Below, piece after piece: positions 1-64,000 of a stretch of DNA of 64,000 nt. Positions within the stretch are counted from its first letter, which is position 1. Every line of letters starts with the position of its first letter. This DNA is from Candidatus Zixiibacteriota bacterium. Lineage in GTDB: Bacteria > Zixibacteria > MSB-5A5 > SM23-73-2. The stretch is taken from NCBI GenBank assembly GCA_030615745.1, contig JAUWYR010000007.1, positions 1 through 64,000 of the forward strand, given 5' to 3'. The notes under the pieces are model-generated. The model made no database searches and was not told the DNA's origin. It worked only from the letters and a program-made list of their open reading frames with translations. A program made the translations under genes and the position numbers.

Positions 1-204
1 GATCAAGAGATAAGTTGGACCCCCTCGGTATGGAAAAGATACAAAAGGAGGCAGAAGACATTGAACCGAGTTATTCTTGAGGGCTTTTTGTTAGGGCATT
101 CTACCCGTAGGACTACCCGTATATTCAAGCGAGTATTTAAGAGTTTGATCTCTGCGCAAACGGTTTTTAACCTGGTTAATCCATCCAATCGTTTTGCTAT
201 CCTC

Positions 205-219
205 CCTGGCCGGGCAGGC
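205..219 (+). repeat. GC-rich 15-bp dispersed motif, copy 1
   Basis: CCTGGCCGGGCAGGC, an imperfect palindrome (CCTG...CAGG). Exact copies occur at 523-537 and 30536-30550 (inverted) and at 48871-48885 (direct); a one-mismatch copy is at 46780-46794. It lies where the transposase catalytic core has been lost. Confidence 0.75.
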
Positions 220-522
220 AAGGATGCGGGAGAGATATATGAGGCAGATACTTTAACCGAGCTACAAGCTGGGTTAAAAGTTTTTTGTCTTAAATGGAGA
301 GCTAAAGAACCCAAAGCAGTTAAAAACTTTCTCTCCGGTTTTGAACTAACTTTAACCTACTCCGCATTTTGCGGGGAACCCTGGAGGACGTTGATAAAGA
401 CCACCAACCCTTTGGAACACTATTTAGAGGAACTCCAGAGAAGAATAAAATCGATTAGAAGATTTGCTAACCAGAAATCAGCAGAAAGGATCCTATATGG
501 ACTGATTTTCTACGTTCTCAAT

Positions 523-537
523 GCCTGCCCGGCCAGG
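523..537 (-). repeat. GC-rich 15-bp dispersed motif, copy 2 (inverted)
   Basis: Exact reverse complement of the motif at 205-219. The two copies bracket the C-terminal part of the transposase remnant in opposite orientation. Confidence 0.75.
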
Positions 538-570
538 GAACACCAACAGGATAGACCTAAACAAAAAAAA

Positions 571-590
571 TTTACACAAAATCCTTGATA
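571..590 (+). mobile_element. Possible right terminal repeat of the IS256-type element
   Basis: TTTACACAAAATCCTTGATA just after the transposase frame resembles the TTTACACAAAAnnnTTGACA-type ends of IS256-family elements. The left end is outside the window, so the inverted partner cannot be checked. Confidence 0.35.
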
Positions 591-619
591 TGATCGATAC
601 TACCAGTTCAAATCAACTA

Positions 620-647
620 TTGACTTTTAAAAAAAATACCGTATAAT
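620..647 (+). promoter_or_regulatory. Sigma70-type promoter for the DUF1573 gene
   Basis: TTGACT at 620-625, a 16-bp spacer and TATAAT at 642-647. It lies about 48 bp before the ATG of the candidate selenoprotein gene, which also has a strong ribosome binding site (GGAGGAG at 685-691). A consensus promoter argues that the gene is expressed. Confidence 0.65.
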
Positions 648-694
648 ATAATAAAGTTTTCGAGATTTTGATGTAATCAAGTTCGGAGGAGAAG

Positions 695-1462
695 ATGAAA
701 AAAAACCTTTTGATTTTAGTTGTTCTCTTTTTATTTCTGTTCTCTTTTAATTCCTTTGCGGGAAAAAAAGAAGAGGAAAAAATAAGCAAGGGTAAACCCA
801 CCACATATTTTTCAGAGACTGAATTTAACTTCGGAAGAATGCCACCAAAATCTGCGGTTAGCCATAGTTACTGGGTCAAAAACATAGGGACAGACACTCT
901 AAGGATTATAAATGTGAGGCCTGGGTGAGGATGCACTAAAGCTCCTTTAAAGAAAAAGGAGCTTGCTGTCGGGGACAGCACTGAGATAGAGTTAATCCAT
1001 CATGCTTCTACCAGGGGCCGAGTACACAAATCAGCTACAGTGACCACAAGTGACACCACCTTAGGTAATATCAGGATCTCTTATTCCGGGGAGATCGGGT
1101 CATTCTCTGACACATCTTTTCCGGTTAACGTTGATCCCCCCATTCTGGACTTCAGTTCAAAAAACCATAAGAAAAAGACTAAAGTAAAAACCGTGATTAA
1201 AAATATAAGCGACCAAACTCTGAAGCTGGAAGTGGTCGATTATCCGCACAATCTGTGTAAAATAGCCCTTAGAAAAAGACTGCTTAAGCCCAACCAGAAA
1301 ACTGAGCTTTTAGTGAAGTTGAACCGAAGAATTACCCTTAATAAAATCGAGAAATCTGTTACTTTGGAATTAAACGACAAAAATCACACAAGATTCACCA
1401 TTCCGATAAAAAAACAGCCTCCGAAACCACAAAAAAAACCGACTACTTTGAAAAAAGGATAA
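695..1462 (+). CDS. Secreted DUF1573 protein, candidate selenoprotein with in-frame TGA at 926-928
   Basis: Reading through one TGA gives 255 residues. There is an N-terminal signal peptide (residues 1-22, hydrophobic core ending SFA). A DUF1573 domain follows: FNFGRMPPKSAV, then NVRPG-TGA-GCTKAP, then a VTTSDTTLG strand. In DUF1573 proteins the corresponding motif is PGCGCT, so the TGA falls exactly on the first conserved cysteine. The frame stays open for 177 more codons with good domain similarity and no further stop. A consensus promoter, a strong ribosome binding site and a terminator at 1466-1498 frame a monocistronic gene. Two adjacent perfect hairpins (939-964 and 965-979) follow the TGA, where a bacterial SECIS would sit. 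The alternative is a recent TGC-to-TGA nonsense mutation, giving 77 residues plus a dead remainder. The role of DUF1573 proteins is unknown; an exported or periplasmic redox or metal function is a guess. No sel genes are in the window. Confidence 0.65.
939..979 (+). promoter_or_regulatory. Candidate bacterial SECIS: two adjacent hairpins after the TGA
   Basis: Hairpin 1: AAGCTCCTTT (939-948), loop AAAGAA, AAAGGAGCTT (955-964), a perfect 10-bp stem. Its loop begins 20 nt after the TGA, inside the 16-37 nt window described for bacterial SECIS elements. The usual G in the first two loop positions is absent (G is fourth). Hairpin 2: GCTGTC-GGG-GACAGC (965-979) has loop Gs but starts 42 nt away. 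The two stems abut and could stack coaxially. Confidence 0.45.
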
Positions 1463-1465
1463 AAA

Positions 1466-1498
1466 AGAGGCGGAGATACTCCGCCTCTTATGTTTTTT
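1466..1498 (+). terminator. Rho-independent terminator of the DUF1573 gene
   Basis: Perfect 10-bp stem AGAGGCGGAG/CTCCGCCTCT with a 3-nt loop (1466-1488), then TATGTTTTTT. It starts 3 bp after the gene's stop codon. Confidence 0.85.
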
Positions 1499-1527
1499 AT
1501 CCTAAAAATCTAAATTTTTCTCAATAA

Positions 1528-1659
1528 CGGAACCAAACCTTCAGATACCTATCAGATGTGAATGGTGATTGCCAACTCAACCTAACTGACGTTATAATCT
1601 TAGCAAACTACTGTTTTGGGAAGCCTGTTGAAATCCACTGCGATTGCGGGCAAAATTAA
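1528..1659 (+). pseudogene. Orphan C-terminal dockerin fragment
   Basis: An open frame from 1528 (stop TAA at 1525-1527) to TAA at 1657-1659 encodes SDVNGDCQLNLTDVIILANY, then CFGKPVEIHCDCGQN. This is a single type I dockerin-like calcium-binding repeat ending in Cys residues, very like the C-terminus of the large protein at 24048-27935 (GDVNCDNLINIGDVIYLANY). There is no start codon or upstream domain, so it is probably the decayed 3' tail of a larger secreted protein. Confidence 0.7.
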
Positions 1660-1979
1660 AAAGGAGAAAAAATAGGAAAAGCTTGTCTCCGTCTTTTTGG
1701 GATAAATATCAATTTTCCCTGTTGTGGGGAAAGATTTTTGTTAGTTCGGGGTACCCTACCCCGAACTCTAAAAAATAGTCAAGGGTAAGGGTACCCTTGA
1801 CCAACAACTAAAATCCATCCCTACGCTAAATTTACCTCCCTGTTGATAGCCAACTCCATCGGAGCTGGGAGCTCCTATTATTAATTGCTTCACTGGATCA
1901 AGGCTGAAAAACTCAAAAGGAAAAAATATAGCTTCAGCCTTGATAATTCACCTTAAGAAACTGATTTGCGATTTTTTTT
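1660..1979. other. Non-coding gap with small palindromes
   Basis: No credible gene. It holds the twin hairpins at 1743-1801 and a short perfect palindrome GGAGCT-GGG-AGCTCC at 1861-1875. No promoter was recognised. Confidence 0.6.
1743..1801. repeat. Twin hairpins with GGGTA/TACCC arms
   Basis: Hairpin A: AGTTCGGGGTA (1743-1753), CCC, TACCCCGAACT (1757-1767). Hairpin B: GTCAAGGGTA (1778-1787), AGGG, TACCCTTGAC (1792-1801). Both stems are perfect, 10 bp apart, and share inner GGGTA/TACCC. Possibly a convergent terminator-like or REP-like structure. Confidence 0.7.
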
Positions 1980-2063
1980 CTTGATCCTTGAATCTTGCAT
2001 CTTGACTCTTGCCCCTTGTTTTTTGACCCTTGCATCTTGCCCCTTGACTCTTGCCCCTTGACC
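1980..2063. repeat. Heptanucleotide tandem array, 12 units of CTTGNNN
   Basis: Twelve consecutive 7-bp units without a phase break: CTTG plus ATC, AAT, CAT, ACT, CCC, TTT, then TTTGACC, then CTTG plus CAT, CCC, ACT, CCC, ACC. The first four bases are nearly invariant and the last three vary. It ends 5 bp before the ALDH stop codon. A four-unit sister array lies at 52522-52549. Confidence 0.9.
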
Positions 2064-2068
2064 CTGAA

Positions 2069-3499
2069 TTATTCCGGCAAATTTATCACCACCATCTTAA
2101 TATCGGTCATCTCCTCGATCGCATATTTTAACCCCTCCCTACCAATTCCACTCTCCTTCACCCCACCATAGGGCATCTGGTCAGCTCGATAAGTGGGAAT
2201 GTCATTTATTATCACTCCGCCAACCTTTATTCCCTTAACTGCCTCAAATGCTTTATTAATATCTTTGGTGAAGATACCAGCCTGAAGACCATAGATAGAA
2301 TCATCTGCCATCCTCACCGCATCTGAAAAATCATCAAAAGAAATAAGTGAAACAACCGGAGCAAAAATCTCTAATCTTACTACTTTCATCTCAGGTTTAA
2401 CATCTGTCAATACCGTAGGATAATAGACAGAACCAACTCTTTCTCCACCTATAAGAATTTTAGCACCATCTTTTACCGCTTCTTCTACCCACTCCTCAGC
2501 TCTCATGGCTTCACCTTCTGTTATCATGGGTCCAATATCTGTATTTTCGTCTTGTGGATCCCCGATTTTTAAGTTTTTTGTCTTTTCTAAAAAATCTGAG
2601 GCGAACTTATCGAAAATATCCTTATGAACATATATCCTTTGAATAGAGATGCAAACCTGACCGGAATAGGCAAAGCTTCCAACCACACATCTTGAAATTG
2701 TTAAATTTAGAACACAACTCTTATCGATGATACAAGGTGAATTGTTTCCTAACTCAAGTGTAACTTTTTTTAGGCCTGATTTTTGTTTTATCTCTTTTCC
2801 AACAGGAGGGCTTCCAGTAAAAGTTATCATCTGAATTCTTTGGTCTGTGACCAGCCAGTTGCCGACTGTGCTGCCCGGTCCGACTATTATATTCAAGGCA
2901 CCCTCTGAAAGCCCGGCTTCCAGAAGAAGCTCACCGAGTTTCAGCGCAGTCAGTGGAGTCAGTGTTGCAGGTTTCAAAACAACGGAGTTTCCACAGGCAA
3001 TTGCTGGAGCGAGCTTATGGGCTACTAAATTCAAAGGGAAGTTGAAGGGTGAGATTGCGCCAATTACTCCTACAGGAAAACGCATAAAAAAACCAATCCT
3101 TTTTTCACCGCCTAAAGCAGCATCCATAGGAACAGTCTCGCCGTGGATCTGTTTAGCCTGCTCAGAGGCGAATTTAAAGGTTTGAACAGCTCTTTTAACT
3201 TCCGCAAGTGAGAACTTAACAGGTTTACCAGCCTCTTGAGCAATTATTTTTGTAAGGTTTTCCTGATTTTTCTCAATCAGAGATGAGGCTTTCTCCAATA
3301 TCTCAGACCTTTTATAAGAAGGGAGTTTGGACAAAAGATGAAACCCATCCTGCGCACTTTCAATTGCTTTTTCATATAGCTTCCTATCAGTTAAAGGAAC
3401 AGTCCCAATTTTCTGATTATTATATTTGTTCTTCACCTCGATTTTCCCCTCTCCATCCACCCACTTGCCACCGATAAGTAATTTATACTCCTCAGACAT
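2069..3499 (-). CDS. NAD(P)-dependent aldehyde dehydrogenase
   Basis: 476 residues, full length for the ALDH superfamily. It oxidises an aldehyde to an acid with NAD(P); the substrate cannot be fixed from sequence, though lactaldehyde, succinate-semialdehyde and non-phosphorylating glyceraldehyde-3-phosphate enzymes are the nearest style. Visible motifs: SPFNFPLNL near the cofactor pocket, TFTGSPPVGK, the general-base Glu in TLELGNNSP and the catalytic Cys in YSGQVCISIQR. EIFAPVVSLISF takes the place of the usual EIFGPV. The start is ATG 3499 with AAGAGGTG upstream. The longer frame to 3559 is rejected because it runs through the promoter at 3532-3559. It is divergent from the dihydrolipoamide dehydrogenase gene. 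The product is cytoplasmic. Confidence 0.9.
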   Translation of the reverse strand: MSEEYKLLIGGKWVDGEGKIEVKNKYNNQKIGTVPLTDRKLYEKAIESAQDGFHLLSKLPSYKRSEILEKASSLIEKNQENLTKIIAQEAGKPVKFSLAEVKRAVQTFKFASEQAKQIHGETVPMDAALGGEKRIGFFMRFPVGVIGAISPFNFPLNLVAHKLAPAIACGNSVVLKPATLTPLTALKLGELLLEAGLSEGALNIIVGPGSTVGNWLVTDQRIQMITFTGSPPVGKEIKQKSGLKKVTLELGNNSPCIIDKSCVLNLTISRCVVGSFAYSGQVCISIQRIYVHKDIFDKFASDFLEKTKNLKIGDPQDENTDIGPMITEGEAMRAEEWVEEAVKDGAKILIGGERVGSVYYPTVLTDVKPEMKVVRLEIFAPVVSLISFDDFSDAVRMADDSIYGLQAGIFTKDINKAFEAVKGIKVGGVIINDIPTYRADQMPYGGVKESGIGREGLKYAIEEMTDIKMVVINLPE

Positions 3500-3531
3500 A
3501 TACACCTCTTTCTGTAAATGTTTAATTTTTA

Positions 3532-3559
3532 AATATAATTTTGTAACGAAAAGAGTCAA
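3532..3559 (-). promoter_or_regulatory. Promoter of the aldehyde dehydrogenase gene
   Basis: On the minus strand: TTGACT (3559-3554), 16-bp spacer, TATATT (3537-3532). The expected start near 3525 leaves a short leader before ATG 3499. Confidence 0.6.
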
Positions 3560-3571
3560 ACATTTTTTGCC

Positions 3572-3599
3572 TTGACTTATTTAAACTCTGAACTATTTT
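3572..3599 (+). promoter_or_regulatory. Possible promoter of the lpd gene
   Basis: TTGACT at 3572-3577, 16-bp spacer, TATTTT at 3594-3599. It lies back to back with the ALDH promoter. The leader would be very short, only just including the AAAGGAG ribosome binding site at 3611-3617. Confidence 0.4.
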
Positions 3600-3623
3600 C
3601 TTTTGAATTCAAAGGAGAAAAAA

Positions 3624-5018
3624 ATGCAAAAAAATGACTTGATAATAATAGGTGCTGGACCTGCAGGATATGTGGGAGCAATAAGGGCTTCACAGCTTAA
3701 AGCTAAAGTCACTTTAATAGAAAAAAATGAAGTGGGAGGTGTTTGTTTAAACGCTGGGTGTATTCCTACCAAAGTCCTGACCTCAACAGCTCATGCTCTA
3801 TCCATTTCAAAAAGAGCTGGTCAGTTCGGATTAGATGCAGGTGATGTCTCTTTGAATCTTCCTCAGCTAATGAGACAAAAAGAGTTTGTTGTAAGGGGTC
3901 TGGTAAATGGGGTAAAGCATCTTCTAAGATCAAACAGGATAAACTTAATTTTTGGGACTGCTAAATTTTTAGATGAAAAAACAATTGAGGTCAAAAGAAA
4001 AGATAACGAAAAAGAGAAGGTAATAAGTGAAAAAATCCTTGTCGCAACAGGCTCTTCCCCAATTGAGCTTTCTATACCAGGAATTACTAAAAAAAGTGTG
4101 ATGGGAAGCACTCAGGCTTTGAATATGAACCAGGTTCCAAAACACCTTTTAATCATAGGAGCCGGAACGATAGGTTGTGAATTCGCCTCTATATATCATA
4201 CCTTCGGCTCAAAGGTATCGATCGTAGAGATTTTACCACAAATTTTACCTTTAGAGGATGAGGAGATCTCCTTGCATTTAAGAAGGCTGTGGGAAAAAGA
4301 AGGAATCGATATTTACACCAATTCAAAAGTCACAGAGATAAAACTGCTTGAACAAGATGAAAAGTTAGTAAAAGTCTTAACTCCTGAAAAAGAGATAGAG
4401 ATCAAAGCAGATAAGGTTTTAGTATCAGTTGGGAGAAAGGCAAACATCGAAGGTCTGGGAATAGAGAAGATAGATTTGAGAATAGAGAATGGGAATATAT
4501 TAGTAGACGAGACTTTGAGAACGAACATATCCAATATCTATGCGGCTGGAGATTGCATCGGTGGTTGGCTTTTAGCTCACCTCGCCTCGGTAGAGGCTGA
4601 GGTAGCAGTTGAAAATGCCTTAGGAGCAAACATTAAAATGGATTACACCGCAGTACCTCGATGCACATTTACCTATCCTGAAATAGGCTCAGTCGGATTA
4701 ACCGAAAAAGAAGCTAAAGAATTGGGGATAAAAATAAAAAAAGGAAAGTTCCCTTTCCTTGCTAATGGAAAAGCATTAGCAGAAAACGAACCTTTTGGCT
4801 TTGTAAAAATAATAGCTGAAAAGGATTCAGGCAGGATTATCGGTGCGCACATCTTAGGATTTAGAGCATCAGATTTAATAGCAGAGCTATCCTTAGCTAT
4901 AAAGCTCAAAGCTAAAACAAAAGATTTAATCGACACCATTCATGCTCATCCAACATTATCTGAAGCTGTAAGGGAAGCGACACTTAAGCTGGAGGGAAGG
5001 CCGATACATATCTTGTAA
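3624..5018 (+). CDS. lpdA: Dihydrolipoamide dehydrogenase (E3)
   Basis: 464 residues. This FAD flavoprotein reoxidises dihydrolipoamide of 2-oxoacid dehydrogenase or glycine cleavage complexes with NAD. Motifs: FAD-binding IIGAGPAGYVGAIRA near the N-terminus, the redox disulfide GGVCLNAGCIPTK, NAD-binding LIIGAGTIGCEFAS, the second FAD motif NIYAAGDCIGG, and C-terminal HAHPTLSEAV with the catalytic His-Glu pair. ATG 3624 follows AAAGGAG; an in-frame TTG at 3603 is less likely. No E1 or E2 gene is adjacent, so it probably serves complexes encoded elsewhere. Confidence 0.95.
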   Translation: MQKNDLIIIGAGPAGYVGAIRASQLKAKVTLIEKNEVGGVCLNAGCIPTKVLTSTAHALSISKRAGQFGLDAGDVSLNLPQLMRQKEFVVRGLVNGVKHLLRSNRINLIFGTAKFLDEKTIEVKRKDNEKEKVISEKILVATGSSPIELSIPGITKKSVMGSTQALNMNQVPKHLLIIGAGTIGCEFASIYHTFGSKVSIVEILPQILPLEDEEISLHLRRLWEKEGIDIYTNSKVTEIKLLEQDEKLVKVLTPEKEIEIKADKVLVSVGRKANIEGLGIEKIDLRIENGNILVDETLRTNISNIYAAGDCIGGWLLAHLASVEAEVAVENALGANIKMDYTAVPRCTFTYPEIGSVGLTEKEAKELGIKIKKGKFPFLANGKALAENEPFGFVKIIAEKDSGRIIGAHILGFRASDLIAELSLAIKLKAKTKDLIDTIHAHPTLSEAVREATLKLEGRPIHIL

Positions 5019-5020
5019 AA

Positions 5021-5050
5021 AGTATGCAGTAGGCAGTATACAGTATGCAG
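5021..5050. repeat. Short imperfect tandem repeat of AGTATGCAG type
   Basis: AGTATGCAG, TAGGCAGTAT and ACAGTATGCAG follow directly after the lpd stop codon: a 9-bp unit repeated with a degenerate middle copy. Confidence 0.6.
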
Positions 5051-5064
5051 ATAAGGTTGATCCT

Positions 5065-5445
5065 CTCAAGGCTAAAGTGTATTATCAAGTAGCATAGGTT
5101 ACAAAGCTATCAACTGAGATAGGTAACAGATTTAATCATATTTTTTCCATAATAAATGTTAAAAAAGTTTGTAGACACGAATTCATTCGTGCAATTTTGT
5201 ACAGATTCGCATGTGCGAAGCATCTTGACGAAATGTCCGAAGAACGCGTAGCAGAGCCTTTATGGCTCTGTGCGGAGGGATAAACCCTCCGCTACGCGGT
5301 TGTTCGTTCAACTATGGTTTTATTATCCCATGGCATGTCTACCTCTCCTGCCTTTGGTGGGATCAGATAACATGCCAAAAGTGTTACCCATGTTAGTTGA
5401 TAATTCTGTTACCGATGTAGGTTGATAATACACTAAAGCCTTGAG
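5065..5445. mobile_element. Non-coding inverted-repeat element (MITE-like or IS remnant)
   Basis: The left end at 5065-5088 (CTCAAGGCTAAAGTGTATTA...) and the right end at 5422-5445 are inverted repeats matching at about 22 of 24 positions. Inside each end, further short pieces resembling GGTAACA and TATCAAC recur in inverted orientation, as in multi-part IS ends. No gene lies inside. A 54-bp palindromic repeat sits in the middle (5245-5298). No clear target duplication was seen. Confidence 0.5.
5245..5298 (+). repeat. 54-bp cloverleaf palindrome, copy A
   Basis: The outer repeat CGCGTAGC...GCTACGCG encloses two hairpins, GAGCC-TTTAT-GGCTC and GGAGGG-ATAAA-CCCTCC. An almost identical copy in reverse orientation is at 52464-52518. 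Confidence 0.85.
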
Positions 5446-5453
5446 TTACTTAT

Positions 5454-6197
5454 CTAATTCACAGCTAAAACTAAAGTCGCACCTACGATTTTTTTAGCTC
5501 CATTATCTTTGAGAACTCTGGCGCATTCATCAAGAGTAGCTCCTGTGGTTATCACATCATCCACCAGAATAATCTTTTTATCTTTTATCATCTCAGGAAA
5601 AGATACTTTAAATGCGTCCTTAACATTCTTTCTCCTCTGTTCATCATTCAGTTTGGTTTGATCTTTAGTATTCTTTATCCTTTTTAATTCATTCTTCAAA
5701 AAAGGGATACCCAAATCTTTTGAAATGACCTCTCCCATGATTTCACTCTGATTGTATCCTCTTTCCCTTTTTCTTGCAGGATGCAAAGGAACTGGAATCA
5801 GAAAATCAAAGGAGGAAAATCTTTTGTCCTTTCTTATCTCTTCTCCCAATTTCTTGCTCAATTTCTTTCCTAAACTCACCTTTCCTTTGTATTTGAATTT
5901 ATGGATAAGCACTTTGTAAAAATCATCAAATATCCCTAAGGACCTTACATATAAAAGATTTGAATCTGTTGAACAGAAAAGGCATCTGGACTTTTCATCA
6001 GAAAAAAAAGACTTGCAGTTTGGGCAAAAAGGGTCAGGAATTATCCCCAGACTATTCCAGCACCCCTCACACAAATCTTTCTCTTTTTCAGAAAGATATC
6101 TTCCACAGACAAGACAATGCGGTGGATAGACAAAATCCATAATGGAGTCTTTTAACTCTAAAAAATAATTTAAAAGTTCAGAAAAGTGGGGGTTCAT
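5454..6197 (-). CDS. comF: ComF-family phosphoribosyltransferase-like protein
   Basis: 247 residues. ComF proteins pair a zinc ribbon with a type I phosphoribosyltransferase domain and are linked to DNA uptake; the biochemical reaction is not settled. The N-terminus carries CLVCGRYL, CEGCW, CPNCK and CLFC cysteine pairs, typical of the double zinc ribbon. The C-terminal half has the PRPP-binding motif KIILVDDVITTGATLDEC and the upstream PVPLHPARKRERGYNQ signature. It is 24 bp downstream of lgt on the same strand, so it is probably the last gene of the rod-shape/lgt operon. Confidence 0.88.
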   Translation of the reverse strand: MNPHFSELLNYFLELKDSIMDFVYPPHCLVCGRYLSEKEKDLCEGCWNSLGIIPDPFCPNCKSFFSDEKSRCLFCSTDSNLLYVRSLGIFDDFYKVLIHKFKYKGKVSLGKKLSKKLGEEIRKDKRFSSFDFLIPVPLHPARKRERGYNQSEIMGEVISKDLGIPFLKNELKRIKNTKDQTKLNDEQRRKNVKDAFKVSFPEMIKDKKIILVDDVITTGATLDECARVLKDNGAKKIVGATLVLAVN

Positions 6198-6221
6198 CCT
6201 GCTCCCAAAAAGATTTTCTTT

Positions 6222-7022
6222 TTACCGATTAGACCTTTTGAGGTGATTTAAAGCCAAAAAAGAGGTTAAAAATAAAAATACCATCACCACCTGATTCACA
6301 GAGAAAGCTGTTTTTCCGATTCGTAAAAAAACCATGCTCTCCTCATAATATCTAAAAAAATCGACTACAAATCTGGCAACCGAATATAAAATTATCATAA
6401 GCCAGAAAGTGAAACCATCGAATTTTTTCTTTTTTTCAAAAAGAATCAAAATCAAAAAGATCGTCGCTCCGAAAAAAGACGAGATAAGTTGTGATGGATA
6501 CAAAGGGGTATCTGGAAAGTAATATCCAGCTGGTGAATCGTAAGGGAAAACCAACCCAAGAAAAGATTCAGTTGGCTTGCCAAAACAACATCCGTTTAAA
6601 TGGCAGCCGACTCTTGCTATAGCCAAACCCAAGGGAAAGGAGGGAGCCACAATATCAGCGACTTTCCAGATATTTATTCTTTTTAGATAAAGATATAAAA
6701 TCCCAGAAAAAATTGCTAAAACAATTCCACCTGCCATTGAAAGACCAGCAATACCTATCTCACCAGTGGACTGAATAGGATTAATCATATCCAAAAGTCT
6801 ACCCTCAAATTCATCCAGATGAAAAATAACATAGAAAAACCTTGAACCAAAAACAGATGATAAAAGGACAATCAGGAAAAGATCTAAAATATACTCTTTT
6901 TTGATCTCAGAGCCTTTGGTCCGAGTCAAGGAAAACAAAAGTCCTACTGCAAATGCTAAAGTTAACAAAACCCCATAGCTTGTTATAACAATAGGACCTA
7001 TTTTAAAAAGAACAGGATGCAT
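6222..7022 (-). CDS. lgt: Prolipoprotein diacylglyceryl transferase
   Basis: 266 residues. It transfers diacylglycerol from phosphatidylglycerol to the lipobox Cys of prolipoproteins in the inner membrane. About seven hydrophobic segments are visible. The family signature region reads ARVGCHLNGCCFGKPTE, and the N-terminal segment has SYGVLLTLAF. The length is normal. It lies 66 bp downstream of rodA and ahead of comF, all on the minus strand. With lnt at 55773-57251 it shows that triacylated lipoproteins are made. Confidence 0.92.
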   Translation of the reverse strand: MHPVLFKIGPIVITSYGVLLTLAFAVGLLFSLTRTKGSEIKKEYILDLFLIVLLSSVFGSRFFYVIFHLDEFEGRLLDMINPIQSTGEIGIAGLSMAGGIVLAIFSGILYLYLKRINIWKVADIVAPSFPLGLAIARVGCHLNGCCFGKPTESFLGLVFPYDSPAGYYFPDTPLYPSQLISSFFGATIFLILILFEKKKKFDGFTFWLMIILYSVARFVVDFFRYYEESMVFLRIGKTAFSVNQVVMVFLFLTSFLALNHLKRSNR

Positions 7023-7088
7023 AGATCTGAGGGTAAAGAATTTTAAATAGATACGTTAATGAAAACTAAATTGTCAATTGGTGGATAG

Positions 7089-8300
7089 TTAATATTCATA
7101 CCACTTCGATTGAATAGCCAATAAAAGACCCATCAAAACCCAAAAGGTAATCATAGAGGAACCCCCATAGCTCACAAAAGGCAAAGGAAGTCCAGTAACA
7201 GGGAGAATCCCCAAAGCCATTCCAATATTCACAACCATCTGAAAAGCAAAAATTGAACTGATACCAATTGCGACATAGCTTGCGAATGTGTTTCTTGCTT
7301 TGCGTGCAATCTGGACACCTTTAAATATTATAAAAGAAAAAAGGATTATCAAAATAATTGCTCCTAAAAATCCGAATTCCTCTCCTAAAACCGAGAAGAC
7401 AAAATCGTTGTGTTGAGCAGGTAAAAAATCGAGTTTGGTCTGGGTTCCATGCAAAAAGCCTTTGCCAAAAAGTCCACCAGAGCCGATTGCTACCTTGGAC
7501 TGGATCACCTGATACCCAGCTCCATAAGGGTCTACCCCCGGATCAAGAAAGACCAATATCCTGTTTCTCTGATATTGATGAAGATTGTTCCAGAACAGCT
7601 GAGCAATTGATCCAACAGCTAAATTTGTGAACAAACTCGCCATCGAGAACAAAAAGTTGGGTCGAAGATGATACAAAAGTAAAATCAAGAGAAGAAAAAA
7701 GATTGCCCAGATTAAGATGTGGGGATGTAAGGCACAAATTAGACTAAAAAGGGGAGCCACTATCAAAGCTAAGTACAGGATTGGCACACCTGACCAGAAA
7801 AGCATCACAAAAAATACAAAAAGAAAAACCAAAGAGGTTCCAAGGTCAGGCTGGCGAAGGACCAATAAAAAGGGGAATAAAACAAAAAAAAGAGCAATGC
7901 TTATCCAACTAAAGCTGTAAATCGACCTTTTCGAATAGGTCAAAAATCTGGCTAAAGCCAAAACAAAAGCAACCTTCAAAAGTTCAGATGGCTGAAAAGT
8001 GAAAGGTCCAAAACTAAACCATCGAGAAGAACCTACTATAAAAAGAGCTAAAAGTAAAGCTATCCCTATCTCATAATAAACATAAGAAAAGACGTCGTGA
8101 AATCTTAAAGGAATAAAAAACAAAATCCCTGCTATTATAATTCCAAAAAATATCCAAAAAATCTGTTTTAAATAAAAAGTCTGTTCAAAAGGAGAAGATG
8201 AGTTGTGTTTCGCACTATAGATTAAAAAAACACCTATGACGCAAAGAAGAAAAGCAGCAAAAAAAAGCAAAAGGTCTAAATCTTGATTTTTAATCTTCAT
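7089..8300 (-). CDS. rodA: Rod-shape peptidoglycan polymerase RodA
   Basis: 403 residues, SEDS-family glycosyltransferase with about ten membrane segments. It polymerises lipid II for lateral wall synthesis with the class B PBP encoded just upstream. Conserved blocks: FGPFTFQPSELLK, LRQPDLGTSLVF, KVAIGSGGLFGKGF, LPAQHNDFVFSVLGEE and LPFVSYGGSSM. It starts 10 bp after the PBP2 stop, so the two are probably cotranscribed. The context (mreC, mreD, PBP2) separates it from the division SEDS protein FtsW at 36275-37408. Confidence 0.93.
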   Translation of the reverse strand: MKIKNQDLDLLLFFAAFLLCVIGVFLIYSAKHNSSSPFEQTFYLKQIFWIFFGIIIAGILFFIPLRFHDVFSYVYYEIGIALLLALFIVGSSRWFSFGPFTFQPSELLKVAFVLALARFLTYSKRSIYSFSWISIALFFVLFPFLLVLRQPDLGTSLVFLFVFFVMLFWSGVPILYLALIVAPLFSLICALHPHILIWAIFFLLLILLLYHLRPNFLFSMASLFTNLAVGSIAQLFWNNLHQYQRNRILVFLDPGVDPYGAGYQVIQSKVAIGSGGLFGKGFLHGTQTKLDFLPAQHNDFVFSVLGEEFGFLGAIILIILFSFIIFKGVQIARKARNTFASYVAIGISSIFAFQMVVNIGMALGILPVTGLPLPFVSYGGSSMITFWVLMGLLLAIQSKWYEY

Positions 8301-8310
8301 CTCAATTCTT

Positions 8311-10128
8311 TTAAAAACCTCCCACTTTTTGCTCAGGGACTTTAACCATCACATCTTTTTTAGCTTTCTTATCGAAATATTTCTTGAAAATAATCTTTGC
8401 TATGGGTGCTGCCACCTCGCCACCGTGACCACCATTTTCTATAAGCACATAAACTAAAATCTCAGGGCCTTTAGCTGGAGCAAAGCCAACAAAGGATGCA
8501 TGGGGCTTTCCATAAGGATTTTCAGTAGTCCCTGTCTTTCCGCCAACAACAACCTCCTTCATCTTGGCAGCTACACCTGTTCCTTTGGGATGATTTACCA
8601 CTCCAACCAGAGCATCTTTTAAAAATCTTAGTGTTTTAGTTGAAAAAGGAAGTGTCAACAATAAATTTGGGTTATTGATTATCCTTTTGTCTTTTTCAAT
8701 TAACTCTTTGAGTAGATGAGGATAGTAGACCTCACCGTTATTAACAAGACCACAAAAAAAACTTGCTAAACCGATCGGGGTTAAAACGATCTCCCCCTGT
8801 CCAATACTTAAATTGATCACCAAATTCTTAACCCAGTTACCCTCCCCATATTTTTTTTTGTAAAATTTGAGTGTTGGAATAAAACCCTTTTGCTCATAGG
8901 GCAAATCCACTTTCAGCACTCTATCCAAGCCACATTTTTTTGCGTATTCTGACCATTTCTCCAGACCCAATTTTAAGCCGAGTTGATAAAAGTAAACATC
9001 ACAGGAAAAGACAATCGCTTCTTTAAGGTCTATTTTTCCATGACCCTCAGGCCTCCAGCAATGAAATGCTCTGTTCCCAAAGTAAAAAACCCCTTTGCAA
9101 GGTGAAAGAAAAGTATTTGGCTCAATTATTTTCTCCTCCAAGGCTGCTGCTGCAGTGAGAAGTTTCAGAGTGGAACCTGGAGGATAAAGCCCCTGAGTAC
9201 ATCTGTTGAGCAAAGGTCTTTTAGGATCGTTTATAAGCTCCTCCCACTTTTTTTCTGTCAAAACCCCACTGAACAGATTGGAATCAAAGCCGGGCTTGCT
9301 CACCATCGCCAATATCTCCCCTGTTTTTGGATCCATCGCAATCACACATCCACTGGAATAAGGTTCTAAAGCATCCTCGGCTGCGTTTTGTAAATCCAAA
9401 TCAATGGTTAAAACTAAATCAGAACCCTTGACTGGTAAATCAGGTTTTTTTTCCTCAAGCTCACCTAAAATTTTTCCAACTGCGCTAACCTCAAAGTATT
9501 TAACTCCATTCTTACCCCTGAGGTCTTGGTCATATTTTTTCTCAATCCCCTCTATTCCAAAAAGTTCAGGGTCTTCTGTTTTAATAGAATCATTTATCTG
9601 AGCTGGTTTCTTTCCAACATAGCCCAATAAGTTTCCAGTCCAATCCCTTTTGGGATATTTTCTTTTCAACTCCGTCTCAAAAAACACTCCAGCTAAATCT
9701 TCGTTTTTCTCCTCGATTATGCATAAAGTGGCGAAGTCAACATCCCTTTTCAACTTTATTGCTTGGAACCTTTTAGGCCATCCAACCTCTAACTTTTTCT
9801 CTAAATAGGATTTCTCCAAACTTAAAATAGAAGAGAGTTTTAAGATGACCTCCCTTTGCTTTTCATCTTTCACCTGATAGGGAAAAACAGAGATTGTATA
9901 AGAGGGACCATTGGATACTAAGACCTTCCCTTCTCTATCATAGATAATTCCCCTTGGCGCAATCAGGGCAACTGGATGAATTCTGTTTCCCTCAGAGATA
10001 CCTCTGTAATAAGAGCTTTTGATTATCTGAAGCTGGAATAATCGAAAAAAGATCACACTCATCAAAAATACTATTGTGTATATTAAAACTTTGCTTCTTA
10101 TTTCCTTTGTATATTCTGAAAGCTTCAT
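8311..10128 (-). CDS. mrdA: Penicillin-binding protein 2 (elongation transpeptidase)
   Basis: 605 residues. A class B PBP that cross-links peptidoglycan during elongation. One N-terminal membrane anchor (residues ~15-35) is followed by the dimerisation region (PRGIIYDREGKVL) and the transpeptidase domain, with active-site PPGSTLKL (SxxK), SCD (as in PBP2-type SxD) and GGKTGTTENP. It sits 3 bp downstream of mreD and 10 bp upstream of rodA, the standard elongasome arrangement. The length is normal. Confidence 0.94.
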   Translation of the reverse strand: MKLSEYTKEIRSKVLIYTIVFLMSVIFFRLFQLQIIKSSYYRGISEGNRIHPVALIAPRGIIYDREGKVLVSNGPSYTISVFPYQVKDEKQREVILKLSSILSLEKSYLEKKLEVGWPKRFQAIKLKRDVDFATLCIIEEKNEDLAGVFFETELKRKYPKRDWTGNLLGYVGKKPAQINDSIKTEDPELFGIEGIEKKYDQDLRGKNGVKYFEVSAVGKILGELEEKKPDLPVKGSDLVLTIDLDLQNAAEDALEPYSSGCVIAMDPKTGEILAMVSKPGFDSNLFSGVLTEKKWEELINDPKRPLLNRCTQGLYPPGSTLKLLTAAAALEEKIIEPNTFLSPCKGVFYFGNRAFHCWRPEGHGKIDLKEAIVFSCDVYFYQLGLKLGLEKWSEYAKKCGLDRVLKVDLPYEQKGFIPTLKFYKKKYGEGNWVKNLVINLSIGQGEIVLTPIGLASFFCGLVNNGEVYYPHLLKELIEKDKRIINNPNLLLTLPFSTKTLRFLKDALVGVVNHPKGTGVAAKMKEVVVGGKTGTTENPYGKPHASFVGFAPAKGPEILVYVLIENGGHGGEVAAPIAKIIFKKYFDKKAKKDVMVKVPEQKVGGF

Positions 10129-10131
10129 TTT

Positions 10132-10638
10132 TTAAGTCAATTTAATAGAAGTTCTTTTAGGCAGGATAAAAAGGATAAACCCCCACAAAGAAGTATATAA
10201 GCCGGATAAAAAAGAGCTATACCACAAAACCTCAAAAGTCTTTTGCAGATCAAAGCCAGTGGATAAAAGATAATAAAGGAGGTCGTTGAAAAGGACCGAA
10301 AGAAACAAGATGATAACTTTTGAAAAGATACTTTCCAAAAATAAAGTCTCTTTAAAATTTCCAACAGAAAATCCTATAAAACACTTTATTAACGCGCCCA
10401 GACCAAGAAAATGGGGGGTGAAAATATCCAAAATAAGCCCAACCCAAAAACCAAATAAAGCTCCATCTTTTGAACCTTTAAGAATAGCTAAATATACTAT
10501 GACCAAAATGGGTAAATCAAATTTCACCCCATTTATTTTAAAAAGTTCCAAAAAGAAACTCTGATAAAGAACAATCAAAAAAAGGATTAGAGCCAAAAAA
10601 AGGATTTTCTGATAAATTAAATTTTTGCCTAAAGCCAT
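10132..10638 (-). CDS. mreD: Rod-shape determining protein MreD
   Basis: 168 residues, strongly hydrophobic with about five membrane segments. It is a small elongasome membrane protein. It is recognised mainly by position, 3 bp from both mreC and mrdA, and by the segment GALFGFWVGLILDIF, which is typical of the family. The sequence is otherwise poorly conserved, as usual for MreD. Confidence 0.85.
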   Translation of the reverse strand: MALGKNLIYQKILFLALILFLIVLYQSFFLELFKINGVKFDLPILVIVYLAILKGSKDGALFGFWVGLILDIFTPHFLGLGALIKCFIGFSVGNFKETLFLESIFSKVIILFLSVLFNDLLYYLLSTGFDLQKTFEVLWYSSFLSGLYTSLWGFILFILPKRTSIKLT

Positions 10639-10641
10639 ATA

Positions 10642-11448
10642 TTAATCTCTCTTTTCAGATTCAAGCACAAACAACTCCTCTAATTGGTTGAAGTCAACTC
10701 CTGATTTCACAAGAATCGATTTAAAAAATTCTCCTTCCTTTTCCCCTCCTACCTTTTTAACCTTTCCGATCTCGAGCCCGGCAGGAAATACCCCTCCCAG
10801 CCCAGAGGAGATGATTTTGTCATCCACCTTTACATCTTCTTCAAAAGGGACATTATCCAGTCTCAAAAGATTTCCTTCAGAGCCTCGAATGATCCCATGA
10901 ACCCTGCTTCTCTGAGCCAATACAGCTACTCTGCAGTTAGGGTGAAGAAGAAGCTCCACCCAACAACTCCCTTTTTTTACCTCTGTTACTTTTCCAACAA
11001 GCCCTTTCATATTTATAACAGGCAGATTTTTTTTAACACCTTCTTTTTCTCCGATATCAAGCATCACAGTATAGCTTTTTCGATTAGGCTCCAAAGCCAC
11101 AACCTCAGCCGGAATCACCTTAAATTCCGAATATTCCGATTTGGACTTAAATTGCAAAAGTTCTCTTAGGCGGAGATTTTCAAGACTCTCCTCCTTTGCC
11201 TTGAGGTTTTCAAGCTTTAGCTGGATCAAGGCTTCACTTAATCTCTTATTCTCTTGACTAACCTGATAGAGCTCCCTTAATTTAAAATTGAGTTGATAAA
11301 AAGGAGAATAAACGAAAGTGAATGTCAAATCAGAGATTTCCCTTTTATATGAATTTGGAAGAACTAAAAGGAGCAAGGAGAAAACCAGATAGGGCAAAAG
11401 AACCTGTTTTTTATTACCTCTTATTAAAAAAGATTTAATCCAGCTCAT
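10642..11448 (-). CDS. mreC: Rod-shape determining protein MreC
   Basis: 268 residues. Bitopic protein linking the cytoplasmic cytoskeleton to the periplasmic elongasome. One N-terminal membrane segment (residues ~18-32), a coiled coil rich in Glu, Leu and Lys (~60-100), then the beta-rich MreC core with VIPAEVVALEPN, VINMKGLVGKV and ISSGLGGVFPAGLEIG. It is the first gene of the mreC-mreD-mrdA-rodA-lgt-comF run. Unusually, mreB is not upstream; the next region is a repeat and the methyltransferase island. Confidence 0.93.
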   Translation of the reverse strand: MSWIKSFLIRGNKKQVLLPYLVFSLLLLVLPNSYKREISDLTFTFVYSPFYQLNFKLRELYQVSQENKRLSEALIQLKLENLKAKEESLENLRLRELLQFKSKSEYSEFKVIPAEVVALEPNRKSYTVMLDIGEKEGVKKNLPVINMKGLVGKVTEVKKGSCWVELLLHPNCRVAVLAQRSRVHGIIRGSEGNLLRLDNVPFEEDVKVDDKIISSGLGGVFPAGLEIGKVKKVGGEKEGEFFKSILVKSGVDFNQLEELFVLESEKRD

Positions 11449-11476
11449 CCTATATAAAAGTGGTTTTTAAAAAATA

Positions 11477-11596
11477 TTGGAGTGTAAACCTCAATGATTT
11501 TGTTTTTCAAAGACTTTACAGTAAAGCTAAAGCTTTATCATCAATCTCTTGATCCATATGGAGATGCCGAAGGTCAAGAGACTTCGCACACTCCAA
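11477..11596. repeat. 120-bp multi-hairpin palindrome of the GGAGTGTAAA family
   Basis: The outer repeat TTGGAGTGT (11477-11485) / ACACTCCAA (11588-11596) is perfect. Inside are CTTTAC/GTAAAG and TCTCTTGA/TCAAGAGA hairpins. Relatives are at 46764-46829 and 57330-57420. It fills most of the gap upstream of mreC. Confidence 0.75.
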
Positions 11597-11769
11597 AAGA
11601 AACCTTACAAGTTTGAATTTTTTTATATTTTTTAAAAACTTGATTCAATTTCCCTTAAAAGTATAGCTTTGGAGAAAATCTACTTTATGTAATCAATTGT
11701 TTGATCAAAGTTTTCGTTTTTCCTTGTTGTAATCCCGAACGATTTTGAAAGATAAAAAATCTTTTTTTA

Positions 11770-11823
11770 TCATTCAACTAAATCGAGCATCTCTAAAAGC
11801 TCTCTCAAGCAGTTAAAAGACGC
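11770..11823 (-). pseudogene. Remnant of a second PTS EIIA gene 3' end
   Basis: The minus strand reads NCLRELLEMLDLVE-stop, closely matching the last residues of the intact EIIA gene at 14061-14513 (KELLEILDSVE-stop). The DNA matches too: about 13 identical bases across the stop codon, then a run of ten (TCTAAAAGCT) further in. The copies lie at the two ends of the methyltransferase island, suggesting integration at, or recombination with, the EIIA gene end. Confidence 0.6.
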
Positions 11824-11839
11824 ATTAAATGAATGTAAT

Positions 11840-12235
11840 TCATCCTCCTATTATTCCTAAAAGTTCAGATAATGTTTTATAAAAACGTCTTTCAAAGATT
11901 TCTTGATCTATCCTTGTAAATTTCCATTTTTTGTCAGTCAAATCCGTGACGTCCTCACACACATCAGCTTTGTCGAAATTGTTGGTTCTGCATTCTATTA
12001 CTACTTTTTCAACTTCTTCCATTGTTACCGGAGCGTTCAAAGGTCCCACGTGAACTGCTCTATCACCTTTTCTACCGTGCAAATATCTGAAACCAGTCAA
12101 AACCTGAGCCTGGTAGAGTTTTAGCATAAAGGCGAGGTATTCATCCTCTTTTTTCTGCCAGTAAACGGTTTCATAATTTCCAATGTTCCATAGCTCGAAA
12201 GGTCGGGCAGGCTTTCCGTAGTTCTTATTTTTCAT
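11840..12235 (-). CDS. C-terminal part of a split DNA methyltransferase
   Basis: 131 residues. The first ~90 residues (GKPARPFELWNIGNYE, then HVGPLNAPVTMEEVEK) resemble the region that normally follows the catalytic domain in one group of N4/N6 methyltransferases. Here it is a separate gene, parted from the catalytic part (12882-13976) by the MNT-HEPN pair. After about residue 95 (KADV) the sequence no longer looks like that family, so the tail may be truncated or recombined. The ATG lies inside the last codons of hepT (11-bp overlap), so translation is probably coupled. It could be a subunit that works with the N-terminal part, or a dead remnant. Confidence 0.6.
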   Translation of the reverse strand: MKNKNYGKPARPFELWNIGNYETVYWQKKEDEYLAFMLKLYQAQVLTGFRYLHGRKGDRAVHVGPLNAPVTMEEVEKVVIECRTNNFDKADVCEDVTDLTDKKWKFTRIDQEIFERRFYKTLSELLGIIGG

Positions 12236-12581
12236 CTTCAGACTCCCCTTTTAGCACTTCCTGAATTTTCACAACTAAGTCTGGAATTTTATTTTGAATT
12301 ATATCCCATAAAATTTCATTGTCTACTCCAAAATATCCATGGATGACTATATCTCTCAAACCTACAATCTTCCTCCACTCAATCTTGGGATATTTTTGTC
12401 TTATTTCATCTGGTAGATTTTTAGTTGCTTCGCCAATTATCTCAAGGTTTCTAACCACTGCATCTATTAGCATCTGGTCTTTTGTAAATTCCTCAAATGA
12501 TTTACCTCCGGTATAATCCAATATTCTATTGGCACAATCCCTGATATCAGTAATAAAGAGTTTATAATCTCTTTTAGGCAT
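12225..12581 (-). CDS. hepT: HEPN-domain toxin HepT (DUF86)
   Basis: 118 residues. HepT-type HEPN ribonuclease toxin, neutralised by its MNT partner through AMPylation of a Tyr next to the active site. The motif RDIVIHGY matches the RX4HXY active-site signature exactly, with Arg, His and the modifiable Tyr all present. NLEIIGEATKNLP is the typical DUF86 helix. It overlaps mntA by 8 bp and the downstream methyltransferase fragment by 11 bp. Key residues are intact, so it should be functional. Confidence 0.9.
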   Translation of the reverse strand: MPKRDYKLFITDIRDCANRILDYTGGKSFEEFTKDQMLIDAVVRNLEIIGEATKNLPDEIRQKYPKIEWRKIVGLRDIVIHGYFGVDNEILWDIIQNKIPDLVVKIQEVLKGESEDEK

Positions 12582-12885
12582 AAGTTACCTCTGATAAAAT
12601 ATTTTGCTTTATTTCATCCCTTATTGTTGTTTTGATCACCAAATCAATCTTTGAGTTTAATATTTCTTCAAGGAAAAATTTAAGCTCCATATAGTTATCA
12701 AATGTTTTATAGCCATCTTCAAACTCAACCAGGATATCTATATCACTTTCCTCTCTCTGCTCACCTCTAACATAAGACCCAAAAACACCTATTTCCCTAA
12801 TCTTAAATTTCTCTTTAATATTGATACTATGAAGTCTTAAAATTTTAATTATCTCACTTATAGATTTTGCCTTCCTACCTCTCAT
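12574..12885 (-). CDS. mntA: MntA-type minimal nucleotidyltransferase antitoxin
   Basis: 103 residues. It is expected to transfer AMP from ATP to the Tyr of HepT, blocking the toxin. GSYVRGEQREESDID fits the GSX10DXD catalytic motif with both Asp residues. A helix-turn-like start (ISEIIKILRLHSINI) precedes it. Its ATG overlaps the TGA of the upstream methyltransferase part (ATGA), and its end overlaps hepT by 8 bp. The order antitoxin then toxin is standard for the pair. Confidence 0.9.
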   Translation of the reverse strand: MRGRKAKSISEIIKILRLHSINIKEKFKIREIGVFGSYVRGEQREESDIDILVEFEDGYKTFDNYMELKFFLEEILNSKIDLVIKTTIRDEIKQNILSEVTYA

Positions 12886-13976
12886 TTTCCTTGCTCCTCA
12901 TCCACTAAATCCTTCGAATTATGAATATCCAAAAGCCTTTTTCTTGTAACCTGAATGGCAAATTTGGATAGATCAGACCCTATCCATCTTCTTCCAAGTT
13001 TTTCCGCAACTGCTAAGGTTGTGCCTGAGCCACAGAAGAAGTCTGCAATAATGTCGCCGGGGTCAGAAGAAGCAAGGATAATGCGTTTCAAGAGGGCTTC
13101 GGGTTTTTGGGTTTGAAAATCCAAAATTTCACCGTGGATATAGCCTATAGTTGCTACATCAGTCCACCAATCTTCTGGTAATTTCCCTCTCTTATCCAAT
13201 GCCATAAGATATTCGTCATCTTTTCGCCCTGTTAATGTAGTCCGTCCTGTTGCTAAGCTTGATTTTTTATAAGGCACTCTAAGTAAATCAATATTAAAAA
13301 CATACTTCTCTGATTTAGTGTATCGAAATATTATATCGTGTTTATCAGGAAAATCTCTACTTTGTCGTGATGGTCCTGTATAACACCATACTATCTCATT
13401 TCTGCAATTTGTCCATCCAAACACCTCATCCATCATTACCTTAACATAATGACCCACATGCCAATCTAAATGCACATAAATAGAACCATTCTCAGCCAGA
13501 AGTTCCCTCATCAAAACCAATCGCTCATACATATACTTGAGATAGGAGGCAATCCCGCCGCTCCAGGTATCTTTGTAAGCCCTCTCTTCTATAATAGAAG
13601 GTTCTTTTTCTATTCTTTCATCCCCAAGTTTTGTTCTTACAGTAAAATCCGCTCCCGTGAAAAATGGAGGATCAATATAGATGAGATTAATCTTTCCAGC
13701 CCAACCCTGCTTTATCAATGACGACATAACAAATTTGTTGTCGCCCCAGATTAAAAGATTTTTCCAGTCCTTAGGATAGTTTTTAGGATATTCACTTTTG
13801 GGATAAAATTCCTTTCCAAGCTCTTCTTCATATTCTTTCATCCTCGGTTCATTTATGGACTCTATCGTTTGAAAAGGAAGATTGGGTTTTTCTACCGGGA
13901 ATTTTTCACCCAGATCAATCCTATCCAATTTGTCAGCCCAGATAAGCTCTACAAATTTTTTATTATTCCTGTTCAT
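12882..13976 (-). CDS. Site-specific adenine/cytosine-N4 DNA methyltransferase, N-terminal catalytic part
   Basis: 364 residues. The S-adenosylmethionine methyltransferase motifs are in beta-class order: DPPF (residues ~102-105, catalytic motif IV), then DFFCGSGTT (~312-320, motif I, cofactor binding). RRWIGSDLSKFAI and VTRKRLLDI complete the fold. It ends soon after the catalytic fold; family members usually continue into a C-terminal region that here is encoded separately at 11840-12235. No restriction endonuclease is adjacent, so this may be an orphan methylase or part of a defence or mobile module. The start is ATG 13976 with AAAGGG upstream; a TTG at 14009 is possible. Confidence 0.85.
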   Translation of the reverse strand: MNRNNKKFVELIWADKLDRIDLGEKFPVEKPNLPFQTIESINEPRMKEYEEELGKEFYPKSEYPKNYPKDWKNLLIWGDNKFVMSSLIKQGWAGKINLIYIDPPFFTGADFTVRTKLGDERIEKEPSIIEERAYKDTWSGGIASYLKYMYERLVLMRELLAENGSIYVHLDWHVGHYVKVMMDEVFGWTNCRNEIVWCYTGPSRQSRDFPDKHDIIFRYTKSEKYVFNIDLLRVPYKKSSLATGRTTLTGRKDDEYLMALDKRGKLPEDWWTDVATIGYIHGEILDFQTQKPEALLKRIILASSDPGDIIADFFCGSGTTLAVAEKLGRRWIGSDLSKFAIQVTRKRLLDIHNSKDLVDEEQGK

Positions 13977-14060
13977 ATCGTAAGACCCTTTGCATTCCCC
14001 TCCCTTCAATTACCCTACTTCTAAACCAACTTTTTAATTTGCCTGTAGCCGATTACTTTA

Positions 14061-14513
14061 TCATTCAACTGAATCTAAAATTTCTAAAAGCTCCTTGGGA
14101 CTTTTTATCTTTAACAGCTTCTCTCTGTTCTCCTCGCTTTTCATAATATACGAAAGTCTTGCCATAACATTCAAATGGGAACCTATTGCATCCTCTGGAG
14201 CAGCTATAAGGAAAAAAAGGTGCACCAGCTTTTTATCCATGGCATCGAAATCAATCCCTTGGTCAGATCTTCCGAAAGAGATCACAATTCCTTTAACCGC
14301 CTTACTTTTTGCATGGGGAAAAGCAACACCATACCCCACTCCAGTGGTAACAAGTTTTTCCCTTTCCAAAACCGCTTTTAAAAGCTCATTTTTATCCTTT
14401 ACCAATTTGGACTTCGATGCTAAATTCACAAGCTCTTCAATTACCGCATCTTTTTCTTTTGATTTCAACTCAAAAGATATCAGCCCCTCATCACAAAACC
14501 TGGATAATTTCAT
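14061..14513 (-). CDS. PTS EIIA-type phosphocarrier domain protein (fructose/nitrogen type)
   Basis: 150 residues, a single EIIA domain of the fructose/mannitol (PtsN-like) type. The phospho-accepting His lies in GVGYGVAFPHAKSKAVKG. LVHLFFLIAAPEDAIGSHL and the C-terminal KSPKELLEILD are typical. A stand-alone domain like this usually has a regulatory role, but no EIIB or EIIC gene is here to decide. A degenerate copy of its last ~17 codons lies at 11770-11823 on the far side of the methyltransferase island. Confidence 0.88.
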   Translation of the reverse strand: MKLSRFCDEGLISFELKSKEKDAVIEELVNLASKSKLVKDKNELLKAVLEREKLVTTGVGYGVAFPHAKSKAVKGIVISFGRSDQGIDFDAMDKKLVHLFFLIAAPEDAIGSHLNVMARLSYIMKSEENREKLLKIKSPKELLEILDSVE

Positions 14514-14534
14514 CTGATTTAACCTCCGTATTTT

Positions 14535-14699
14535 TCAAAACTTTTCAGCTTCATCAATAAGCAAAACTGGTATATCACCATCTATCCTGTACTTCAATCT
14601 GCAGTTATTGCACAAAAGCTTTTGTTCCTTTCTATCATACTCTAACTTTTTTTTACATTTAGGACAAGCTAAAAGTTCAAGTAATTCCGAATCGAGCAT
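14535..14699 (-). CDS. Trm112-like zinc-ribbon protein
   Basis: 54 residues, too short for many gene callers. It begins MLDSELLELLACPKCKKKLE and continues with LLCNNCRLKYRIDGDIPVLL, giving two CxxC pairs and the RIDGDIPVLLIDEA ending that characterise Trm112p-like (UPF0434) proteins. In other organisms such proteins activate methyltransferases; the partner here is unknown. It lies between EIIA and accA, 18 bp upstream of nothing coding and on the same strand, so it is probably cotranscribed with accA. Confidence 0.85.
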   Translation of the reverse strand: MLDSELLELLACPKCKKKLEYDRKEQKLLCNNCRLKYRIDGDIPVLLIDEAEKF

Positions 14700-14717
14700 T
14701 TTTTCTCTTTTCGTTCG

Positions 14718-15680
14718 TTATATTTCCTCAATAAATTGCCCCATTTTCCTGAATTTCTCAATTCTTTTTTCAAGAAGTTGTTCTTTGGAAAGTCCTTTCA
14801 ACTCCTTCAATGCAAATAGTATCTCCTCTTTTAAAATTTGAGCTTGCTTAAGGTAGTCTCTATGAGCCCCACCCAAAGGTTCTGGGATGATTTTATCGAT
14901 CACTCCTATCTCCAGCAGGTGCGGTGCGGTGAGTTTTAAAGCCTCTGCTGCCTGAGGAGATTTAGAGACATCTCTCCACAAAATAGATGCGCACCCCTCT
15001 GGTGAGATCACCGAGTACCAGGAGTTCTCGAGCATAAAAATCTTATCACCAACTCCAATCCCCAAAGCGCCCCCACTTGCTCCCTCGCCCACAATATTTA
15101 TTATAATAGGAACTGGAATACGAGACATCTCCTTCAGATTTTTTGCGATAGCTTCAGCCTGTCCCCTTTCCTCTGCCCCTATTCCTGGATAGGCTCCTGG
15201 GGTATCGATCAAGATAATTATAGCCTTATCAAACTTAGCAGAAAGCAACATCAAGCGCAATGCTTTACGGTATCCCTCAGGATGCATCATCCCGAAGTTG
15301 CGAAAAAGCTTTTGTTTTGTATCCTTTCCTTTCTCTTGACCAATAATCACAACAGGTTCCCCATCCAGCTTAGCAAAGCCTCCCACAACAGCTTTATCAT
15401 CAGCAAAAGCTCTATCACCGTGAAGCTCAACAAAATCTGTGGTCATCAAATTTATATAATCTAAAGAATGGGGTCTTTGAGGATGGCGCGCTAACTGCAC
15501 TCTCTGCCAAGGAGAAAGATTGGAATAGACATCTTTTTGAAGTTTTTTTAGCGTCTCCTCTAAAGCCTCTATCTCCCGAGAGATCTCAACATTCTTATCT
15601 TTCGCAAAATCCTTCATATCCTTTATTTTTCTCTCGAGCTCTATAACAGGTCGCTCGAAATCTAAGAATTGCCCATTCAT
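14718..15680 (-). CDS. accA: Acetyl-CoA carboxylase carboxyltransferase subunit alpha
   Basis: 320 residues, normal length. It forms the carboxyltransferase with AccD and makes malonyl-CoA, the first committed step of fatty acid synthesis. Blocks: PWQRVQLARHPQRPHSLDYI, ELHGDRAFADDKAVVGGFA, GMMHPEGYRKALRLM, DTPGAYPGIGAEERGQAEAI and GEGASGGALGIGVGD. accD is not in the window. It is followed on the minus strand by the Trm112-like gene. Confidence 0.96.
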   Translation of the reverse strand: MNGQFLDFERPVIELERKIKDMKDFAKDKNVEISREIEALEETLKKLQKDVYSNLSPWQRVQLARHPQRPHSLDYINLMTTDFVELHGDRAFADDKAVVGGFAKLDGEPVVIIGQEKGKDTKQKLFRNFGMMHPEGYRKALRLMLLSAKFDKAIIILIDTPGAYPGIGAEERGQAEAIAKNLKEMSRIPVPIIINIVGEGASGGALGIGVGDKIFMLENSWYSVISPEGCASILWRDVSKSPQAAEALKLTAPHLLEIGVIDKIIPEPLGGAHRDYLKQAQILKEEILFALKELKGLSKEQLLEKRIEKFRKMGQFIEEI

Positions 15681-15685
15681 ATTCT

Positions 15686-15730
15686 ATCTCTTGATCTTCG
15701 ATCTCTTGATCTTCGATGAATCCTTAGGAT
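15686..15730. repeat. 15-bp tandem pair plus GAATCCTT repeat
   Basis: ATCTCTTGATCTTCG is repeated twice (15686-15715), followed by ATGAATCCTTAGGAT. Positions 15701-15730 match 35743-35772 inside murG at 29 of 30 bases. It sits between accA and the glycosyltransferase gene. Confidence 0.85.
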
Positions 15731-15735
15731 TTTAA

Positions 15736-16614
15736 TCAACGCAATTTATAAATGATAAACCCTAAACTCACAAAAATCAAGCGCACAATAATCCCAGAAA
15801 AGACCAAAAACTTTAAAAAAGAATTAGCACGAAAATGCTTACGATAAAAATAATACATACTCCGATGATGCTCCAACTGCATCTTGAGCCTATTTTGAGA
15901 GGTGCTTTTTCCTAAATAATGAACGAAGGTAACAAAAGGAAAATAAAACACTTTCCATCCCTTTTTTTTAGCCCGGTAGCACAAATCGACATCCTCAACG
16001 TACATAAAATAGTTTTCATCCAGAAGTCCAATTTTGTCCAACATCTCCTTTTTGGCTAAAAGACAGGAGCCTGAAACCCAATCGACCTCCGCAGGTCTAA
16101 AGTGATCCAGATCTTTCAATAAGTATCTTTTCGACAATGGATTCCCAGGAAAAAGGCGGTTCAATATCGAATGACTCGATGAGATCGAAGTAGAAAGGGA
16201 GGGAAAAGTCCTTGCTGAATACAATAACTTACCTTCTTTGTCTATCATCTTACATCCTAAAATCCCAACATTTTCGTTTTTCTCCATAAAAACACATGCT
16301 TTTTCAAATCCTTTTTCTGGAAACACTGTGTCGGGATTTAAAAGCAAAATATAATCCCCTTTAGCTTTTTTTATCCCCTGATTACAAGCTTTAGTAAAAC
16401 CTAAGTTTTTCTGGTTAGAAAAAAGGCTCACCTCTGGGAATTTGTTTTTAACCATTTCGAAAGAATTATCTTTTGAGTGATTATCCACAACAAAAATCTC
16501 CGAAACAACATCTTCATAATCTTTTGATTTTAAAATCGATTCCAAACATCTTATAAGATATTCCCTAACATTGTAGCTAACAATTATAATAGAAAGCTTT
16601 TTTTTAACACTCAT
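15736..16614 (-). CDS. Family 2 glycosyltransferase (rhamnosyltransferase-like)
   Basis: 292 residues. A GT-A fold inverting glycosyltransferase: SIIIVSYNVREYLIRCL at the N-terminus, VDNHSKDN, KNLGFTKACNQGIKKA, LLLNPDTVF, and later VSGSCLLAKKEM and DEDYFMY-like NYFMYVEDVDLCYRAKK. This is the WbbL-like subgroup that often adds rhamnose to a lipid-linked glycan. A C-terminal hydrophobic segment (last ~30 residues) suggests membrane attachment. It overlaps the upstream gene by 4 bp (ATGA). The donor and acceptor are unknown. Confidence 0.88.
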   Translation of the reverse strand: MSVKKKLSIIIVSYNVREYLIRCLESILKSKDYEDVVSEIFVVDNHSKDNSFEMVKNKFPEVSLFSNQKNLGFTKACNQGIKKAKGDYILLLNPDTVFPEKGFEKACVFMEKNENVGILGCKMIDKEGKLLYSARTFPSLSTSISSSHSILNRLFPGNPLSKRYLLKDLDHFRPAEVDWVSGSCLLAKKEMLDKIGLLDENYFMYVEDVDLCYRAKKKGWKVFYFPFVTFVHYLGKSTSQNRLKMQLEHHRSMYYFYRKHFRANSFLKFLVFSGIIVRLIFVSLGFIIYKLR

Positions 16615-17327
16615 AATCTACCCAAAATGCTTAAAAGCCTGAGCTTCCAGACCATCCAAACAGCTTCCCGGACAATCTTTTTGGACATCTTGGATCTTCC
16701 TTCTCTTCTGTCCTCAAATACGATCGGGATCTCCTTAATTTTAAAACCCTTTTTCCAGGCTCTGAGACTCACCTCTATCTGAAAAGAGTAACCTTCGGAT
16801 TTAACTTTATCCAAATCCACACTTTCTAGGACCTTCCTTCTAAAACACTTGAAACCTCCAGTGGCGTCTTTAACTGGCAACCCAGTCACCAAACGAGTAT
16901 AGACATTAGCATAATAGGATAACAAAAGCCTGGACATAGGCCAGTTTATCACGTTAACTCCGGAGATATATCTTGATCCCAAGACCAGATCAGCTTCTTT
17001 TATCGCCTCCAAAAAAGATGGAATACATTTGGGATCATGGGAGAAATCAGCATCCATCTCGAATATATAGTCATATCCATTCTCTATTGCATATCTGAAT
17101 CCGGCTTTATAAGCAGTGCCCAATCCAGATTTTTTCTCACGATGTATCACAAAAATTTTTGAGTTTTTTTCAGCCATCTTATCTGCTAACTCTCCGGTTC
17201 CATCAGGGGAGTTATCATCCACTATTAAAACATCAATCGATTGATCCTTATCTAAAATCTCAGGAACAATCCTTTCTATATTCTCACTTTCGTTGTAGGT
17301 TGGTATGATAACTAAGGTTTTCATCAT
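16611..17327 (-). CDS. Polyprenol-phosphate mannosyltransferase-like glycosyltransferase (DPM1 type)
   Basis: 238 residues. Soluble DPM1-like family 2 enzyme that would load a sugar, typically mannose, onto polyprenyl phosphate. Motifs: VIIPTYNESENIERIVP, VDDNSPDGTGELAD, EMDADFSHDP, GSRYISG and TGGFKCFRRKVLE. It overlaps the upstream membrane protein by 4 bp and the downstream glycosyltransferase by 4 bp. The lipid-linked sugar could feed the membrane protein encoded upstream. Confidence 0.88.
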   Translation of the reverse strand: MMKTLVIIPTYNESENIERIVPEILDKDQSIDVLIVDDNSPDGTGELADKMAEKNSKIFVIHREKKSGLGTAYKAGFRYAIENGYDYIFEMDADFSHDPKCIPSFLEAIKEADLVLGSRYISGVNVINWPMSRLLLSYYANVYTRLVTGLPVKDATGGFKCFRRKVLESVDLDKVKSEGYSFQIEVSLRAWKKGFKIKEIPIVFEDRREGRSKMSKKIVREAVWMVWKLRLLSILGRL

Positions 17328-19750
17328 CTCCCCCTTAGAATTTTCCGATACAAAGGCTTTTTTAAAAAGCTAAAAAACAATCCAAAAAATATGAAAAGGA
17401 GGCTGATACCACTAACCCTTTTCGCAATTTTGTAGGACGGTGAGTCGAAAATAAATTTTACTTGATGACTCCCTTTATCTAAAAATACCGCTCTGAAGGT
17501 GTAGTTAGCCCGGTAGATTTGAGTCTTTTTTCCATCCACATAAGCTTTCCAAGCAGGATAATAATTTTCGCTTAAGAAAAGGAAGCCATCCTGTTGCATT
17601 TCCACATCCACTTTAAAACTGTTTATTCTGTAGTCATACACCTTAGCTGGCATAGGTTGGTTTGATGAAATCTTCGTGGTATCGGGTGAGATATTTGCAG
17701 ATGCATGGGCTAAGAAGATTTTCTGCCGAATGTCAAATTGCGGGTTTTTCAACTCTAAAAGGATTTTTTTTTCGTCTTTCTCCACCTCCCAAGAATATAC
17801 CGGAAATGCCCTGGGAAGATAATTAAGATTCTGATACACATATATTCCTTCGGCTTCAAAAACCTGTTTGATCCAGGGAGTATTTAGCTGCGAAGGGCTA
17901 AGGAGGTATTTGACATTTAGCAGGTTCATGAAATTTGGATGGGTTAGATTGGGATTTTGTAGATGGCGCCCGACGAACTCATCATAGATGCGCAAATGAT
18001 TGCCGTGCATAGCAGTAAGTGAGACCTCCTCAATCCCATACAGGGCCAAGTAGTTATCCGGGTAGCTTTTCGGAAGCATGAAAACCCGGAAAGGCTCCTC
18101 CTTCTGTCTCTCCTGGAGAAAATCGACCACCGAAGATTTTCGGTAGTATTGGTCGGGATCGACAACGATGATGAAACGGGAGTCAAAACGAAAAAGATCA
18201 ACTAAAGCTATAACTGCTAAAGCTCCCACAAACAGACCTTCCTTTAAAGCTCCTTTTAAATGGAGATGTAAGACGCCGTACCCCAGCCATAGAAGAAAAG
18301 TGGAGATCCACAATCCACCGATGATCCTGGGAATATTTTGCTCTAAAGCGGCTTTTTTTGCCGGTTTAATTCCACTGTAAAGTATGGCAATCCAGCCATC
18401 GAAGAATGACTTGCCTAACAGACTTATCACAATTGCAAGACCGGAATAAGCTATCACAAAAATGAAAGCTATCTTAAGAAATTTATCTGCCTGCACTTTG
18501 TCATCTTTTAATTTAAAGTAGTTTTCTAAACCCAACATGGCGATGGTTACTGTGGAGAAACAGAACAGAAAATTTATCATGCTGGGTCCCCGGAAGTTTT
18601 GAACTCCGGGAACTAAATGATAGAAGATCCTAAAAAACGGAGTCGTCCCCCCCAGAGCGTAGATAAAGGCTAACCCACCTAACCCTATGAAAAACCAGAT
18701 CAAGCGGCTGCGTCGATAAATGATGGTCACCATAGCCAAGAAAAAGGCAAGAAGTCCAATATACTCACTGTTCAGTTTGAAAGGATTCCGCCCCCAGTAG
18801 AAATTTCCCTGGGTGTGAACGTTGTCTCCACAAAATTCCGGAACGATCTCCGAAGCTAATTCCTCTAAATGCATAGACCAGGAGGTAGCATACTCATACC
18901 CACCCCTATCCTCTGTGTGCATGGTGCGCATAGAATGGGTCTTAAGATAAAGATAAGGAGAGAGCAGTTGAATCATGGAGATGGAGAGGCCCAGGATGAT
19001 GGAAATCACAAAATATGCTATATACTTAAGTATCTTTCTATTCCCTTTTCGGTAAATGTTCCAAATCTGGAACAAAAAGAACAAGCCCAATCCCCAGCAG
19101 GCAAAATAGGCCATCTGCATATGGGCAGAAAGGATAAGCAGGGCGAAGGCCAAACTGAAAAGGAGAAAGTGAAACAGTCGCCCACTTTTGCAAGCCCGAT
19201 TAAGGATCAAAAAAGCCAAAGGCGTAAGCGCCATGACAAACATCTTGCCGTCATGACCCGGGTAAACCAAAGAAACCAGGCAGGGGGAAAACATATAAAG
19301 CAACCCACCTAAGAAGGAGATCCCCTTTCTCAGGTTTAAACCCCTTAAAAAGTAAAACATGAATAGCCCCGCCAGAAAGACGTGAAGAACCAGCTTCAGG
19401 CTCATGACGTAGGTGACCGAAAGAAGAAGTTTTAAGATCGATGTGGGGTAGAATATGTCGCCATGCATGCCGTCCACAAAAGGCATCCCTCCATGAATAT
19501 AAGGGTCCCAAAGAGGGATGGTGTGATAAGTCTCCCAGAAATTTTTATAGAAGGTATCCCAGAAGACCCTGGAACTCATGGCATCGGTGCCATAAAGCAT
19601 CTGATCGGAGAACACAAAATCTCTGAATAGGATAATTGTCGAAACGAAAAGCAGTGCAATTATAAGAGTTGTCTGGAGACGAAGATGTTTTTTCCAGAAT
19701 GACTTTGCCTTTCTTTTATTAACCTTTTTTTGATGTTTTCCCTTGGTCAT
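17324..19750 (-). CDS. YfhO-like polytopic membrane protein
   Basis: 808 residues. There are about a dozen hydrophobic segments and a large non-membrane C-terminal region, followed by one last hydrophobic segment near the end (ISLLFIFFGLFFSFL). The first loop DPYIHGGMPFVDGMHGDIFYP and the SENYYPAWKAYVDG segment near the C-terminus are the marks of YfhO family (GT-C-like) proteins, which use lipid-linked sugars to glycosylate surface polymers. It is cotranscribed with the DPM1-like enzyme, which could supply the donor. The substrate is not known. Confidence 0.8.
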   Translation of the reverse strand: MTKGKHQKKVNKRKAKSFWKKHLRLQTTLIIALLFVSTIILFRDFVFSDQMLYGTDAMSSRVFWDTFYKNFWETYHTIPLWDPYIHGGMPFVDGMHGDIFYPTSILKLLLSVTYVMSLKLVLHVFLAGLFMFYFLRGLNLRKGISFLGGLLYMFSPCLVSLVYPGHDGKMFVMALTPLAFLILNRACKSGRLFHFLLFSLAFALLILSAHMQMAYFACWGLGLFFLFQIWNIYRKGNRKILKYIAYFVISIILGLSISMIQLLSPYLYLKTHSMRTMHTEDRGGYEYATSWSMHLEELASEIVPEFCGDNVHTQGNFYWGRNPFKLNSEYIGLLAFFLAMVTIIYRRSRLIWFFIGLGGLAFIYALGGTTPFFRIFYHLVPGVQNFRGPSMINFLFCFSTVTIAMLGLENYFKLKDDKVQADKFLKIAFIFVIAYSGLAIVISLLGKSFFDGWIAILYSGIKPAKKAALEQNIPRIIGGLWISTFLLWLGYGVLHLHLKGALKEGLFVGALAVIALVDLFRFDSRFIIVVDPDQYYRKSSVVDFLQERQKEEPFRVFMLPKSYPDNYLALYGIEEVSLTAMHGNHLRIYDEFVGRHLQNPNLTHPNFMNLLNVKYLLSPSQLNTPWIKQVFEAEGIYVYQNLNYLPRAFPVYSWEVEKDEKKILLELKNPQFDIRQKIFLAHASANISPDTTKISSNQPMPAKVYDYRINSFKVDVEMQQDGFLFLSENYYPAWKAYVDGKKTQIYRANYTFRAVFLDKGSHQVKFIFDSPSYKIAKRVSGISLLFIFFGLFFSFLKKPLYRKILRGR

Positions 19751-20479
19751 TTATCCTTGCTTTCTTTTTTGGGCTACACATATATACCCTAAAGCAAAAA
19801 TCTTTTCCTTATCAAAAACTTTATCTAACAAATAGCAAGGTTTCACGCAAAACCACTTATTAATGAAAAAGACAATCTTTTTTATTATCGGAATATGCCA
19901 GAACAAACAGACGAAAATTGTTGAGAACTGATGTCCTAAGAAGCTAAAAATCCCCCCTTGTAACGTAATCTCTAAAACTTCAAAACCTGCATTTTCTAAT
20001 AGAGACCTGAGACCGTATTTTGTATATCTGAAAAAACCATTAGGTTCTTCGTGCAAGCGGGCAAGGTGCGGGACTGAAAGTATTAACATTCCACCTTTTT
20101 TTAATATTCTATTGATTTCCGCAATCGCCTGGAAGGGATTTTGCACGTGTTCTAAAACTTCAAAGCACACAGCAGAGTCATAACTATTATTACTTATCAT
20201 ATCCATATTCTGAATGTCACCCACAAAATTGACTTCCGCTACACGCCTCTCTATGTCAAAAGTATCATATTGAGTAACTTTATTCAGAATAAGCTCTTTG
20301 TATGGCATATCTCCGCAACCAATATCTATAAGTTTCCCGCAAGCGTATGCAAGAATAGCTGGCACTTTTACTTGGTAATCACCATAAGTCGCCGGTGAAA
20401 AGAACCTCCGTTGTTTAGCGTTTCTTAGTTCTTTATTCACCCTTAACCTATTCCTCTTCAATAGCTTTTCTTTGGTCAT
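19751..20479 (-). CDS. Class I SAM-dependent methyltransferase
   Basis: 242 residues. The Methyltransf_11-type SAM fold shows motif I KLIDIGCGDMPYKEL, then CFEVLEHVQNPFQAI and LKKGGMLILSVPHLARLHE. A hydrophobic stretch near residue 190 may touch the membrane. It directly abuts the YfhO-like gene. It could methylate a glycan or lipid intermediate of the cluster; the substrate is inference. Confidence 0.85.
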   Translation of the reverse strand: MTKEKLLKRNRLRVNKELRNAKQRRFFSPATYGDYQVKVPAILAYACGKLIDIGCGDMPYKELILNKVTQYDTFDIERRVAEVNFVGDIQNMDMISNNSYDSAVCFEVLEHVQNPFQAIAEINRILKKGGMLILSVPHLARLHEEPNGFFRYTKYGLRSLLENAGFEVLEITLQGGIFSFLGHQFSTIFVCLFWHIPIIKKIVFFINKWFCVKPCYLLDKVFDKEKIFALGYICVAQKRKQG

Positions 20480-20543
20480 CTTTTCCTTAACTCAAAACCT
20501 ATGTTTGTCTAATCTTACTAACCTGACATATAGAATCTTCAGT

Positions 20544-21428
20544 CTAAAGCCGAAATGATACAGCTAATCCCAAGATTTCCGCCGTTGTCATCCACAGGCG
20601 AGAAAGCAAAGCGATTAAGGTAGCTACCGGCAAGGGAAAATAGTTTGACAGATATATAACCAAAAGTCCCTCCCTCACCCCCAACCCTCCCGGAACAAAA
20701 ACACTCAAGAAACCAACGATGTAGGAAAAGACAAAAGTCGAACCTATAAACGGTGCGAGGTTCCAGGAATAGGGGGTCAAAGATCTGATAAAAATGTTGA
20801 AAGCTACTCCGTAAACACACCAGCTCAGCATGAAAAACAAGGTAAAAGCCAGATTATGTCGAAAACTTAAATTGATCTTAAGTTGCTCCTTTTTCAAAAT
20901 TTTTAAAAAAAAATTGAGTAATTTTTCTATCCAAGAAGGATGAAGTATAATAAGTAGGATCAAACCTAAAACGAGATAGAAGGGGGTAGGGAGATGACCA
21001 AACAATCTTTTCCCAGATAGTAAAACCACCAAGATCAATCCACCCACAATATTAAAGGCTTGATTTAGTATTGCTGAGGTGAAAGTAGCACTCTTGGGAA
21101 TTCCCTCTTTCTCGCAAAGATAAACCATGCCCATTATAGACCAGACCTTTCCAGGAACATATTTTCCCATACTGGAATAAAACCAGATTTTAAATGCTTT
21201 TTTAAACCCTAAGGTATAGCCTAATCCAGAAAGGAGTTTCCTCCAAATCTGAATTAAAAAAACAAAATTAAATATAACTAACAAAATGGATACAGTCAAT
21301 AGCTCGTATCGAAATTGCCACTGATATTGTGATACCAAACTCCAATTCTTATATATATATCTTATAAAGAAAAAAAGAATCGCTGCCACTATTATCATCT
21401 TGATATGATACCCTTTATTTTTAAACAT
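20544..21428 (-). CDS. Lysylphosphatidylglycerol synthase-type membrane protein (UPF0104)
   Basis: 294 residues, about seven to eight membrane segments. FVPGGLGVREGLL and WSIMGMVYLCEKEG are marks of the LPG_synthase_TM / UPF0104 flippase-like family. Members without the catalytic domain, like this one, are common in glycolipid clusters and are suspected lipid transporters. It has glycosyltransferases on the same strand on one side and a methyltransferase on the other. Confidence 0.82.
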   Translation of the reverse strand: MFKNKGYHIKMIIVAAILFFFIRYIYKNWSLVSQYQWQFRYELLTVSILLVIFNFVFLIQIWRKLLSGLGYTLGFKKAFKIWFYSSMGKYVPGKVWSIMGMVYLCEKEGIPKSATFTSAILNQAFNIVGGLILVVLLSGKRLFGHLPTPFYLVLGLILLIILHPSWIEKLLNFFLKILKKEQLKINLSFRHNLAFTLFFMLSWCVYGVAFNIFIRSLTPYSWNLAPFIGSTFVFSYIVGFLSVFVPGGLGVREGLLVIYLSNYFPLPVATLIALLSRLWMTTAEILGLAVSFRL

Positions 21429-21447
21429 GACTTATTAGGAAAATTAT

Positions 21448-22641
21448 CTAAATAGATTCATAAATAGCTTTAAGCTTTTTGGAAATTGATCGGGGGGTGA
21501 AGTTTTCATGAACAAAGGTATAACCCTCCTCAGATACTTTCTTCCTTAGCACTTCATCCTCAAAATATCTCTTCAAAGCTTTGGCTAAGGCTTCTGGATC
21601 TTTCTCTGGAACCAAAAGACCTGTTTTCTCATGAAGAACAACATCTACGATTCCACCTGATTGGGTTCCTATCACCGGAGCTTTACATGACATTGCCTCC
21701 ATCAAAACCATGCCTAAACCTTCAGCTTCCATCTTCCAATCAGTTACCGAGGGGAGAACAAACACCTGGCTTCTATTATAGAAAAAAATAAGATCTTTCT
21801 GCGGTATGTTGTGCAGGATTTCTATCACATTCTCCAGACCTAAATCCTTTATCATCCGCCTTATCTTTCCCTCCTCTGGTCCACTACCAATGATGGTAAG
21901 TTTAAAGTTGACATTCTCATTCTTCAATATACCGCAAGCCCCTATCAGATACTCATATCCTTTCCTTTCAATCAATCGTCCAATACTCAGAATGTGTCCC
22001 ATTTCAGTCTGTTTGTCTTCCAGAGGATAGAATTTTTTGTCATCGAAAGGCATAGGAAACGTCCAAATCCTTTCCTTTGCTATTCCCAGCTGAGAAGAAA
22101 GCAAATCTTTCAGATAAGTGGAAATAGCTGTTACGGCCACAACCTTTTTGAAAATTAATCTTGCCATAGGCAAAGCCCAGCGAAATTTTCTCAAGATGAA
22201 AATATCTGATCCGTGGGTAGTCAGAATCAAAGATATGGGATTGGTTAGAGAAAGTAAATGCCCTACAACCCCTGCGGGTATCCACCAGTGACAGTGGAGA
22301 ATTCGTATCTTTTCCTTTTTTATAATCTTTAAAGCATTAAAATAGAATGATAAAAGAAAAAACAAAAAGACAAATTTGCTGAAGAAACTACGAAACACCT
22401 GCTCATGCATATCACCTCGGTAAGCCAGAGTCTCAAACTGAGGGAGCTGGTAACGGAATCTATAAACCCTCAATCCATCTATAATCTCTTTAAGGGGCAA
22501 ACCCTTCTGATGAGGAGCTAACACGTAGATCTCAAAATCATCTGCCAGCTCTTTCATCAAAGTGAAGATAAACTGACCCGCAGAATCCTCACGATAACGG
22601 ATGAAATTATGAGTTAGAACCAAAACTTTCTTGGAGTGCAT
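21448..22641 (-). CDS. Family 4 glycosyltransferase
   Basis: 397 residues, GT-B fold retaining enzyme. The N-terminal domain has YREDSAGQFIFTLMKEL, then LILTTHGSDIFILRKF. The C-terminal donor domain has LSIGRLIERKGYEYLI, EGLGMVLMEAMSCKAPVIGT (E-x7-E motif) and GIVDVVLHEKTGLLV. Normal length. It lies between the UPF0104 protein and a family 2 enzyme on the same strand, as part of the glycan cluster. Confidence 0.9.
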   Translation of the reverse strand: MHSKKVLVLTHNFIRYREDSAGQFIFTLMKELADDFEIYVLAPHQKGLPLKEIIDGLRVYRFRYQLPQFETLAYRGDMHEQVFRSFFSKFVFLFFLLSFYFNALKIIKKEKIRILHCHWWIPAGVVGHLLSLTNPISLILTTHGSDIFILRKFRWALPMARLIFKKVVAVTAISTYLKDLLSSQLGIAKERIWTFPMPFDDKKFYPLEDKQTEMGHILSIGRLIERKGYEYLIGACGILKNENVNFKLTIIGSGPEEGKIRRMIKDLGLENVIEILHNIPQKDLIFFYNRSQVFVLPSVTDWKMEAEGLGMVLMEAMSCKAPVIGTQSGGIVDVVLHEKTGLLVPEKDPEALAKALKRYFEDEVLRKKVSEEGYTFVHENFTPRSISKKLKAIYESI

Positions 22642-22657
22642 ATTTTAAAAGTATAGC

Positions 22658-23596
22658 TTATCTGGTAATCTTATTGCTTAACTCCTCTATCTTCTCTCTT
22701 AGATTTACAATTGCCTCAGCTAAAAATCCTAAAGCGAAAAAAGAAGCCCCTAATGACATACATAAGATAACCAAATACAAAAGCGGTCTATACCCTGTGT
22801 GCATAATTATTCTCAAGTATAGGGCAATAATACCAATAAAAACCCCTAAGATAAAAAGTCCCAGACCTAAAGAACCGAAAAAAAGCAAAGGCTTTTTCAT
22901 AAAGGATAGCTGAAATTTAACACTTAAAAGATCCAAAAAGCCTATTGGGATTCTCCAGAACCCGAATTTGGACTCTCCGTATTTCCTCGGATAAAGGGGA
23001 ATTTTGACCTCCCCAATTTTAAACCCCAATTCATTTGCCATAACCACCATGTATCTATGCCAATCCTTTCTCAAAACCGGAATCTCTTTTATTATCTTTT
23101 TTTTGAAAGCTTTAACCGAGTTCAAATCGTGGATTTTTATTCTAAAAATCGATCTGGAGAGTGTGTTATAAACAAAAGAGACGAATCTTTTCATCCCATA
23201 ATATCCCTGTTTCCATCCGCAGACCACATCATAGCCCTCATCTATTTTTTCAACAAGTTTTGGAATATCCTCAGGCATATATTGCAAATCAGCGGGCCAA
23301 AAAACAAAAATCTCACCTCTTGAATTTTCAAAACCGGTTAAAAGTGAATCTGTTACGCCTCGATTTGTCCGGTGTGATATCACCTTCAAAAAAGGATATT
23401 TTTCCTCACATCTTTTAGCCTCATCCAGGGTTTTGTCAGTTGAGCCATCATCCACTAAGATCACTTCACCTGAAAGCTTTGATCGCTCAAACATAAGAGA
23501 GAATTTTTCCATAAGGATGGGGATATTCTCCATCTCGTTATAAGCTGGAACAATGATAGAAACCTTTAAATTACCTGATTTTCCCATCATATCCAT
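22658..23596 (-). CDS. Membrane-bound family 2 glycosyltransferase (DPM/ArnC-like)
   Basis: 312 residues. A GT2 domain (SIIVPAYNEMENIPILME, VDDGSTDKTLDEAK, WPADLQYMPEDIPKLV) is followed by two membrane segments near residues 230-290, the layout of polyprenyl-phosphate glycosyltransferases such as ArnC. ATG 23596 is chosen because AAAGG lies 7 bp upstream; an in-frame GTG at 23620 is possible. It is the first gene of the minus-strand run, facing the 451-bp gap before the dockerin protein. Confidence 0.87.
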   Translation of the reverse strand: MDMMGKSGNLKVSIIVPAYNEMENIPILMEKFSLMFERSKLSGEVILVDDGSTDKTLDEAKRCEEKYPFLKVISHRTNRGVTDSLLTGFENSRGEIFVFWPADLQYMPEDIPKLVEKIDEGYDVVCGWKQGYYGMKRFVSFVYNTLSRSIFRIKIHDLNSVKAFKKKIIKEIPVLRKDWHRYMVVMANELGFKIGEVKIPLYPRKYGESKFGFWRIPIGFLDLLSVKFQLSFMKKPLLFFGSLGLGLFILGVFIGIIALYLRIIMHTGYRPLLYLVILCMSLGASFFALGFLAEAIVNLREKIEELSNKITR

Positions 23597-24047
23597 AAAA
23601 AGCCTTTGCGAAGCATTCACACGAATTTTTCGTTTTCAAATATATTTCTTTTAAAAACAAAAGTCAATAAAAATAACCTTTATATGCTAAGCTCGAAGAG
23701 TCCTTCGGACATTAATACTAATATTTATATCGACCTAAACATGATCTTTCATCTTGATAAAAAGACTCAATCACAAGAGCTTATGCAGGCTAACTCAACT
23801 TAAACCCCATTTAGAATAGCTTAAAAAAAGAATAAAACCTTATCTTTGTTACAATTTCCACAAGGACATTTTTTACTTGACAAATGGAAAAATATACTTA
23901 TATTATAATTAAAATATAGGTAAATACATCTAATAACATTGATGAGAGCAAGTGGATTCTTCCACTGCAGGAGAGTTATTTCCTTTCTGATTCAACTAAG
24001 AGATAAGTTAATTTAAAACTTTTTCACTTTAAAAATAGGAGGTTTTC
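23597..24047. other. Divergent gap between the glycan cluster and the dockerin gene
   Basis: Very AT-rich and without a convincing gene. It holds the promoter at 23877-23904 and a strong AGGAGG ribosome binding site (24038-24043) for the dockerin gene. Confidence 0.6.
23877..23904 (+). promoter_or_regulatory. Promoter of the large dockerin gene
   Basis: TTGACA at 23877-23882, 16-bp spacer, TATATT at 23899-23904; a TATAAT at 23904-23909 is at the wrong spacing. The leader before ATG 24048 would be about 135 nt. Confidence 0.5.
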
Positions 24048-27000
24048 ATGAGAGTAGCTAAAGTTTTTGTGGTTGCTCTTCTTGTAGCTTTGGTTTTTTG
24101 TTTCTTTTTAACCACAAAAGTTAAGGCACAAGACCCAGACCCAGGAGCACCTGACACTGTGATTATTGCGAGAGAAGGAATCACCAGCACCACCGGATTG
24201 AGCTTTCAAGTTCCAATTGAAGTGCATAATGATCAGTTTCTCACTAAGATGAGTTTTTATCTAAAGATTATACAGAAGAATTTTGCCCGTTTTGATTCTT
24301 TCTCCTTTGTGGACACACGCCTTTACAATGATTTGATATTACCACTCAGATACACTTCGTATATTGATACATCTGAAAATGAACCAGCTTGGATAGAAAT
24401 CATTCTCAGTGTCGAGGAGATAGAAGATACCCTTGCACCAGATACAGGACTAATTATCAGCTTATGGTTCACTGGGATCGACTCGGGTGAATTTGAAATT
24501 GTGGAGGAAGAATCGACTGTATTCATAAGTTTCCAGACGCTTTTTTATCCTCTATTTATTAGTTATCCTTGTAGTATATCTTATTATCCTGATCCTGATT
24601 CTACTGACACCCTATGGATAAAGAGAGGAGCGATTAAAGATACTGTGGGCATTTATGCCAAATATCCTGTGCCAGTTACAGCTTTTAATGATGAGATCTT
24701 ATCTGGATTCCATTTTCCATTTGTGTTCAGCGGAACTAATTTACCTGCCTTCAATAGCGTGAGTTTTAAGGGAACTGATTTAAAGTTCGATTCTGATACT
24801 ATCTTTTGGTGGGATTACGACACAAGCAAGGTAGATGGAGAAGGTGAGGATACTGCTTTTCTTAAAATTGAGATCAAAAATTTAAATAAGGACACCCTTC
24901 TCATATCTGGAGATAAAAACAATCTTTTTTCTTTATGGCTGAACGCAGATACTTTGGATGGGAACTTTTCTTTGTATACTGATAAAATTTTGGGCTTTGG
25001 TGACCTTTTGTTCATTGACACTTCGGCTGGATTTCGCCCTGAGTCTTACGGCTATTCCTGTACAACTTTTACATATAAACCAGGAGATATAACGGCTAAT
25101 AGCAATGTAAACAACGTTGATCTCTTCTATCTCATGGTTTACCTTTTCCTCCCTCCTGAGGAAAGTTCTTCAGGTGAAATGATATACGATTTCAGTCTAC
25201 TGAATCGAGCCAAAGATCAGAACTTATTAAAATTAGCTGAAATCTCTGCTGAGAATGAGACAACCTTTTCACAGATTCTATTCAGAGGAGATATCAATGG
25301 AGATTCACGCACAGATCTGGGAGACCTATTCTATTTTTCCAGATACTTCCAGGTGGAGGAGTCTGAAACCTTAAAATATGGCTGGGCAGATCCTCAAGAG
25401 GTTCTGACCAGTGAAAATGATACACTGAGAATAAATCTAAGAAAGGGATATGCTGGTCAAAAAGTCCCAATATTAGTAGAAATTTACAACAAAGATTCAC
25501 TTTCAGCCATCGATATTCCTTTACAAATAAAGATCGAAGATACCTCAAAAATCCGTTGCGATTCCATAATTTTTACTAATCCGTATGATACACTGAGATT
25601 TGATTGGGAATGGGCTACCTGGGATGAGGATTATGATAAAGATACAACCAATCAAGATCTTTTAATTGTTGTTTCAACTTTGGGAAACGAAGATTTTCCA
25701 TACCTACCAGCAAATACACCGGGTCATCCTGATTCCTTCTTCATCCTCTGGTGTGAGATTAAAAATGATCTCATCTCTGATTCATCCTACATAAAACCAG
25801 CGTCTTTACTTCCCTCACACAATCTTAGCTTCTTTGACACAGGAACCGGCTACAGCTTTATCCCGGTGATTGATCTATCCTTTGTGGATACAATATATGC
25901 TGATTTCGGAGATGCTCCTGACAACACCTGGGGTTATGATGGAGGGTTCCCCACTATATTTAATAGTGTAAATGTAGATTCTGGAAGACAAGCTCCATTT
26001 CACAAAACAACTATATATGAGTGGTTAGGAGGACCTGAAGATACAACCACAAAGGAGTGGAATGCCAAGGTAGGAGTGATGGATGAGGACAGCTCGAATG
26101 CAGAGTTTTACTTTTATATGACAGAAAAAGATTCTTGTTTAAATGGATGGTTTGTTATTCCCATCAGCGTAGCAAATGACACCCTTGATGTAATCCGGTA
26201 TCTAAATGTATTATATGATAGAAATAACGACCTTGAGTGGAATAAAAACCAATCAGATGCAGAGTGGGTGGTGCAGAACAAAATAATAAAAATAGAGCCC
26301 GGTAAAACAGAAAAGACAATTTTGGATAGCTTTTATCTAAATATAACTCTGTCAGATACCATTAGATGGACACGATTCACTTTAACCAGAGAACCGATTA
26401 AATTTGGAGGTGATACCCTCTGGGATGGAAGCGGACCTAAAGGTGGATGGGAATATGGAGAGACTGAGGATTTTCCCTTTACCTTACTGTCCGAAAACCA
26501 AGTTCAAAGTAAAGAAATTTTTTCCATAAAAGTAGATTCTCTAACCCCTGTCCCTGATACTGGCAAATATTTCACAGTTACTGTTGCCAACTATGGTATA
26601 TCTGTAGATAGTCTTTCTTTAACTTGGGCTTTTCTCGATACTTTTATATGTTGCACCGACTCACTTGAAATCGAGCTAATATCAGGACCAGATACTCTTA
26701 ATTTCGATTTACCTCGTGATTCGGTAGAAGAATTCGTATATCACGCGCAATTTGTACCTCCGGCTAATAAGCGAGAATGTAGAATTTACTGGAAGGTAAG
26801 CAAAAATTCAGGAGATGGGACAAAACTCGTAGCGTCTACTGTAGGAAAATTGGAAGAGTCAGCCCTCCCTTACTTTGTTTTTTTGAACCCCTCAGGAGAT
26901 AGTATCTCCTTGAGGGACACTACCATAAGTTATTATGGAGGGGTGATTGATCTAAAGTTCAATGTCAAAGACCCAGACAATGATTATCCAGTTACTGTAA

Positions 27001-27935
27001 CATTCGACAGAAGTGAATTCTCAGACGCGGTATATGATCCGATTTTTGCTGATAGTAAATTCGATACAGTGGCAGAAGTTTCTTCTCCTGACGAAACTCT
27101 CAGTTTTTACTGGGCAGCTGACCCTGCGGATATTGGAACCTGGACAGCTATTTTTACCGCGAAAGACAGTGAAGCCGACTCTTCCGATACCACTCTCATA
27201 TTTAAAGTGACTGACGATACTACTTTAGTGCCATTGCCACCCAACAAAGTATGGGTTGGAAGGGAAGGTGTTATTAAGCCGCCAAATGCATCCTTCAGGG
27301 TAGCTGTGGAAGCTTTTAACCTGGACACCTTGGAAAAAATAACTTTGCCATTTAAAATAAAAGGTGACGTCAGCTATTTGCTGGATACCTTAATGGCAGA
27401 TCCAGAATGTCGACTATACAGCGATTCAGTTTTAAGTCATCGAGAAACCGATCCAGATACCTTTCCACAGCCCCATCCTGAAACTATTAAGCTTGAGTTT
27501 ACCCAAGTATCAGGTCAATATGGTCTATCTCCAGGCTTTGGGAAACTCTTCTACTTAATATTCAAAAGTGATTTTGAGACTTCCTTTGAAATCGATACTA
27601 CAAGTCCAATCATATTCGAGCCTGAAGTCGGTGTTATTATAGATACCGCAGACTTTAAATCTCACCCTGTAATCGTAACTGAGTCTGAAACAACCTGGTA
27701 CTGCGGTGATGTTAATTGCGATAATTTGATAAATATTGGTGATGTTATCTATCTTGCAAATTACTTACTTAAAGGTGGACCTCCTCCTTGTCCGGTTATT
27801 CTGGCAGGAGATATCAACTGCGATGGGAAGGTCAATTTAAGTGACGTTATATACTTAGCTAACTATTTATTGAAAGGTGGACCCCCTCCTAAGGTATGTC
27901 ATGGCTGCGTTCCTAAGCCTGAGCCCCCCAGATGA
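24048..27935 (+). CDS. Large secreted protein with cohesin-like strands, GEVED-like domain and dockerin repeats
   Basis: 1295 residues. A signal peptide (residues 1-27, ending VKAQ) is followed by beta-sandwich units that open with similar strands: DTVIIAREGITSTTG (~36), DTLWIKRGAIKD (~188), DTLRINLRKG (~457) and NKVWVGREGVIKPPN (~1066). These resemble cohesin-type modules. Dockerin-like calcium motifs occur internally (GDITANSNVNNVDLF ~347, GDINGDSRTDLGDLF ~414). A GEVED-like region spans ~618-805 (DFGDAPDNTWGYDGG to YGETEDFPF). The C-terminus has two complete dockerin repeats, GDVNCDNLINIGDVIYLANY and GDINCDGKVNLSDVIYLANY, each ending LLKGGPPP, with Cys residues. The role is unknown; surface assembly or adhesion is inference. 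It is monocistronic with its own promoter and terminator. Confidence 0.82.
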   Translation: MRVAKVFVVALLVALVFCFFLTTKVKAQDPDPGAPDTVIIAREGITSTTGLSFQVPIEVHNDQFLTKMSFYLKIIQKNFARFDSFSFVDTRLYNDLILPLRYTSYIDTSENEPAWIEIILSVEEIEDTLAPDTGLIISLWFTGIDSGEFEIVEEESTVFISFQTLFYPLFISYPCSISYYPDPDSTDTLWIKRGAIKDTVGIYAKYPVPVTAFNDEILSGFHFPFVFSGTNLPAFNSVSFKGTDLKFDSDTIFWWDYDTSKVDGEGEDTAFLKIEIKNLNKDTLLISGDKNNLFSLWLNADTLDGNFSLYTDKILGFGDLLFIDTSAGFRPESYGYSCTTFTYKPGDITANSNVNNVDLFYLMVYLFLPPEESSSGEMIYDFSLLNRAKDQNLLKLAEISAENETTFSQILFRGDINGDSRTDLGDLFYFSRYFQVEESETLKYGWADPQEVLTSENDTLRINLRKGYAGQKVPILVEIYNKDSLSAIDIPLQIKIEDTSKIRCDSIIFTNPYDTLRFDWEWATWDEDYDKDTTNQDLLIVVSTLGNEDFPYLPANTPGHPDSFFILWCEIKNDLISDSSYIKPASLLPSHNLSFFDTGTGYSFIPVIDLSFVDTIYADFGDAPDNTWGYDGGFPTIFNSVNVDSGRQAPFHKTTIYEWLGGPEDTTTKEWNAKVGVMDEDSSNAEFYFYMTEKDSCLNGWFVIPISVANDTLDVIRYLNVLYDRNNDLEWNKNQSDAEWVVQNKIIKIEPGKTEKTILDSFYLNITLSDTIRWTRFTLTREPIKFGGDTLWDGSGPKGGWEYGETEDFPFTLLSENQVQSKEIFSIKVDSLTPVPDTGKYFTVTVANYGISVDSLSLTWAFLDTFICCTDSLEIELISGPDTLNFDLPRDSVEEFVYHAQFVPPANKRECRIYWKVSKNSGDGTKLVASTVGKLEESALPYFVFLNPSGDSISLRDTTISYYGGVIDLKFNVKDPDNDYPVTVTFDRSEFSDAVYDPIFADSKFDTVAEVSSPDETLSFYWAADPADIGTWTAIFTAKDSEADSSDTTLIFKVTDDTTLVPLPPNKVWVGREGVIKPPNASFRVAVEAFNLDTLEKITLPFKIKGDVSYLLDTLMADPECRLYSDSVLSHRETDPDTFPQPHPETIKLEFTQVSGQYGLSPGFGKLFYLIFKSDFETSFEIDTTSPIIFEPEVGVIIDTADFKSHPVIVTESETTWYCGDVNCDNLINIGDVIYLANYLLKGGPPPCPVILAGDINCDGKVNLSDVIYLANYLLKGGPPPKVCHGCVPKPEPPR

Positions 27936-27960
27936 TGTATACGTGGAGCAATGAACCAAA

Positions 27961-27995
27961 AGAGGAATGGAGTTTTTCTCCATTCCTCTTTTTTT
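27961..27995 (+). terminator. Terminator of the dockerin gene
   Basis: Perfect 12-bp stem AGAGGAATGGAG/CTCCATTCCTCT with a TTTTT loop, then a run of T, 25 bp after the stop codon. Confidence 0.9.
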
Positions 27996-28049
27996 AAGAA
28001 ATAATTTCACATCAGATAGTTTTAATCTACACCACTTTAACAATTTCAC

Positions 28050-28077
28050 TTGCCCTCCAAAAAATTTTGATTATAAT
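28050..28077 (+). promoter_or_regulatory. Promoter of rpmB
   Basis: TTGCCC at 28050-28055, 16-bp spacer, TATAAT at 28072-28077, about 48 bp before the ATG. Confidence 0.5.
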
Positions 28078-28124
28078 GGCTTTCGAGTTCGTATAATTGA
28101 AGTAAATCCGAGAAGGAGGATAAG

Positions 28125-28316
28125 ATGGCTAAAGTCTGTGAGATTTGCGGGAAAAAACCTTTTTTTGGACATAACATCTCCCATGCTCATAACCTTACAA
28201 AACGCAGGTGGTCCCCTAACTTGCAAAGAGTTAAAGTTATGATGAATGGGAAAAAAAGGACTATCTATGTGTGTACCTCTTGCCTTAAAGCTGGAAAAAT
28301 AGCGAAAGCAAGGTAA
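28125..28316 (+). CDS. rpmB: 50S ribosomal protein L28
   Basis: 63 residues. Ribosomal protein of the large subunit. It starts MAKVCEICGKKPFFGHNISH, followed by HNLTKRRWSPNLQ and YVCTSCLKAG. Both CxxC pairs are present, so this is the zinc-binding form. A strong AAGGAGG precedes the ATG and a terminator follows directly, so it is a single-gene unit. Confidence 0.95.
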   Translation: MAKVCEICGKKPFFGHNISHAHNLTKRRWSPNLQRVKVMMNGKKRTIYVCTSCLKAGKIAKAR

Positions 28317-28337
28317 ATCTTAATCTCTGATGAAGCT

Positions 28338-28365
28338 AAAAAACCATCCATTGGATGGTTTTTTT
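28338..28365 (+). terminator. Terminator of rpmB
   Basis: A-tract, palindrome AAACCATCCA-T-TGGATGGTTT and T-tract. It could end transcription in both directions. Confidence 0.85.
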
Positions 28366-28408
28366 GTTGCCTTTTCTATTGTGGTGTCTCTAACATTTCT
28401 TTGCACTA

Positions 28409-28474
28409 TCATTGCGAGGGACGAAGTCCCGAAGCAATCTCTTACCGAGATTCCTCGCAAAGCTGAGGAATGAC
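28409..28474. repeat. REP-like palindrome of the CATTGCGAGG type
   Basis: TCATTGCGAGGGACGAAGTC opens the element and GAGGAATGACA closes it. Inner hairpins GGGAC-GAA-GTCCC and CGAGATTCCTCGC-type pairings are visible. A further outer pair, GTGTCTC...GAGACAC, flanks it. A relative is at 51227-51313. Similar CATTGCGAG...GCAATGAC repeats are widespread in many bacterial genomes. Confidence 0.75.
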
Positions 28475-28607
28475 AGGAAAGTAAAGCTATTTGTGAGACA
28501 CTACACTATGAATCCTTGCTTAAGAAATTTATGAAGGATAGGTTTTGTATTGGTTCTTTGCATATGCGAAAAAGACCAAAGAAATTAAAAATAATTTTGA
28601 ATTTTTC

Positions 28608-28630
28608 ATCTCTTGATCGATACCGATTTT
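28608..28630. repeat. 23-bp repeat ATCTCTTGATCGATACCGATTTT, copy 1
   Basis: Identical to 45163-45185, which lies inside the rsmH coding sequence. Here it overlaps the last two bases of the radical SAM gene. Confidence 0.85.
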
Positions 28631-30278
28631 AAATTTTGAATTTACTCTCCCTCTCAGCTTTTTTAAACTCTTTAATCAAAAACCTTTTATCTATTCCGGT
28701 ATCAATTATATCCCAGGGGAAAAACAAAGAAAAATCCTTTTTTTCAAAAACGAAGAAATCGAAGTTGACTTTAGCCTTTTGCCATGCTTTGGTAAAATTC
28801 AATCCATCTACTACACGATAATATAAAGCATCCCCAACTCTTCTGTTACCTAAAGATAATATCCCCTGAAGCAAAGCTTCCCTAATGCTTTTTTTCTCAA
28901 AGAAAACATTAGAAAAAGATTTTGTTTTCTCAAAAATGGTTTTGAGCTTGAATTTAAGCTCAGATTCTTTATTCATATAAGTCCATTGAAAAGGTGTGTT
29001 TGCCTTTGGAATAAAGGGGTTAACTGATAGTGTGATCCTCCCTTTTTCAAAAATTTTGTGAATTTCTGTTATCAACTCAACAATAGCACCTATATCATTT
29101 TCATCCTCCCAGGGTAACCCAACAATAAAATAAAGTTTCAGTTTTTTTATCCCGGATTCTTTTGCGATCTCAACTGATTTTAAAACATCCTCTTTTGTTA
29201 TCTTTTTATTTATCACCTTCCACATCTTACAAGACCCAACCTCTGGAGCTATGGTTAAGCTTTTTAATCCAGATTTCAAAAGGATTTGTAAAAGGGGTTG
29301 GCTCACTTTATCCACACGGAAAGAGGATATTTGAATTTGAAACCCTTTAAGATAAATCGTAGAGCAAAGCCTTTCTAACTCAGGAAAGTCTGAAACTAAA
29401 GAGCCGACCAATCCTATCCTTTTTGAATCTTTTGCGAAAAAATCTACCTGGTCTAAGATATTCTCTTTGGTGTGAAATCTTGTGGGTCTGTATAAATATC
29501 CAGCAGCGCAGAATCTACACCCTCTGGAACATCCTCTTCCCACCTCAACTAAGAAAGAGTCTTTAAAATGGGAAAAATGAGTGATTATCGGAGAGAAAGT
29601 CTGAATCGAAAAAAGATCGACCTTTCTTTTTTTCACCACTTTCGGAATACCCTGTTTTGCCTTGATATCAGTTACCCATCCGCATCCATTATAATATGGC
29701 TTGTAGAATCGTGGCACATAAATTCCAGAGATTTGCGAGAAATTAAAAAGCATCTTTTCTTTTGAAAGCTTTTCTTTTGAAAATTCAAGGTATTTCTGGA
29801 CAAACTCCAAGATTACATCCTCTGACTCGCCGATAAAAAGGCAGTCGAAAAAAGAAGCCATAGTCTCAGGATTTAAAGATACAGCTATACCTCCAGCAAT
29901 CACCAAAGGATAATTTTTGCCCCTTTGTTCGTATTTTAAAGGAATCCCGGAAAGTTTTAGAATTTTCAAAATGTTCAAATAATCAAGCTCATAGGCAACA
30001 GAAAAGGCAATTATTGAGAAATGGTTTAAAGGAAGATTTGACTCCAGAGTTTTCACTTTTTCAGAGGGTGAGTAGTCGAAAAAGAAAAACCTCTCACAGA
30101 AGACCTCATCTATTTGATTCAAAAGCTTATAGATTGTCAGAAAACCGAGATTCGACATCCCGAGCTCATAAGTATTAGGAAAGCCTAATGCTATTTTTAG
30201 TTTATATCTTTTCTTAAAAAAAGTCCCTTTTTCAGAGGAGAGAAGTCTTTTTCTTTGGGGAAGAAATTTTTTTCGCAT
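28629..30278 (-). CDS. B12-binding-domain radical SAM protein (TIGR03960-like)
   Basis: 549 residues. The N-terminal part carries KIALGFPNTYELGMSNLGF, the hallmark of the TIGR03960-type family, and a cobalamin-binding-like region. The radical SAM centre is GRGCSRGCRFCAAGYLYRP with the CxxxCxxC cysteines for the 4Fe-4S cluster. It is shorter than many relatives, which continue into a DUF2344 domain; here it ends at ~549. The function of the family is unknown; tRNA or protein modification is only a guess. It is next to the ftsZ end of the dcw cluster but separated by a 355-bp gap containing a palindrome, so it is probably a separate unit. Confidence 0.85.
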   Translation of the reverse strand: MRKKFLPQRKRLLSSEKGTFFKKRYKLKIALGFPNTYELGMSNLGFLTIYKLLNQIDEVFCERFFFFDYSPSEKVKTLESNLPLNHFSIIAFSVAYELDYLNILKILKLSGIPLKYEQRGKNYPLVIAGGIAVSLNPETMASFFDCLFIGESEDVILEFVQKYLEFSKEKLSKEKMLFNFSQISGIYVPRFYKPYYNGCGWVTDIKAKQGIPKVVKKRKVDLFSIQTFSPIITHFSHFKDSFLVEVGRGCSRGCRFCAAGYLYRPTRFHTKENILDQVDFFAKDSKRIGLVGSLVSDFPELERLCSTIYLKGFQIQISSFRVDKVSQPLLQILLKSGLKSLTIAPEVGSCKMWKVINKKITKEDVLKSVEIAKESGIKKLKLYFIVGLPWEDENDIGAIVELITEIHKIFEKGRITLSVNPFIPKANTPFQWTYMNKESELKFKLKTIFEKTKSFSNVFFEKKSIREALLQGILSLGNRRVGDALYYRVVDGLNFTKAWQKAKVNFDFFVFEKKDFSLFFPWDIIDTGIDKRFLIKEFKKAERESKFKI

Positions 30279-30466
30279 AGCTATTTAGAGTAGGTCGAGA
30301 TTCTAATCTCGACTTTTAACACTTATTTGAAATTTATCAAAAAGAAAAATTTTTGTCAATAAGGACTTTCAGAAGTAGACATAAGTTCTTTTGTGAACTT
30401 CTTTGCTAATTTTAAAAAATGTGATGACCAAACAAAACAAAACCAAAAGAGGAAAAAAGTTATGTT

Positions 30467-30520
30467 GTGTCAGGACCTCTCCGCCAAAGGCGGATCCACC
30501 TTCGGTGGAAGTCCTGACAC
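30467..30520. repeat. 54-bp cloverleaf palindrome downstream of ftsZ
   Basis: The outer stem GTGTCAGGAC/GTCCTGACAC encloses two perfect hairpins, TCCGCC-AAA-GGCGGA and TCCACC-TTC-GGTGGA. T-tracts flank it in both directions, so it may also end ftsZ transcription. The rest of the gap 30279-30633 has nothing recognisable except the motif at 30536-30550. Confidence 0.9.
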
Positions 30521-30535
30521 CTTTTTTAAGCGTCA

Positions 30536-30550
30536 GCCTGCCCGGCCAGG
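30536..30550 (-). repeat. GC-rich 15-bp dispersed motif, copy 3 (inverted)
   Basis: GCCTGCCCGGCCAGG, exact reverse complement of 205-219, 15 bp from the cloverleaf palindrome. Confidence 0.75.
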
Positions 30551-30633
30551 GGAGAAAAGCTTTTGACTCAACTATTTAAAAAACTCTGATGGTCAAAAAA
30601 TCTTTTAACCTGTTCTTAAAACTTTTTAAAAAA

Positions 30634-31791
30634 TTACTCCTCAGCTTTCTTTCTAATAAAAGTCGGAATCTCCAGGTCATCCGGGGTAAAAGAATGAACA
30701 TTTTTTTTCTGAATGGTCTCCTTCTGGTTGTTCTGCCCCTTACCGGAAAAAGTGTGACTTTCCAGAGTGAGCTTGCGCGAGGAGAAAAGGTCTCCAAACT
30801 TTTCCTCCTGTTCGGGTTTGTTTGACCGACCTCTGTTCCCAAAACCTGTTGCAATAACTGTTACCCTTATTTCGTCTTTTATCTGATGGTCAATAACCGC
30901 ACCAAAGATAATATTTGCATCTGTGCCCACAGCATCCACAATCACCCCAGCAGCCTCATTTACCTCGTGCAGGGTTAGACCAGCACCTCCGGTGATATTA
31001 ATTAGAACTCCTTTTGCTCCAGATATGGAGAGGTCCTCTAAAAGCGGGCTTTCGATAGCTTTATGAGCAGCCTCAACTGCCCGGTTCTCTCCGTTACTAT
31101 ACCCTGTTCCAAAAAGCGCATCCCCCATCTCAGCCATGACCGCCTTTACATCTGCGAAATCCAAGTTGATCAATCCAGGAACCGTGATCAGATCAGATAT
31201 TCCTTTTGTTGCCTGGAGAAGAACATCGTCTGCCAGCTTAAATGCATCGGTCAACTTTGTCTCCTTGGTAACCACGTTTAAGAGCCTTTGATTGGGAATG
31301 ACAATGAGTGTATCAACTTTGTCTTTCAACTCATCTAATCCAGCCAGTGCCTTAGACATCCTCTTTTTTCCCTCGAAATCGAATGGTTTGGTTATCACTG
31401 CAATTGTGAGTGCTCCTTGTTCTTTGGCTGTCTCTGCAATAATCGGGGCAGCCCCTGTTCCAGTTCCACCTCCCATGCCACATGTGATAAAGACCATATC
31501 CGCTCCAACCAGACTCTCTGCTACCAAATCCCTATCCTCTTCAATTGCTCTCCTACCCAATACCGGGTCCGACCCAGCGCCCAATCCCTTGGTGATTCTA
31601 CTCCCTATCTGGATTCTTTGAGAAGCCCTGCAGGCATCAAGAGCCTGAGCATCGGTGTTGATCGATACAAAATCAACGCCAGAAAGACTAGCATCAATCA
31701 TTCGATTAATAGCATTTCCTCCAGCTCCTCCTACTCCAATAACTTTCATTTTGGCATAGTTTTGCTTCTCGACCTCTAAATCGAACAACAT
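30634..31791 (-). CDS. ftsZ: Cell division protein FtsZ
   Basis: 385 residues. Tubulin-like GTPase that forms the Z ring. The N-terminal GTPase shows KVIGVGGAGGNAINRMI, the signature GGGTGTGAAP and NLDFADVKAVM. The C-terminus ends in DDLEIPTFIRKK, the conserved tail peptide (D.PTFIR) that binds FtsA. Spacer residues ~320-365 are polar. GGGAGG lies just upstream of the ATG. Last gene of the dcw cluster, 15 bp after ftsA. A palindrome at 30467-30520 probably closes the operon. Confidence 0.97.
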   Translation of the reverse strand: MLFDLEVEKQNYAKMKVIGVGGAGGNAINRMIDASLSGVDFVSINTDAQALDACRASQRIQIGSRITKGLGAGSDPVLGRRAIEEDRDLVAESLVGADMVFITCGMGGGTGTGAAPIIAETAKEQGALTIAVITKPFDFEGKKRMSKALAGLDELKDKVDTLIVIPNQRLLNVVTKETKLTDAFKLADDVLLQATKGISDLITVPGLINLDFADVKAVMAEMGDALFGTGYSNGENRAVEAAHKAIESPLLEDLSISGAKGVLINITGGAGLTLHEVNEAAGVIVDAVGTDANIIFGAVIDHQIKDEIRVTVIATGFGNRGRSNKPEQEEKFGDLFSSRKLTLESHTFSGKGQNNQKETIQKKNVHSFTPDDLEIPTFIRKKAEE

Positions 31792-31806
31792 AAATCCTCC
31801 CTCTTT

Positions 31807-33033
31807 TTAAAAGTATTCACTAAAACAACTTTTTAAATATTTAAAGATTTTTTTAAACTTCCCTCCTTCTTTTTGATTTAACTCTTTTTTATGCTTTTGC
31901 CCATAAAGGATTAAACCAACACCGGTGGAGTGTATGGGTGAGGAGGCTTGCTCTGTAAGTCCAGTTATCCCCTTTGGCCTTCCCACTCTGGCAGGCATAT
32001 CAAAGACTTTCTCAGCAAGCTCCACCACCCCCTCCATCAAAGAACCCCCTCCGGTCAGAACAACTCCACTGGTTAAATCTTCAAAACACTCTCCCCTTTT
32101 AACTTCCCTTAAACAGAACTCAAGGATCTCCTCCACCCGGGGCTCGATGATCGAGGCTAAAACAGACCTTGAAAGCTCACGAGGCTCTCGCCCTCCAACC
32201 CCTGGAACTTCTATCATCTCATCCGCATCCACCGATCGAACAAAAGCACAACCATAGTTCTTCTTAAGCTCCTCAGCATAATCTGTTGGTGTCTTAAGCC
32301 CAAAGGCTATGTCATTTGTAACATTCTTCCCACCTAATCCGATAACCGCAGTGTGCCTTATGCTTCCCTCATAAAAAATTGCGATATCAGTTGTCCCCCC
32401 TCCGAGGTCTATCAAGACTACTCCCAATTCTCCCTCCTCAGGATAGAGAAGTGCATAACTGGAGGCTAATGACTCCAACACTAACTCTTTTATCTCCAGC
32501 CCTGCTCTTCTAACTGATTTATAGATATTTTGGGCAGAGGTAACTGCCCCGGTTACGATATGCACCTCAGCCTCAAGCCTTACCCCGGACATACCAACCG
32601 GATCTTTGATCCCGGATTGATCATCTACACAAAACTCTTGAGGCAAAACATGGATGATCTCTCGATCCTGAGGAATAGCTAAAGCCTTGGCTGCCTCAAT
32701 AACCTTTTCCACATCAAAAGAATTTATCTCATCTTCTGCTTTTGAGAGCGCTATCACACCGCGTGAGTTTATGCTTTTTATATGGTCTCCAGCAATTCCA
32801 CAGAAAACAGAATCAATTTTTGTTCCGGACATAAGCTCCGCATCCTCTACTGCCTTGATGACGGAATTGGTGGTCTTCTCCAGATTCACCACCACACCTT
32901 TTCTAAGACCTTCTGAGGGGTGGATGCCAATACCTGAGATCTTTGGTGGCTGACCACTCTCAATTTCTGCTACCAAACAAGCGATCTTTGTTGTCCCTAT
33001 GTCGAGTCCTGCTAAAACTTCGCGAGCAGGCAT
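31807..33033 (-). CDS. ftsA: Cell division protein FtsA
   Basis: 408 residues. Actin-like ATPase that tethers FtsZ to the membrane. Phosphate-binding LDIGTTKIACLVAE at the N-terminus, LIDLGGGTTDIAIF in the middle and VVLTGGGSLMEGV near the C-terminus. The C-terminal KKIFKYLKSCF is a plausible amphipathic membrane helix. 2 bp after ftsQ and 15 bp before ftsZ. Confidence 0.96.
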   Translation of the reverse strand: MPAREVLAGLDIGTTKIACLVAEIESGQPPKISGIGIHPSEGLRKGVVVNLEKTTNSVIKAVEDAELMSGTKIDSVFCGIAGDHIKSINSRGVIALSKAEDEINSFDVEKVIEAAKALAIPQDREIIHVLPQEFCVDDQSGIKDPVGMSGVRLEAEVHIVTGAVTSAQNIYKSVRRAGLEIKELVLESLASSYALLYPEEGELGVVLIDLGGGTTDIAIFYEGSIRHTAVIGLGGKNVTNDIAFGLKTPTDYAEELKKNYGCAFVRSVDADEMIEVPGVGGREPRELSRSVLASIIEPRVEEILEFCLREVKRGECFEDLTSGVVLTGGGSLMEGVVELAEKVFDMPARVGRPKGITGLTEQASSPIHSTGVGLILYGQKHKKELNQKEGGKFKKIFKYLKSCFSEYF

Positions 33034-33035
33034 TC

Positions 33036-33746
33036 TTATCCCTCTTTCACCTTTTTAACTAAAGCTTGGTCTTTAAATCTAAGATCAATAGTCTTAACAT
33101 CTTTCAAATTTTCTAAAGCTAATATAGATTTCAGCCTTTTAATTTTTATTGGATAATCACCTGTTCCGAGCATCACCTTCACACCATAAGGAAAAAGATA
33201 TAAAACCGGATTATCCAAATCCCTTAAATTTATCTCAGAAATCATTGAGAAAAAAGTAGAATCAACCTCTTTTATAGCATGATAAATGTCTGTAGAAAGA
33301 TTTGTTTTTTGGGTGTTTATTTGACGATAAAAGTTAAAAGATGAAAGCCCTAATCCAGTTATTATAGGATACCTGTAACTTTCATCTTTTGCAAAAAGAG
33401 GTATTATCTCCCTTTTCTCAGTAAAGCCATAGATATTATCGAGATTAACAAGAAAAACAGGTTTTTTCCTAAAAACGTATACCATAAGTTCGGAAGGCAA
33501 CCTTTTTTCGATCTTGACCTCTTTTATCTTTGGATCACCTCTTATCATCTTTTCAATATCTTTCAAAGGAATTTTGAAGATGTTTTCTCCCATAAAAAAT
33601 GTAAATAATTTGTTCAAATCATTTGTATCTTTATAAAAGTCTCCTTTCAAAACTATCGATTTAAGTTCAAATAAAGGGGAATTAGTCAAAAATAGATATC
33701 CACCAATAAATAGAAGGGAAGTCCAGACTAAAAAATTCGCTTTCAT
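33036..33746 (-). CDS. ftsQ: Cell division protein FtsQ/DivIB
   Basis: 236 residues. Bitopic divisome protein. A short cytoplasmic start, one membrane segment (residues ~5-22), then a POTRA domain (FELKSIVLKGDF, GENIFKIPLKDIEKMI) with KIEKRLPSELMVYVFRKKP. It overlaps murC by 4 bp. Sequence conservation is low as usual; position and POTRA decide. Confidence 0.88.
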   Translation of the reverse strand: MKANFLVWTSLLFIGGYLFLTNSPLFELKSIVLKGDFYKDTNDLNKLFTFFMGENIFKIPLKDIEKMIRGDPKIKEVKIEKRLPSELMVYVFRKKPVFLVNLDNIYGFTEKREIIPLFAKDESYRYPIITGLGLSSFNFYRQINTQKTNLSTDIYHAIKEVDSTFFSMISEINLRDLDNPVLYLFPYGVKVMLGTGDYPIKIKRLKSILALENLKDVKTIDLRFKDQALVKKVKEG

Positions 33747-35137
33747 TTTTTACCCCTGTAATTTTTAAGAAACTCCTCCCCTATTTTGTATATATCTCCT
33801 GCGCCCAAGGTTAAAAGCATATCCCCATCTTTTATTAGGTCTAAAAGAAAGGGAACTAATTTTTCTTTTTTCTCGATATAAAAAACCTCCTTATGACCAT
33901 AATCTTTCGCAGATTTAGCAATAAGTTCTCCGGTTACCCCAGGAATTGGGACTTCTCTTGCTGGATATACATCGGTGACCACCAAAACATCAGCATTGAA
34001 AAATGACCTGCCAAACTCCTTGTAGAAATCTTTAGTTCTCGAATAGAGATGGGGTTGAAACAAAGCTACGACCCTTTTTCCCCATCCATCTTTAGCCGCT
34101 TTAAGTGTAGCTAAGATCTCAGTAGGATGGTGAGCATAATCATCCACAATTATTGTTTTTCCGATTCTCCCTTTGATCTCAAATCTTCTGCAAACCCCGG
34201 AGAAATTTGTTAAAGCTTTAGAGACCTTCTCCCACGAAATATCCAGCTCCAATCCTACACCTAAGGATGCAAGTGAGTTTTTAACATTATGAACTCCTGG
34301 CACCTGGAGTGTTATCTTTCCTAATTTTTTATCACGGTAGTAAACAGAAAAAGAGCTTTTATTTTCAGAAAAACTCAAATCCTTTGCATAGATATCTGCT
34401 TGAGGTAAAAGCCCATATGAAAGGATTGGTCTTTCAATTTGCGGTAAAAGGTCTTGGAGGGATCCCTCATCCAGACAGATGACAACTGAGCCATAGAATG
34501 GAACTTTGTTAATGAACTCGAGGAATGCTTTTTTAATCTCTGAGAATTCCTTGTAATAATCTAAGTGTTCAGCCTCTAAGGTAGTCACCACAGCAATTGT
34601 GGGTGTGAGTTTTAAAAAAGAGCGATCGAACTCATCCGCCTCTGCAACTAAATATTCGCCCTGGCCTAATTTGGCACTGCTTTTTAAATTCACCACCCTT
34701 CCTCCTACAATCACAGTAGGGTCCAATCCACCCTCAGTTAAAATCTCACCTATCATCGAAGTTGTGGTTGTCTTTCCATGGGTCCCAGCGACTCCAATTC
34801 CAAACTTCATCCTCATCAGCTCGCCAAGCATCTCTGCCCTTCTTATCACCGGGATTTTTCCTTCTTTAGCGAATTTTATCTCAGGGTTATCATCCCTTAT
34901 AGCTGAGGAGATCACCACAACATCCGCATCACCCACATTCTCAGGTTTATGCTCATAAAATATCTTGATTCCAAGTTCTTCTAATCTTTTAGTGACAAAA
35001 GTGAGCTTTATATCAGACCCGGTGATTTTATATCCTGAGTTCAACAACACCTCAGCTATTCCGCACATCCCGGTTCCACCTATTCCCACCAGATGAAGCT
35101 TTTTTATTTTCCTGAGCTTGATCATATGCTTATGCAT
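33743..35137 (-). CDS. murC: UDP-N-acetylmuramate--L-alanine ligase
   Basis: 464 residues. It adds L-Ala to UDP-MurNAc with ATP. Motifs: HLVGIGGTGMCGIAEVL, the ATP loop GVAGTHGKTTTTSMIGE, EADEFDRSFL and VDDYAHHPTEI. It overlaps murG by 8 bp. The start at ATG 35137 has no clear ribosome binding site; the in-frame ATG at 35125 is an alternative. murB, often next to murC, is absent. Confidence 0.96.
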   Translation of the reverse strand: MHKHMIKLRKIKKLHLVGIGGTGMCGIAEVLLNSGYKITGSDIKLTFVTKRLEELGIKIFYEHKPENVGDADVVVISSAIRDDNPEIKFAKEGKIPVIRRAEMLGELMRMKFGIGVAGTHGKTTTTSMIGEILTEGGLDPTVIVGGRVVNLKSSAKLGQGEYLVAEADEFDRSFLKLTPTIAVVTTLEAEHLDYYKEFSEIKKAFLEFINKVPFYGSVVICLDEGSLQDLLPQIERPILSYGLLPQADIYAKDLSFSENKSSFSVYYRDKKLGKITLQVPGVHNVKNSLASLGVGLELDISWEKVSKALTNFSGVCRRFEIKGRIGKTIIVDDYAHHPTEILATLKAAKDGWGKRVVALFQPHLYSRTKDFYKEFGRSFFNADVLVVTDVYPAREVPIPGVTGELIAKSAKDYGHKEVFYIEKKEKLVPFLLDLIKDGDMLLTLGAGDIYKIGEEFLKNYRGKK

Positions 35138-36290
35138 TCATATGAAAAGATCTTTTGGACAGAAGGTTTACCATCTCGTCAACCAGATAAGATGTTGCCT
35201 CTGGTTGAGATAGTCTTTTTGATGCCTCTGCCATTTTTTTTAGCCTTTGTTCATCCTTTAAAAGTTCCAAGACTATTTTAAAAAGGGTTCTGCCGTTCAA
35301 ATCCTTTTGTAAAATGATCTCAGCTGCTCCCCCTTTTTTTAAAGATTCCGCATTATGTCTTTGATGGTCAGAAGCTGCAAAAGGATAAGGGATCAACAAA
35401 GCTGGCTTGCCACAACATAAAATCTCAGCTAAAGTCAAAGCACCTGCTCTCGATACTAAAAGATCAGAGACTTTATAAGCTTCGCTCATATTTTCAATAA
35501 ATGAAAGAACAGAAATTTTTGATTTATATACTTTCACCATATCTTTGATCCTTAGATAATCTGATTTACCAGTCTGCCATAAAATCTGGATATCTTTTTC
35601 TTTTTCCAACAAATCCAGTCCATCTAACAAAGCATCATTTATCGCCTTAGAGCCCTGACTTCCACCCAAAATAAAGACCGTTTTTTTATCAGATTCCAAA
35701 TTGAATTTTTTTAAAGAATTTTTTTTTCCTCCTTCTTTTTCTATCTCTTGATCTTCGATGAATCCTTCGGATATATCTTCCCTTACTGGATTCCCGATTA
35801 CCTTTAGATTCTTTTTTTTGGTAAAATATTTTATAGACTCAGGGTAAGCCAAGCATACCCGGTCTGCCCATAAAGATAAAATCCTGGTTGAGATTCCAGG
35901 ATAGGAGTTCTGCTCCTGGATAAGGCTGGGGATATTTTTCAAGCTTGCTAAAAATACAACTGGGAAGCTCACATATCCTCCTGTCCCCACTACAAGATCA
36001 GGAGAGATACCTTTTAAGATCTGATAAGATTGCAAAAGAGATAGGAGCACGTAAAAAGGGAAAAGGAATATCTTGAAATCAAGCCTCCTTTTTATACCTT
36101 TAATTTTAATGTAATACAACTTAAAACCTCGTTTTAAAACCACCTTCGCCTCCAACCCTCTTTTTGTGCCCACGAAAAACACCTCAGATTCGGGATAACG
36201 TTTTTTAAACTCCTCGGCCATAGCAATAGCTGGGAATAAATGTCCTCCAGTTCCTCCTCCGGCAAAGATAACTTTTACTTTTTTCTCCAT
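35130..36290 (-). CDS. murG: Lipid II synthase MurG
   Basis: 386 residues. It transfers GlcNAc from UDP-GlcNAc to lipid I at the inner face of the membrane. Motifs: FAGGGTGGHLFPAIAMAEE, GTGGYVSFPV, EQNSYPG, the donor loop GGSQGSKAIND and SRAGALTLAEI. It carries an extra ~20-residue polar stretch (SEGFIEDQEIEKEGG) between GNPVRED and the second domain. The DNA of that stretch is a dispersed repeat (35743-35772). It overlaps ftsW by 16 bp. All core motifs are intact, so the insertion in the linker is probably tolerated. Confidence 0.95.
   Translation of the reverse strand: MEKKVKVIFAGGGTGGHLFPAIAMAEEFKKRYPESEVFFVGTKRGLEAKVVLKRGFKLYYIKIKGIKRRLDFKIFLFPFYVLLSLLQSYQILKGISPDLVVGTGGYVSFPVVFLASLKNIPSLIQEQNSYPGISTRILSLWADRVCLAYPESIKYFTKKKNLKVIGNPVREDISEGFIEDQEIEKEGGKKNSLKKFNLESDKKTVFILGGSQGSKAINDALLDGLDLLEKEKDIQILWQTGKSDYLRIKDMVKVYKSKISVLSFIENMSEAYKVSDLLVSRAGALTLAEILCCGKPALLIPYPFAASDHQRHNAESLKKGGAAEIILQKDLNGRTLFKIVLELLKDEQRLKKMAEASKRLSQPEATSYLVDEMVNLLSKRSFHMNA
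35743..35772. repeat. 30-bp dispersed repeat inside murG
   Basis: ATCTCTTGATCTTCGATGAA then TCCTTCGGAT. It matches 15701-15730 at 29 of 30 bases; the last 15 bases recur inverted at 60773-60787. It is read in frame by murG. Confidence 0.85.
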
Positions 36291-37408
36291 CTAAAAGATT
36301 TAGAATAAAATCTTTTGTTTTTAAAAGATTTTTGTTGAGAGATATTCAACAAAATCCCTGCTCCGCACATAGCCAAAACCAGAGATGATCCTCCATAGCT
36401 TAAGAACGGAAAAGGTATCCCGGTTGTGGGAAGAAGCCCTAAAACCACACCCGAGTTAATTAACACACCTAAAATTATGGTTGAGGTGATACCAAAAGCT
36501 AAAAGGAATCCGAAACGATCAGGAGCAGATAAACAGATTTTTATTCCCCTCAAGCCGAAGATGAAAAGTAAGAGCATAATTCCAAAGGTGGCAACAAATC
36601 CACCTTCCTCTCCAATAGCTGAGAATATGAAGTCGGTATGAGGTTCAGGCAAAAAGAACAACTTCTGCCTGCCATCACCGAGCCCTTTTCCATAAAGACC
36701 TCCACTTCCAAGACCTATAACAGATTGCTTGAGCTGATAGCTTCCTTCTAAAGGGTCCTCAATAGAACGGATATAATCTTTTACCCGATCTTTCTCGTAG
36801 CCCAAGCCGAAGACAAAAAGAGATCCTAAAAGGAAAACCGGAAGGATTAAGATTAAAAGATGTCTCAATTTAGCTCCTCCTACAAAAAGCAAAAGGACTG
36901 AACCGCAACCGATAGAGAATATAGCTCCTAAATGAGGCTGATTGATTATCAAAAGAAAAGCAAAACTTAAGATGAGAAAATAAGGGACCAAAAGATGTTT
37001 GAACTTTTTGATTTTCACACCCTTTCTGACCAAAGATGCGGAGATAAATAAAACAAGAGAGTATTTAAAAAATTCAGAGGGCTGAAAACCTATACCACCA
37101 AATCTGAGCCACCTTTTAACTCCCTTGGTAGGCTCAAAAAATAAAACCGCAACCAGAAGGACCAAAGATAAAACAAGAGACAGATTAGCTAAAAATTTGA
37201 GCTTATGGTAGTCCAAACTTTTAAAAATAAAAAGCAAAACAAAAGAGAGGGTAACCCATAAGATCTGTTTTTTCAGAAAGTAGAGGGAGGTCTTAAAACC
37301 AGAATCAGCCACAAAAGCAGATGAGGAATATATCATCACCGAACCGAAGATGACCAGTATCATCACAATCAAAAGAATACCATAGTCTGGAGAATTGCTA
37401 TATTTCAT
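36275..37408 (-). CDS. ftsW: Divisome peptidoglycan polymerase FtsW
   Basis: 377 residues. SEDS-family lipid II polymerase working with FtsI in septation. About ten membrane segments; GIGFQPSEFFKYSLVLF, INQPHLGAIFSIG, GLGSGGLYGKGLGDG, LPEPHTDFIFSAIGEE and PFPFLSYGGSSLV. ATG 37408 is preceded by GGAG at proper spacing; the longer frame to 37504 lies inside murD. It overlaps murD by 11 bp and murG by 16 bp. Confidence 0.95.
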   Translation of the reverse strand: MKYSNSPDYGILLIVMILVIFGSVMIYSSSAFVADSGFKTSLYFLKKQILWVTLSFVLLFIFKSLDYHKLKFLANLSLVLSLVLLVAVLFFEPTKGVKRWLRFGGIGFQPSEFFKYSLVLFISASLVRKGVKIKKFKHLLVPYFLILSFAFLLIINQPHLGAIFSIGCGSVLLLFVGGAKLRHLLILILPVFLLGSLFVFGLGYEKDRVKDYIRSIEDPLEGSYQLKQSVIGLGSGGLYGKGLGDGRQKLFFLPEPHTDFIFSAIGEEGGFVATFGIMLLLFIFGLRGIKICLSAPDRFGFLLAFGITSTIILGVLINSGVVLGLLPTTGIPFPFLSYGGSSLVLAMCGAGILLNISQQKSFKNKRFYSKSFRWRKK

Positions 37409-38768
37409 CTTTTTTCTCCATAACTTTTGATTTAAAAACTTTTCCTCTATGTTCGTAGTTTTCAAACATATCGAAGCTTGAACATCCTGGTGAGAGAAGG
37501 ACACAGTCTTTTGGTTTAGCTTTACTATAAGCCATATCCACTGCTTCTCCTATATCCTGGGCAAAAGATGATGGAACTAAATCGCCTAATTGAAATTTAA
37601 TTTTATCTTTAGCCTCCCCTAAAAGTATCAAGTGTTTAACCTTTTCTTGAACAAGTGGTTTTAATTTAGTAAAATCTCCTCCTTTATCTCTCCCACCCAA
37701 AAGAAGAATAATCGGGCAGTCAAAGCTTTCAAGCGCATACCACACAGAGTTCACATTGGTTGCTTTCGAATCGTTTACAAATTTTACCCCAGAAAAAGTT
37801 AAAACCTCCTCCAGTCTGTGCTCTACCCCTGGGAAGGTTTCCAAAGCCTTAGCTATTGCCTCAGTTTTCACACCAAGAACCTTGGCAATGCAGGTGGCAC
37901 AGGCTGTGTTGGAAAGATTATGTGGTCCTTTTATTCTAATTTTATCAATATCAATCACTATCTCCTCTTTGCCAAAAAATCTAAATACAAGCTCATTTTC
38001 TTTAACAAAGACCCCTTGTTCCGGTCGATTTTGGGTGCTGAAGAAAAGCTTCTGGGCTTTAACAATGCTATCCAGAAATCTTGTTTCAGTATCATCTGAA
38101 TTCAAAATGGCAAAATCGTCTTTGGTTTGATTTTCAAAGATTTTTAACTTTGCCTCTTTATAAGATTTCAGATCAGGGTATCTGTCCAGATGGTCAGGGG
38201 TTATATTAAGCACTGCTGCTATCTCAGGATGAAACTCATCGATTTTTTCAAGCTGAAAACTGGAAAGCTCCAAGACAACTATATGCTTTTGGGAGAGGTC
38301 TTCTGTAACTTTTGAAAATGGTAGACCTATATTCCCACAAACTACAAACTTTTTGCCATCCTCTTTTAAAATCTCACCTAAAAGGGTAGCTGTGGTGGTC
38401 TTTCCATTTGAACCTGTTATCCCCACTACCCTCCCCTGGCTTAACCAGTATGCCACCTCGATCTCAGAGTAGATCGGGATTTTTTGATTTTGTGCCCCCT
38501 TTAATAAAGGGAGATCAGTTGGCACTCCAGGACTTAAAACGATAAAATCTTTTCCCTCTAATGCTTTCTGGGTGTGTGCACCTGTTTCCCAATCGATTTT
38601 AAGTCTTTTTAGCTCCTCAAATTCTAATTCCTTTTCCATATCCTTTTTAAGTTCAGTCACAAAAACATCTGCGCCGAATTTTTTCAAAAGAGAAGCTACA
38701 GCCAGACCGGATTTTCCCGCTCCAAAAACAGTTACCTTTTTCCCTGCAATTTTTTGTTTTCTTTCCAT
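37398..38768 (-). CDS. murD: UDP-N-acetylmuramoyl-L-alanine--D-glutamate ligase
   Basis: 456 residues. It adds D-Glu to UDP-MurNAc-Ala. Motifs: VTVFGAGKSGLAVASLL, the ATP loop GITGSNGKTTTATLLGE, NITPDHLDRYPDL, NDSKATNVNSV and LSPGCSSFDMFENYEHRG. It lies 3 bp after mraY and overlaps ftsW by 11 bp. Confidence 0.96.
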   Translation of the reverse strand: MERKQKIAGKKVTVFGAGKSGLAVASLLKKFGADVFVTELKKDMEKELEFEELKRLKIDWETGAHTQKALEGKDFIVLSPGVPTDLPLLKGAQNQKIPIYSEIEVAYWLSQGRVVGITGSNGKTTTATLLGEILKEDGKKFVVCGNIGLPFSKVTEDLSQKHIVVLELSSFQLEKIDEFHPEIAAVLNITPDHLDRYPDLKSYKEAKLKIFENQTKDDFAILNSDDTETRFLDSIVKAQKLFFSTQNRPEQGVFVKENELVFRFFGKEEIVIDIDKIRIKGPHNLSNTACATCIAKVLGVKTEAIAKALETFPGVEHRLEEVLTFSGVKFVNDSKATNVNSVWYALESFDCPIILLLGGRDKGGDFTKLKPLVQEKVKHLILLGEAKDKIKFQLGDLVPSSFAQDIGEAVDMAYSKAKPKDCVLLSPGCSSFDMFENYEHRGKVFKSKVMEKKDEI

Positions 38769-38771
38769 CTT

Positions 38772-39857
38772 TTATCTAATCTTCAGTGTGCTTAAAGTCA
38801 GAAGTGCACAGATGGCGCCGATTATCCACAATCTAATTACCACTTTAGACTCTTTCCATCCCAAAAGTTCGAAATGATGATGAAGGGGAGCCATTTTGAA
38901 CACCCTTATTTTTTTCCACTTATAGAAGAAAACCTGTATTATTACTGACAAAGCCTCAGCCACAAAGACCCCACCCACTATCACCAACAGAAGTTCCTTT
39001 TTGACCAAGACCGCGATCAATCCCAAAGAGCCTCCTAAAGCTAAAGCTCCGGTATCACCCATAAAGACATCCGCAGGGTGGGAATTGAACCATAGAAAAC
39101 CCAAGGAAGCGCCGATAATAGCTCCACAGAAAATAGTCAACTCACCGCTTCCCTCTAAGTAGGTGACAGCTAAATACCGACTGAAATCAACTCTTCCGGT
39201 GATATAACACAATCCAGCAAAGGCAACTGCACAAAGACCAATAAGACCTATAGCCAGCCCATCTAATCCATCAGTTAAATTGACCGCATTTGAAGAACCA
39301 GTGATCACAAGCCAGACAAAAAGGATGTAAAAAATACCAAAATCCAATACCCAGTTTTTGAAAAAAGGGATCTCAGTTGTGGTCCCGAAATTGATTGATG
39401 GTGGATGTAAAAGAAGGATAATTCCTAAAATAACCCCTAAAGCTGTCTGTCCAACAAGCTTTTTTCTTCCTACCATCCCCTTTGGCTTTAGCTTCACAGC
39501 TTTGAGATAGTCATCCATAAAGCCTAAAAGACCAAGCCAGATCGTGGTCAAAAGTATTAAATGTATGTATGGATTTGTAAGGTCTGCCCAAAGGACAGTG
39601 GGCACAACCACCGAGAGCAATATTATAAGTCCTCCCATGGTTGGCGTCCCCTCCTTCGCCAAGTGCGTGGCTGGCCCCTCTGCCCTGATCTTCTCCGCTA
39701 TCTTTCTCTCCCTTAACTTCCTTATTATCATGGGTCCAAAAATCAAACTTAAAAGAAGCGCAGTTAAAGTAGCATAGGCTGCCCGAAAGGTTATATATCT
39801 AAATATGTTGAAAAATGAGATAGATGAACTTAACGGATATAAAAGATGATAAAACAT
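38772..39857 (-). CDS. mraY: Phospho-N-acetylmuramoyl-pentapeptide transferase
   Basis: 361 residues, about ten membrane segments. It makes lipid I from UDP-MurNAc-pentapeptide and undecaprenyl phosphate. Motifs: GTPTMGGLIILLSV, NAVNLTDGLDGLAIG, FMGDTGALALGGSLG and APLHHHFELLGWKES. ATG 39857, one base past the murF stop, gives the family's normal N-terminus; the longer frame to 39962 lies within murF. Confidence 0.96.
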   Translation of the reverse strand: MFYHLLYPLSSSISFFNIFRYITFRAAYATLTALLLSLIFGPMIIRKLRERKIAEKIRAEGPATHLAKEGTPTMGGLIILLSVVVPTVLWADLTNPYIHLILLTTIWLGLLGFMDDYLKAVKLKPKGMVGRKKLVGQTALGVILGIILLLHPPSINFGTTTEIPFFKNWVLDFGIFYILFVWLVITGSSNAVNLTDGLDGLAIGLIGLCAVAFAGLCYITGRVDFSRYLAVTYLEGSGELTIFCGAIIGASLGFLWFNSHPADVFMGDTGALALGGSLGLIAVLVKKELLLVIVGGVFVAEALSVIIQVFFYKWKKIRVFKMAPLHHHFELLGWKESKVVIRLWIIGAICALLTLSTLKIR

Positions 39858-39858
39858 A

Positions 39859-41271
39859 TTAAATTTTTCTATTTTTTGCGGACGCATCAAGAGATAAAGC
39901 ATCCACCACTTTTTCAAGCTCCATTTTCCTCGAGCCTTTAACCAACAATAAATCTCCATCACAAAGATTTTTTGAAAGATAAGAAATTACCTCACCTCTA
40001 TCTGAGAAGCTTAAGATTTTTGTTTTGTTCATATTAGATTCTTTTGCAGACTGAGCAATAAACTCAGAGAGATTGCCAAAAGTCAAAAGAAGGTCAACAT
40101 CTGATTGGGGGATGAGCTTGCCAATTTCTCTGTGAAAGTGTTTGCTTTTCTCACCTAACTCAAGCATATCACCTAACAAAGCGATCTTTCTACCTTTGTT
40201 TTCCATCCTTTTCAAGGTCTCTAAAGCAAATTTAACTGAAACCGGATTAGCGTTATAGGAATCATTTATCACCCTTATTTTTCCGATCTCAACTAATTCC
40301 ATTCTAAACTCAGAAGGGGTATATTTTTCCAAAGCGGTCTTTATATCTTCTTTTTTCAAACCTAACCTTTCTCCAACAGCAAAAGCTGCCAAGGCATTGT
40401 AGATATTATGTTCTCCCAAAAGCTTCAGTTCTATGCGGAAATCATTTAAAGTAAAGCTAACCCATCCTCTCTCTGAAAAACGAACATCCTTTGCAAAATA
40501 ATCTGCTCTGTTTCTAATTCCGAAAGTGATAGCTTTTAATTTATTTTTTTGAATTTTTTCAGAGATGATTTTGTCATCAATATTTAAGATTGCAACACCC
40601 TCTAAATTTATTCCATCTAAAAGCTCAAATTTTGCTTTTGCTATCCTTTCCAAAGACCTCATCGATTCAAGATGAGCTGGCCCGATATTTGTTACAACAC
40701 CTATATCAGGTGAGACAATCTCAGTTAAAACGCCAATTTGACCCAAATCGGTTGTTCCGAGCTCTACTACCAAAGCCTCGATTTCAGGTGTTAATTGAAA
40801 CAAAGTCAAAGGAATTCCCACTAAATTGTTGTAGCTTTTTGGAGATTTTAAAACCGAGTATTTTCCCTCAAGCACTTTAGCGACCATATCCTTTGTGGTG
40901 GTCTTTCCATTGGTTCCGGTTATCGCTACAGTTTTGAGATCAAACTTCTCTCTATACCATTTAGCTATTTCACCTAAAGAGGACTTAGTATCATCGACTG
41001 CAAAAAAGAAAACATTTCCTTTTGCATAATCTTTAAACTCTTTAGCTTTTTTCTCTTTTACAACAACTCCTTTTGCTCCCTTTTGGATTGCATCCTTTAC
41101 GAAGTCATGACCATTGAACCTCTCCCCTTTTAAAGCAAAAAAGATGTTATCTTGTTGAATAGTTCTCGAATCAATAGAAATACCCTGGAAAAGTATATTT
41201 TCGTCGTATGGGAAATTCAGAATTTTCGCATTTGTAACATCTTTTAGATCTTTTAAACTAAGCTTTATCAT
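39859..41271 (-). CDS. murF: UDP-MurNAc-tripeptide--D-Ala-D-Ala ligase
   Basis: 470 residues. It adds D-Ala-D-Ala to complete the UDP-MurNAc-pentapeptide. Motifs: FFALKGERFNGHDF, the ATP loop VAITGTNGKTTTKDMVAK, NIGPAHLESMRSLE, NDSYNANPVS and LGDMLELGEKSKHFH. It overlaps murE by 14 bp. ddl, which makes its D-Ala-D-Ala substrate, is not in the window. Confidence 0.95.
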   Translation of the reverse strand: MIKLSLKDLKDVTNAKILNFPYDENILFQGISIDSRTIQQDNIFFALKGERFNGHDFVKDAIQKGAKGVVVKEKKAKEFKDYAKGNVFFFAVDDTKSSLGEIAKWYREKFDLKTVAITGTNGKTTTKDMVAKVLEGKYSVLKSPKSYNNLVGIPLTLFQLTPEIEALVVELGTTDLGQIGVLTEIVSPDIGVVTNIGPAHLESMRSLERIAKAKFELLDGINLEGVAILNIDDKIISEKIQKNKLKAITFGIRNRADYFAKDVRFSERGWVSFTLNDFRIELKLLGEHNIYNALAAFAVGERLGLKKEDIKTALEKYTPSEFRMELVEIGKIRVINDSYNANPVSVKFALETLKRMENKGRKIALLGDMLELGEKSKHFHREIGKLIPQSDVDLLLTFGNLSEFIAQSAKESNMNKTKILSFSDRGEVISYLSKNLCDGDLLLVKGSRKMELEKVVDALSLDASAKNRKI

Positions 41272-42772
41272 AAAAAAATATTGGGTTTTTCTTTTTTATC
41301 CCCTTTTCTTTAAAGAATTTTTTAACCTCTTCTTTATCAGAGAAATGGATTTTCCTTTTACCTAAGATCTGATAGTCCTCATGTCCCTTGCCTGCTATAA
41401 TAACAGTGTCATTTTCTTTTGCTAACTCCAAGGCATGCTTTATAGCTTTTTTTCTATCAACTAAAAGCTCGACCTCTTTTTTGTGTTCTGTCCCTTGATA
41501 TATCTGTTGAACAATAGCTTCTGGATCCTCGGTTCTCGGATTATCCGAGGTTATTATAACCCGATCAGCTAAATCTGATGCTATCTTACCCATAATAGGT
41601 CTTTTTCCTTTGTCCCTGTCTCCACCACATCCAAAAACCAGAATTAAATTACCTTTGGTGATCTCTTTAGCATCCTCCAGAACCTTTTCCAAGGCATCAG
41701 GGGTATGAGCATAATCTATCAAAACATTATATTTCTGGCCTAAAACAATCCTTTCCATCCTTCCAGAAACATCCCTGAAAGATTCCAATCCCTTTTTTAT
41801 AGTGGATAGGTCAATCCCCAGGGCTACACAGCAGGTGACACTTGCCAGTGCATTGTAAAGGTTTAATTTGCCTAAGACATCCAGATTTATCTTTTCTTCT
41901 CCGAGCGGTGTTGAAAGATTTAGCTTTGTTCCAGAAAGTTCACTTCTAAACTCCACAGGAAAAACATCACCATCCCCCTTTTTTAGAGAATAAGTGAGCT
42001 TGGGAACTTTAGCTTTGCTTTCAAAAAATTCCCAATTTGGGTCATCACGGTTTAAAATAGCCCATTTATCATCCTCTTTTAATTTTTCGAAAAGAATCCC
42101 CTTTGCTTCTCTATAGGACTCAAAGGTCTTGTGAAAATCTAAGTGGTCCCTGGTGAGATTTGTGAAAATCCCGATATCAAAATCAACATCCTCTACTCTA
42201 TGCAAGGCTAAAGAATGAGAGGAGACCTCCATAACAACATAAGAGATTCTTTCAGATACCATCTGGTAAAGGATTCTATGCAGGTCCAAAGACTCAGGTG
42301 TGGTGTGGAAAGCTTGGATTTTCTTCTGGTCGATTATGTGGGCAATAGTTCCAATTAAACCAACCTTTTTTTTCGCACCTTCGAGAATCGATTTGATCAT
42401 ATAAGTTGTAGTAGTTTTGCCATTGGTTCCAGTTACACCGATAACTTTGAGTCTTTTTGAAGGAAAGTGATAAAATCTATCAGAGATTTGAGAAAGCGCA
42501 ACTCTTGTGTTAGAAACAACTATCTCTGCTTTTAAGGAAGGCTTTAGTTTTTCAAAAAATCCCCGGGACTTTTCAACCACAACTGCTACCGCACCTTCTT
42601 CTGTAGCCTCGGGGATGAAATCATGACCGTCAAATTCTTTACCTTCGATCGCGACAAAAAGGTCATTTTTTGATACATTTCTCGAATCATACTCCACCTT
42701 TTCGATTTTTATATCAGTGTCACCTGAAATTCTTTTGATTTTAACTCCCTTTAAAAGCTCAGCTAATATCAT
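41258..42772 (-). CDS. murE: UDP-MurNAc-Ala-Glu ligase, probably meso-DAP-adding
   Basis: 504 residues. It adds the third amino acid of the stem peptide. Motifs: the ATP loop VTGTNGKTTTTYMIKS, NLTRDHLDFHKTFESY, IDYAHTPDALEKVL and SDNPRTEDP. The DNPR motif marks enzymes that add meso-diaminopimelate rather than lysine, so the wall is predicted to be DAP type. It is 18 bp after ftsI and overlaps murF by 14 bp. Confidence 0.95.
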   Translation of the reverse strand: MILAELLKGVKIKRISGDTDIKIEKVEYDSRNVSKNDLFVAIEGKEFDGHDFIPEATEEGAVAVVVEKSRGFFEKLKPSLKAEIVVSNTRVALSQISDRFYHFPSKRLKVIGVTGTNGKTTTTYMIKSILEGAKKKVGLIGTIAHIIDQKKIQAFHTTPESLDLHRILYQMVSERISYVVMEVSSHSLALHRVEDVDFDIGIFTNLTRDHLDFHKTFESYREAKGILFEKLKEDDKWAILNRDDPNWEFFESKAKVPKLTYSLKKGDGDVFPVEFRSELSGTKLNLSTPLGEEKINLDVLGKLNLYNALASVTCCVALGIDLSTIKKGLESFRDVSGRMERIVLGQKYNVLIDYAHTPDALEKVLEDAKEITKGNLILVFGCGGDRDKGKRPIMGKIASDLADRVIITSDNPRTEDPEAIVQQIYQGTEHKKEVELLVDRKKAIKHALELAKENDTVIIAGKGHEDYQILGKRKIHFSDKEEVKKFFKEKGIKKKNPIFFYDKA

Positions 42773-42790
42773 ATCTGAAAATCCTTTGGT

Positions 42791-44722
42791 CTATTTTGGC
42801 TCACATTTTATCACACATATTTGTTCTCGAGAAATCAAAGTCCCGGCTTCAGGCTCTTGATTTGCCACAATACCGCTTCCTGAAAGTCTGAAATCGACAT
42901 CATAGCTTGATAAAATCAAGGCTGCTTCTCGAGCAGTTAGTCCAGTCACATCAGGCACCTTTAAAAGTTTTTCTTTGGATAACTCCTTACCTGAATATAA
43001 ATCTTTTTCAACATCTTTTTCAGAGTTTTTTTCGATTATAACTTTTTCAGAGGAGGCAAAAGGGGTTTTTTGCAAAGAGAAGATCTTAGATACGATACTT
43101 TTGAAAGCAGGTCCTGCGGTCTGCCCTCCAAAGTGTTTGCCTTTAGGATTATCCAGAGTAACCAGCCCAATTATCTTGGGGTCTTCTACCGGAAAAAAGC
43201 CTACAAAGGATGCGATATATTCTCCATCTTTATACCCTCCATTAACTAAATCAGGCTTCTGGGCAGTGCCTGTCTTTCCACCAATGGAAATTCCATCTAT
43301 TTTCGCCTCCATTCCAGTTCCACGCGAGACTACATCTTTCAAAAAATCAACAAGTATTCTTGAGGTCCTTTCACTTATCACTCGTCTTCTTACTGTTGGA
43401 CCGAACTTTTTTTCAGGTTTATCATTCTGGTCTAAAACTTTTTTGACAACATAAGGCTTCATTAAGAATCCTCCATTAACTACCGCAGCATAAGCTGTTA
43501 TGAGTTGAATAGCTGTCAAGGAGACTCCCTGCCCTACAGAGAAAACTGATAGGGTATAATCTGATAATTTGCTCGAAGAGGGTAAAAAACCTTTTGATTC
43601 GCCAGGTAGGTCGATTCCGGTTTTCTCACCGAATCCAAATTTTTTGACATATTTTAAAAAGTTTTCCTTTCCCACCTCAAGCGTGACCTTTGCAATTCCT
43701 ATATTGCTGGAAAAAACTAATGCCTCTTTGAACGTGATCCATTCATGAGGTTTATGATCGTGCAGAATCTTTCCTTTTATATTAAAAACACCCTTTTCAG
43801 CATAGATTTTATCCTCTGGTCTTTTTATCCCTTGCTCCAAAGCAGCAGCAGAACAGACGATTTTAAAAGTTGACCCGGGCTCGAAGTTGTCAGATATCGC
43901 TCTGTTTTTTACAGGAAAAGTCGATTCTTTTTTATTAGAGCAAAAAGCTAAAGCTAATATTTCCCCTGTTTTTGGATTCATCAAAATCCCCGTTCCTTCA
44001 TCTGAATCAGTCTTTTTGATCGCTTTTTTCAGCTCCTCCTCAAGAATTGACTGAAGGTTTAAATCTAAGGTCAAAACTAAACTCTTCCCGGAAATTGGTG
44101 GCGTTATCGGATACTCCTCAGTAAAATAAGAGTTTCCAAAAGCATCCCTTAAAAATATACCCTCACCATTCTCTCCAGAAAGAATTTCGTTATAGCGGTA
44201 TTCTACTCCAGCCAATCCCTGATTATCAATATCGCAGAACCCTAAAATATCCTGGGCTAAAGGATAGTATGGATAGTATCTTTTTATCTCCTTTCTGAAA
44301 AAGACCCCTTTTAAATTCCAAGAGGAGATTTTTTCACTTTCCTCCTTTTCAGTTTTTCTTTTCAACCAGACAAATTTCTTTTCAGTTTTCAATTTGTTCT
44401 TTACTTTCTCTTTTGAGCAACCAGCAAGTTGAGAAAATTTTTCAGCTACTAAGTCTTTTTCCTCAACCTTTTTCGGCACTGCAAAAAATGAATGAGTAGG
44501 AAGATTAAAAGCTAAAACCTTCATATTGCGATCATAGACTATTCCTCTTTTAGCTTCTAAATTCATTCGAATAAGATGTTGACCTGTGGCGATTTTTTTG
44601 TATTTTTGGTGTTCTAATATCTGAATGGAAAAAACCCTGAAAACGATTACCCCCCATATAAAAAACCCAAAGAATAAGACTAAAAAAACCCTAATTCTAT
44701 CGCTTTTTGATCTATAGGTCAT
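42791..44722 (-). CDS. ftsI: Division transpeptidase FtsI (PBP3) with PASTA domain
   Basis: 643 residues. Class B PBP of the divisome. One N-terminal membrane anchor (residues ~12-30), RGIVYDRNMKVLAF, then transpeptidase motifs EPGSTFKIV (SxxK), SSN in VFSSNIGIA, and GGKTGTAQKP. The last ~55 residues (VPDVTGLTAREAALIL, then EPEAGTLISREQ) form a single PASTA domain. It overlaps ftsL by 11 bp. Longer than proteobacterial FtsI because of the PASTA tail. Confidence 0.95.
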   Translation of the reverse strand: MTYRSKSDRIRVFLVLFFGFFIWGVIVFRVFSIQILEHQKYKKIATGQHLIRMNLEAKRGIVYDRNMKVLAFNLPTHSFFAVPKKVEEKDLVAEKFSQLAGCSKEKVKNKLKTEKKFVWLKRKTEKEESEKISSWNLKGVFFRKEIKRYYPYYPLAQDILGFCDIDNQGLAGVEYRYNEILSGENGEGIFLRDAFGNSYFTEEYPITPPISGKSLVLTLDLNLQSILEEELKKAIKKTDSDEGTGILMNPKTGEILALAFCSNKKESTFPVKNRAISDNFEPGSTFKIVCSAAALEQGIKRPEDKIYAEKGVFNIKGKILHDHKPHEWITFKEALVFSSNIGIAKVTLEVGKENFLKYVKKFGFGEKTGIDLPGESKGFLPSSSKLSDYTLSVFSVGQGVSLTAIQLITAYAAVVNGGFLMKPYVVKKVLDQNDKPEKKFGPTVRRRVISERTSRILVDFLKDVVSRGTGMEAKIDGISIGGKTGTAQKPDLVNGGYKDGEYIASFVGFFPVEDPKIIGLVTLDNPKGKHFGGQTAGPAFKSIVSKIFSLQKTPFASSEKVIIEKNSEKDVEKDLYSGKELSKEKLLKVPDVTGLTAREAALILSSYDVDFRLSGSGIVANQEPEAGTLISREQICVIKCEPK

Positions 44723-45143
44723 CCTTTATCTCTTTTGCCTCCAGGCTACTTTGAGGTACATCCAAAAAATTATCTGCTAACTTTTTAAAATATTGGACAA
44801 GGTCAATTTTATTTTCCTTTTTTTTGGTTTTTATGAAATTACTTTCCTTTAAAAAAACGACCTGCTCTGTTTTGGGATAAGAAAGACCGAGCCTCAATTG
44901 AGCAATACTCTCAATTCTTTCAATTGAGGAAAGCTTTGCAAGCTCTATCTTTAGATACTTGCACTTTTTCTCCTTTTCTGCGATCTCTGATTTTATCCTT
45001 TTTATATCTTGAGTCAATTTCAGAGCTGTTACCCTTTGCCAGATATAACCTATGGCTAAAAAACCTAAAAAGATTAAGACAAAAAATATTTTGATAAAAT
45101 TAAAACCTCTTCTTTTGATATATTTTCTTTTGTTTCTTTTCAA
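44712..45143 (-). CDS. ftsL: FtsL-like division protein
   Basis: 143 residues. Small bitopic protein: a basic N-terminus (KRNKRKYIKRRG), one membrane segment (residues ~16-35), then a coiled coil (KLTQDIKRIKSEIAEKEKK) followed by SIERIESIAQLRLGLSYP, which fits the FtsL/DivIC pattern. The C-terminal ~40 residues are polar. It is placed by position between rsmH and ftsI, overlapping both. Confidence 0.85.
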   Translation of the reverse strand: MKRNKRKYIKRRGFNFIKIFFVLIFLGFLAIGYIWQRVTALKLTQDIKRIKSEIAEKEKKCKYLKIELAKLSSIERIESIAQLRLGLSYPKTEQVVFLKESNFIKTKKKENKIDLVQYFKKLADNFLDVPQSSLEAKEIKDDL

Positions 45144-46144
45144 CTTATCTTCTCATTAGCTAATCTCTTGATCGATACCGATTTTTCACAAGCTCTTAAT
45201 TTAGCTGATTTTGCTCTCGGATTTTTTTCTTTTTCAGTTTTATCTGGGACAACAGGCTTTTTGGTTAATATCTTTAATAATTTTTCCCATCCGCAAACGC
45301 ATTTAGGGAAAGTAGGTGGACAAATACAACCTTTTGAATACAATTTAAAAGTGGACTTTACTAATCTGTCTTCAAGAGAATGATAAGAGATGACACACAA
45401 TCTCCCACCTGGTCTTAAAAATTTGATTGCCTGATTTAACCCTTCCTTTAATTCATCCAATTCATCGTTTACCTCTATCCTTACCGCCTGGAAAATTTTT
45501 GACAAAGATTTAATTCTATGTCTTGGATTAACCTTTGATTGAACTAAATCTCTTAACTGTTTGGTAGTTTTAATCTTATCTCTTTCCCGTTTTTCCACAA
45601 TCGCCTTAGCTATGAGTTTTGCCCTTTTCTCCTCACCATATTTTTGGAAAATCTGGATTAACTTCTCCAGAGGGTAAAAATTAACTACATCGAATGCTTT
45701 CTTTTTTTGTGATAAGTCCATTCTCATATCCAGAGGTCCATCTTTTGAGTAACTGAATCCCCTTTCAGGGTCATCCAATTGTATTGAGCTCATTCCTAAA
45801 TCAAAGAGAAATCCTGAAACTCTATCTGTTTTTAAGTCTTGAAGATACGAACCTATATTTTTAAAATTTATCCTCGCAAAAATGACTTTTCCCTTGAATT
45901 TTTTTAATCTTTTCCCGCAATATTCCAAAGCTTGTTCATCTCTATCACAACAGATTAACCTTCCTTCTGGTGCTAACTTTAAAAGTATTGCCTCACTATG
46001 TCCACCTCCGCCACAACTTGCATCGAGATACATACCCTTAGGGCCGGTCAGCAAATATTTTAAAACTTCTTCCAGAAGAACCGGAACATGAACTAAAGCC
46101 GAGTCACTCTTCTGGCTTGAACAACTCCTCAGCGATTTCTTCAT
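45140..46144 (-). CDS. rsmH: 16S rRNA m4C1402 methyltransferase RsmH
   Basis: 334 residues. It N4-methylates C1402 of 16S rRNA. Motifs: HVPVLLEEVLKYL, YLDASCGGGGHSEAIL, FLFDLGMSSIQLDDPERGFS, GGRLCVISYHSLEDRLVK and KNPRAKSAKLRACE. The start at ATG 46144 overlaps mraZ by 41 bp, with no clear ribosome binding site. The C-terminal residues after the usual end (KSVSIKRLAN) are encoded by a 23-bp dispersed repeat also found at 28608-28630. Confidence 0.95.
   Translation of the reverse strand: MKKSLRSCSSQKSDSALVHVPVLLEEVLKYLLTGPKGMYLDASCGGGGHSEAILLKLAPEGRLICCDRDEQALEYCGKRLKKFKGKVIFARINFKNIGSYLQDLKTDRVSGFLFDLGMSSIQLDDPERGFSYSKDGPLDMRMDLSQKKKAFDVVNFYPLEKLIQIFQKYGEEKRAKLIAKAIVEKRERDKIKTTKQLRDLVQSKVNPRHRIKSLSKIFQAVRIEVNDELDELKEGLNQAIKFLRPGGRLCVISYHSLEDRLVKSTFKLYSKGCICPPTFPKCVCGWEKLLKILTKKPVVPDKTEKEKNPRAKSAKLRACEKSVSIKRLANEKIS
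45163..45185. repeat. 23-bp repeat inside the 3' end of rsmH, copy 2
   Basis: ATCTCTTGATCGATACCGAT plus TTT, identical to 28608-28630. It is read as part of the rsmH C-terminus. Confidence 0.85.
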
Positions 46145-46553
46145 ATGTTTTTTCAGCTGAGGCTAAATATTGATCGTAAACCTCAGGATTCCAAATCTCG
46201 ATTCTCTCTAACACACCTAATATCAAAACTTCCTTTTTTATCTTTGCTAAATCAAGAAGGTGTGAGGGAATTTTTATTCTTCCTTGACGATCCAAAACTA
46301 CATCGCGGGCATTCGGCAAAAGGTGACGCTCAAAAAGCCTTGTTTTCTTTTGAGTAAATGAGAGCACTTTAAGTTTTTCTTCAACTCTCTCCCATTCCTC
46401 TATAGGATATACGAAAAGACACCCTTCTAAACCACGCGTGATGACAAAAGTGTCATGTGTTGTGGAAAAGCTCGATTTCCTGAATTCAGCAGGAATATTC
46501 ACTCTTCCTTTTTCATCAACTGAGTGTCTATAGGTTCCTTTGAAAGTCGCCAT
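46104..46553 (-). CDS. mraZ: Transcriptional regulator MraZ
   Basis: 149 residues. Double SpoVT/AbrB-like domain regulator that represses its own dcw operon in other bacteria. Both DxxGR repeats are present: VDEKGRVNIPAEFR and LDRQGRIKIPSHL. It is the first gene of the cluster. Three TGGKA-type boxes lie 24-48 bp upstream of its start, right where MraZ sites are expected, so autoregulation is likely. Confidence 0.95.
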   Translation of the reverse strand: MATFKGTYRHSVDEKGRVNIPAEFRKSSFSTTHDTFVITRGLEGCLFVYPIEEWERVEEKLKVLSFTQKKTRLFERHLLPNARDVVLDRQGRIKIPSHLLDLAKIKKEVLILGVLERIEIWNPEVYDQYLASAEKTYEEIAEELFKPEE

Positions 46554-46576
46554 AAAAGAGGTTTTTTAAATTTTTA

Positions 46577-46601
46577 TCCCACAATCTCCCACTTTTTACC
46601 A
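46577..46601 (-). promoter_or_regulatory. MraZ operator: three boxes at 10-bp spacing
   Basis: On the minus strand: TGGTA-N5-TGGGA-N5-TGGGA (46601-46597, 46591-46587, 46581-46577). MraZ is known to bind TGGGN repeats separated by 5 nt. The boxes start just downstream of the -10 element, so a bound MraZ would block transcription initiation. Confidence 0.75.
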
Positions 46602-46602
46602 C

Positions 46603-46631
46603 AATCTAATTAAGAATACAACTGTTGTCAA
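46603..46631 (-). promoter_or_regulatory. Promoter of the dcw cluster
   Basis: On the minus strand: TTGACA (46631-46626), 17-bp spacer, TAGATT (46608-46603). Confidence 0.7.
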
Positions 46632-46763
46632 GGAAAAAATTAGATATTTTTAAAAAAATTATTGGTGGAAATGCACAATTTGTAGGGGGTTAGACTACTA
46701 TATATAGAGTTTAGGATTAAAGCAATGTAATTTTATTATTTTTAGTTCAAAAAAAGGGGTTAT

Positions 46764-46829
46764 TGGAGTGTAAACCTTTCCTGGCCGGACAGGCAGGTTT
46801 ACTTGGTCAAGCTCAAGCTTGACACTCCA
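46764..46829. repeat. Cloverleaf palindrome of the GGAGTGTAAA family
   Basis: Outer stem TGGAGTGT/ACACTCCA. Inner hairpin 1 GTAAACCT...AGGTTTAC carries the 15-bp motif (one mismatch, 46780-46794) in its loop. Inner hairpin 2 is TCAAGC-TCAA-GCTTGA. Confidence 0.85.
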
Positions 46830-46837
46830 TGAATATC

Positions 46838-46905
46838 TGGAACGTAAACCTTCAGGTTTACTTAGCAAAGCTAAAGTCGAAGACCTTGATGGCCTTGCAC
46901 TCCCA
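46838..46905. repeat. Second, degenerate GGAGTGTAAA-family element
   Basis: GTAAACCT-TC-AGGTTTAC and TTAGC-AAA-GCTAA hairpins, flanked by imperfect outer arms (TGGAACGT and GCACTCCC). It directly follows the previous element. Confidence 0.6.
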
Positions 46906-46998
46906 CGCGTAACCATCCCAATCTTGAAAGAATATGAGTTTACAATTTAATTTCGTGATTCTAATTCAAAACTAATCGACATTATCAAGCTTTTCAAA

Positions 46999-47026
46999 TT
47001 GACAACCTCTCTTTTTCTCCTATCTT
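46999..47026 (+). promoter_or_regulatory. Promoter of the radical SAM gene
   Basis: TTGACA at 46999-47004, 16-bp spacer, TATCTT at 47021-47026, 25 bp before the ATG. Confidence 0.5.
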
Positions 47027-47051
47027 GTTCCATAATTACTTAAAGTAAAAA

Positions 47052-48761
47052 ATGATCGACTTAATTCTACTCCATCCCCCAACAATCTACGACTTCAGAA
47101 AGAAAAATATCCTTTTCGGTCCAATTGCTGATGTTATCCCATCTACTCCTGTTTTTGAGATGTATCCTTTGGGTTTTGTTAGCCTAACTTCTTACCTTGA
47201 AAAAAGAGGTTTTAAGGTCAGGATTATAAATATAGCTTTGAAGATGCTTTTAGACCAAGGATATGACGTTGAAAAAGAGATTAAAAATCTCAATCCGAAA
47301 GCCTTTGGAATTGATTTGCACTGGCTTCCCCATTGTCACGGAGGATTGAGAATTGCAGAGATTGTAAAAAAATATCATCCAGAAACCCCGATAATATTCG
47401 GAGGTCTTTCAGCTACATATTATCATCTTGAATTAATAAAATATCCACAGGTTGACTTTGTGGTAAGAGGGGATTCAGCAGAAGAGCCATTATTTCAATT
47501 GCTCAAGAGTTTAAAAAATAAAGGTGATTTTTCCTCTGTGCCGAATCTAACCTATAAAGAAAAGGGTGAAGTAAAGACAAATCAACTATCCTGGGTTCCT
47601 TCTGATTTGAATCATATAAACATAGATTATTCCCAAATAGCCTCCTCGGTTAGAAGGGATAAAGATTTCTGGGGTTATGTTCCATTTTACGGATGGGAAA
47701 CATATCCAATTTTATCTGCTTTAACCTGCAGGGGTTGCACTTACAATTGTCCTTCCTGTGGAGGGTCTGCTTCTTTTTATAATCAATTTTGCAAAAGAAA
47801 AAGACCTGCTTACAGGGACCCGGAGCAGGTTTTAGCTGATATCAAATTATTGAATCTTTTAGTCAAAGGTCCTGTTTTTGTGATAGGTGATATTTGTCAG
47901 TTAAGTGAGGATTATGCCCAAAAACTACTTTCCCTTATAAAAAAACAAAGAATTCAAAACCATTTTGTCTTTGAGTTTTTCAAGTTGCCAGAACCTGAGT
48001 TTGTTGAGAAAATAAAAAAACACGTTAAGAATTTCAACGTTCAGTTATCACCTGAAACACATGACCAGAATATCAGACCCCCTTTCAGAAGCTATTTTGA
48101 AAATAAAAAATTAGAGGAGACAATAAATTTATTTTTAAATTCAGGTTGTAATAAAGTTGACCTTTTCTTTATGATCGGACTTACAGGTCAAACTTATAAT
48201 TCAGTCCTACAAACAATTGATTATTGTGATTATCTTTTAGGAAAATTCAATAAAAAGCCTATCCCATTTATCGCTCCTTTAGCCCCTTTTGTGGATCCAG
48301 GAAGTTTAGCTTTCGAAAACCCGGAAGAACATGGTTATAAAATTTTTTACAAAAGATTGGAAGAGCACAAAAAAGCATTGGAAATGCCTTCCTGGAAATA
48401 CTGGCTTAATTACGAGACGAATTGGATGACCCGCGAGCAAATAGTTGATGTTACCTATAAATCCGCAGAAAAATTGAACCAGATTAAATTTAAACACGGA
48501 CTGATCTCTGAGAAAAGATTTGAACAAACAAAAACTCGAATTGAAAATTCTTTGAAAGCTTTAGAGCAAATCGATAAGTTCGTCAAAAATAATTGTAATA
48601 AAATTGAGGGAAGAAGGAACCATGTTTTTACCCCACACTATCCGACAATATGTGAGAAAGATGAGTTGAGGTGGCCTGTTATTTTTTCGGGAATTAAATT
48701 ACCACAAACAGTTGTTAAAACCTTTTTTTTCATCATTCGAAATATCCTGAAAATCTTTTAG
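47052..48761 (+). CDS. B12-binding radical SAM protein (Ta0216/TIGR04190-like)
   Basis: 569 residues. The N-terminus has LLHPPTIYDFRKKN and a cobalamin-binding-like Rossmann region (FGIDLHWLPHCHGG, IIFGGLSATYYH, VDFVVRGDSAEEP). The radical SAM centre is ALTCRGCTYNCPSCGG, with cysteines spaced CxxCxxxCxxC. The family resemblance is to TIGR04190-type proteins of unknown function. It has its own promoter, diverges from the dcw cluster and has no same-strand neighbour, so no pathway can be read from context. Confidence 0.8.
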   Translation: MIDLILLHPPTIYDFRKKNILFGPIADVIPSTPVFEMYPLGFVSLTSYLEKRGFKVRIINIALKMLLDQGYDVEKEIKNLNPKAFGIDLHWLPHCHGGLRIAEIVKKYHPETPIIFGGLSATYYHLELIKYPQVDFVVRGDSAEEPLFQLLKSLKNKGDFSSVPNLTYKEKGEVKTNQLSWVPSDLNHINIDYSQIASSVRRDKDFWGYVPFYGWETYPILSALTCRGCTYNCPSCGGSASFYNQFCKRKRPAYRDPEQVLADIKLLNLLVKGPVFVIGDICQLSEDYAQKLLSLIKKQRIQNHFVFEFFKLPEPEFVEKIKKHVKNFNVQLSPETHDQNIRPPFRSYFENKKLEETINLFLNSGCNKVDLFFMIGLTGQTYNSVLQTIDYCDYLLGKFNKKPIPFIAPLAPFVDPGSLAFENPEEHGYKIFYKRLEEHKKALEMPSWKYWLNYETNWMTREQIVDVTYKSAEKLNQIKFKHGLISEKRFEQTKTRIENSLKALEQIDKFVKNNCNKIEGRRNHVFTPHYPTICEKDELRWPVIFSGIKLPQTVVKTFFFIIRNILKIF

Positions 48762-48825
48762 CTTGCACAGGTTTATATTCCTTTTCCTACTAGTGCCATT
48801 CCAATTAAATTATGCAAATTTTTCT

Positions 48826-48900
48826 GTAGGGGAGGGGCTCGTCCCCTCCCAACCACCAACGGGAGACCACCCTGGCCGGGCAGGCGAGGGTCTCCCCTAC
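48826..48900. repeat. 75-bp cloverleaf palindrome containing the 15-bp motif
   Basis: Outer stem GTAGGGGA...TCTCCCCTAC. Inner hairpin 1 GGGAGGGG-CTCGT-CCCCTCCC; inner hairpin 2 GGGAGACC...GGTCTCCC carries an exact CCTGGCCGGGCAGGC (48871-48885) in its loop. Confidence 0.85.
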
Positions 48901-48953
48901 GTATTAGGTTTATTTTGTTGGATAAGCACTAGAAGTTGGAGGCACAAATATTC

Positions 48954-49871
48954 TCATCTACTTACTCCTATCGTCAAGATGCTTCGCATAAATTTTTTAA
49001 GATAGAAAAACAAAATTCTTAGCAATGCTCCAAAAAAAAGAATTGTTCCAAAAAAGATCAAAAGAAATGTGTTTAAAAAGCCTCTTTTGTATTTTTTTAA
49101 GAATTTAAAAAAACCTAAATGAGATAGAAAAATCATCTCAGGTCTTGCTTTTTTTGTTGAAAAGCCTTTTAAGTGAATAGCTTTTGCCTCAGGGTAAAAA
49201 TAGATTTTCCAACCAGATCTTTTTATCCTAAAGCACAAATCCACATCTGAGAAAAAAATCTTAAAATTCGTATCGAAGAGTCCTGCCTGGTTTAATGTTT
49301 TTCTTCTTAGAAGAAGGGCAGAGCCCATAGGTTGTGGAACTTCTCTTGTGAAATTATGGTCGAAATATCCCATGCGCCATCTTCCGAATATTCTGCTTTT
49401 TGGGAAAAAATAAGAAAGCCCGGAAAGCTCCCATATAATAGTTGAAAAAAAAGGGAACTCCCTGCAAGAGGGTTGAACTAAACCATCCGGGTTTAAAAGT
49501 TGGGGACCTAAAGCACCCACTTTTTGATTTTTTTGCATAAATTCAAGCATTTTAAAAAGAAAGTTATTCATAAACTTAACATCTGGATTCAAAAGAAGGA
49601 CAAACTCCCCTTTTGCTTTTTCGATGCCCTGATTATTAGCAAAAGAATATCCTAAATTCTCTGGGTTCGAAATCAAGTTAACCTCAGGAAAAAACTCATT
49701 TATTATTTTTTTGGTATTATCTTCAGAACCGTTATCCACAACGATTACCTCAAAATCAATTTCATCTTTTTGTGAATAGACCGAATCCAGACAATCTTTT
49801 ATCACCTCCTCTGAGTCCCAGGTGACAATGATAATAGATGTGTCAAGCTCTTTTCTTATTTTATCCATCAT
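48954..49871 (-). CDS. Family 2 glycosyltransferase
   Basis: 305 residues. GT-A fold: SIIIVTWDSEEVIKDCL, VVDNGSEDNTKKI, NPENLGYSFANNQGIEKA, LLLNPDVKF, MGSALLLRRKTL and KIFFSDVDLCFRIKRSG. This is the same WbbL-like subgroup as the gene at 15736-16614. A C-terminal hydrophobic segment (~255-285) suggests membrane association. It overlaps the upstream family 4 gene by 11 bp. Confidence 0.88.
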   Translation of the reverse strand: MMDKIRKELDTSIIIVTWDSEEVIKDCLDSVYSQKDEIDFEVIVVDNGSEDNTKKIINEFFPEVNLISNPENLGYSFANNQGIEKAKGEFVLLLNPDVKFMNNFLFKMLEFMQKNQKVGALGPQLLNPDGLVQPSCREFPFFSTIIWELSGLSYFFPKSRIFGRWRMGYFDHNFTREVPQPMGSALLLRRKTLNQAGLFDTNFKIFFSDVDLCFRIKRSGWKIYFYPEAKAIHLKGFSTKKARPEMIFLSHLGFFKFLKKYKRGFLNTFLLIFFGTILFFGALLRILFFYLKKFMRSILTIGVSR

Positions 49872-51144
49872 TTATTTGAAGGCTATCAAAGATTTGAGCT
49901 AACTTAGAGGTTAAATATTTTCTTTCGAAAAGGTTTAAATCCTTTTCATCGAATACATTTGGCTTCTCTTTTCTTTCGAAAAAGAATTTTATCGCCTCTT
50001 TGATCTCATCGATGTCCTCAGGGGAGATTACCTTGCCTCTTTTGAATCTTTTGATCAACTCCCCTGTAGCACCCAAAGGAGGAACAACAGCCAAGATAGG
50101 CTTTTTTGCATAAAGATATTCGAAGATTTTCCCAGTGGAAATCTGGTCTTTTCCTTCTGAAATTAAAAGAAGCAAAAGGTCAGCAGACGCCATCTCTTTC
50201 AACGCCTTTTTATGAGGAAGATAACCTTTTCTTTGAATAAATTGATTCAAATTATATTTTTTTATAAGTTCATCCAGGTCGATTCCAAAAAAGTTTCCGA
50301 TATGAACTAACCTGATTTTTGACCTCAAACTTTCTTCTTCCATTATAAGATTGGAGAAAGCCAAAAAAAATGGCTCAGGATCTGCATCCGGACTTAAAGT
50401 TCCGCAGTAGACTATCTTAAAATAATTCTTTTTTTCATCTTTTTGAAAAGAAAAATCTTCTTTGTCATATCCGCTGGGTATTATATCACAAACACAACAC
50501 TCTTTTTCTTTTATTTTTTCAGCTATTTTTTCATTTATAGTTATTATTTCGTCTGCTTTTTTGAAAATATTTTCTTGTATTTTTTCTTTCAAGAACCTAT
50601 GAAAAACTGTAGGGAGATACTGGAGTCTATAACCTGTCCACATATCTCTGAAATCAGCCACCCATTTTTTACCAGTTAGAATCTTTAAAAAATATGCAAG
50701 AAGATGTGCTGTTGGTGGAGGAGAGGAAGAAAAGATCAAATCGACTTTCTCTTTTTTAGAGATAATAAAACCTTTTGCCAAAGCGAAGGGAAGCCATCCT
50801 ATCTTCGAATCAGGGAAAAAAATCGAAGAGAAAAGCTTTCTTGATTCAGATGGATAAAAGTTTTTTTTAAAAGTTTTTTTTAATTTGAAGATTTTTTTTA
50901 AAATAAAAAAAAGCCTTAAGGGGTCAAAAGAGCCGGAACGAAATACTTTGACCTCATCTGGAATCTCATCTAAAAGGGATGAGTCAAAAGCAAAATATTC
51001 TATCTCTTTTACCGTTAGAACAACTGGTTCCCAGCCAAAAGAAGTGAGATATTTTACGAACTTGGAAACCCTCTGCACACCACCCATCCCCAAGGGAGGG
51101 AAATAATAGGAGATAATAAGAACTTTTTTTTTGCTCATCCTCAT
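49861..51144 (-). CDS. Family 4 glycosyltransferase
   Basis: 427 residues from ATG 51144, which has AGG upstream; the frame extends to 51177. GT-B fold: IISYYFPPLGMGGVQRVSKF at the N-terminus, KWVADFRDMWTGYRL, ADEIITINEKIAEKI, VYCGTLSPDADPEPF and a C-terminal KIFEYLYAKKPILAVVPPLG region. The usual E-x7-E region is replaced by this short version, as in some nucleotide-sugar transferases of glycan clusters. It overlaps the downstream family 2 gene. Confidence 0.85.
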   Translation of the reverse strand: MRMSKKKVLIISYYFPPLGMGGVQRVSKFVKYLTSFGWEPVVLTVKEIEYFAFDSSLLDEIPDEVKVFRSGSFDPLRLFFILKKIFKLKKTFKKNFYPSESRKLFSSIFFPDSKIGWLPFALAKGFIISKKEKVDLIFSSSPPPTAHLLAYFLKILTGKKWVADFRDMWTGYRLQYLPTVFHRFLKEKIQENIFKKADEIITINEKIAEKIKEKECCVCDIIPSGYDKEDFSFQKDEKKNYFKIVYCGTLSPDADPEPFFLAFSNLIMEEESLRSKIRLVHIGNFFGIDLDELIKKYNLNQFIQRKGYLPHKKALKEMASADLLLLLISEGKDQISTGKIFEYLYAKKPILAVVPPLGATGELIKRFKRGKVISPEDIDEIKEAIKFFFERKEKPNVFDEKDLNLFERKYLTSKLAQIFDSLQINDG

Positions 51145-51226
51145 TCTAACCTGCTCTTTTAATTTTAGGGAGTCCAAAGTTTTCTCTCACTGGGGTCTCT
51201 GAAAAATTCATACTATTAACCCTTTT

Positions 51227-51313
51227 TCATTGTGAGGCTTGTCCCGAGCGTGAGCGAGGGAACTCAACGAAGCAATCTCAAGGGATTGCCACGCCCTTCG
51301 GGCCCGCAATGAC
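51227..51313. repeat. REP-like palindrome of the CATTG...CAATGAC type
   Basis: TCATTGTGAGG opens it and CCCGCAATGAC closes it. Inner hairpins GCAATCTC-AAG-GGATTGC and GCCCTTCGGGC, plus CCCGAGCG-TGAGCGAGGG, are visible. A relative is at 28409-28474. Confidence 0.75.
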
Positions 51314-51347
51314 AAAATACATACTTTTTCAGAGCTCTTTCACTATC

Positions 51348-52409
51348 TTATTGACAGAGCTCTAAAAATCTGTTTTCAATCACCCTCATATTCTCTTCCC
51401 AGATAGCCTTTTCTTTAATAATAGAGAAATTTTTCTTTTTGAAAAACTCATATTTTTCTAAGTTGCTAATCAATTGGATAATTTTTTGAGCTAAATCCTT
51501 ATAATCTTTAGGAGAAAACAAAAAGCCATTCTGATTCTCCTTAACCCACTCTCTGTTTCCCGGAATATCTGTGACAACCGGGATAAGACCTGATGCCATG
51601 GCTTCGAGAAGTGAAACTGAGGTGCTGTCTGAAAGTGATGTGGAAACATAAATATCAGAATAGCTCAAAAGTCTTAAAAATTCATCTTGAGTAACCCTTC
51701 CTTTGAATTCAACATAATCTCCTACATTTAAACTATAAGCTAAAGTCATAAGATAATTTTTCTGGGAGCCCTCTCCTACAATCACAAATTTTGTTGGTTT
51801 TTGGGTCTTTTTTAAAACCAAAGGAATTGCACAGATTAAAGTCTTTAAATCATATAAAGGCTCCAAGCGCCTCAGGCTTAAAATAGTTATAGAATCTTTG
51901 TTTTTCTTTTTTTCAAGGTTTAAGAAGTTTTCATCCACTCCCATAGGAGAGGTGACAATCTTTTGCCCATCCACTCCCATACCCATCAAAACCTTTGTTA
52001 AACTAAAACCATCTGAGGTCAAAAGCTCAGCTCTATTAAGCACATAATCTACCCTGAGCCTGTGGAGAAAAGATTTTTTTGGTGAGAGCAAAATATCTGA
52101 GCCCCAACAGGAGACCACGAGGGGTCTTTTTTTAACCATAGCTCCTAAAACACCATAGCTTATCACAAAATGGGTATTTATTATATCAGGCTTTATCTTT
52201 AATATAATCTCTTCCGTCTCTTTTTTTGCAAAAAAAAATTTTAAGCCCGGATGGGAAATCTTAGGTGCCAGAAAGTGAAACTTTGACTTTATACCTTCAC
52301 CTTTTTCAAAGGAAATTAAATGGCAATTATGCCCTCTGGAAACAAAGTAGTTCACCCATCTTTCAGTGTGATAGCTTTTAGCATCTGCCAGAAAACAGAT
52401 TCTTTTCAT
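51348..52409 (-). CDS. Family 4 glycosyltransferase
   Basis: 353 residues from ATG 52409 (KRICFLADAKSYHTERW); a TTG at 52430 would add seven. GT-B fold: TSDGFSLTKVLMGMGV, ITILSLRRLEPLYDLKTLI, VGEGSQKNYLMTLA, and the donor motif STSVSLLEAMASGLIPVVTD with E-x7-like spacing. It lies in the same minus-strand run as the other glycan genes but is separated by a repeat-containing gap on each side. Confidence 0.87.
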   Translation of the reverse strand: MKRICFLADAKSYHTERWVNYFVSRGHNCHLISFEKGEGIKSKFHFLAPKISHPGLKFFFAKKETEEIILKIKPDIINTHFVISYGVLGAMVKKRPLVVSCWGSDILLSPKKSFLHRLRVDYVLNRAELLTSDGFSLTKVLMGMGVDGQKIVTSPMGVDENFLNLEKKKNKDSITILSLRRLEPLYDLKTLICAIPLVLKKTQKPTKFVIVGEGSQKNYLMTLAYSLNVGDYVEFKGRVTQDEFLRLLSYSDIYVSTSLSDSTSVSLLEAMASGLIPVVTDIPGNREWVKENQNGFLFSPKDYKDLAQKIIQLISNLEKYEFFKKKNFSIIKEKAIWEENMRVIENRFLELCQ

Positions 52410-52463
52410 CTCGAATTGATTTAAAGACAAAAGTTTTGTAACTCTTCGATTTTATTCTCCTTA

Positions 52464-52518
52464 CGCGTAGCGGAGGGTTTATCCCTCCGTAACAGAGCCA
52501 TAAAGGCTCTGCTACGCG
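52464..52518 (-). repeat. 54/55-bp cloverleaf palindrome, copy B (inverted)
   Basis: Reverse complement of 5245-5298 with only one or two differences. CGCGTAGC...GCTACGCG encloses GGAGGG-TTTAT-CCCTCC and GAGCC-ATAAA-GGCTC. Confidence 0.88.
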
Positions 52519-52521
52519 ACT

Positions 52522-52549
52522 CTTGAATCTTGCATCTTGAATCTTGCCC
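52522..52549. repeat. Heptanucleotide array, 4 units of CTTGNNN
   Basis: CTTGAAT, CTTGCAT, CTTGAAT, CTTGCCC, in the same unit and phase style as 1980-2063. It lies 3 bp after the cloverleaf palindrome. Confidence 0.85.
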
Positions 52550-52567
52550 CTTTCATCACCATCGAGT

Positions 52568-53605
52568 TTAGACTAATTTTCTGGTTTTTTCCAAGACCCT
52601 TCCGCAAAAACTTTCCCATTCCCAGATTTTATAATATCTTTTCTTCGTGCCCCAGGACTCTTTAAATCTCAACATCCCCAAACCCTTTTCTGGTGTTGCT
52701 CCGAAGTTATAGATTTTGAAATTGTTTTTTTTAGCCCAGAGAAGTGAATGAAATCTCAAAGCATCATTAGGGCGTAAGCTCTGGTAGTTATAATCTGATG
52801 CACCTTCCCAGGCAAATAGCATATCCTTAAAATAAAAATTTATCAAAGATCCAACTATCTTTTCATCTTTTTTTGCCACAACCCACTTCAAAAGATTCTG
52901 CCCTCCTATTATATAAAGGATATTTTTAAAAAGCAAAAAAGGATATTTGGGTTTTTTCATTCGGTACCTCTCATAGGTCGAAAGTGTAAGCTCGTAGCAT
53001 TTTTTAACCTCATCCTCTGATTCCACATTTTTTACAGATATCCCTCTTTTTTGAGATTGAGAAACCGCTTTTTTTCTCTCTTTTGTGAAACTTTTAAATG
53101 GATTAGCTTCATCGAACTCATTTAAATTCAGAATATGAGTAAAATACCTTCTTGATTTAAATCCAAAAGATCCTAAGAAACCAAAGCCTTCGAAAAAATC
53201 GACCACCTCAATTTTTAAAACATTCCATCCTTTCAAGGTTTCAATACACCGTTTAATAAAATAGAAAACTTCTTTTTCCCCAAGTTTTTTATCGAATACA
53301 AATCCTCCATAGGTTCCAAAAGGAAGGGAAAAAAAAATTTTCAATCCAAATTTTTTTTTTACCCAAAAAGGAAGTCCTGCCAGATAGTTTTTTTCTTGAT
53401 CTTCCAAGAGAAATAAATAGAAATCAGTTTGAGGATACGATTTTTTCCATACCAGAAACCACGGCTTGGTATGGAAAAATGTGGTGAAGTTAGAGTTTTT
53501 CAAAAGCTCTAACCATTTTTTATCATCTAACTCATCTATGTTTTTAAAAATGACCTTTCCCAAAATCTTTGAAAGTTTTTTAAAAAAATTATTGTTCCCT
53601 GACAA
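52568..53605 (-). CDS. FemAB/BioF2-like GNAT acyltransferase
   Basis: 345 residues. Two-lobed GNAT-type protein: NSNFTTFFHTKPWFLVWKKS and FGTYGGFVFDKKLG in the first lobe; KERKKAVSQSQKRGI, GSLINFYFKDMLFAWEGASD and NFGATPEKGLGMLRFKESWG in the second. The last motif is typical of the FemAB-related acetyltransferase_6 group, which attaches amino acids or acyl groups to peptidoglycan or glycans. The substrate is unknown. It overlaps the upstream propeller gene by 17 bp. Confidence 0.8.
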   Translation of the reverse strand: MSGNNNFFKKLSKILGKVIFKNIDELDDKKWLELLKNSNFTTFFHTKPWFLVWKKSYPQTDFYLFLLEDQEKNYLAGLPFWVKKKFGLKIFFSLPFGTYGGFVFDKKLGEKEVFYFIKRCIETLKGWNVLKIEVVDFFEGFGFLGSFGFKSRRYFTHILNLNEFDEANPFKSFTKERKKAVSQSQKRGISVKNVESEDEVKKCYELTLSTYERYRMKKPKYPFLLFKNILYIIGGQNLLKWVVAKKDEKIVGSLINFYFKDMLFAWEGASDYNYQSLRPNDALRFHSLLWAKKNNFKIYNFGATPEKGLGMLRFKESWGTKKRYYKIWEWESFCGRVLEKTRKLV

Positions 53606-55766
53606 CAGCTATTTTCCCCAAAGTCCCTTCCCCTTTTTTGACTTGAAGATAAAAAAGATATATCCCGGAAGCAACAAACTCACCAGCTTTATTCTTTAGG
53701 TCCCATTCCCATTCCCAGCCCACATCAGGCTCGATCTGCTTTACCAGCTCACCAGCCAGAGTATATATCTTTATTTTTTGAGCGCCCAAAGGGATGTTTT
53801 TAAATTTGACCGTATTTCCATCCATATAGGTAACAATAACCGGGTTAGGAAAAGAGACAACCTTTTTTTTGGGAGGAGTATATTTTGACAACCCATGTTC
53901 TGTTCCAATCCAGACCTCTTCATTTTTCTCAATCAGTATGCAGTTTATCTGATCAGAGACTAAATCTGAGTTGGAGGTATTGAAAACTAGAGTGAACTCC
54001 TCTTTATCACTTAAAATCCCTAAACCATTGTTAGTGCCAACCCACTTGTTATTATATTCATCCACTGCAATGAAATTCACCTTAAGACCAAGTTCTGGTG
54101 GATAGGCCACTTTGTCAAATTCCTCAAAATAGGGGTCGAATCTGACTAAACCATTGTTGGTTCCAACCCAAAGAATTCCCTCCTTGTCGAAAGTAGTGCA
54201 CCGTGCCTGGCCGGAAAGCTCTTCTGGGGTATAGCATTTCAGTGTATCGTCAAGTTTATTAGCCACAGTTCCTCTATAATTTAAATCGCACAGCCCGCTC
54301 CACCTGTGGCAGATAAAAAGATGTCCATCTGAGACATAAATTTTGTTGAAAACTGTATCCAAAAGCCCATCCTGTGTGGTAAAGACAGTCCATAAGGTCT
54401 CAGGATCATCCAAAGCTAAAAGCCCTCTTCCTTCCTCAGCTTGTTCATTTAGAAACCATTTTGTGTTATTTCCATCCACAGATATACCATTTACAACAAC
54501 AACACTATATCCAGCCGCATGTTTTAAAGGGCTGTTTTTATCATCATAATGAGACCAGAGTCCAGAAAAATCTCTCTTGTATAGGCCATCGCCCCATGTT
54601 CCCACCCACAAATTGTTTTTCTTATCCACCTCAAGTGAATGGATGTTCCGACCCCGCCTACCGAAGACCGAGTCTAACACATCTGAATAGGATCTCCAAC
54701 CCTCTGGACCAACAGATGATAATCCGTCGTTCCAGTTAGCGCACCAGAGCTTCCCGTCTGAGTCCTGTGCGATGTCCATAAAAATATTTCCTGAAGGTCC
54801 ATCTATTTCATAGTTTTTCCAGGTTGAACCATCAAAAAATGAAAGACCCTCTCCTGCTGTGCCGATCCAGATATGACCCTGTGAATCTAAATATAAACTC
54901 TTTACATTCAAACTGAGAAGGTTCTCAGAGGGAAAAGGCTCCCTTTTGTTTTCTTTATATACAAAAATTCCGTTGGCTGTAGCTGAATAAATTTGAGTCC
55001 CGAAAATTTTTAAATCATTTATAAAATGTTTTGTTACCCCAAGCGAGTCATCAACATTTATAAAGGTTGAATCGACTGAACTGAACTTCAAAAGTCCAAT
55101 AGGTGTGCCCAGAAAAATCTTTTCTTGTGCATAAAGGATTGTTTTAACGAAACCGATTTCAAAAGAAGTCCAGCTTTTCGGGTCCTGTAAGTTAAACTTA
55201 GAGACATCTTTTGGAGCAAAGGCTACCCCCTTATCTGTTCCCACCCACACTTCATCCTCTGTTAAGCAAATGCAGTTTACCGTATCAGGAGAGATAGTTC
55301 CAAATTTTTTATAGGTCTCCTTTACCTCCCCTTCGTTTTTCTCTATCAAAAAAAGGCTTACTCGATCACCAGAAGCAATCCATAATTTATCACCCTCCGG
55401 AACTATATCTCTTATTTTCAATTTCTGGCTCATAAAATCTTTGTATACTCTCCAAAAATTTTTGGTTGGGTTATATTTGGTTAAAGTCCCGTTTTTTCCA
55501 CCAAACCAGAAGTTTCCAGAAGTGTCAGAGCCTAAAGAAAAAAGGTAGTTGTCTCCTAAGCCCTCCACATTGGTGATTTTTTGGACTGAACCGGTGCCAG
55601 TATCAAGAATAGCTAAACCACCAAAAGTAGCACACCAAAGTTTCTCATTTTTCAGCGTAATCTCCCAAACATAGTTCATATCAGTGTAGGTTACCCATTC
55701 AGCTGAGAAAAGAGAGCGGGATAAGAATAAAAGATTTAGGATAAAAAATATAGTTTTTCTCATCAC
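53589..55766 (-). CDS. Exported two-component-type beta-propeller protein with FlgD-like tail
   Basis: 725 residues. A signal peptide (residues 1-21, FLSRSLFSA), then many propeller repeats of the histidine kinase sensor type: KLWCATFGGLAILD, NFWFGGKNGTLTKY, HIWIGTAGEGLSFFDG, NLWVGTWGDGLYKRD, ILWVGTNNGLVRFD, KWVGTNNGLGIL and EVWIGTEHGLSKY. No kinase or response domain follows. The last ~90 residues (SFPNPVIVTY, IKIYTLAGELVKQIEP, KAGEFVASGIYLFYLQVK) form a FlgD-like/T9SS-type C-terminal domain that elsewhere marks secreted or surface-anchored proteins. It overlaps the GNAT gene by 17 bp and starts 6 bp after lnt. Confidence 0.82.
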   Translation of the reverse strand: MMRKTIFFILNLLFLSRSLFSAEWVTYTDMNYVWEITLKNEKLWCATFGGLAILDTGTGSVQKITNVEGLGDNYLFSLGSDTSGNFWFGGKNGTLTKYNPTKNFWRVYKDFMSQKLKIRDIVPEGDKLWIASGDRVSLFLIEKNEGEVKETYKKFGTISPDTVNCICLTEDEVWVGTDKGVAFAPKDVSKFNLQDPKSWTSFEIGFVKTILYAQEKIFLGTPIGLLKFSSVDSTFINVDDSLGVTKHFINDLKIFGTQIYSATANGIFVYKENKREPFPSENLLSLNVKSLYLDSQGHIWIGTAGEGLSFFDGSTWKNYEIDGPSGNIFMDIAQDSDGKLWCANWNDGLSSVGPEGWRSYSDVLDSVFGRRGRNIHSLEVDKKNNLWVGTWGDGLYKRDFSGLWSHYDDKNSPLKHAAGYSVVVVNGISVDGNNTKWFLNEQAEEGRGLLALDDPETLWTVFTTQDGLLDTVFNKIYVSDGHLFICHRWSGLCDLNYRGTVANKLDDTLKCYTPEELSGQARCTTFDKEGILWVGTNNGLVRFDPYFEEFDKVAYPPELGLKVNFIAVDEYNNKWVGTNNGLGILSDKEEFTLVFNTSNSDLVSDQINCILIEKNEEVWIGTEHGLSKYTPPKKKVVSFPNPVIVTYMDGNTVKFKNIPLGAQKIKIYTLAGELVKQIEPDVGWEWEWDLKNKAGEFVASGIYLFYLQVKKGEGTLGKIAVVREQ

Positions 55767-55772
55767 AGTAAT

Positions 55773-57251
55773 TTATAACTTTTTCAAAAGAAATGAAAGT
55801 CCAAAAAACAAAATCGAGATAAAAAAGGAGCCTTTTCCAAAAAAATCGCCAAATTTTGTAAAGAAAGTTTTTGTTTTTTTCAAAGATATTTCATCCACCA
55901 CATTTTTTTGAACAAAAATTTTGGTTTTGCTGTAGGTTCTGCCATAAGGGTCAATAAACATCGATACCCCGGTGTTTGCGCACCTTGCTATCGAAATTCT
56001 GTTCTCGATCGCTCTGAAAACAGCTATCTGAGCATGCTGGAAAGGTCCCGGTGATTTTCCGAACCAGGCATCATTGGTTATATTCACTAAAAAATCTGCA
56101 CCTTTTCTAACAAAATTTCTCACTAAATCAGGGAAGACCGACTCAAAGCAGATAAGGCAGGCAAATTTTCCTTCAGGGTGGTTAAACATAACATACTCAG
56201 CTCCAGAAGAGAAATCTGCCTGACCCAGGCGAATCTCTCTCATAATATGAAGTCTATCTCTTAAAGGCATCCTTTCGCTGAAAGGAACTAAATGAAGCTT
56301 TGAGTAGATTTGAGGAAAATCACCATTGGGCTTAAAAAAGAAAGCTGAATTAAAGAAAATATATTCGCCCTCACCAACTGTTCTGTAATGATTAGCTCCG
56401 GTGAATATTGGCGTTTTCAAACTACAAGCCAAAAAATAGACTAAATTAAAGTATTTGGGGTCATATGCTAAATAGGTTGGAGCAGCTGTTTCTGGCCATA
56501 CAATAAGGTCAACATTTTCTTTAGCCACCTTTTTGCTCATCTCAGTATATATCTGGAAATTATAATCTAAAAATCTTGAGTCCCATTTCATCTCCGGGTC
56601 GATATTTCCCTGAAGCAATGCTATCCTGAATTCCCCTTTTTCAATCTTTTCGGGGATAACTTTGGTTCCGTAAAAATATGGGATTATTATAAACAAAAAG
56701 AAAAGAACAAAAGCTAAAGAGAGCTTCTTTTTGTAAGCGAAGTTTTTTACTCCAAAATATGCTAAAACGTTCAAACAGGCTACCCAGAAGGAGACACCAT
56801 AAGACCCGGTAAAAGATGCATACTGAATTAACTTCAGATAATAGCTCTGGGTATAGGCTAAATTAAGCCAGGGAAACCCTATCTCCAGAAGAGACCTTCC
56901 AAATTCCATACCCACCCACAAAAAAGGAAAAAAAAGGAAAGTTTTTTGTTTGGCTATCTTTTGAATCTGAGAATAGACTAAAAATAACACTGCGGTGTAA
57001 AATGACAATGCCAATATAGCCCCTACTGCTCCTGGGAGGGTGGCATAACCGATCCAGTATAAAAGAATGGAGTTTGATATTAGTCCGAAAATATAGCCTA
57101 ATTTAAAAGCATCGAAGTTTTTCTTACCCTCCAGAGCATAGATCAAAAAGACCCCAAAAAAGTAAGCTAAAAAGCCAAAGGGCAGGGGTGGAAAGGTGAG
57201 GGAGAAAAGAATTGCGGAGATTATGGTTAAAGTGTAGGGTTTTCTTTCCAT
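55773..57251 (-). CDS. lnt: Apolipoprotein N-acyltransferase
   Basis: 492 residues. It adds the third acyl chain to lipoproteins in the inner membrane. About six N-terminal membrane segments, then a carbon-nitrogen hydrolase domain with the catalytic triad Glu (LIVWPETAAP), Lys (YSKLHLVPFSE) and Cys (FACLICFESVFPD). NITNDAWFGKSPGPFQH is also typical. With lgt this predicts fully triacylated lipoproteins, a diderm trait. The C-terminal anchor helix is present. Confidence 0.94.
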   Translation of the reverse strand: MERKPYTLTIISAILFSLTFPPLPFGFLAYFFGVFLIYALEGKKNFDAFKLGYIFGLISNSILLYWIGYATLPGAVGAILALSFYTAVLFLVYSQIQKIAKQKTFLFFPFLWVGMEFGRSLLEIGFPWLNLAYTQSYYLKLIQYASFTGSYGVSFWVACLNVLAYFGVKNFAYKKKLSLAFVLFFLFIIIPYFYGTKVIPEKIEKGEFRIALLQGNIDPEMKWDSRFLDYNFQIYTEMSKKVAKENVDLIVWPETAAPTYLAYDPKYFNLVYFLACSLKTPIFTGANHYRTVGEGEYIFFNSAFFFKPNGDFPQIYSKLHLVPFSERMPLRDRLHIMREIRLGQADFSSGAEYVMFNHPEGKFACLICFESVFPDLVRNFVRKGADFLVNITNDAWFGKSPGPFQHAQIAVFRAIENRISIARCANTGVSMFIDPYGRTYSKTKIFVQKNVVDEISLKKTKTFFTKFGDFFGKGSFFISILFFGLSFLLKKL

Positions 57252-57329
57252 TCAAAATCAAGGTAAACTTAAAGGTTTATCGTCAAGATGTCGTCAAGAC
57301 TCTTCGAGCTTCGCACGCTCCAATGTTTT

Positions 57330-57420
57330 TTGGAGTGTAAAGCCCCGCCTGCGGCGAGATCTACGACTTCAGCTTTACCAAAAAGATTCATCTTAATAAA
57401 CCTAAAGGTTTATACTCCAA
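57330..57420. repeat. 91-bp palindrome of the GGAGTGTAAA family
   Basis: Outer arms TTGGAGTGT (57330-57338) and ATACTCCAA (57412-57420). Inner hairpins GTAAAGC...GCTTTAC and AAACCT-AAAGGTTT. The sequence to its left (57301-57323, CTTCGCACGCTCCAA) resembles the right arm of the 11477-11596 element, so two elements may be joined. It fills the gap upstream of lnt. Confidence 0.7.
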
Positions 57421-57482
57421 ATTTTATACGAGTTTTTTTCACTCCACAATTTACAGGATACCAACAAAACTTCTTTTAGAAT

Positions 57483-59003
57483 TCAGGTCCTCAGTGATTC
57501 TCCTTCCATCTGTTCAGGCTTTTTTATCTTAAGATACTCCAGAATCGTAGGTGCGACATCAGCTAATATTCCACCATCTTTAAGTCTTCCTTTGAAATCA
57601 TCATCCACTAATATGAAAGGGACAGGATTGGTTGTGTGAGCAGTGAAGACCTCACCTGTTTCTGGGTCTGTCATCTTCTCTGCATTTCCATGGTCTGAAC
57701 AAACCATACACACTCCTCCAACATCCTTCACCGCGGAGACCACCTTTCCCACACATTCATCAACTGTTTCAATCGCTTTGATTGCTGATTCCAAGACCCC
57801 GGTATGACCAACCATATCCGGATTAGCATAATTTAAAATTATAACACCATACTTTTTTGATTTTATCTCCGACCTCACCCTATCGGTGACTTCATAGGCG
57901 CTCATCTCTGGCTTTAAATCATAAGTGGGCACCTTAGGTGATGGAATCAATATTCTATCCTCTAAGGGAAATGGTTTTTCTTCTCCTCCATTGAAGAAAA
58001 AGGTGACATGAGCATATTTCTCTGTCTCTGCTATTCTCAGTTGCGGTATTTTATTTTCGGATAAGACCTCACCCAAGATCTTCTTTAATTTTATTGGCGC
58101 AAAGGCTACATCCGTGTTCAGATTTTTTTCGTAAAGGGTCATTGAGACTAAGTTTATGGTGAAATTTTCTTTTTTAAACTCGGAGAAGTTTTTGTCTGTA
58201 AAAGCTCTGGAAAGCTGGCGAGCTCTATCTGCCCTGAAATTGAAAAATATCCCAACATCACCCGGGTTTACCATCCCATCTTCAGACTTTTCATCGCTTC
58301 GGACAACAATGGGTTTAACGAATTCATCAGTTACCTTATTTTGGTAGGATTTTTTTAACGCAGCTAAAGGATCCGAGGTTTTTTCTCCTTCCCCACAGAC
58401 TATCGCTCGATAAGCTTTTTCAATCCTCTCCCACCTTTTATCCCTATCCATGGCATAGTATCTTCCCTCTATCGTTGATAGCCTTCCCACACCATATTCT
58501 TTAAATTTATCCAAAAGCTCTTTTATAAAACCTTCGCCTCCAGTTGGTGAGGTATCCCTCCCATCTAAGAAAGCATGAACCCAAACCTTTTCCAATCCAT
58601 TTTCCTTAGCTAACTTTAACAATGCATAAAGATGAACAGGTGAGCTGTGAACACATCCATCTGAGACCAGGCCCATAAGATGCAAATTAGAGTTTTTTGC
58701 TTTAGCCATCTCTATTGCTTTTAAAAGCGTTTTGTTTCTAAAAAAAGAGCCGTCCTTAATAGCTTTATAAATTCTTGTGATCTCCTGATAAACAATCCTT
58801 CCCGCACCCAAATTCAGATGACCAACCTCTGAGTTTCCCATCTGCCCCACGGGCAATCCAACATCCAAGCCAGAAGCACCTAAAAGGGTGTGGGGATAAT
58901 CTTTAAAAAGCTTATTTAGATTAGGTTTTTTAGCCAAATACACAGCATTGCTCTTTTTTTCATCTGAGATCCCGAAACCATCCATTATTAAAAGTAAAAT
59001 CAT
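57483..59003 (-). CDS. gpmI: 2,3-bisphosphoglycerate-independent phosphoglycerate mutase
   Basis: 506 residues. It interconverts 3- and 2-phosphoglycerate in glycolysis using two Mn ions. LLIMDGFGISDEKKSNAV, the phosphoserine region GLPVGQMGNSEVGHLNLGAG, FLDGRDTSPTGGEGF, GRYYAMDRDKRWER and CSDHGNAEKMTDPETG all fit the alkaline-phosphatase-like enzyme. Normal length. 8 bp after purM, on the same strand. Confidence 0.96.
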   Translation of the reverse strand: MILLLIMDGFGISDEKKSNAVYLAKKPNLNKLFKDYPHTLLGASGLDVGLPVGQMGNSEVGHLNLGAGRIVYQEITRIYKAIKDGSFFRNKTLLKAIEMAKAKNSNLHLMGLVSDGCVHSSPVHLYALLKLAKENGLEKVWVHAFLDGRDTSPTGGEGFIKELLDKFKEYGVGRLSTIEGRYYAMDRDKRWERIEKAYRAIVCGEGEKTSDPLAALKKSYQNKVTDEFVKPIVVRSDEKSEDGMVNPGDVGIFFNFRADRARQLSRAFTDKNFSEFKKENFTINLVSMTLYEKNLNTDVAFAPIKLKKILGEVLSENKIPQLRIAETEKYAHVTFFFNGGEEKPFPLEDRILIPSPKVPTYDLKPEMSAYEVTDRVRSEIKSKKYGVIILNYANPDMVGHTGVLESAIKAIETVDECVGKVVSAVKDVGGVCMVCSDHGNAEKMTDPETGEVFTAHTTNPVPFILVDDDFKGRLKDGGILADVAPTILEYLKIKKPEQMEGESLRT

Positions 59004-59011
59004 CTTTCTCC

Positions 59012-60046
59012 TTAACAGATAAGCTTTACCTCTTTTTTTCCAGAGATGACCTCGCCAATATGATAAACTTTCTCTTTTACTTTTTCTAAATTTCTTTTCA
59101 CTTTCTCTTTCTCTTCTCTCGATACTAAAAGCACCAATCCAATCCCCATATTGAAAACCTTATACATCTCCTCTCGGTTAATATTTCCTGTTTTTTGAAT
59201 AAATGAAAAAACAGAGTGCTTTGGCCAGGCTCTGGTATCGATTACAGCTTTTAACCCATCCGGTAAGATCCGAGAAAGATTGCCACCTATGCCTCCTCCA
59301 GTTATATGAGCCATCCCTTTGATCTCATATCTTTTTATTATATCAAAGATCGAAGGAGCATAACATCTATGTATTTTCAAAAGTTCTTTTCCTATAGTTG
59401 TCTTGAGTTCTTTAACATAATCTCCTACTTTATATCTTCCTATATCAAAGATAACCTTGCGTGCCAATGAATATCCGTTAGTATGAAGTCCATTCGATTT
59501 CAAACCCAATATCTGGTCTTTTGGCGAAATAGAGGAGCCATCGATTATTTTTCTCTTTTCTACCACACCAACTATAAAACCCACCAGATCATATTCCCCC
59601 TTATTATAAAATCCAGGCAACTCAGCCATCTCGCCACCTATAAGTGAGCAACCCACCTTTTTACATCCCTGGGATAAGCCAAAGATGATATCTTTTACCA
59701 CTTTTGGGTTTAATTTGCCTGCTCCAATATAATCCAAAAAAAACAAAGGCTTTGCTCCGTGAACCAAAATATCATTAACACAGTGATTCACTAAATCCTG
59801 ACCAACTGTGTTATGTTTATTCATCATAAAAGCGACCTTGAGCTTGGTTCCAACAGAGTCTGTGCTCGATATTAAAACAGGCTCTTTATGTCTTTTCTTA
59901 AAGGCATAAAATCCACCGAATTTTCCTAATTCAGATAAAACCTCAGGAGTGAAAGTAGATTTAGCTAAGGATTTGATCTTCTGTTTTGCAAGATCCGCTT
60001 TATTTATGTCAACACCAGAGTCTCTGTAGGTAATCTTCTGAGTCAT
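59012..60046 (-). CDS. purM: Phosphoribosylformylglycinamidine cyclo-ligase
   Basis: 344 residues. It makes aminoimidazole ribonucleotide (AIR), step five of purine synthesis. ITYRDSGVDINKADLAK at the start, STDSVGTKLKVAFMMNKH, VNDILVHGAKPLFFLDYIG, LIGGEMAELPGFY and HITGGGIGGNLSRILP. Full length. No other pur genes are in the window. Confidence 0.96.
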   Translation of the reverse strand: MTQKITYRDSGVDINKADLAKQKIKSLAKSTFTPEVLSELGKFGGFYAFKKRHKEPVLISSTDSVGTKLKVAFMMNKHNTVGQDLVNHCVNDILVHGAKPLFFLDYIGAGKLNPKVVKDIIFGLSQGCKKVGCSLIGGEMAELPGFYNKGEYDLVGFIVGVVEKRKIIDGSSISPKDQILGLKSNGLHTNGYSLARKVIFDIGRYKVGDYVKELKTTIGKELLKIHRCYAPSIFDIIKRYEIKGMAHITGGGIGGNLSRILPDGLKAVIDTRAWPKHSVFSFIQKTGNINREEMYKVFNMGIGLVLLVSREEKEKVKRNLEKVKEKVYHIGEVISGKKEVKLIC

Positions 60047-60074
60047 TCCATCGAGTAATTAGGTAAAATATGTT

Positions 60075-60746
60075 TTACAAAAGTCTCTGTCCATTGATCT
60101 CAAGCTCGAATTTCATCTTTAAAAATTCAGCTGCCCTGCGGCAGACCACCATCCTCGATAAAAATATCTCGAAATACTCCATCACCTGAGAGACAGAGGT
60201 ATCGATTTTAATCTCTAAAGATATAGTTTTTTTCTCAGGGTCCACTCGGAGAAAAGAGGATTTAGCAGCATAGTTCACCCGGTCGTGAATGTCCAGCCTT
60301 ATCATCTCTAAATTTCTCACCCGGGAGAAATGGACGTCTGATTTATCAGCTAAAATAACTGCAGCACAAATATCTGAGATAGGCTGACCATTCTTCTCAT
60401 CATGATTGCCGATAGCTGCTACCACCTCCATAACGTCGTCTATGGGCATCCTCATATCCAGCAAAATATTATATGCTATAATTGCACCGGTCTGTGCATG
60501 ATAATCTCTGTTGATCACATTACCTATGTCGTGAAGATAGGCGGATATAGCAGCTAAATTGGCTTCCCTTTCAGATTTTTTCAACCTCTGCATTATATTG
60601 TAAGCTATATTCGCAGAAAGAGTGGCGTGACGCTCTCCATGTTCGGTATATCCGATAACCCCTAAATACTCGTCCGTTTTGGCAATCAAAGATTTAACCT
60701 GAGGATTTTTCTTGAGTTCCTCTATGGTAACTATCTTATTTAGCAC
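60075..60746 (-). CDS. HD-domain metal-dependent phosphohydrolase-like protein
   Basis: 223 residues from GTG 60746, chosen because AGGAGG lies 8 bp before it; a TTG at 60764 would place the Shine-Dalgarno inside the gene. The HD superfamily pattern is clear: EHGERHATLSANIAY, AYLHDIGNVINRD (the HD pair), IGNHDEKNG and ILADKSDVHFSRVR. Such proteins hydrolyse phosphate esters or nucleotides; the substrate is unknown. The last ~80 residues form a non-HD region. It lies between purM and priA. Confidence 0.85.
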   Translation of the reverse strand: MLNKIVTIEELKKNPQVKSLIAKTDEYLGVIGYTEHGERHATLSANIAYNIMQRLKKSEREANLAAISAYLHDIGNVINRDYHAQTGAIIAYNILLDMRMPIDDVMEVVAAIGNHDEKNGQPISDICAAVILADKSDVHFSRVRNLEMIRLDIHDRVNYAAKSSFLRVDPEKKTISLEIKIDTSVSQVMEYFEIFLSRMVVCRRAAEFLKMKFELEINGQRLL

Positions 60747-60801
60747 CGCCCTATCCTCCTCCAAAATTTTTTATCCGAAGGATTCATAGAATAAGTCAAA
60801 T

Positions 60802-63297
60802 TTATACGATTTCCAGAGGGTCAACATTAACAGATATACGGATAGATTTTTTCCTTTTAAAGCTTCTGTCCTCAAAAGCAGACCTGAGCAATTTCAGAAT
60901 CTTTTTTAAGGACTTTGCCTTGACCAGAATCTGGTATCGGCTTTTACCTTTTAATCTGAACTTGAAAGCTAAAGCAGGTCCTAAAATCCTTTTTTCTGAG
61001 ATTTTTTCAGATATAAATCTTTTTTTAAGTATTTTTCCAAATGACTGGGAAACCTTTTTTACCTCAAGATGATTTTCACCTGAAAATTTAATCAATATTA
61101 GGTGGGTAAATGGAGGATAGTCGAGCTCCTCTCTGAGTTTGATCTCATTTGCAAAGAATTTTGAAAAGTTTTTCTCACTCACTGACTTTATTGCCCAATC
61201 AGAGGGATAATAAGTCTGGATAATTACCTCTCCATTCCTTTTTGCTTTTTCTATCATCTGGAAAAGGAGCTGAAAGGTCTTTTCCCTTGCTCTAAAATCG
61301 GGAAAATCAAGTCCGAAATCAGCTGAGATAACCCCTACCAAACTAATATCTGGAAGCTCAAGTGATTTTATTATCATCTGGGTGCCCAGAAGAAGGTCAA
61401 ATTTTTTTGCGTATGCATCAAGAGATTCGCCAAAATCTGATAAAGTTTTAAGATGTGAACTCTTGATGGTATCACTATCTATTCTTCCAAGCAGAATCTG
61501 AGGGTGATATTTTTTTATCTCCTCCTCAATTCTTTCAATTCCAACTCCCTTGTAGCTCAACTTAAAACTTTTGCAAGCTGGGCAAAGATTTTGTGGGCTT
61601 CCAATATATCCACAATAATGACATCTGAAAGACCTATCTGCAAGATGAAATGTTAAACTTATATCGCAATTGGGACATCTGAAAACATACCCGCAATCCT
61701 GACATTTCACCACTTTTGAAAAACCCCTCCTGTTCAAAAAAAGGATAACCTTCTGGTTTTTTTTAATATTTTCCTCAAGAAGTTGGCTTAATTTTTTTGA
61801 AAAATATCCGAAATTTCCTCCTTCCCTCTCTTTTCGCATATCCACTATTTTAACCTGGGGAAAAGACCTCATATAATCTTCTGTTTGTAATTGTAAAAGA
61901 GTGTATTTTTTCTTTTGAGCATTGAAAAAAGATTCGACGCTTGGGATAGCTGAGCCTAAGATAGCAACACAATTGTTGATTTTTGCCCGCATCACAGCAA
62001 CATCTCTTGCGTTATACCTTGGATTTTGGTCCTCCTGTTTAAAAGAGGGGTCGTGCTCATCGTCTACAACAATCAAACCTAAATTGGTGAGTGGAGCAAA
62101 AACAGCAGACCTTGGACCCACCACCACCCTCACCTCCCCATTTTTTATCCTTTCCCACTCAGTAAATCTTTCGCTTAAGGAAAGTTTTGAGTGGAGACAA
62201 CCTATATTTTTACCCAAATAGGATTTGAAAAAAAGTATGGTCTTTGGTGTTAGAGTTATCTCAGGAACTAAGACTAAAGCAGATTTACCTTTTTTTAAAA
62301 CCTCTTTTACTATCTTAAGATAAATCTTTGTTTTTTCAGATGTTCTGTCTCCGAATAGAAGAAAAACCTTATGGATATTCTGGTCTATCGCATCTTTGAT
62401 CTTCTCACAAACTTCTTTCTGAGAAGAATCTAAATCAAAATCTGTGGCAAAATCAAAGAGTTCTGGTCTTTTTGCGAATGCATCAAGAGATTTGTTTTCC
62501 TCCTTTAAGATAGCCTCCACAAGATTTTTTTCCTCTAATTTTTTTAAAATTCGATTGGTTGAATTAGAAGTCGTCTTTAATTCTTTTTGTGAAATTTCAC
62601 CCCCCTTTAGCAATATCTTAAGGCAGGATGCTTGTTTAGGAGCCTTTTTTTCAAGAACAGAGATTTTCTCTTCAAAATATTTAACTACATCTTCTAATCC
62701 ATCCGGTTTTTTTAAAACGTAAAATATCTCTTTTTTTATCCTTGCTTTAAACTTAGGAATCTTATCTCTTGATGCATACGCATAAAATAGGTGGATGAGT
62801 TTTTTTTCTTGCAAACTTTTTAAAGTATGATAGATTTTTTGTTCTTTTAATTTCTTTTTTAAGGAGGATACCGTCATCTGGTTTTTCTCTTCCAATAACT
62901 CTAAAATCTTTTTCTCTTTTAAAGAGACCTTTTCTGGTTTGATTTTATCTTTAGATGAGTTCAATTTAACCCACGATTTAGTCTGGGCAGAAAGTTGAGA
63001 AGGTAAAGTTGCTTTCAAGCACTCTCTTAGAGAGCAAAAATAATATTCAGAGACCCACTCACAAAGAGAAAGGATCTCTTTTGAAAAAACAGGCTCAAAC
63101 TCTAAAATAGAAACTATTGATTTTAACTTTTGAACATCGCTTTTAGAAGATATACCGACAACAAAGCCTGAAAGTGTTCTTTTCTCCAGAGGGACCAAAA
63201 CCCTCTGCCCCACCTTTATATCTTTTTCAAAAGATTCTGGGACAAGATAAGTTAAAGTCTTATCTAATCCCTTTGGAAAAACGATCTGCGCATACAT
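60802..63297 (-). CDS. priA: Primosomal protein PriA, helicase motifs degenerate
   Basis: 831 residues from ATG 63297. PriA restarts stalled replication forks. The N-terminal DNA-binding domain (LDKTLTYLVPESF, GQRVLVPLEKR) and the eight-Cys zinc region (CQDCGYVFRCPNCD, CHYCGYIG, CPACKSFK) are intact. The ATPase motifs are not: Walker A reads GDRTSEKT instead of GVTGSGKT (residues ~313-320), Walker B reads DDEH instead of DEEH, motif III reads GSAIPS instead of GSATPS, and the motif VI QVAGRAGR region reads QMIEKAKR. The protein is therefore probably unable to hydrolyse ATP, as known for actinobacterial PriA. The normal length and intact zinc region argue for a retained loading or structural role. 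Confidence 0.9.
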   Translation of the reverse strand: MYAQIVFPKGLDKTLTYLVPESFEKDIKVGQRVLVPLEKRTLSGFVVGISSKSDVQKLKSIVSILEFEPVFSKEILSLCEWVSEYYFCSLRECLKATLPSQLSAQTKSWVKLNSSKDKIKPEKVSLKEKKILELLEEKNQMTVSSLKKKLKEQKIYHTLKSLQEKKLIHLFYAYASRDKIPKFKARIKKEIFYVLKKPDGLEDVVKYFEEKISVLEKKAPKQASCLKILLKGGEISQKELKTTSNSTNRILKKLEEKNLVEAILKEENKSLDAFAKRPELFDFATDFDLDSSQKEVCEKIKDAIDQNIHKVFLLFGDRTSEKTKIYLKIVKEVLKKGKSALVLVPEITLTPKTILFFKSYLGKNIGCLHSKLSLSERFTEWERIKNGEVRVVVGPRSAVFAPLTNLGLIVVDDEHDPSFKQEDQNPRYNARDVAVMRAKINNCVAILGSAIPSVESFFNAQKKKYTLLQLQTEDYMRSFPQVKIVDMRKEREGGNFGYFSKKLSQLLEENIKKNQKVILFLNRRGFSKVVKCQDCGYVFRCPNCDISLTFHLADRSFRCHYCGYIGSPQNLCPACKSFKLSYKGVGIERIEEEIKKYHPQILLGRIDSDTIKSSHLKTLSDFGESLDAYAKKFDLLLGTQMIIKSLELPDISLVGVISADFGLDFPDFRAREKTFQLLFQMIEKAKRNGEVIIQTYYPSDWAIKSVSEKNFSKFFANEIKLREELDYPPFTHLILIKFSGENHLEVKKVSQSFGKILKKRFISEKISEKRILGPALAFKFRLKGKSRYQILVKAKSLKKILKLLRSAFEDRSFKRKKSIRISVNVDPLEIV

Positions 63298-63326
63298 ATT
63301 CGTATGAATGCTACCCAAAGAAATAA

Positions 63327-63354
63327 AAAGGCAGCTTAAAGCTTTGCTGCCTTT
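63327..63354 (-). terminator. Terminator between the TPR gene and priA
   Basis: AAAGGCAGC/GCTGCCTTT, a perfect 9-bp stem, followed on the minus strand by TTTTTATTT. It lies 25 bp after the TPR gene stop codon, so priA probably has its own promoter. Confidence 0.8.
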
Positions 63355-63379
63355 CAGTTTTTAAATTTAATCAAAATAA

Positions 63380-64000
63380 CTACAGTTGTTCAGCTTTCTT
63401 TGCCGCCTCCTCAGCTTCTTTCTTCATCCCTTTCTTAGTGTAAGCTATTGCCAGGGACTCCCAGGCATCTTTGTTGTTGGGGTCGAGCTCAATTAATTTC
63501 TCCAGGACTTTTATAGCTTCATCTGTCTTATCCTGGCTCATAAGGGAATAGGAGAGAAATTGCATCGCCTCCTGATCCTTGGGGTCAAGCTCTAAGGTCT
63601 TTTTGAAATCTGCCTCAGCTTTGGAGAATAAATCTTTTTGTTCTTCTATTAAGGTCTTTGAGGTATCTATAAGTGCTTGATTTTTTGGGTCTTTCTCCAA
63701 TGCCTCTCTTATCTCGACTAAAGGTTTATAAAGTGTCTGAGCATGATTCCAAAACAAGCCCCCACGGTTAAAGTAAGCATCTTTATACTCCGGGTCAATC
63801 TCTATAATCTGGGAATAAATAAAAAGAGCGCTATCTGGCTGATTTTTCTGTTCATATATCATAGCTATATTGACTAAGACATTAACATTCTGGGGGTCTT
63901 TCTCTTTCACTTTTAGATATATTTTTAAAGCTTCGGAATACTCTCCACAGTTAAAAGAGACCTGGGCATAGGTATTTAAAACTTGAAAATCTTCTGGTTT
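63380..64000 (-). CDS. TPR-repeat protein, 5' end beyond the window
   Basis: The frame is open to the window edge, giving 206 residues of a longer protein. Tetratricopeptide repeats are plain: YAQVSFNCGEYSEALKIYLK, IAMIYEQKNQPDSALFIYSQ, then AEADFKKTLELDPKDQEA, LMSQDKTDEAIKVLEKLI and LAIAYTKKGMKKEAEEAAKK. The GTG at 63908-63910 is inside a repeat and is not the start. It is a protein-interaction scaffold with no specific function to be read. A terminator follows. Confidence 0.85.
   Translation of the reverse strand, partial: KPEDFQVLNTYAQVSFNCGEYSEALKIYLKVKEKDPQNVNVLVNIAMIYEQKNQPDSALFIYSQIIEIDPEYKDAYFNRGGLFWNHAQTLYKPLVEIREALEKDPKNQALIDTSKTLIEEQKDLFSKAEADFKKTLELDPKDQEAMQFLSYSLMSQDKTDEAIKVLEKLIELDPNNKDAWESLAIAYTKKGMKKEAEEAAKKAEQL

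Follow-up and report, generated by a model that had tools for sequence, protein, structure and literature searches.

Organisation of the DUF1573 locus

Close to its start, the window, i.e. the whole 64,000-nucleotide stretch of DNA analysed here, carries a gene for a DUF1573 protein that is interrupted by one in-frame TGA. The gene and its signals comprise the following features:

620–647, forward strand: sigma-70-like promoter, TTGACT-16-TATAAT, 11 of 12 matches
685–691, forward strand: ribosome binding site GGAGGAG, just 5' of the ATG
695–1462, forward strand: DUF1573 gene, read as a selenoprotein gene; 255 aa with two Ig-like domains, Sec as residue 78 and a signal-like helix at the N-terminus
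926–928, forward strand: in-frame TGA, taken to encode selenocysteine at the start of a U-G-C motif
939–964, forward strand: hairpin 1 (H1), arms 939–948 and 955–964, loop 949–954; proposed folded spacer
964–980, forward strand: hairpin 2 (H2), arms 964–970 and 974–980, loop GGG at 971–973; proposed SelB-binding part
1465–1489, forward strand: intrinsic terminator-like hairpin of 11 pairs, followed by a T-rich tail

The open reading frame extends from the ATG at 695 to the TAA at 1460–1462, with the TGA as its sole internal stop. A preceding sequence-only reading had described a secreted DUF1573 gene with one TGA at this place, and both the frame and the match of the protein to PF07610 (DUF1573; two stretches, 81.9 bits against a curated cut-off of 26.1) agree with it. 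The consensus promoter, strong ribosome binding site and tight terminator it had named are present in the form listed above, and its figure of 177 codons past the TGA is right. The codon context, NVRPG-U-GCTKAP, likewise confirmed that the TGA takes the place of the first Cys of PGCGCT.

The AlphaFold model of the protein (mean pLDDT 91) shows a signal-like helix at residues 2–22 and the strands of two Ig-like domains, with the U78-G-C80 motif placed at the turn between strands 69–76 and 80–82 of the first domain. Among solved structures, HYDIN/SPD-2-type domains and 2qsv come closest in fold; the Ig-like domains of HYDIN, SPD-2 and CEP192 as well as 2qsv of P. gingivalis share the predicted fold with both domains of the window protein, whereas sequence identity is low at 8–17%. 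A profile search of PDB sequences returned no match. HYDIN, SPD-2 and CEP192 are eukaryotic ciliary or centrosomal proteins, and 2qsv is a bacterial protein whose function is not known. A secreted redox or metal-binding role of the Sec–Cys pair is a reasonable guess.

Just 5' of the gene, a fragment of a Mutator-family transposase (PF00872) lies at 61–588 on the forward strand. On the 3' side, an orphan dockerin-like fragment was read by eye at about 1557–1658 (forward strand; DVNGDCQLNLTDVIILANYCFGKP...CDCGQN, with a stop behind it), and no gene is evident 5' of it.

Selenocysteine machinery and reading of the TGA codon

In the genome (2.28 Mb, 98.6% complete), tRNA-Sec (selC), selD, selA and selB are clustered on contig C32. 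The tRNA-Sec scored 66.9 bits and was also found by ARAGORN; selA was identified from its translation and its place in the cluster, with no family-model score behind the name. The selD gene itself carries a TGA in frame at the usual Sec position and ends with another TGA. Among the relatives, selB was found in 53 of 59 genomes and selD in 55 of 59, where most copies contain a single in-frame TGA; correlating Sec-DUF1573 with selB was uninformative given this near-universal presence of selB. Many relatives additionally carry a Cys-form SelD, apparently fused to another enzyme in an open frame of 730–900 codons (L147–L149, L151, L153–L155, L157, L199–L209).

A protein-based scan of genome contigs found no relative, and the search was therefore made with a DNA pattern spanning the motif. 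The exact pattern PG-TGA-GCT[KQ]AP occurred at 86 sites in public genomes, most of them labelled Candidatus Zixiibacteriota. Since 85 of the 86 sites continue as open DUF1573 frames, the exception being a Halovibrio site (L074) with 13 codons past the TGA, the frame stays open far beyond chance. Of 59 related genomes, own genome counted, at least 48 have a DUF1573 copy whose TGA occupies this codon, and the UGA of the window gene aligns with Cys in homologs. Past the TGA, dN/dS ranges from 0.11 to 0.25 in close pairs, and the changes between the window gene and its nearest relatives fall mostly at third codon positions. TGA ends 9 of the 41 large non-overlapping ORFs in the window, and no second TGA-interrupted frame of this kind was detected within it.

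An open frame past a TGA might also be expected if a near-cognate tRNA read through the codon, or if TGA were reassigned to Trp, Arg or Gly; this is very improbable in view of the alignment with Cys, the Sec genes in the genome, and the use of TGA as an ordinary stop, in the window ORFs as well as in selD. A nonsense mutation in a decaying gene is more improbable still. The window copy does adjoin a transposase fragment, and the sole same-genus genome (G001, 86% complete) yielded no Sec copy, but the conservation of the TGA already contradicts decay, the frame is intact and under purifying selection, and promoter, terminator and SECIS are intact as well. Both readings, the recoded genetic code and the nonsense mutation, were rejected.

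We regard it as virtually certain that the gene at 695–1462 is a genuine selenoprotein gene. The sequence-only reading had proposed Sec in place of Cys and held a changed code to be unlikely, and every check it called for came out in favour: dozens of DUF1573 homologs have TGA at exactly this codon, all four sel genes are in the genome, a conserved SECIS-like RNA absent from the Cys homologs follows the TGA, and the 3' half is under purifying selection. The RNA signal, which departs from the standard bacterial SECIS model, had not been visible to it.

Relation to the OS_HP2 family

Whether Sec forms of DUF1573 had been described, left open by the same reading, is settled by OS_HP2, a selenoprotein that was reportedly predicted by Zhang and Gladyshev in 2007. 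It remains a known but poorly studied family. In selenoprotein tables, OS_HP2 or Sec DUF1573 is listed in PMC9312934, PMC13188914 and PMC2398784, and its motif is given as UGC (PMC13188914). The window protein shares with it the Pfam domain PF07610, the Sec position and the UGC motif, Sec being at the first position of U-G-C in DUF1573; it differs in having two domains and in coming from a candidate phylum for which Zixiibacteriota is the most frequent label. Two OS_HP2-type sequences are found in the ocean survey table, compared to about 100 here. Against the NCBIfam model of OS_HP2 (NF041425), the window protein scored 73.4 bits, which is below the cut-off of 100, yet every one of the 28 aligned members matches it at E 0.001 or better, and because of this the window protein is best placed, from these profile scores, as an outlying member or sister of the known family and not as a new kind of selenoprotein.

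Spread and Sec/Cys switches within the phylum

Labels of other phyla among the pattern sites (Ignavibacterium L129, Calditrichota L106 and L128) were followed up as a possible wider spread, which was rejected as these genomes fall in the phylum of the window. The spread of Sec DUF1573 through one candidate phylum, mostly labelled Zixiibacteriota, is new within the literature searched.

A tree of 114 rows requires 19 changes among three labels, namely Sec with two-hairpin SECIS, Sec with another SECIS, and Cys; for the Cys state, at least 10 changes are forced by well-supported branches. Tandem DUF1573 neighbours often differ, with one Sec and one Cys copy. Repeated Sec/Cys switches between tandem copies, as the tree suggests them, are also new within the literature searched. 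Cys copies still score 24–46 bits with the two-hairpin RNA model, and these scores may be remnants of a lost SECIS.

Several loci (L026, L030, L037, L054, L081) contain two to three Sec-DUF1573 genes in a tandem array. In the second DUF1573 gene of the window's own genome (G000:C53, L018), CCC replaces UGC, and rhodanese-like and DoxX-like frames adjoin it, these neighbours being named by eye. In 47 of about 73 related loci, convergent genes of one protein family lie beside Sec-DUF1573 (L050, L053, L066, L068 and others), on the opposite strand about 0.6–3.5 kb 3' of the Sec codon and often as two copies side by side. The family is absent from the window; a GWxTD domain was detected in the one convergent neighbour tested (L068).

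Two hairpins behind the UGA

RNA positions are numbered from the T of TGA as 1. H1, at about 14–39, folds in all 92 of 92 Sec genes with at least 4 pairs and a median span of 24 nt. H2 pairs 39–45 with 49–55 and has the core GCUGUC-GGN-GACAGC, its loop consisting of an invariant GG plus one base. In the window, base 964 can leave H1 and pair with 980 in H2.

Synonymous shuffling with the protein kept fixed gave, for positions 16–60, a mean z of −2.7 in Sec genes versus −0.35 in Cys homologs; for positions 13–42, covering H1, the values were −2.25 and 0.01, and windows elsewhere in the same Sec genes were at about −0.3. The codons of H2 are strongly biased compared to the rest of the genes: GCT for Ala in 92/92 (22% elsewhere), GTC for Val in 85/85 (30%), GAC for Asp in 89/93 (40%) and AGC for Ser in 88/93 (18%). 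In the same columns of the Cys homologs, the Ala and Val codons vary freely, whereas Asp and Ser mostly stay GAC and AGC. Compensatory changes were found at H1 pair 18–35 (12 sequences) and at H2 pairs 39–55 (8 sequences) and 43–51 (G-C to A-U, 3 sequences), and pair-keeping double changes in both hairpins amounted to 19 cells versus 9.5 in shuffles. In Sec genes, unlike in Cys homologs, both hairpins are under selection. The register of H1 varies, 74.5% of the cells pairing in the common register, and RNAalifold prefers a pairing of 4–5 with 19–20 and 8–9 with 16–17 (invariant bases) that excludes H1.

Searching Rfam gave no match at gathering scores. A covariance model of both hairpins matched in 59 relatives only where DUF1573 matches coincide, and in the own genome its score was convincing only at the window copy. 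No two-hairpin bacterial SECIS was found in the literature searched, within which the predicted two-hairpin RNA of the commonest Sec-DUF1573 form is new.

Other forms occur in the same gene family. At L175–L179, L180–L183 and L185 the SECIS differs: it consists either of one long hairpin or of a hairpin with an AGUU loop at 29 nt, which suggests SECIS turnover at one codon. In DUF1573 families f6 and f15, the single hairpin lies at 29 nt without a consistent H1, whereas f12 genes have just one long hairpin.

Comparison with the bacterial SECIS model

The published bSECIS model requires a G within the first two positions of the loop, which should lie 16–37 nt from the UGA (PMC13188914). H2 of the window (loop GGG, 7 bp, −8.4 kcal/mol) shares with the bSECISearch consensus (PMC13188914, Fig. 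2A) the location in the coding region 3' of the UGA, the 3-nt loop with GG in its first two positions and the stem of 6–7 bp; it differs in that its loop lies 42 nt from the UGA, beyond the range of the model, with a second conserved hairpin in between. The H1 loop, about 20 nt from the UGA, is inside the range, and in the window it reads AAAGAA, without a G at its start. A scan of the window copy revealed no model-conforming hairpin at 16–37 nt. With a limit of −7.5 kcal/mol, a G-loop hairpin lies beyond 37 nt in 67 of the 105 Sec genes scanned and within 16–37 nt in 19.

In E. coli fdhF, where one continuous hairpin lies 3' of the UGA instead of two, the apical loop also contains GG and is 18 nt from the UGA. 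Subtracting the H1 span from 42 nt gave a median of 18 nt (quartiles 16–20; 92 Sec genes), so that the path here equals that of fdhF if H1 is folded out.

selD as an independent comparison

Among the Sec selD genes of the phylum, 7 have a single hairpin with the G[U/G] loop at exactly 20 nt, and 20 have the loop at 32–33 nt and a predicted fold upstream of it. The modelled selD H1 covers positions 16–28, i.e. 13 nt, and 33 minus 13 is 20. For the two-hairpin structure, 39 double-change cells were counted, while shuffles gave 13.4 and slid controls no more than 16. Synonymous-shuffle z was −2.1 for the H2 region and about −1.1 for H1, with 0.1 and −0.4 in Cys selD. In unconstrained folding, the upstream fold spans 11–25 nt and leaves a path of 18–20 nt in 9 of 20 genes, exactly 20 in 5; one single-hairpin selD gene (L188) also folds upstream. 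The selD spacing of 33 nt is already inside the published range. The Sec selD genes of the phylum follow the same plan as DUF1573, which is new within the literature searched.

Proposed mechanism

Beyond the observed codon, machinery, conservation and hairpin selection, we propose that tRNA-Sec and SelB would insert selenocysteine at the UGA at 926–928, allowing the mRNA to be translated through. The predicted product is secreted and consists of two Ig-like domains of the HYDIN/SPD-2 type, with Sec-Gly-Cys in a turn of the first domain, where the Sec–Cys pair would do redox chemistry. From the loop of H2 we infer that SelB binds this hairpin, the GG being the likely contact. H1, of about 24 nt, stands between the UGA and H2; folded out, it would leave a path of about 18 nt, as long as the one in E. 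coli fdhF. H1 probably acts as such a folded spacer because the selD loop lies at 20 nt with one hairpin and at 33 nt with two. To this explanation as a whole, including Sec insertion, binding of H2 by SelB and the spacer role of H1, we assign a probability of roughly 0.6.

If selenocysteine insertion is accepted, H1 could instead have no spacing role, H2 alone being the SECIS and H1 a lineage accident or a structure of other use. The variable register of H1, the competing alternative fold and the weaker selection on H1 in selD speak for this, but H1 covaries, is absent from Cys DUF1573 homologs, and recurs in the unrelated gene selD, where the loop shift of 13 nt equals the modelled H1 span; we consider such an H1 unlikely. 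Somewhat less likely again is that SelB reads H1 as the SECIS and that H2 is accessory, e.g. in slowing the ribosome. H1 lies at a normal distance, is selected in Sec genes only, and f12 genes apparently rely on an H1-like hairpin alone; against this stand the window loop without a starting G, the small share of genes with a conforming hairpin in range (19 of 105), the invariant GG of the H2 loop, and Sec selD, which puts its G[U/G] loop in the hairpin past H1 or alone at 20 nt. H1 might also slow the ribosome or aid readthrough instead of spacing.

Returning to H1 as a folded spacer, a single fixed effective distance is not universal, because f6 and f15 use a single hairpin at 29 nt and f12 one long hairpin. 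For the broader proposition of a distinct two-hairpin class of bacterial SECIS, in which H1 as spacer leaves a path of about 18–20 nt in at least two unrelated genes of the phylum (DUF1573 and selD) and which the spacing rule misses when the spacer is long, we see the odds as even.

Recognising bacterial SECIS elements is difficult, and there are known selenoprotein genes that depart from the SECIS consensus without an explanation (PMC13188914, PMC12013277). Within the phylum, genes that place the loop at differing distances form a natural series, and spacing minus the folded spacer would be a simple rule, open to reporter testing. With its many Sec/Cys switches between tandem copies, this selenoprotein family would be useful for learning what Sec adds over Cys.
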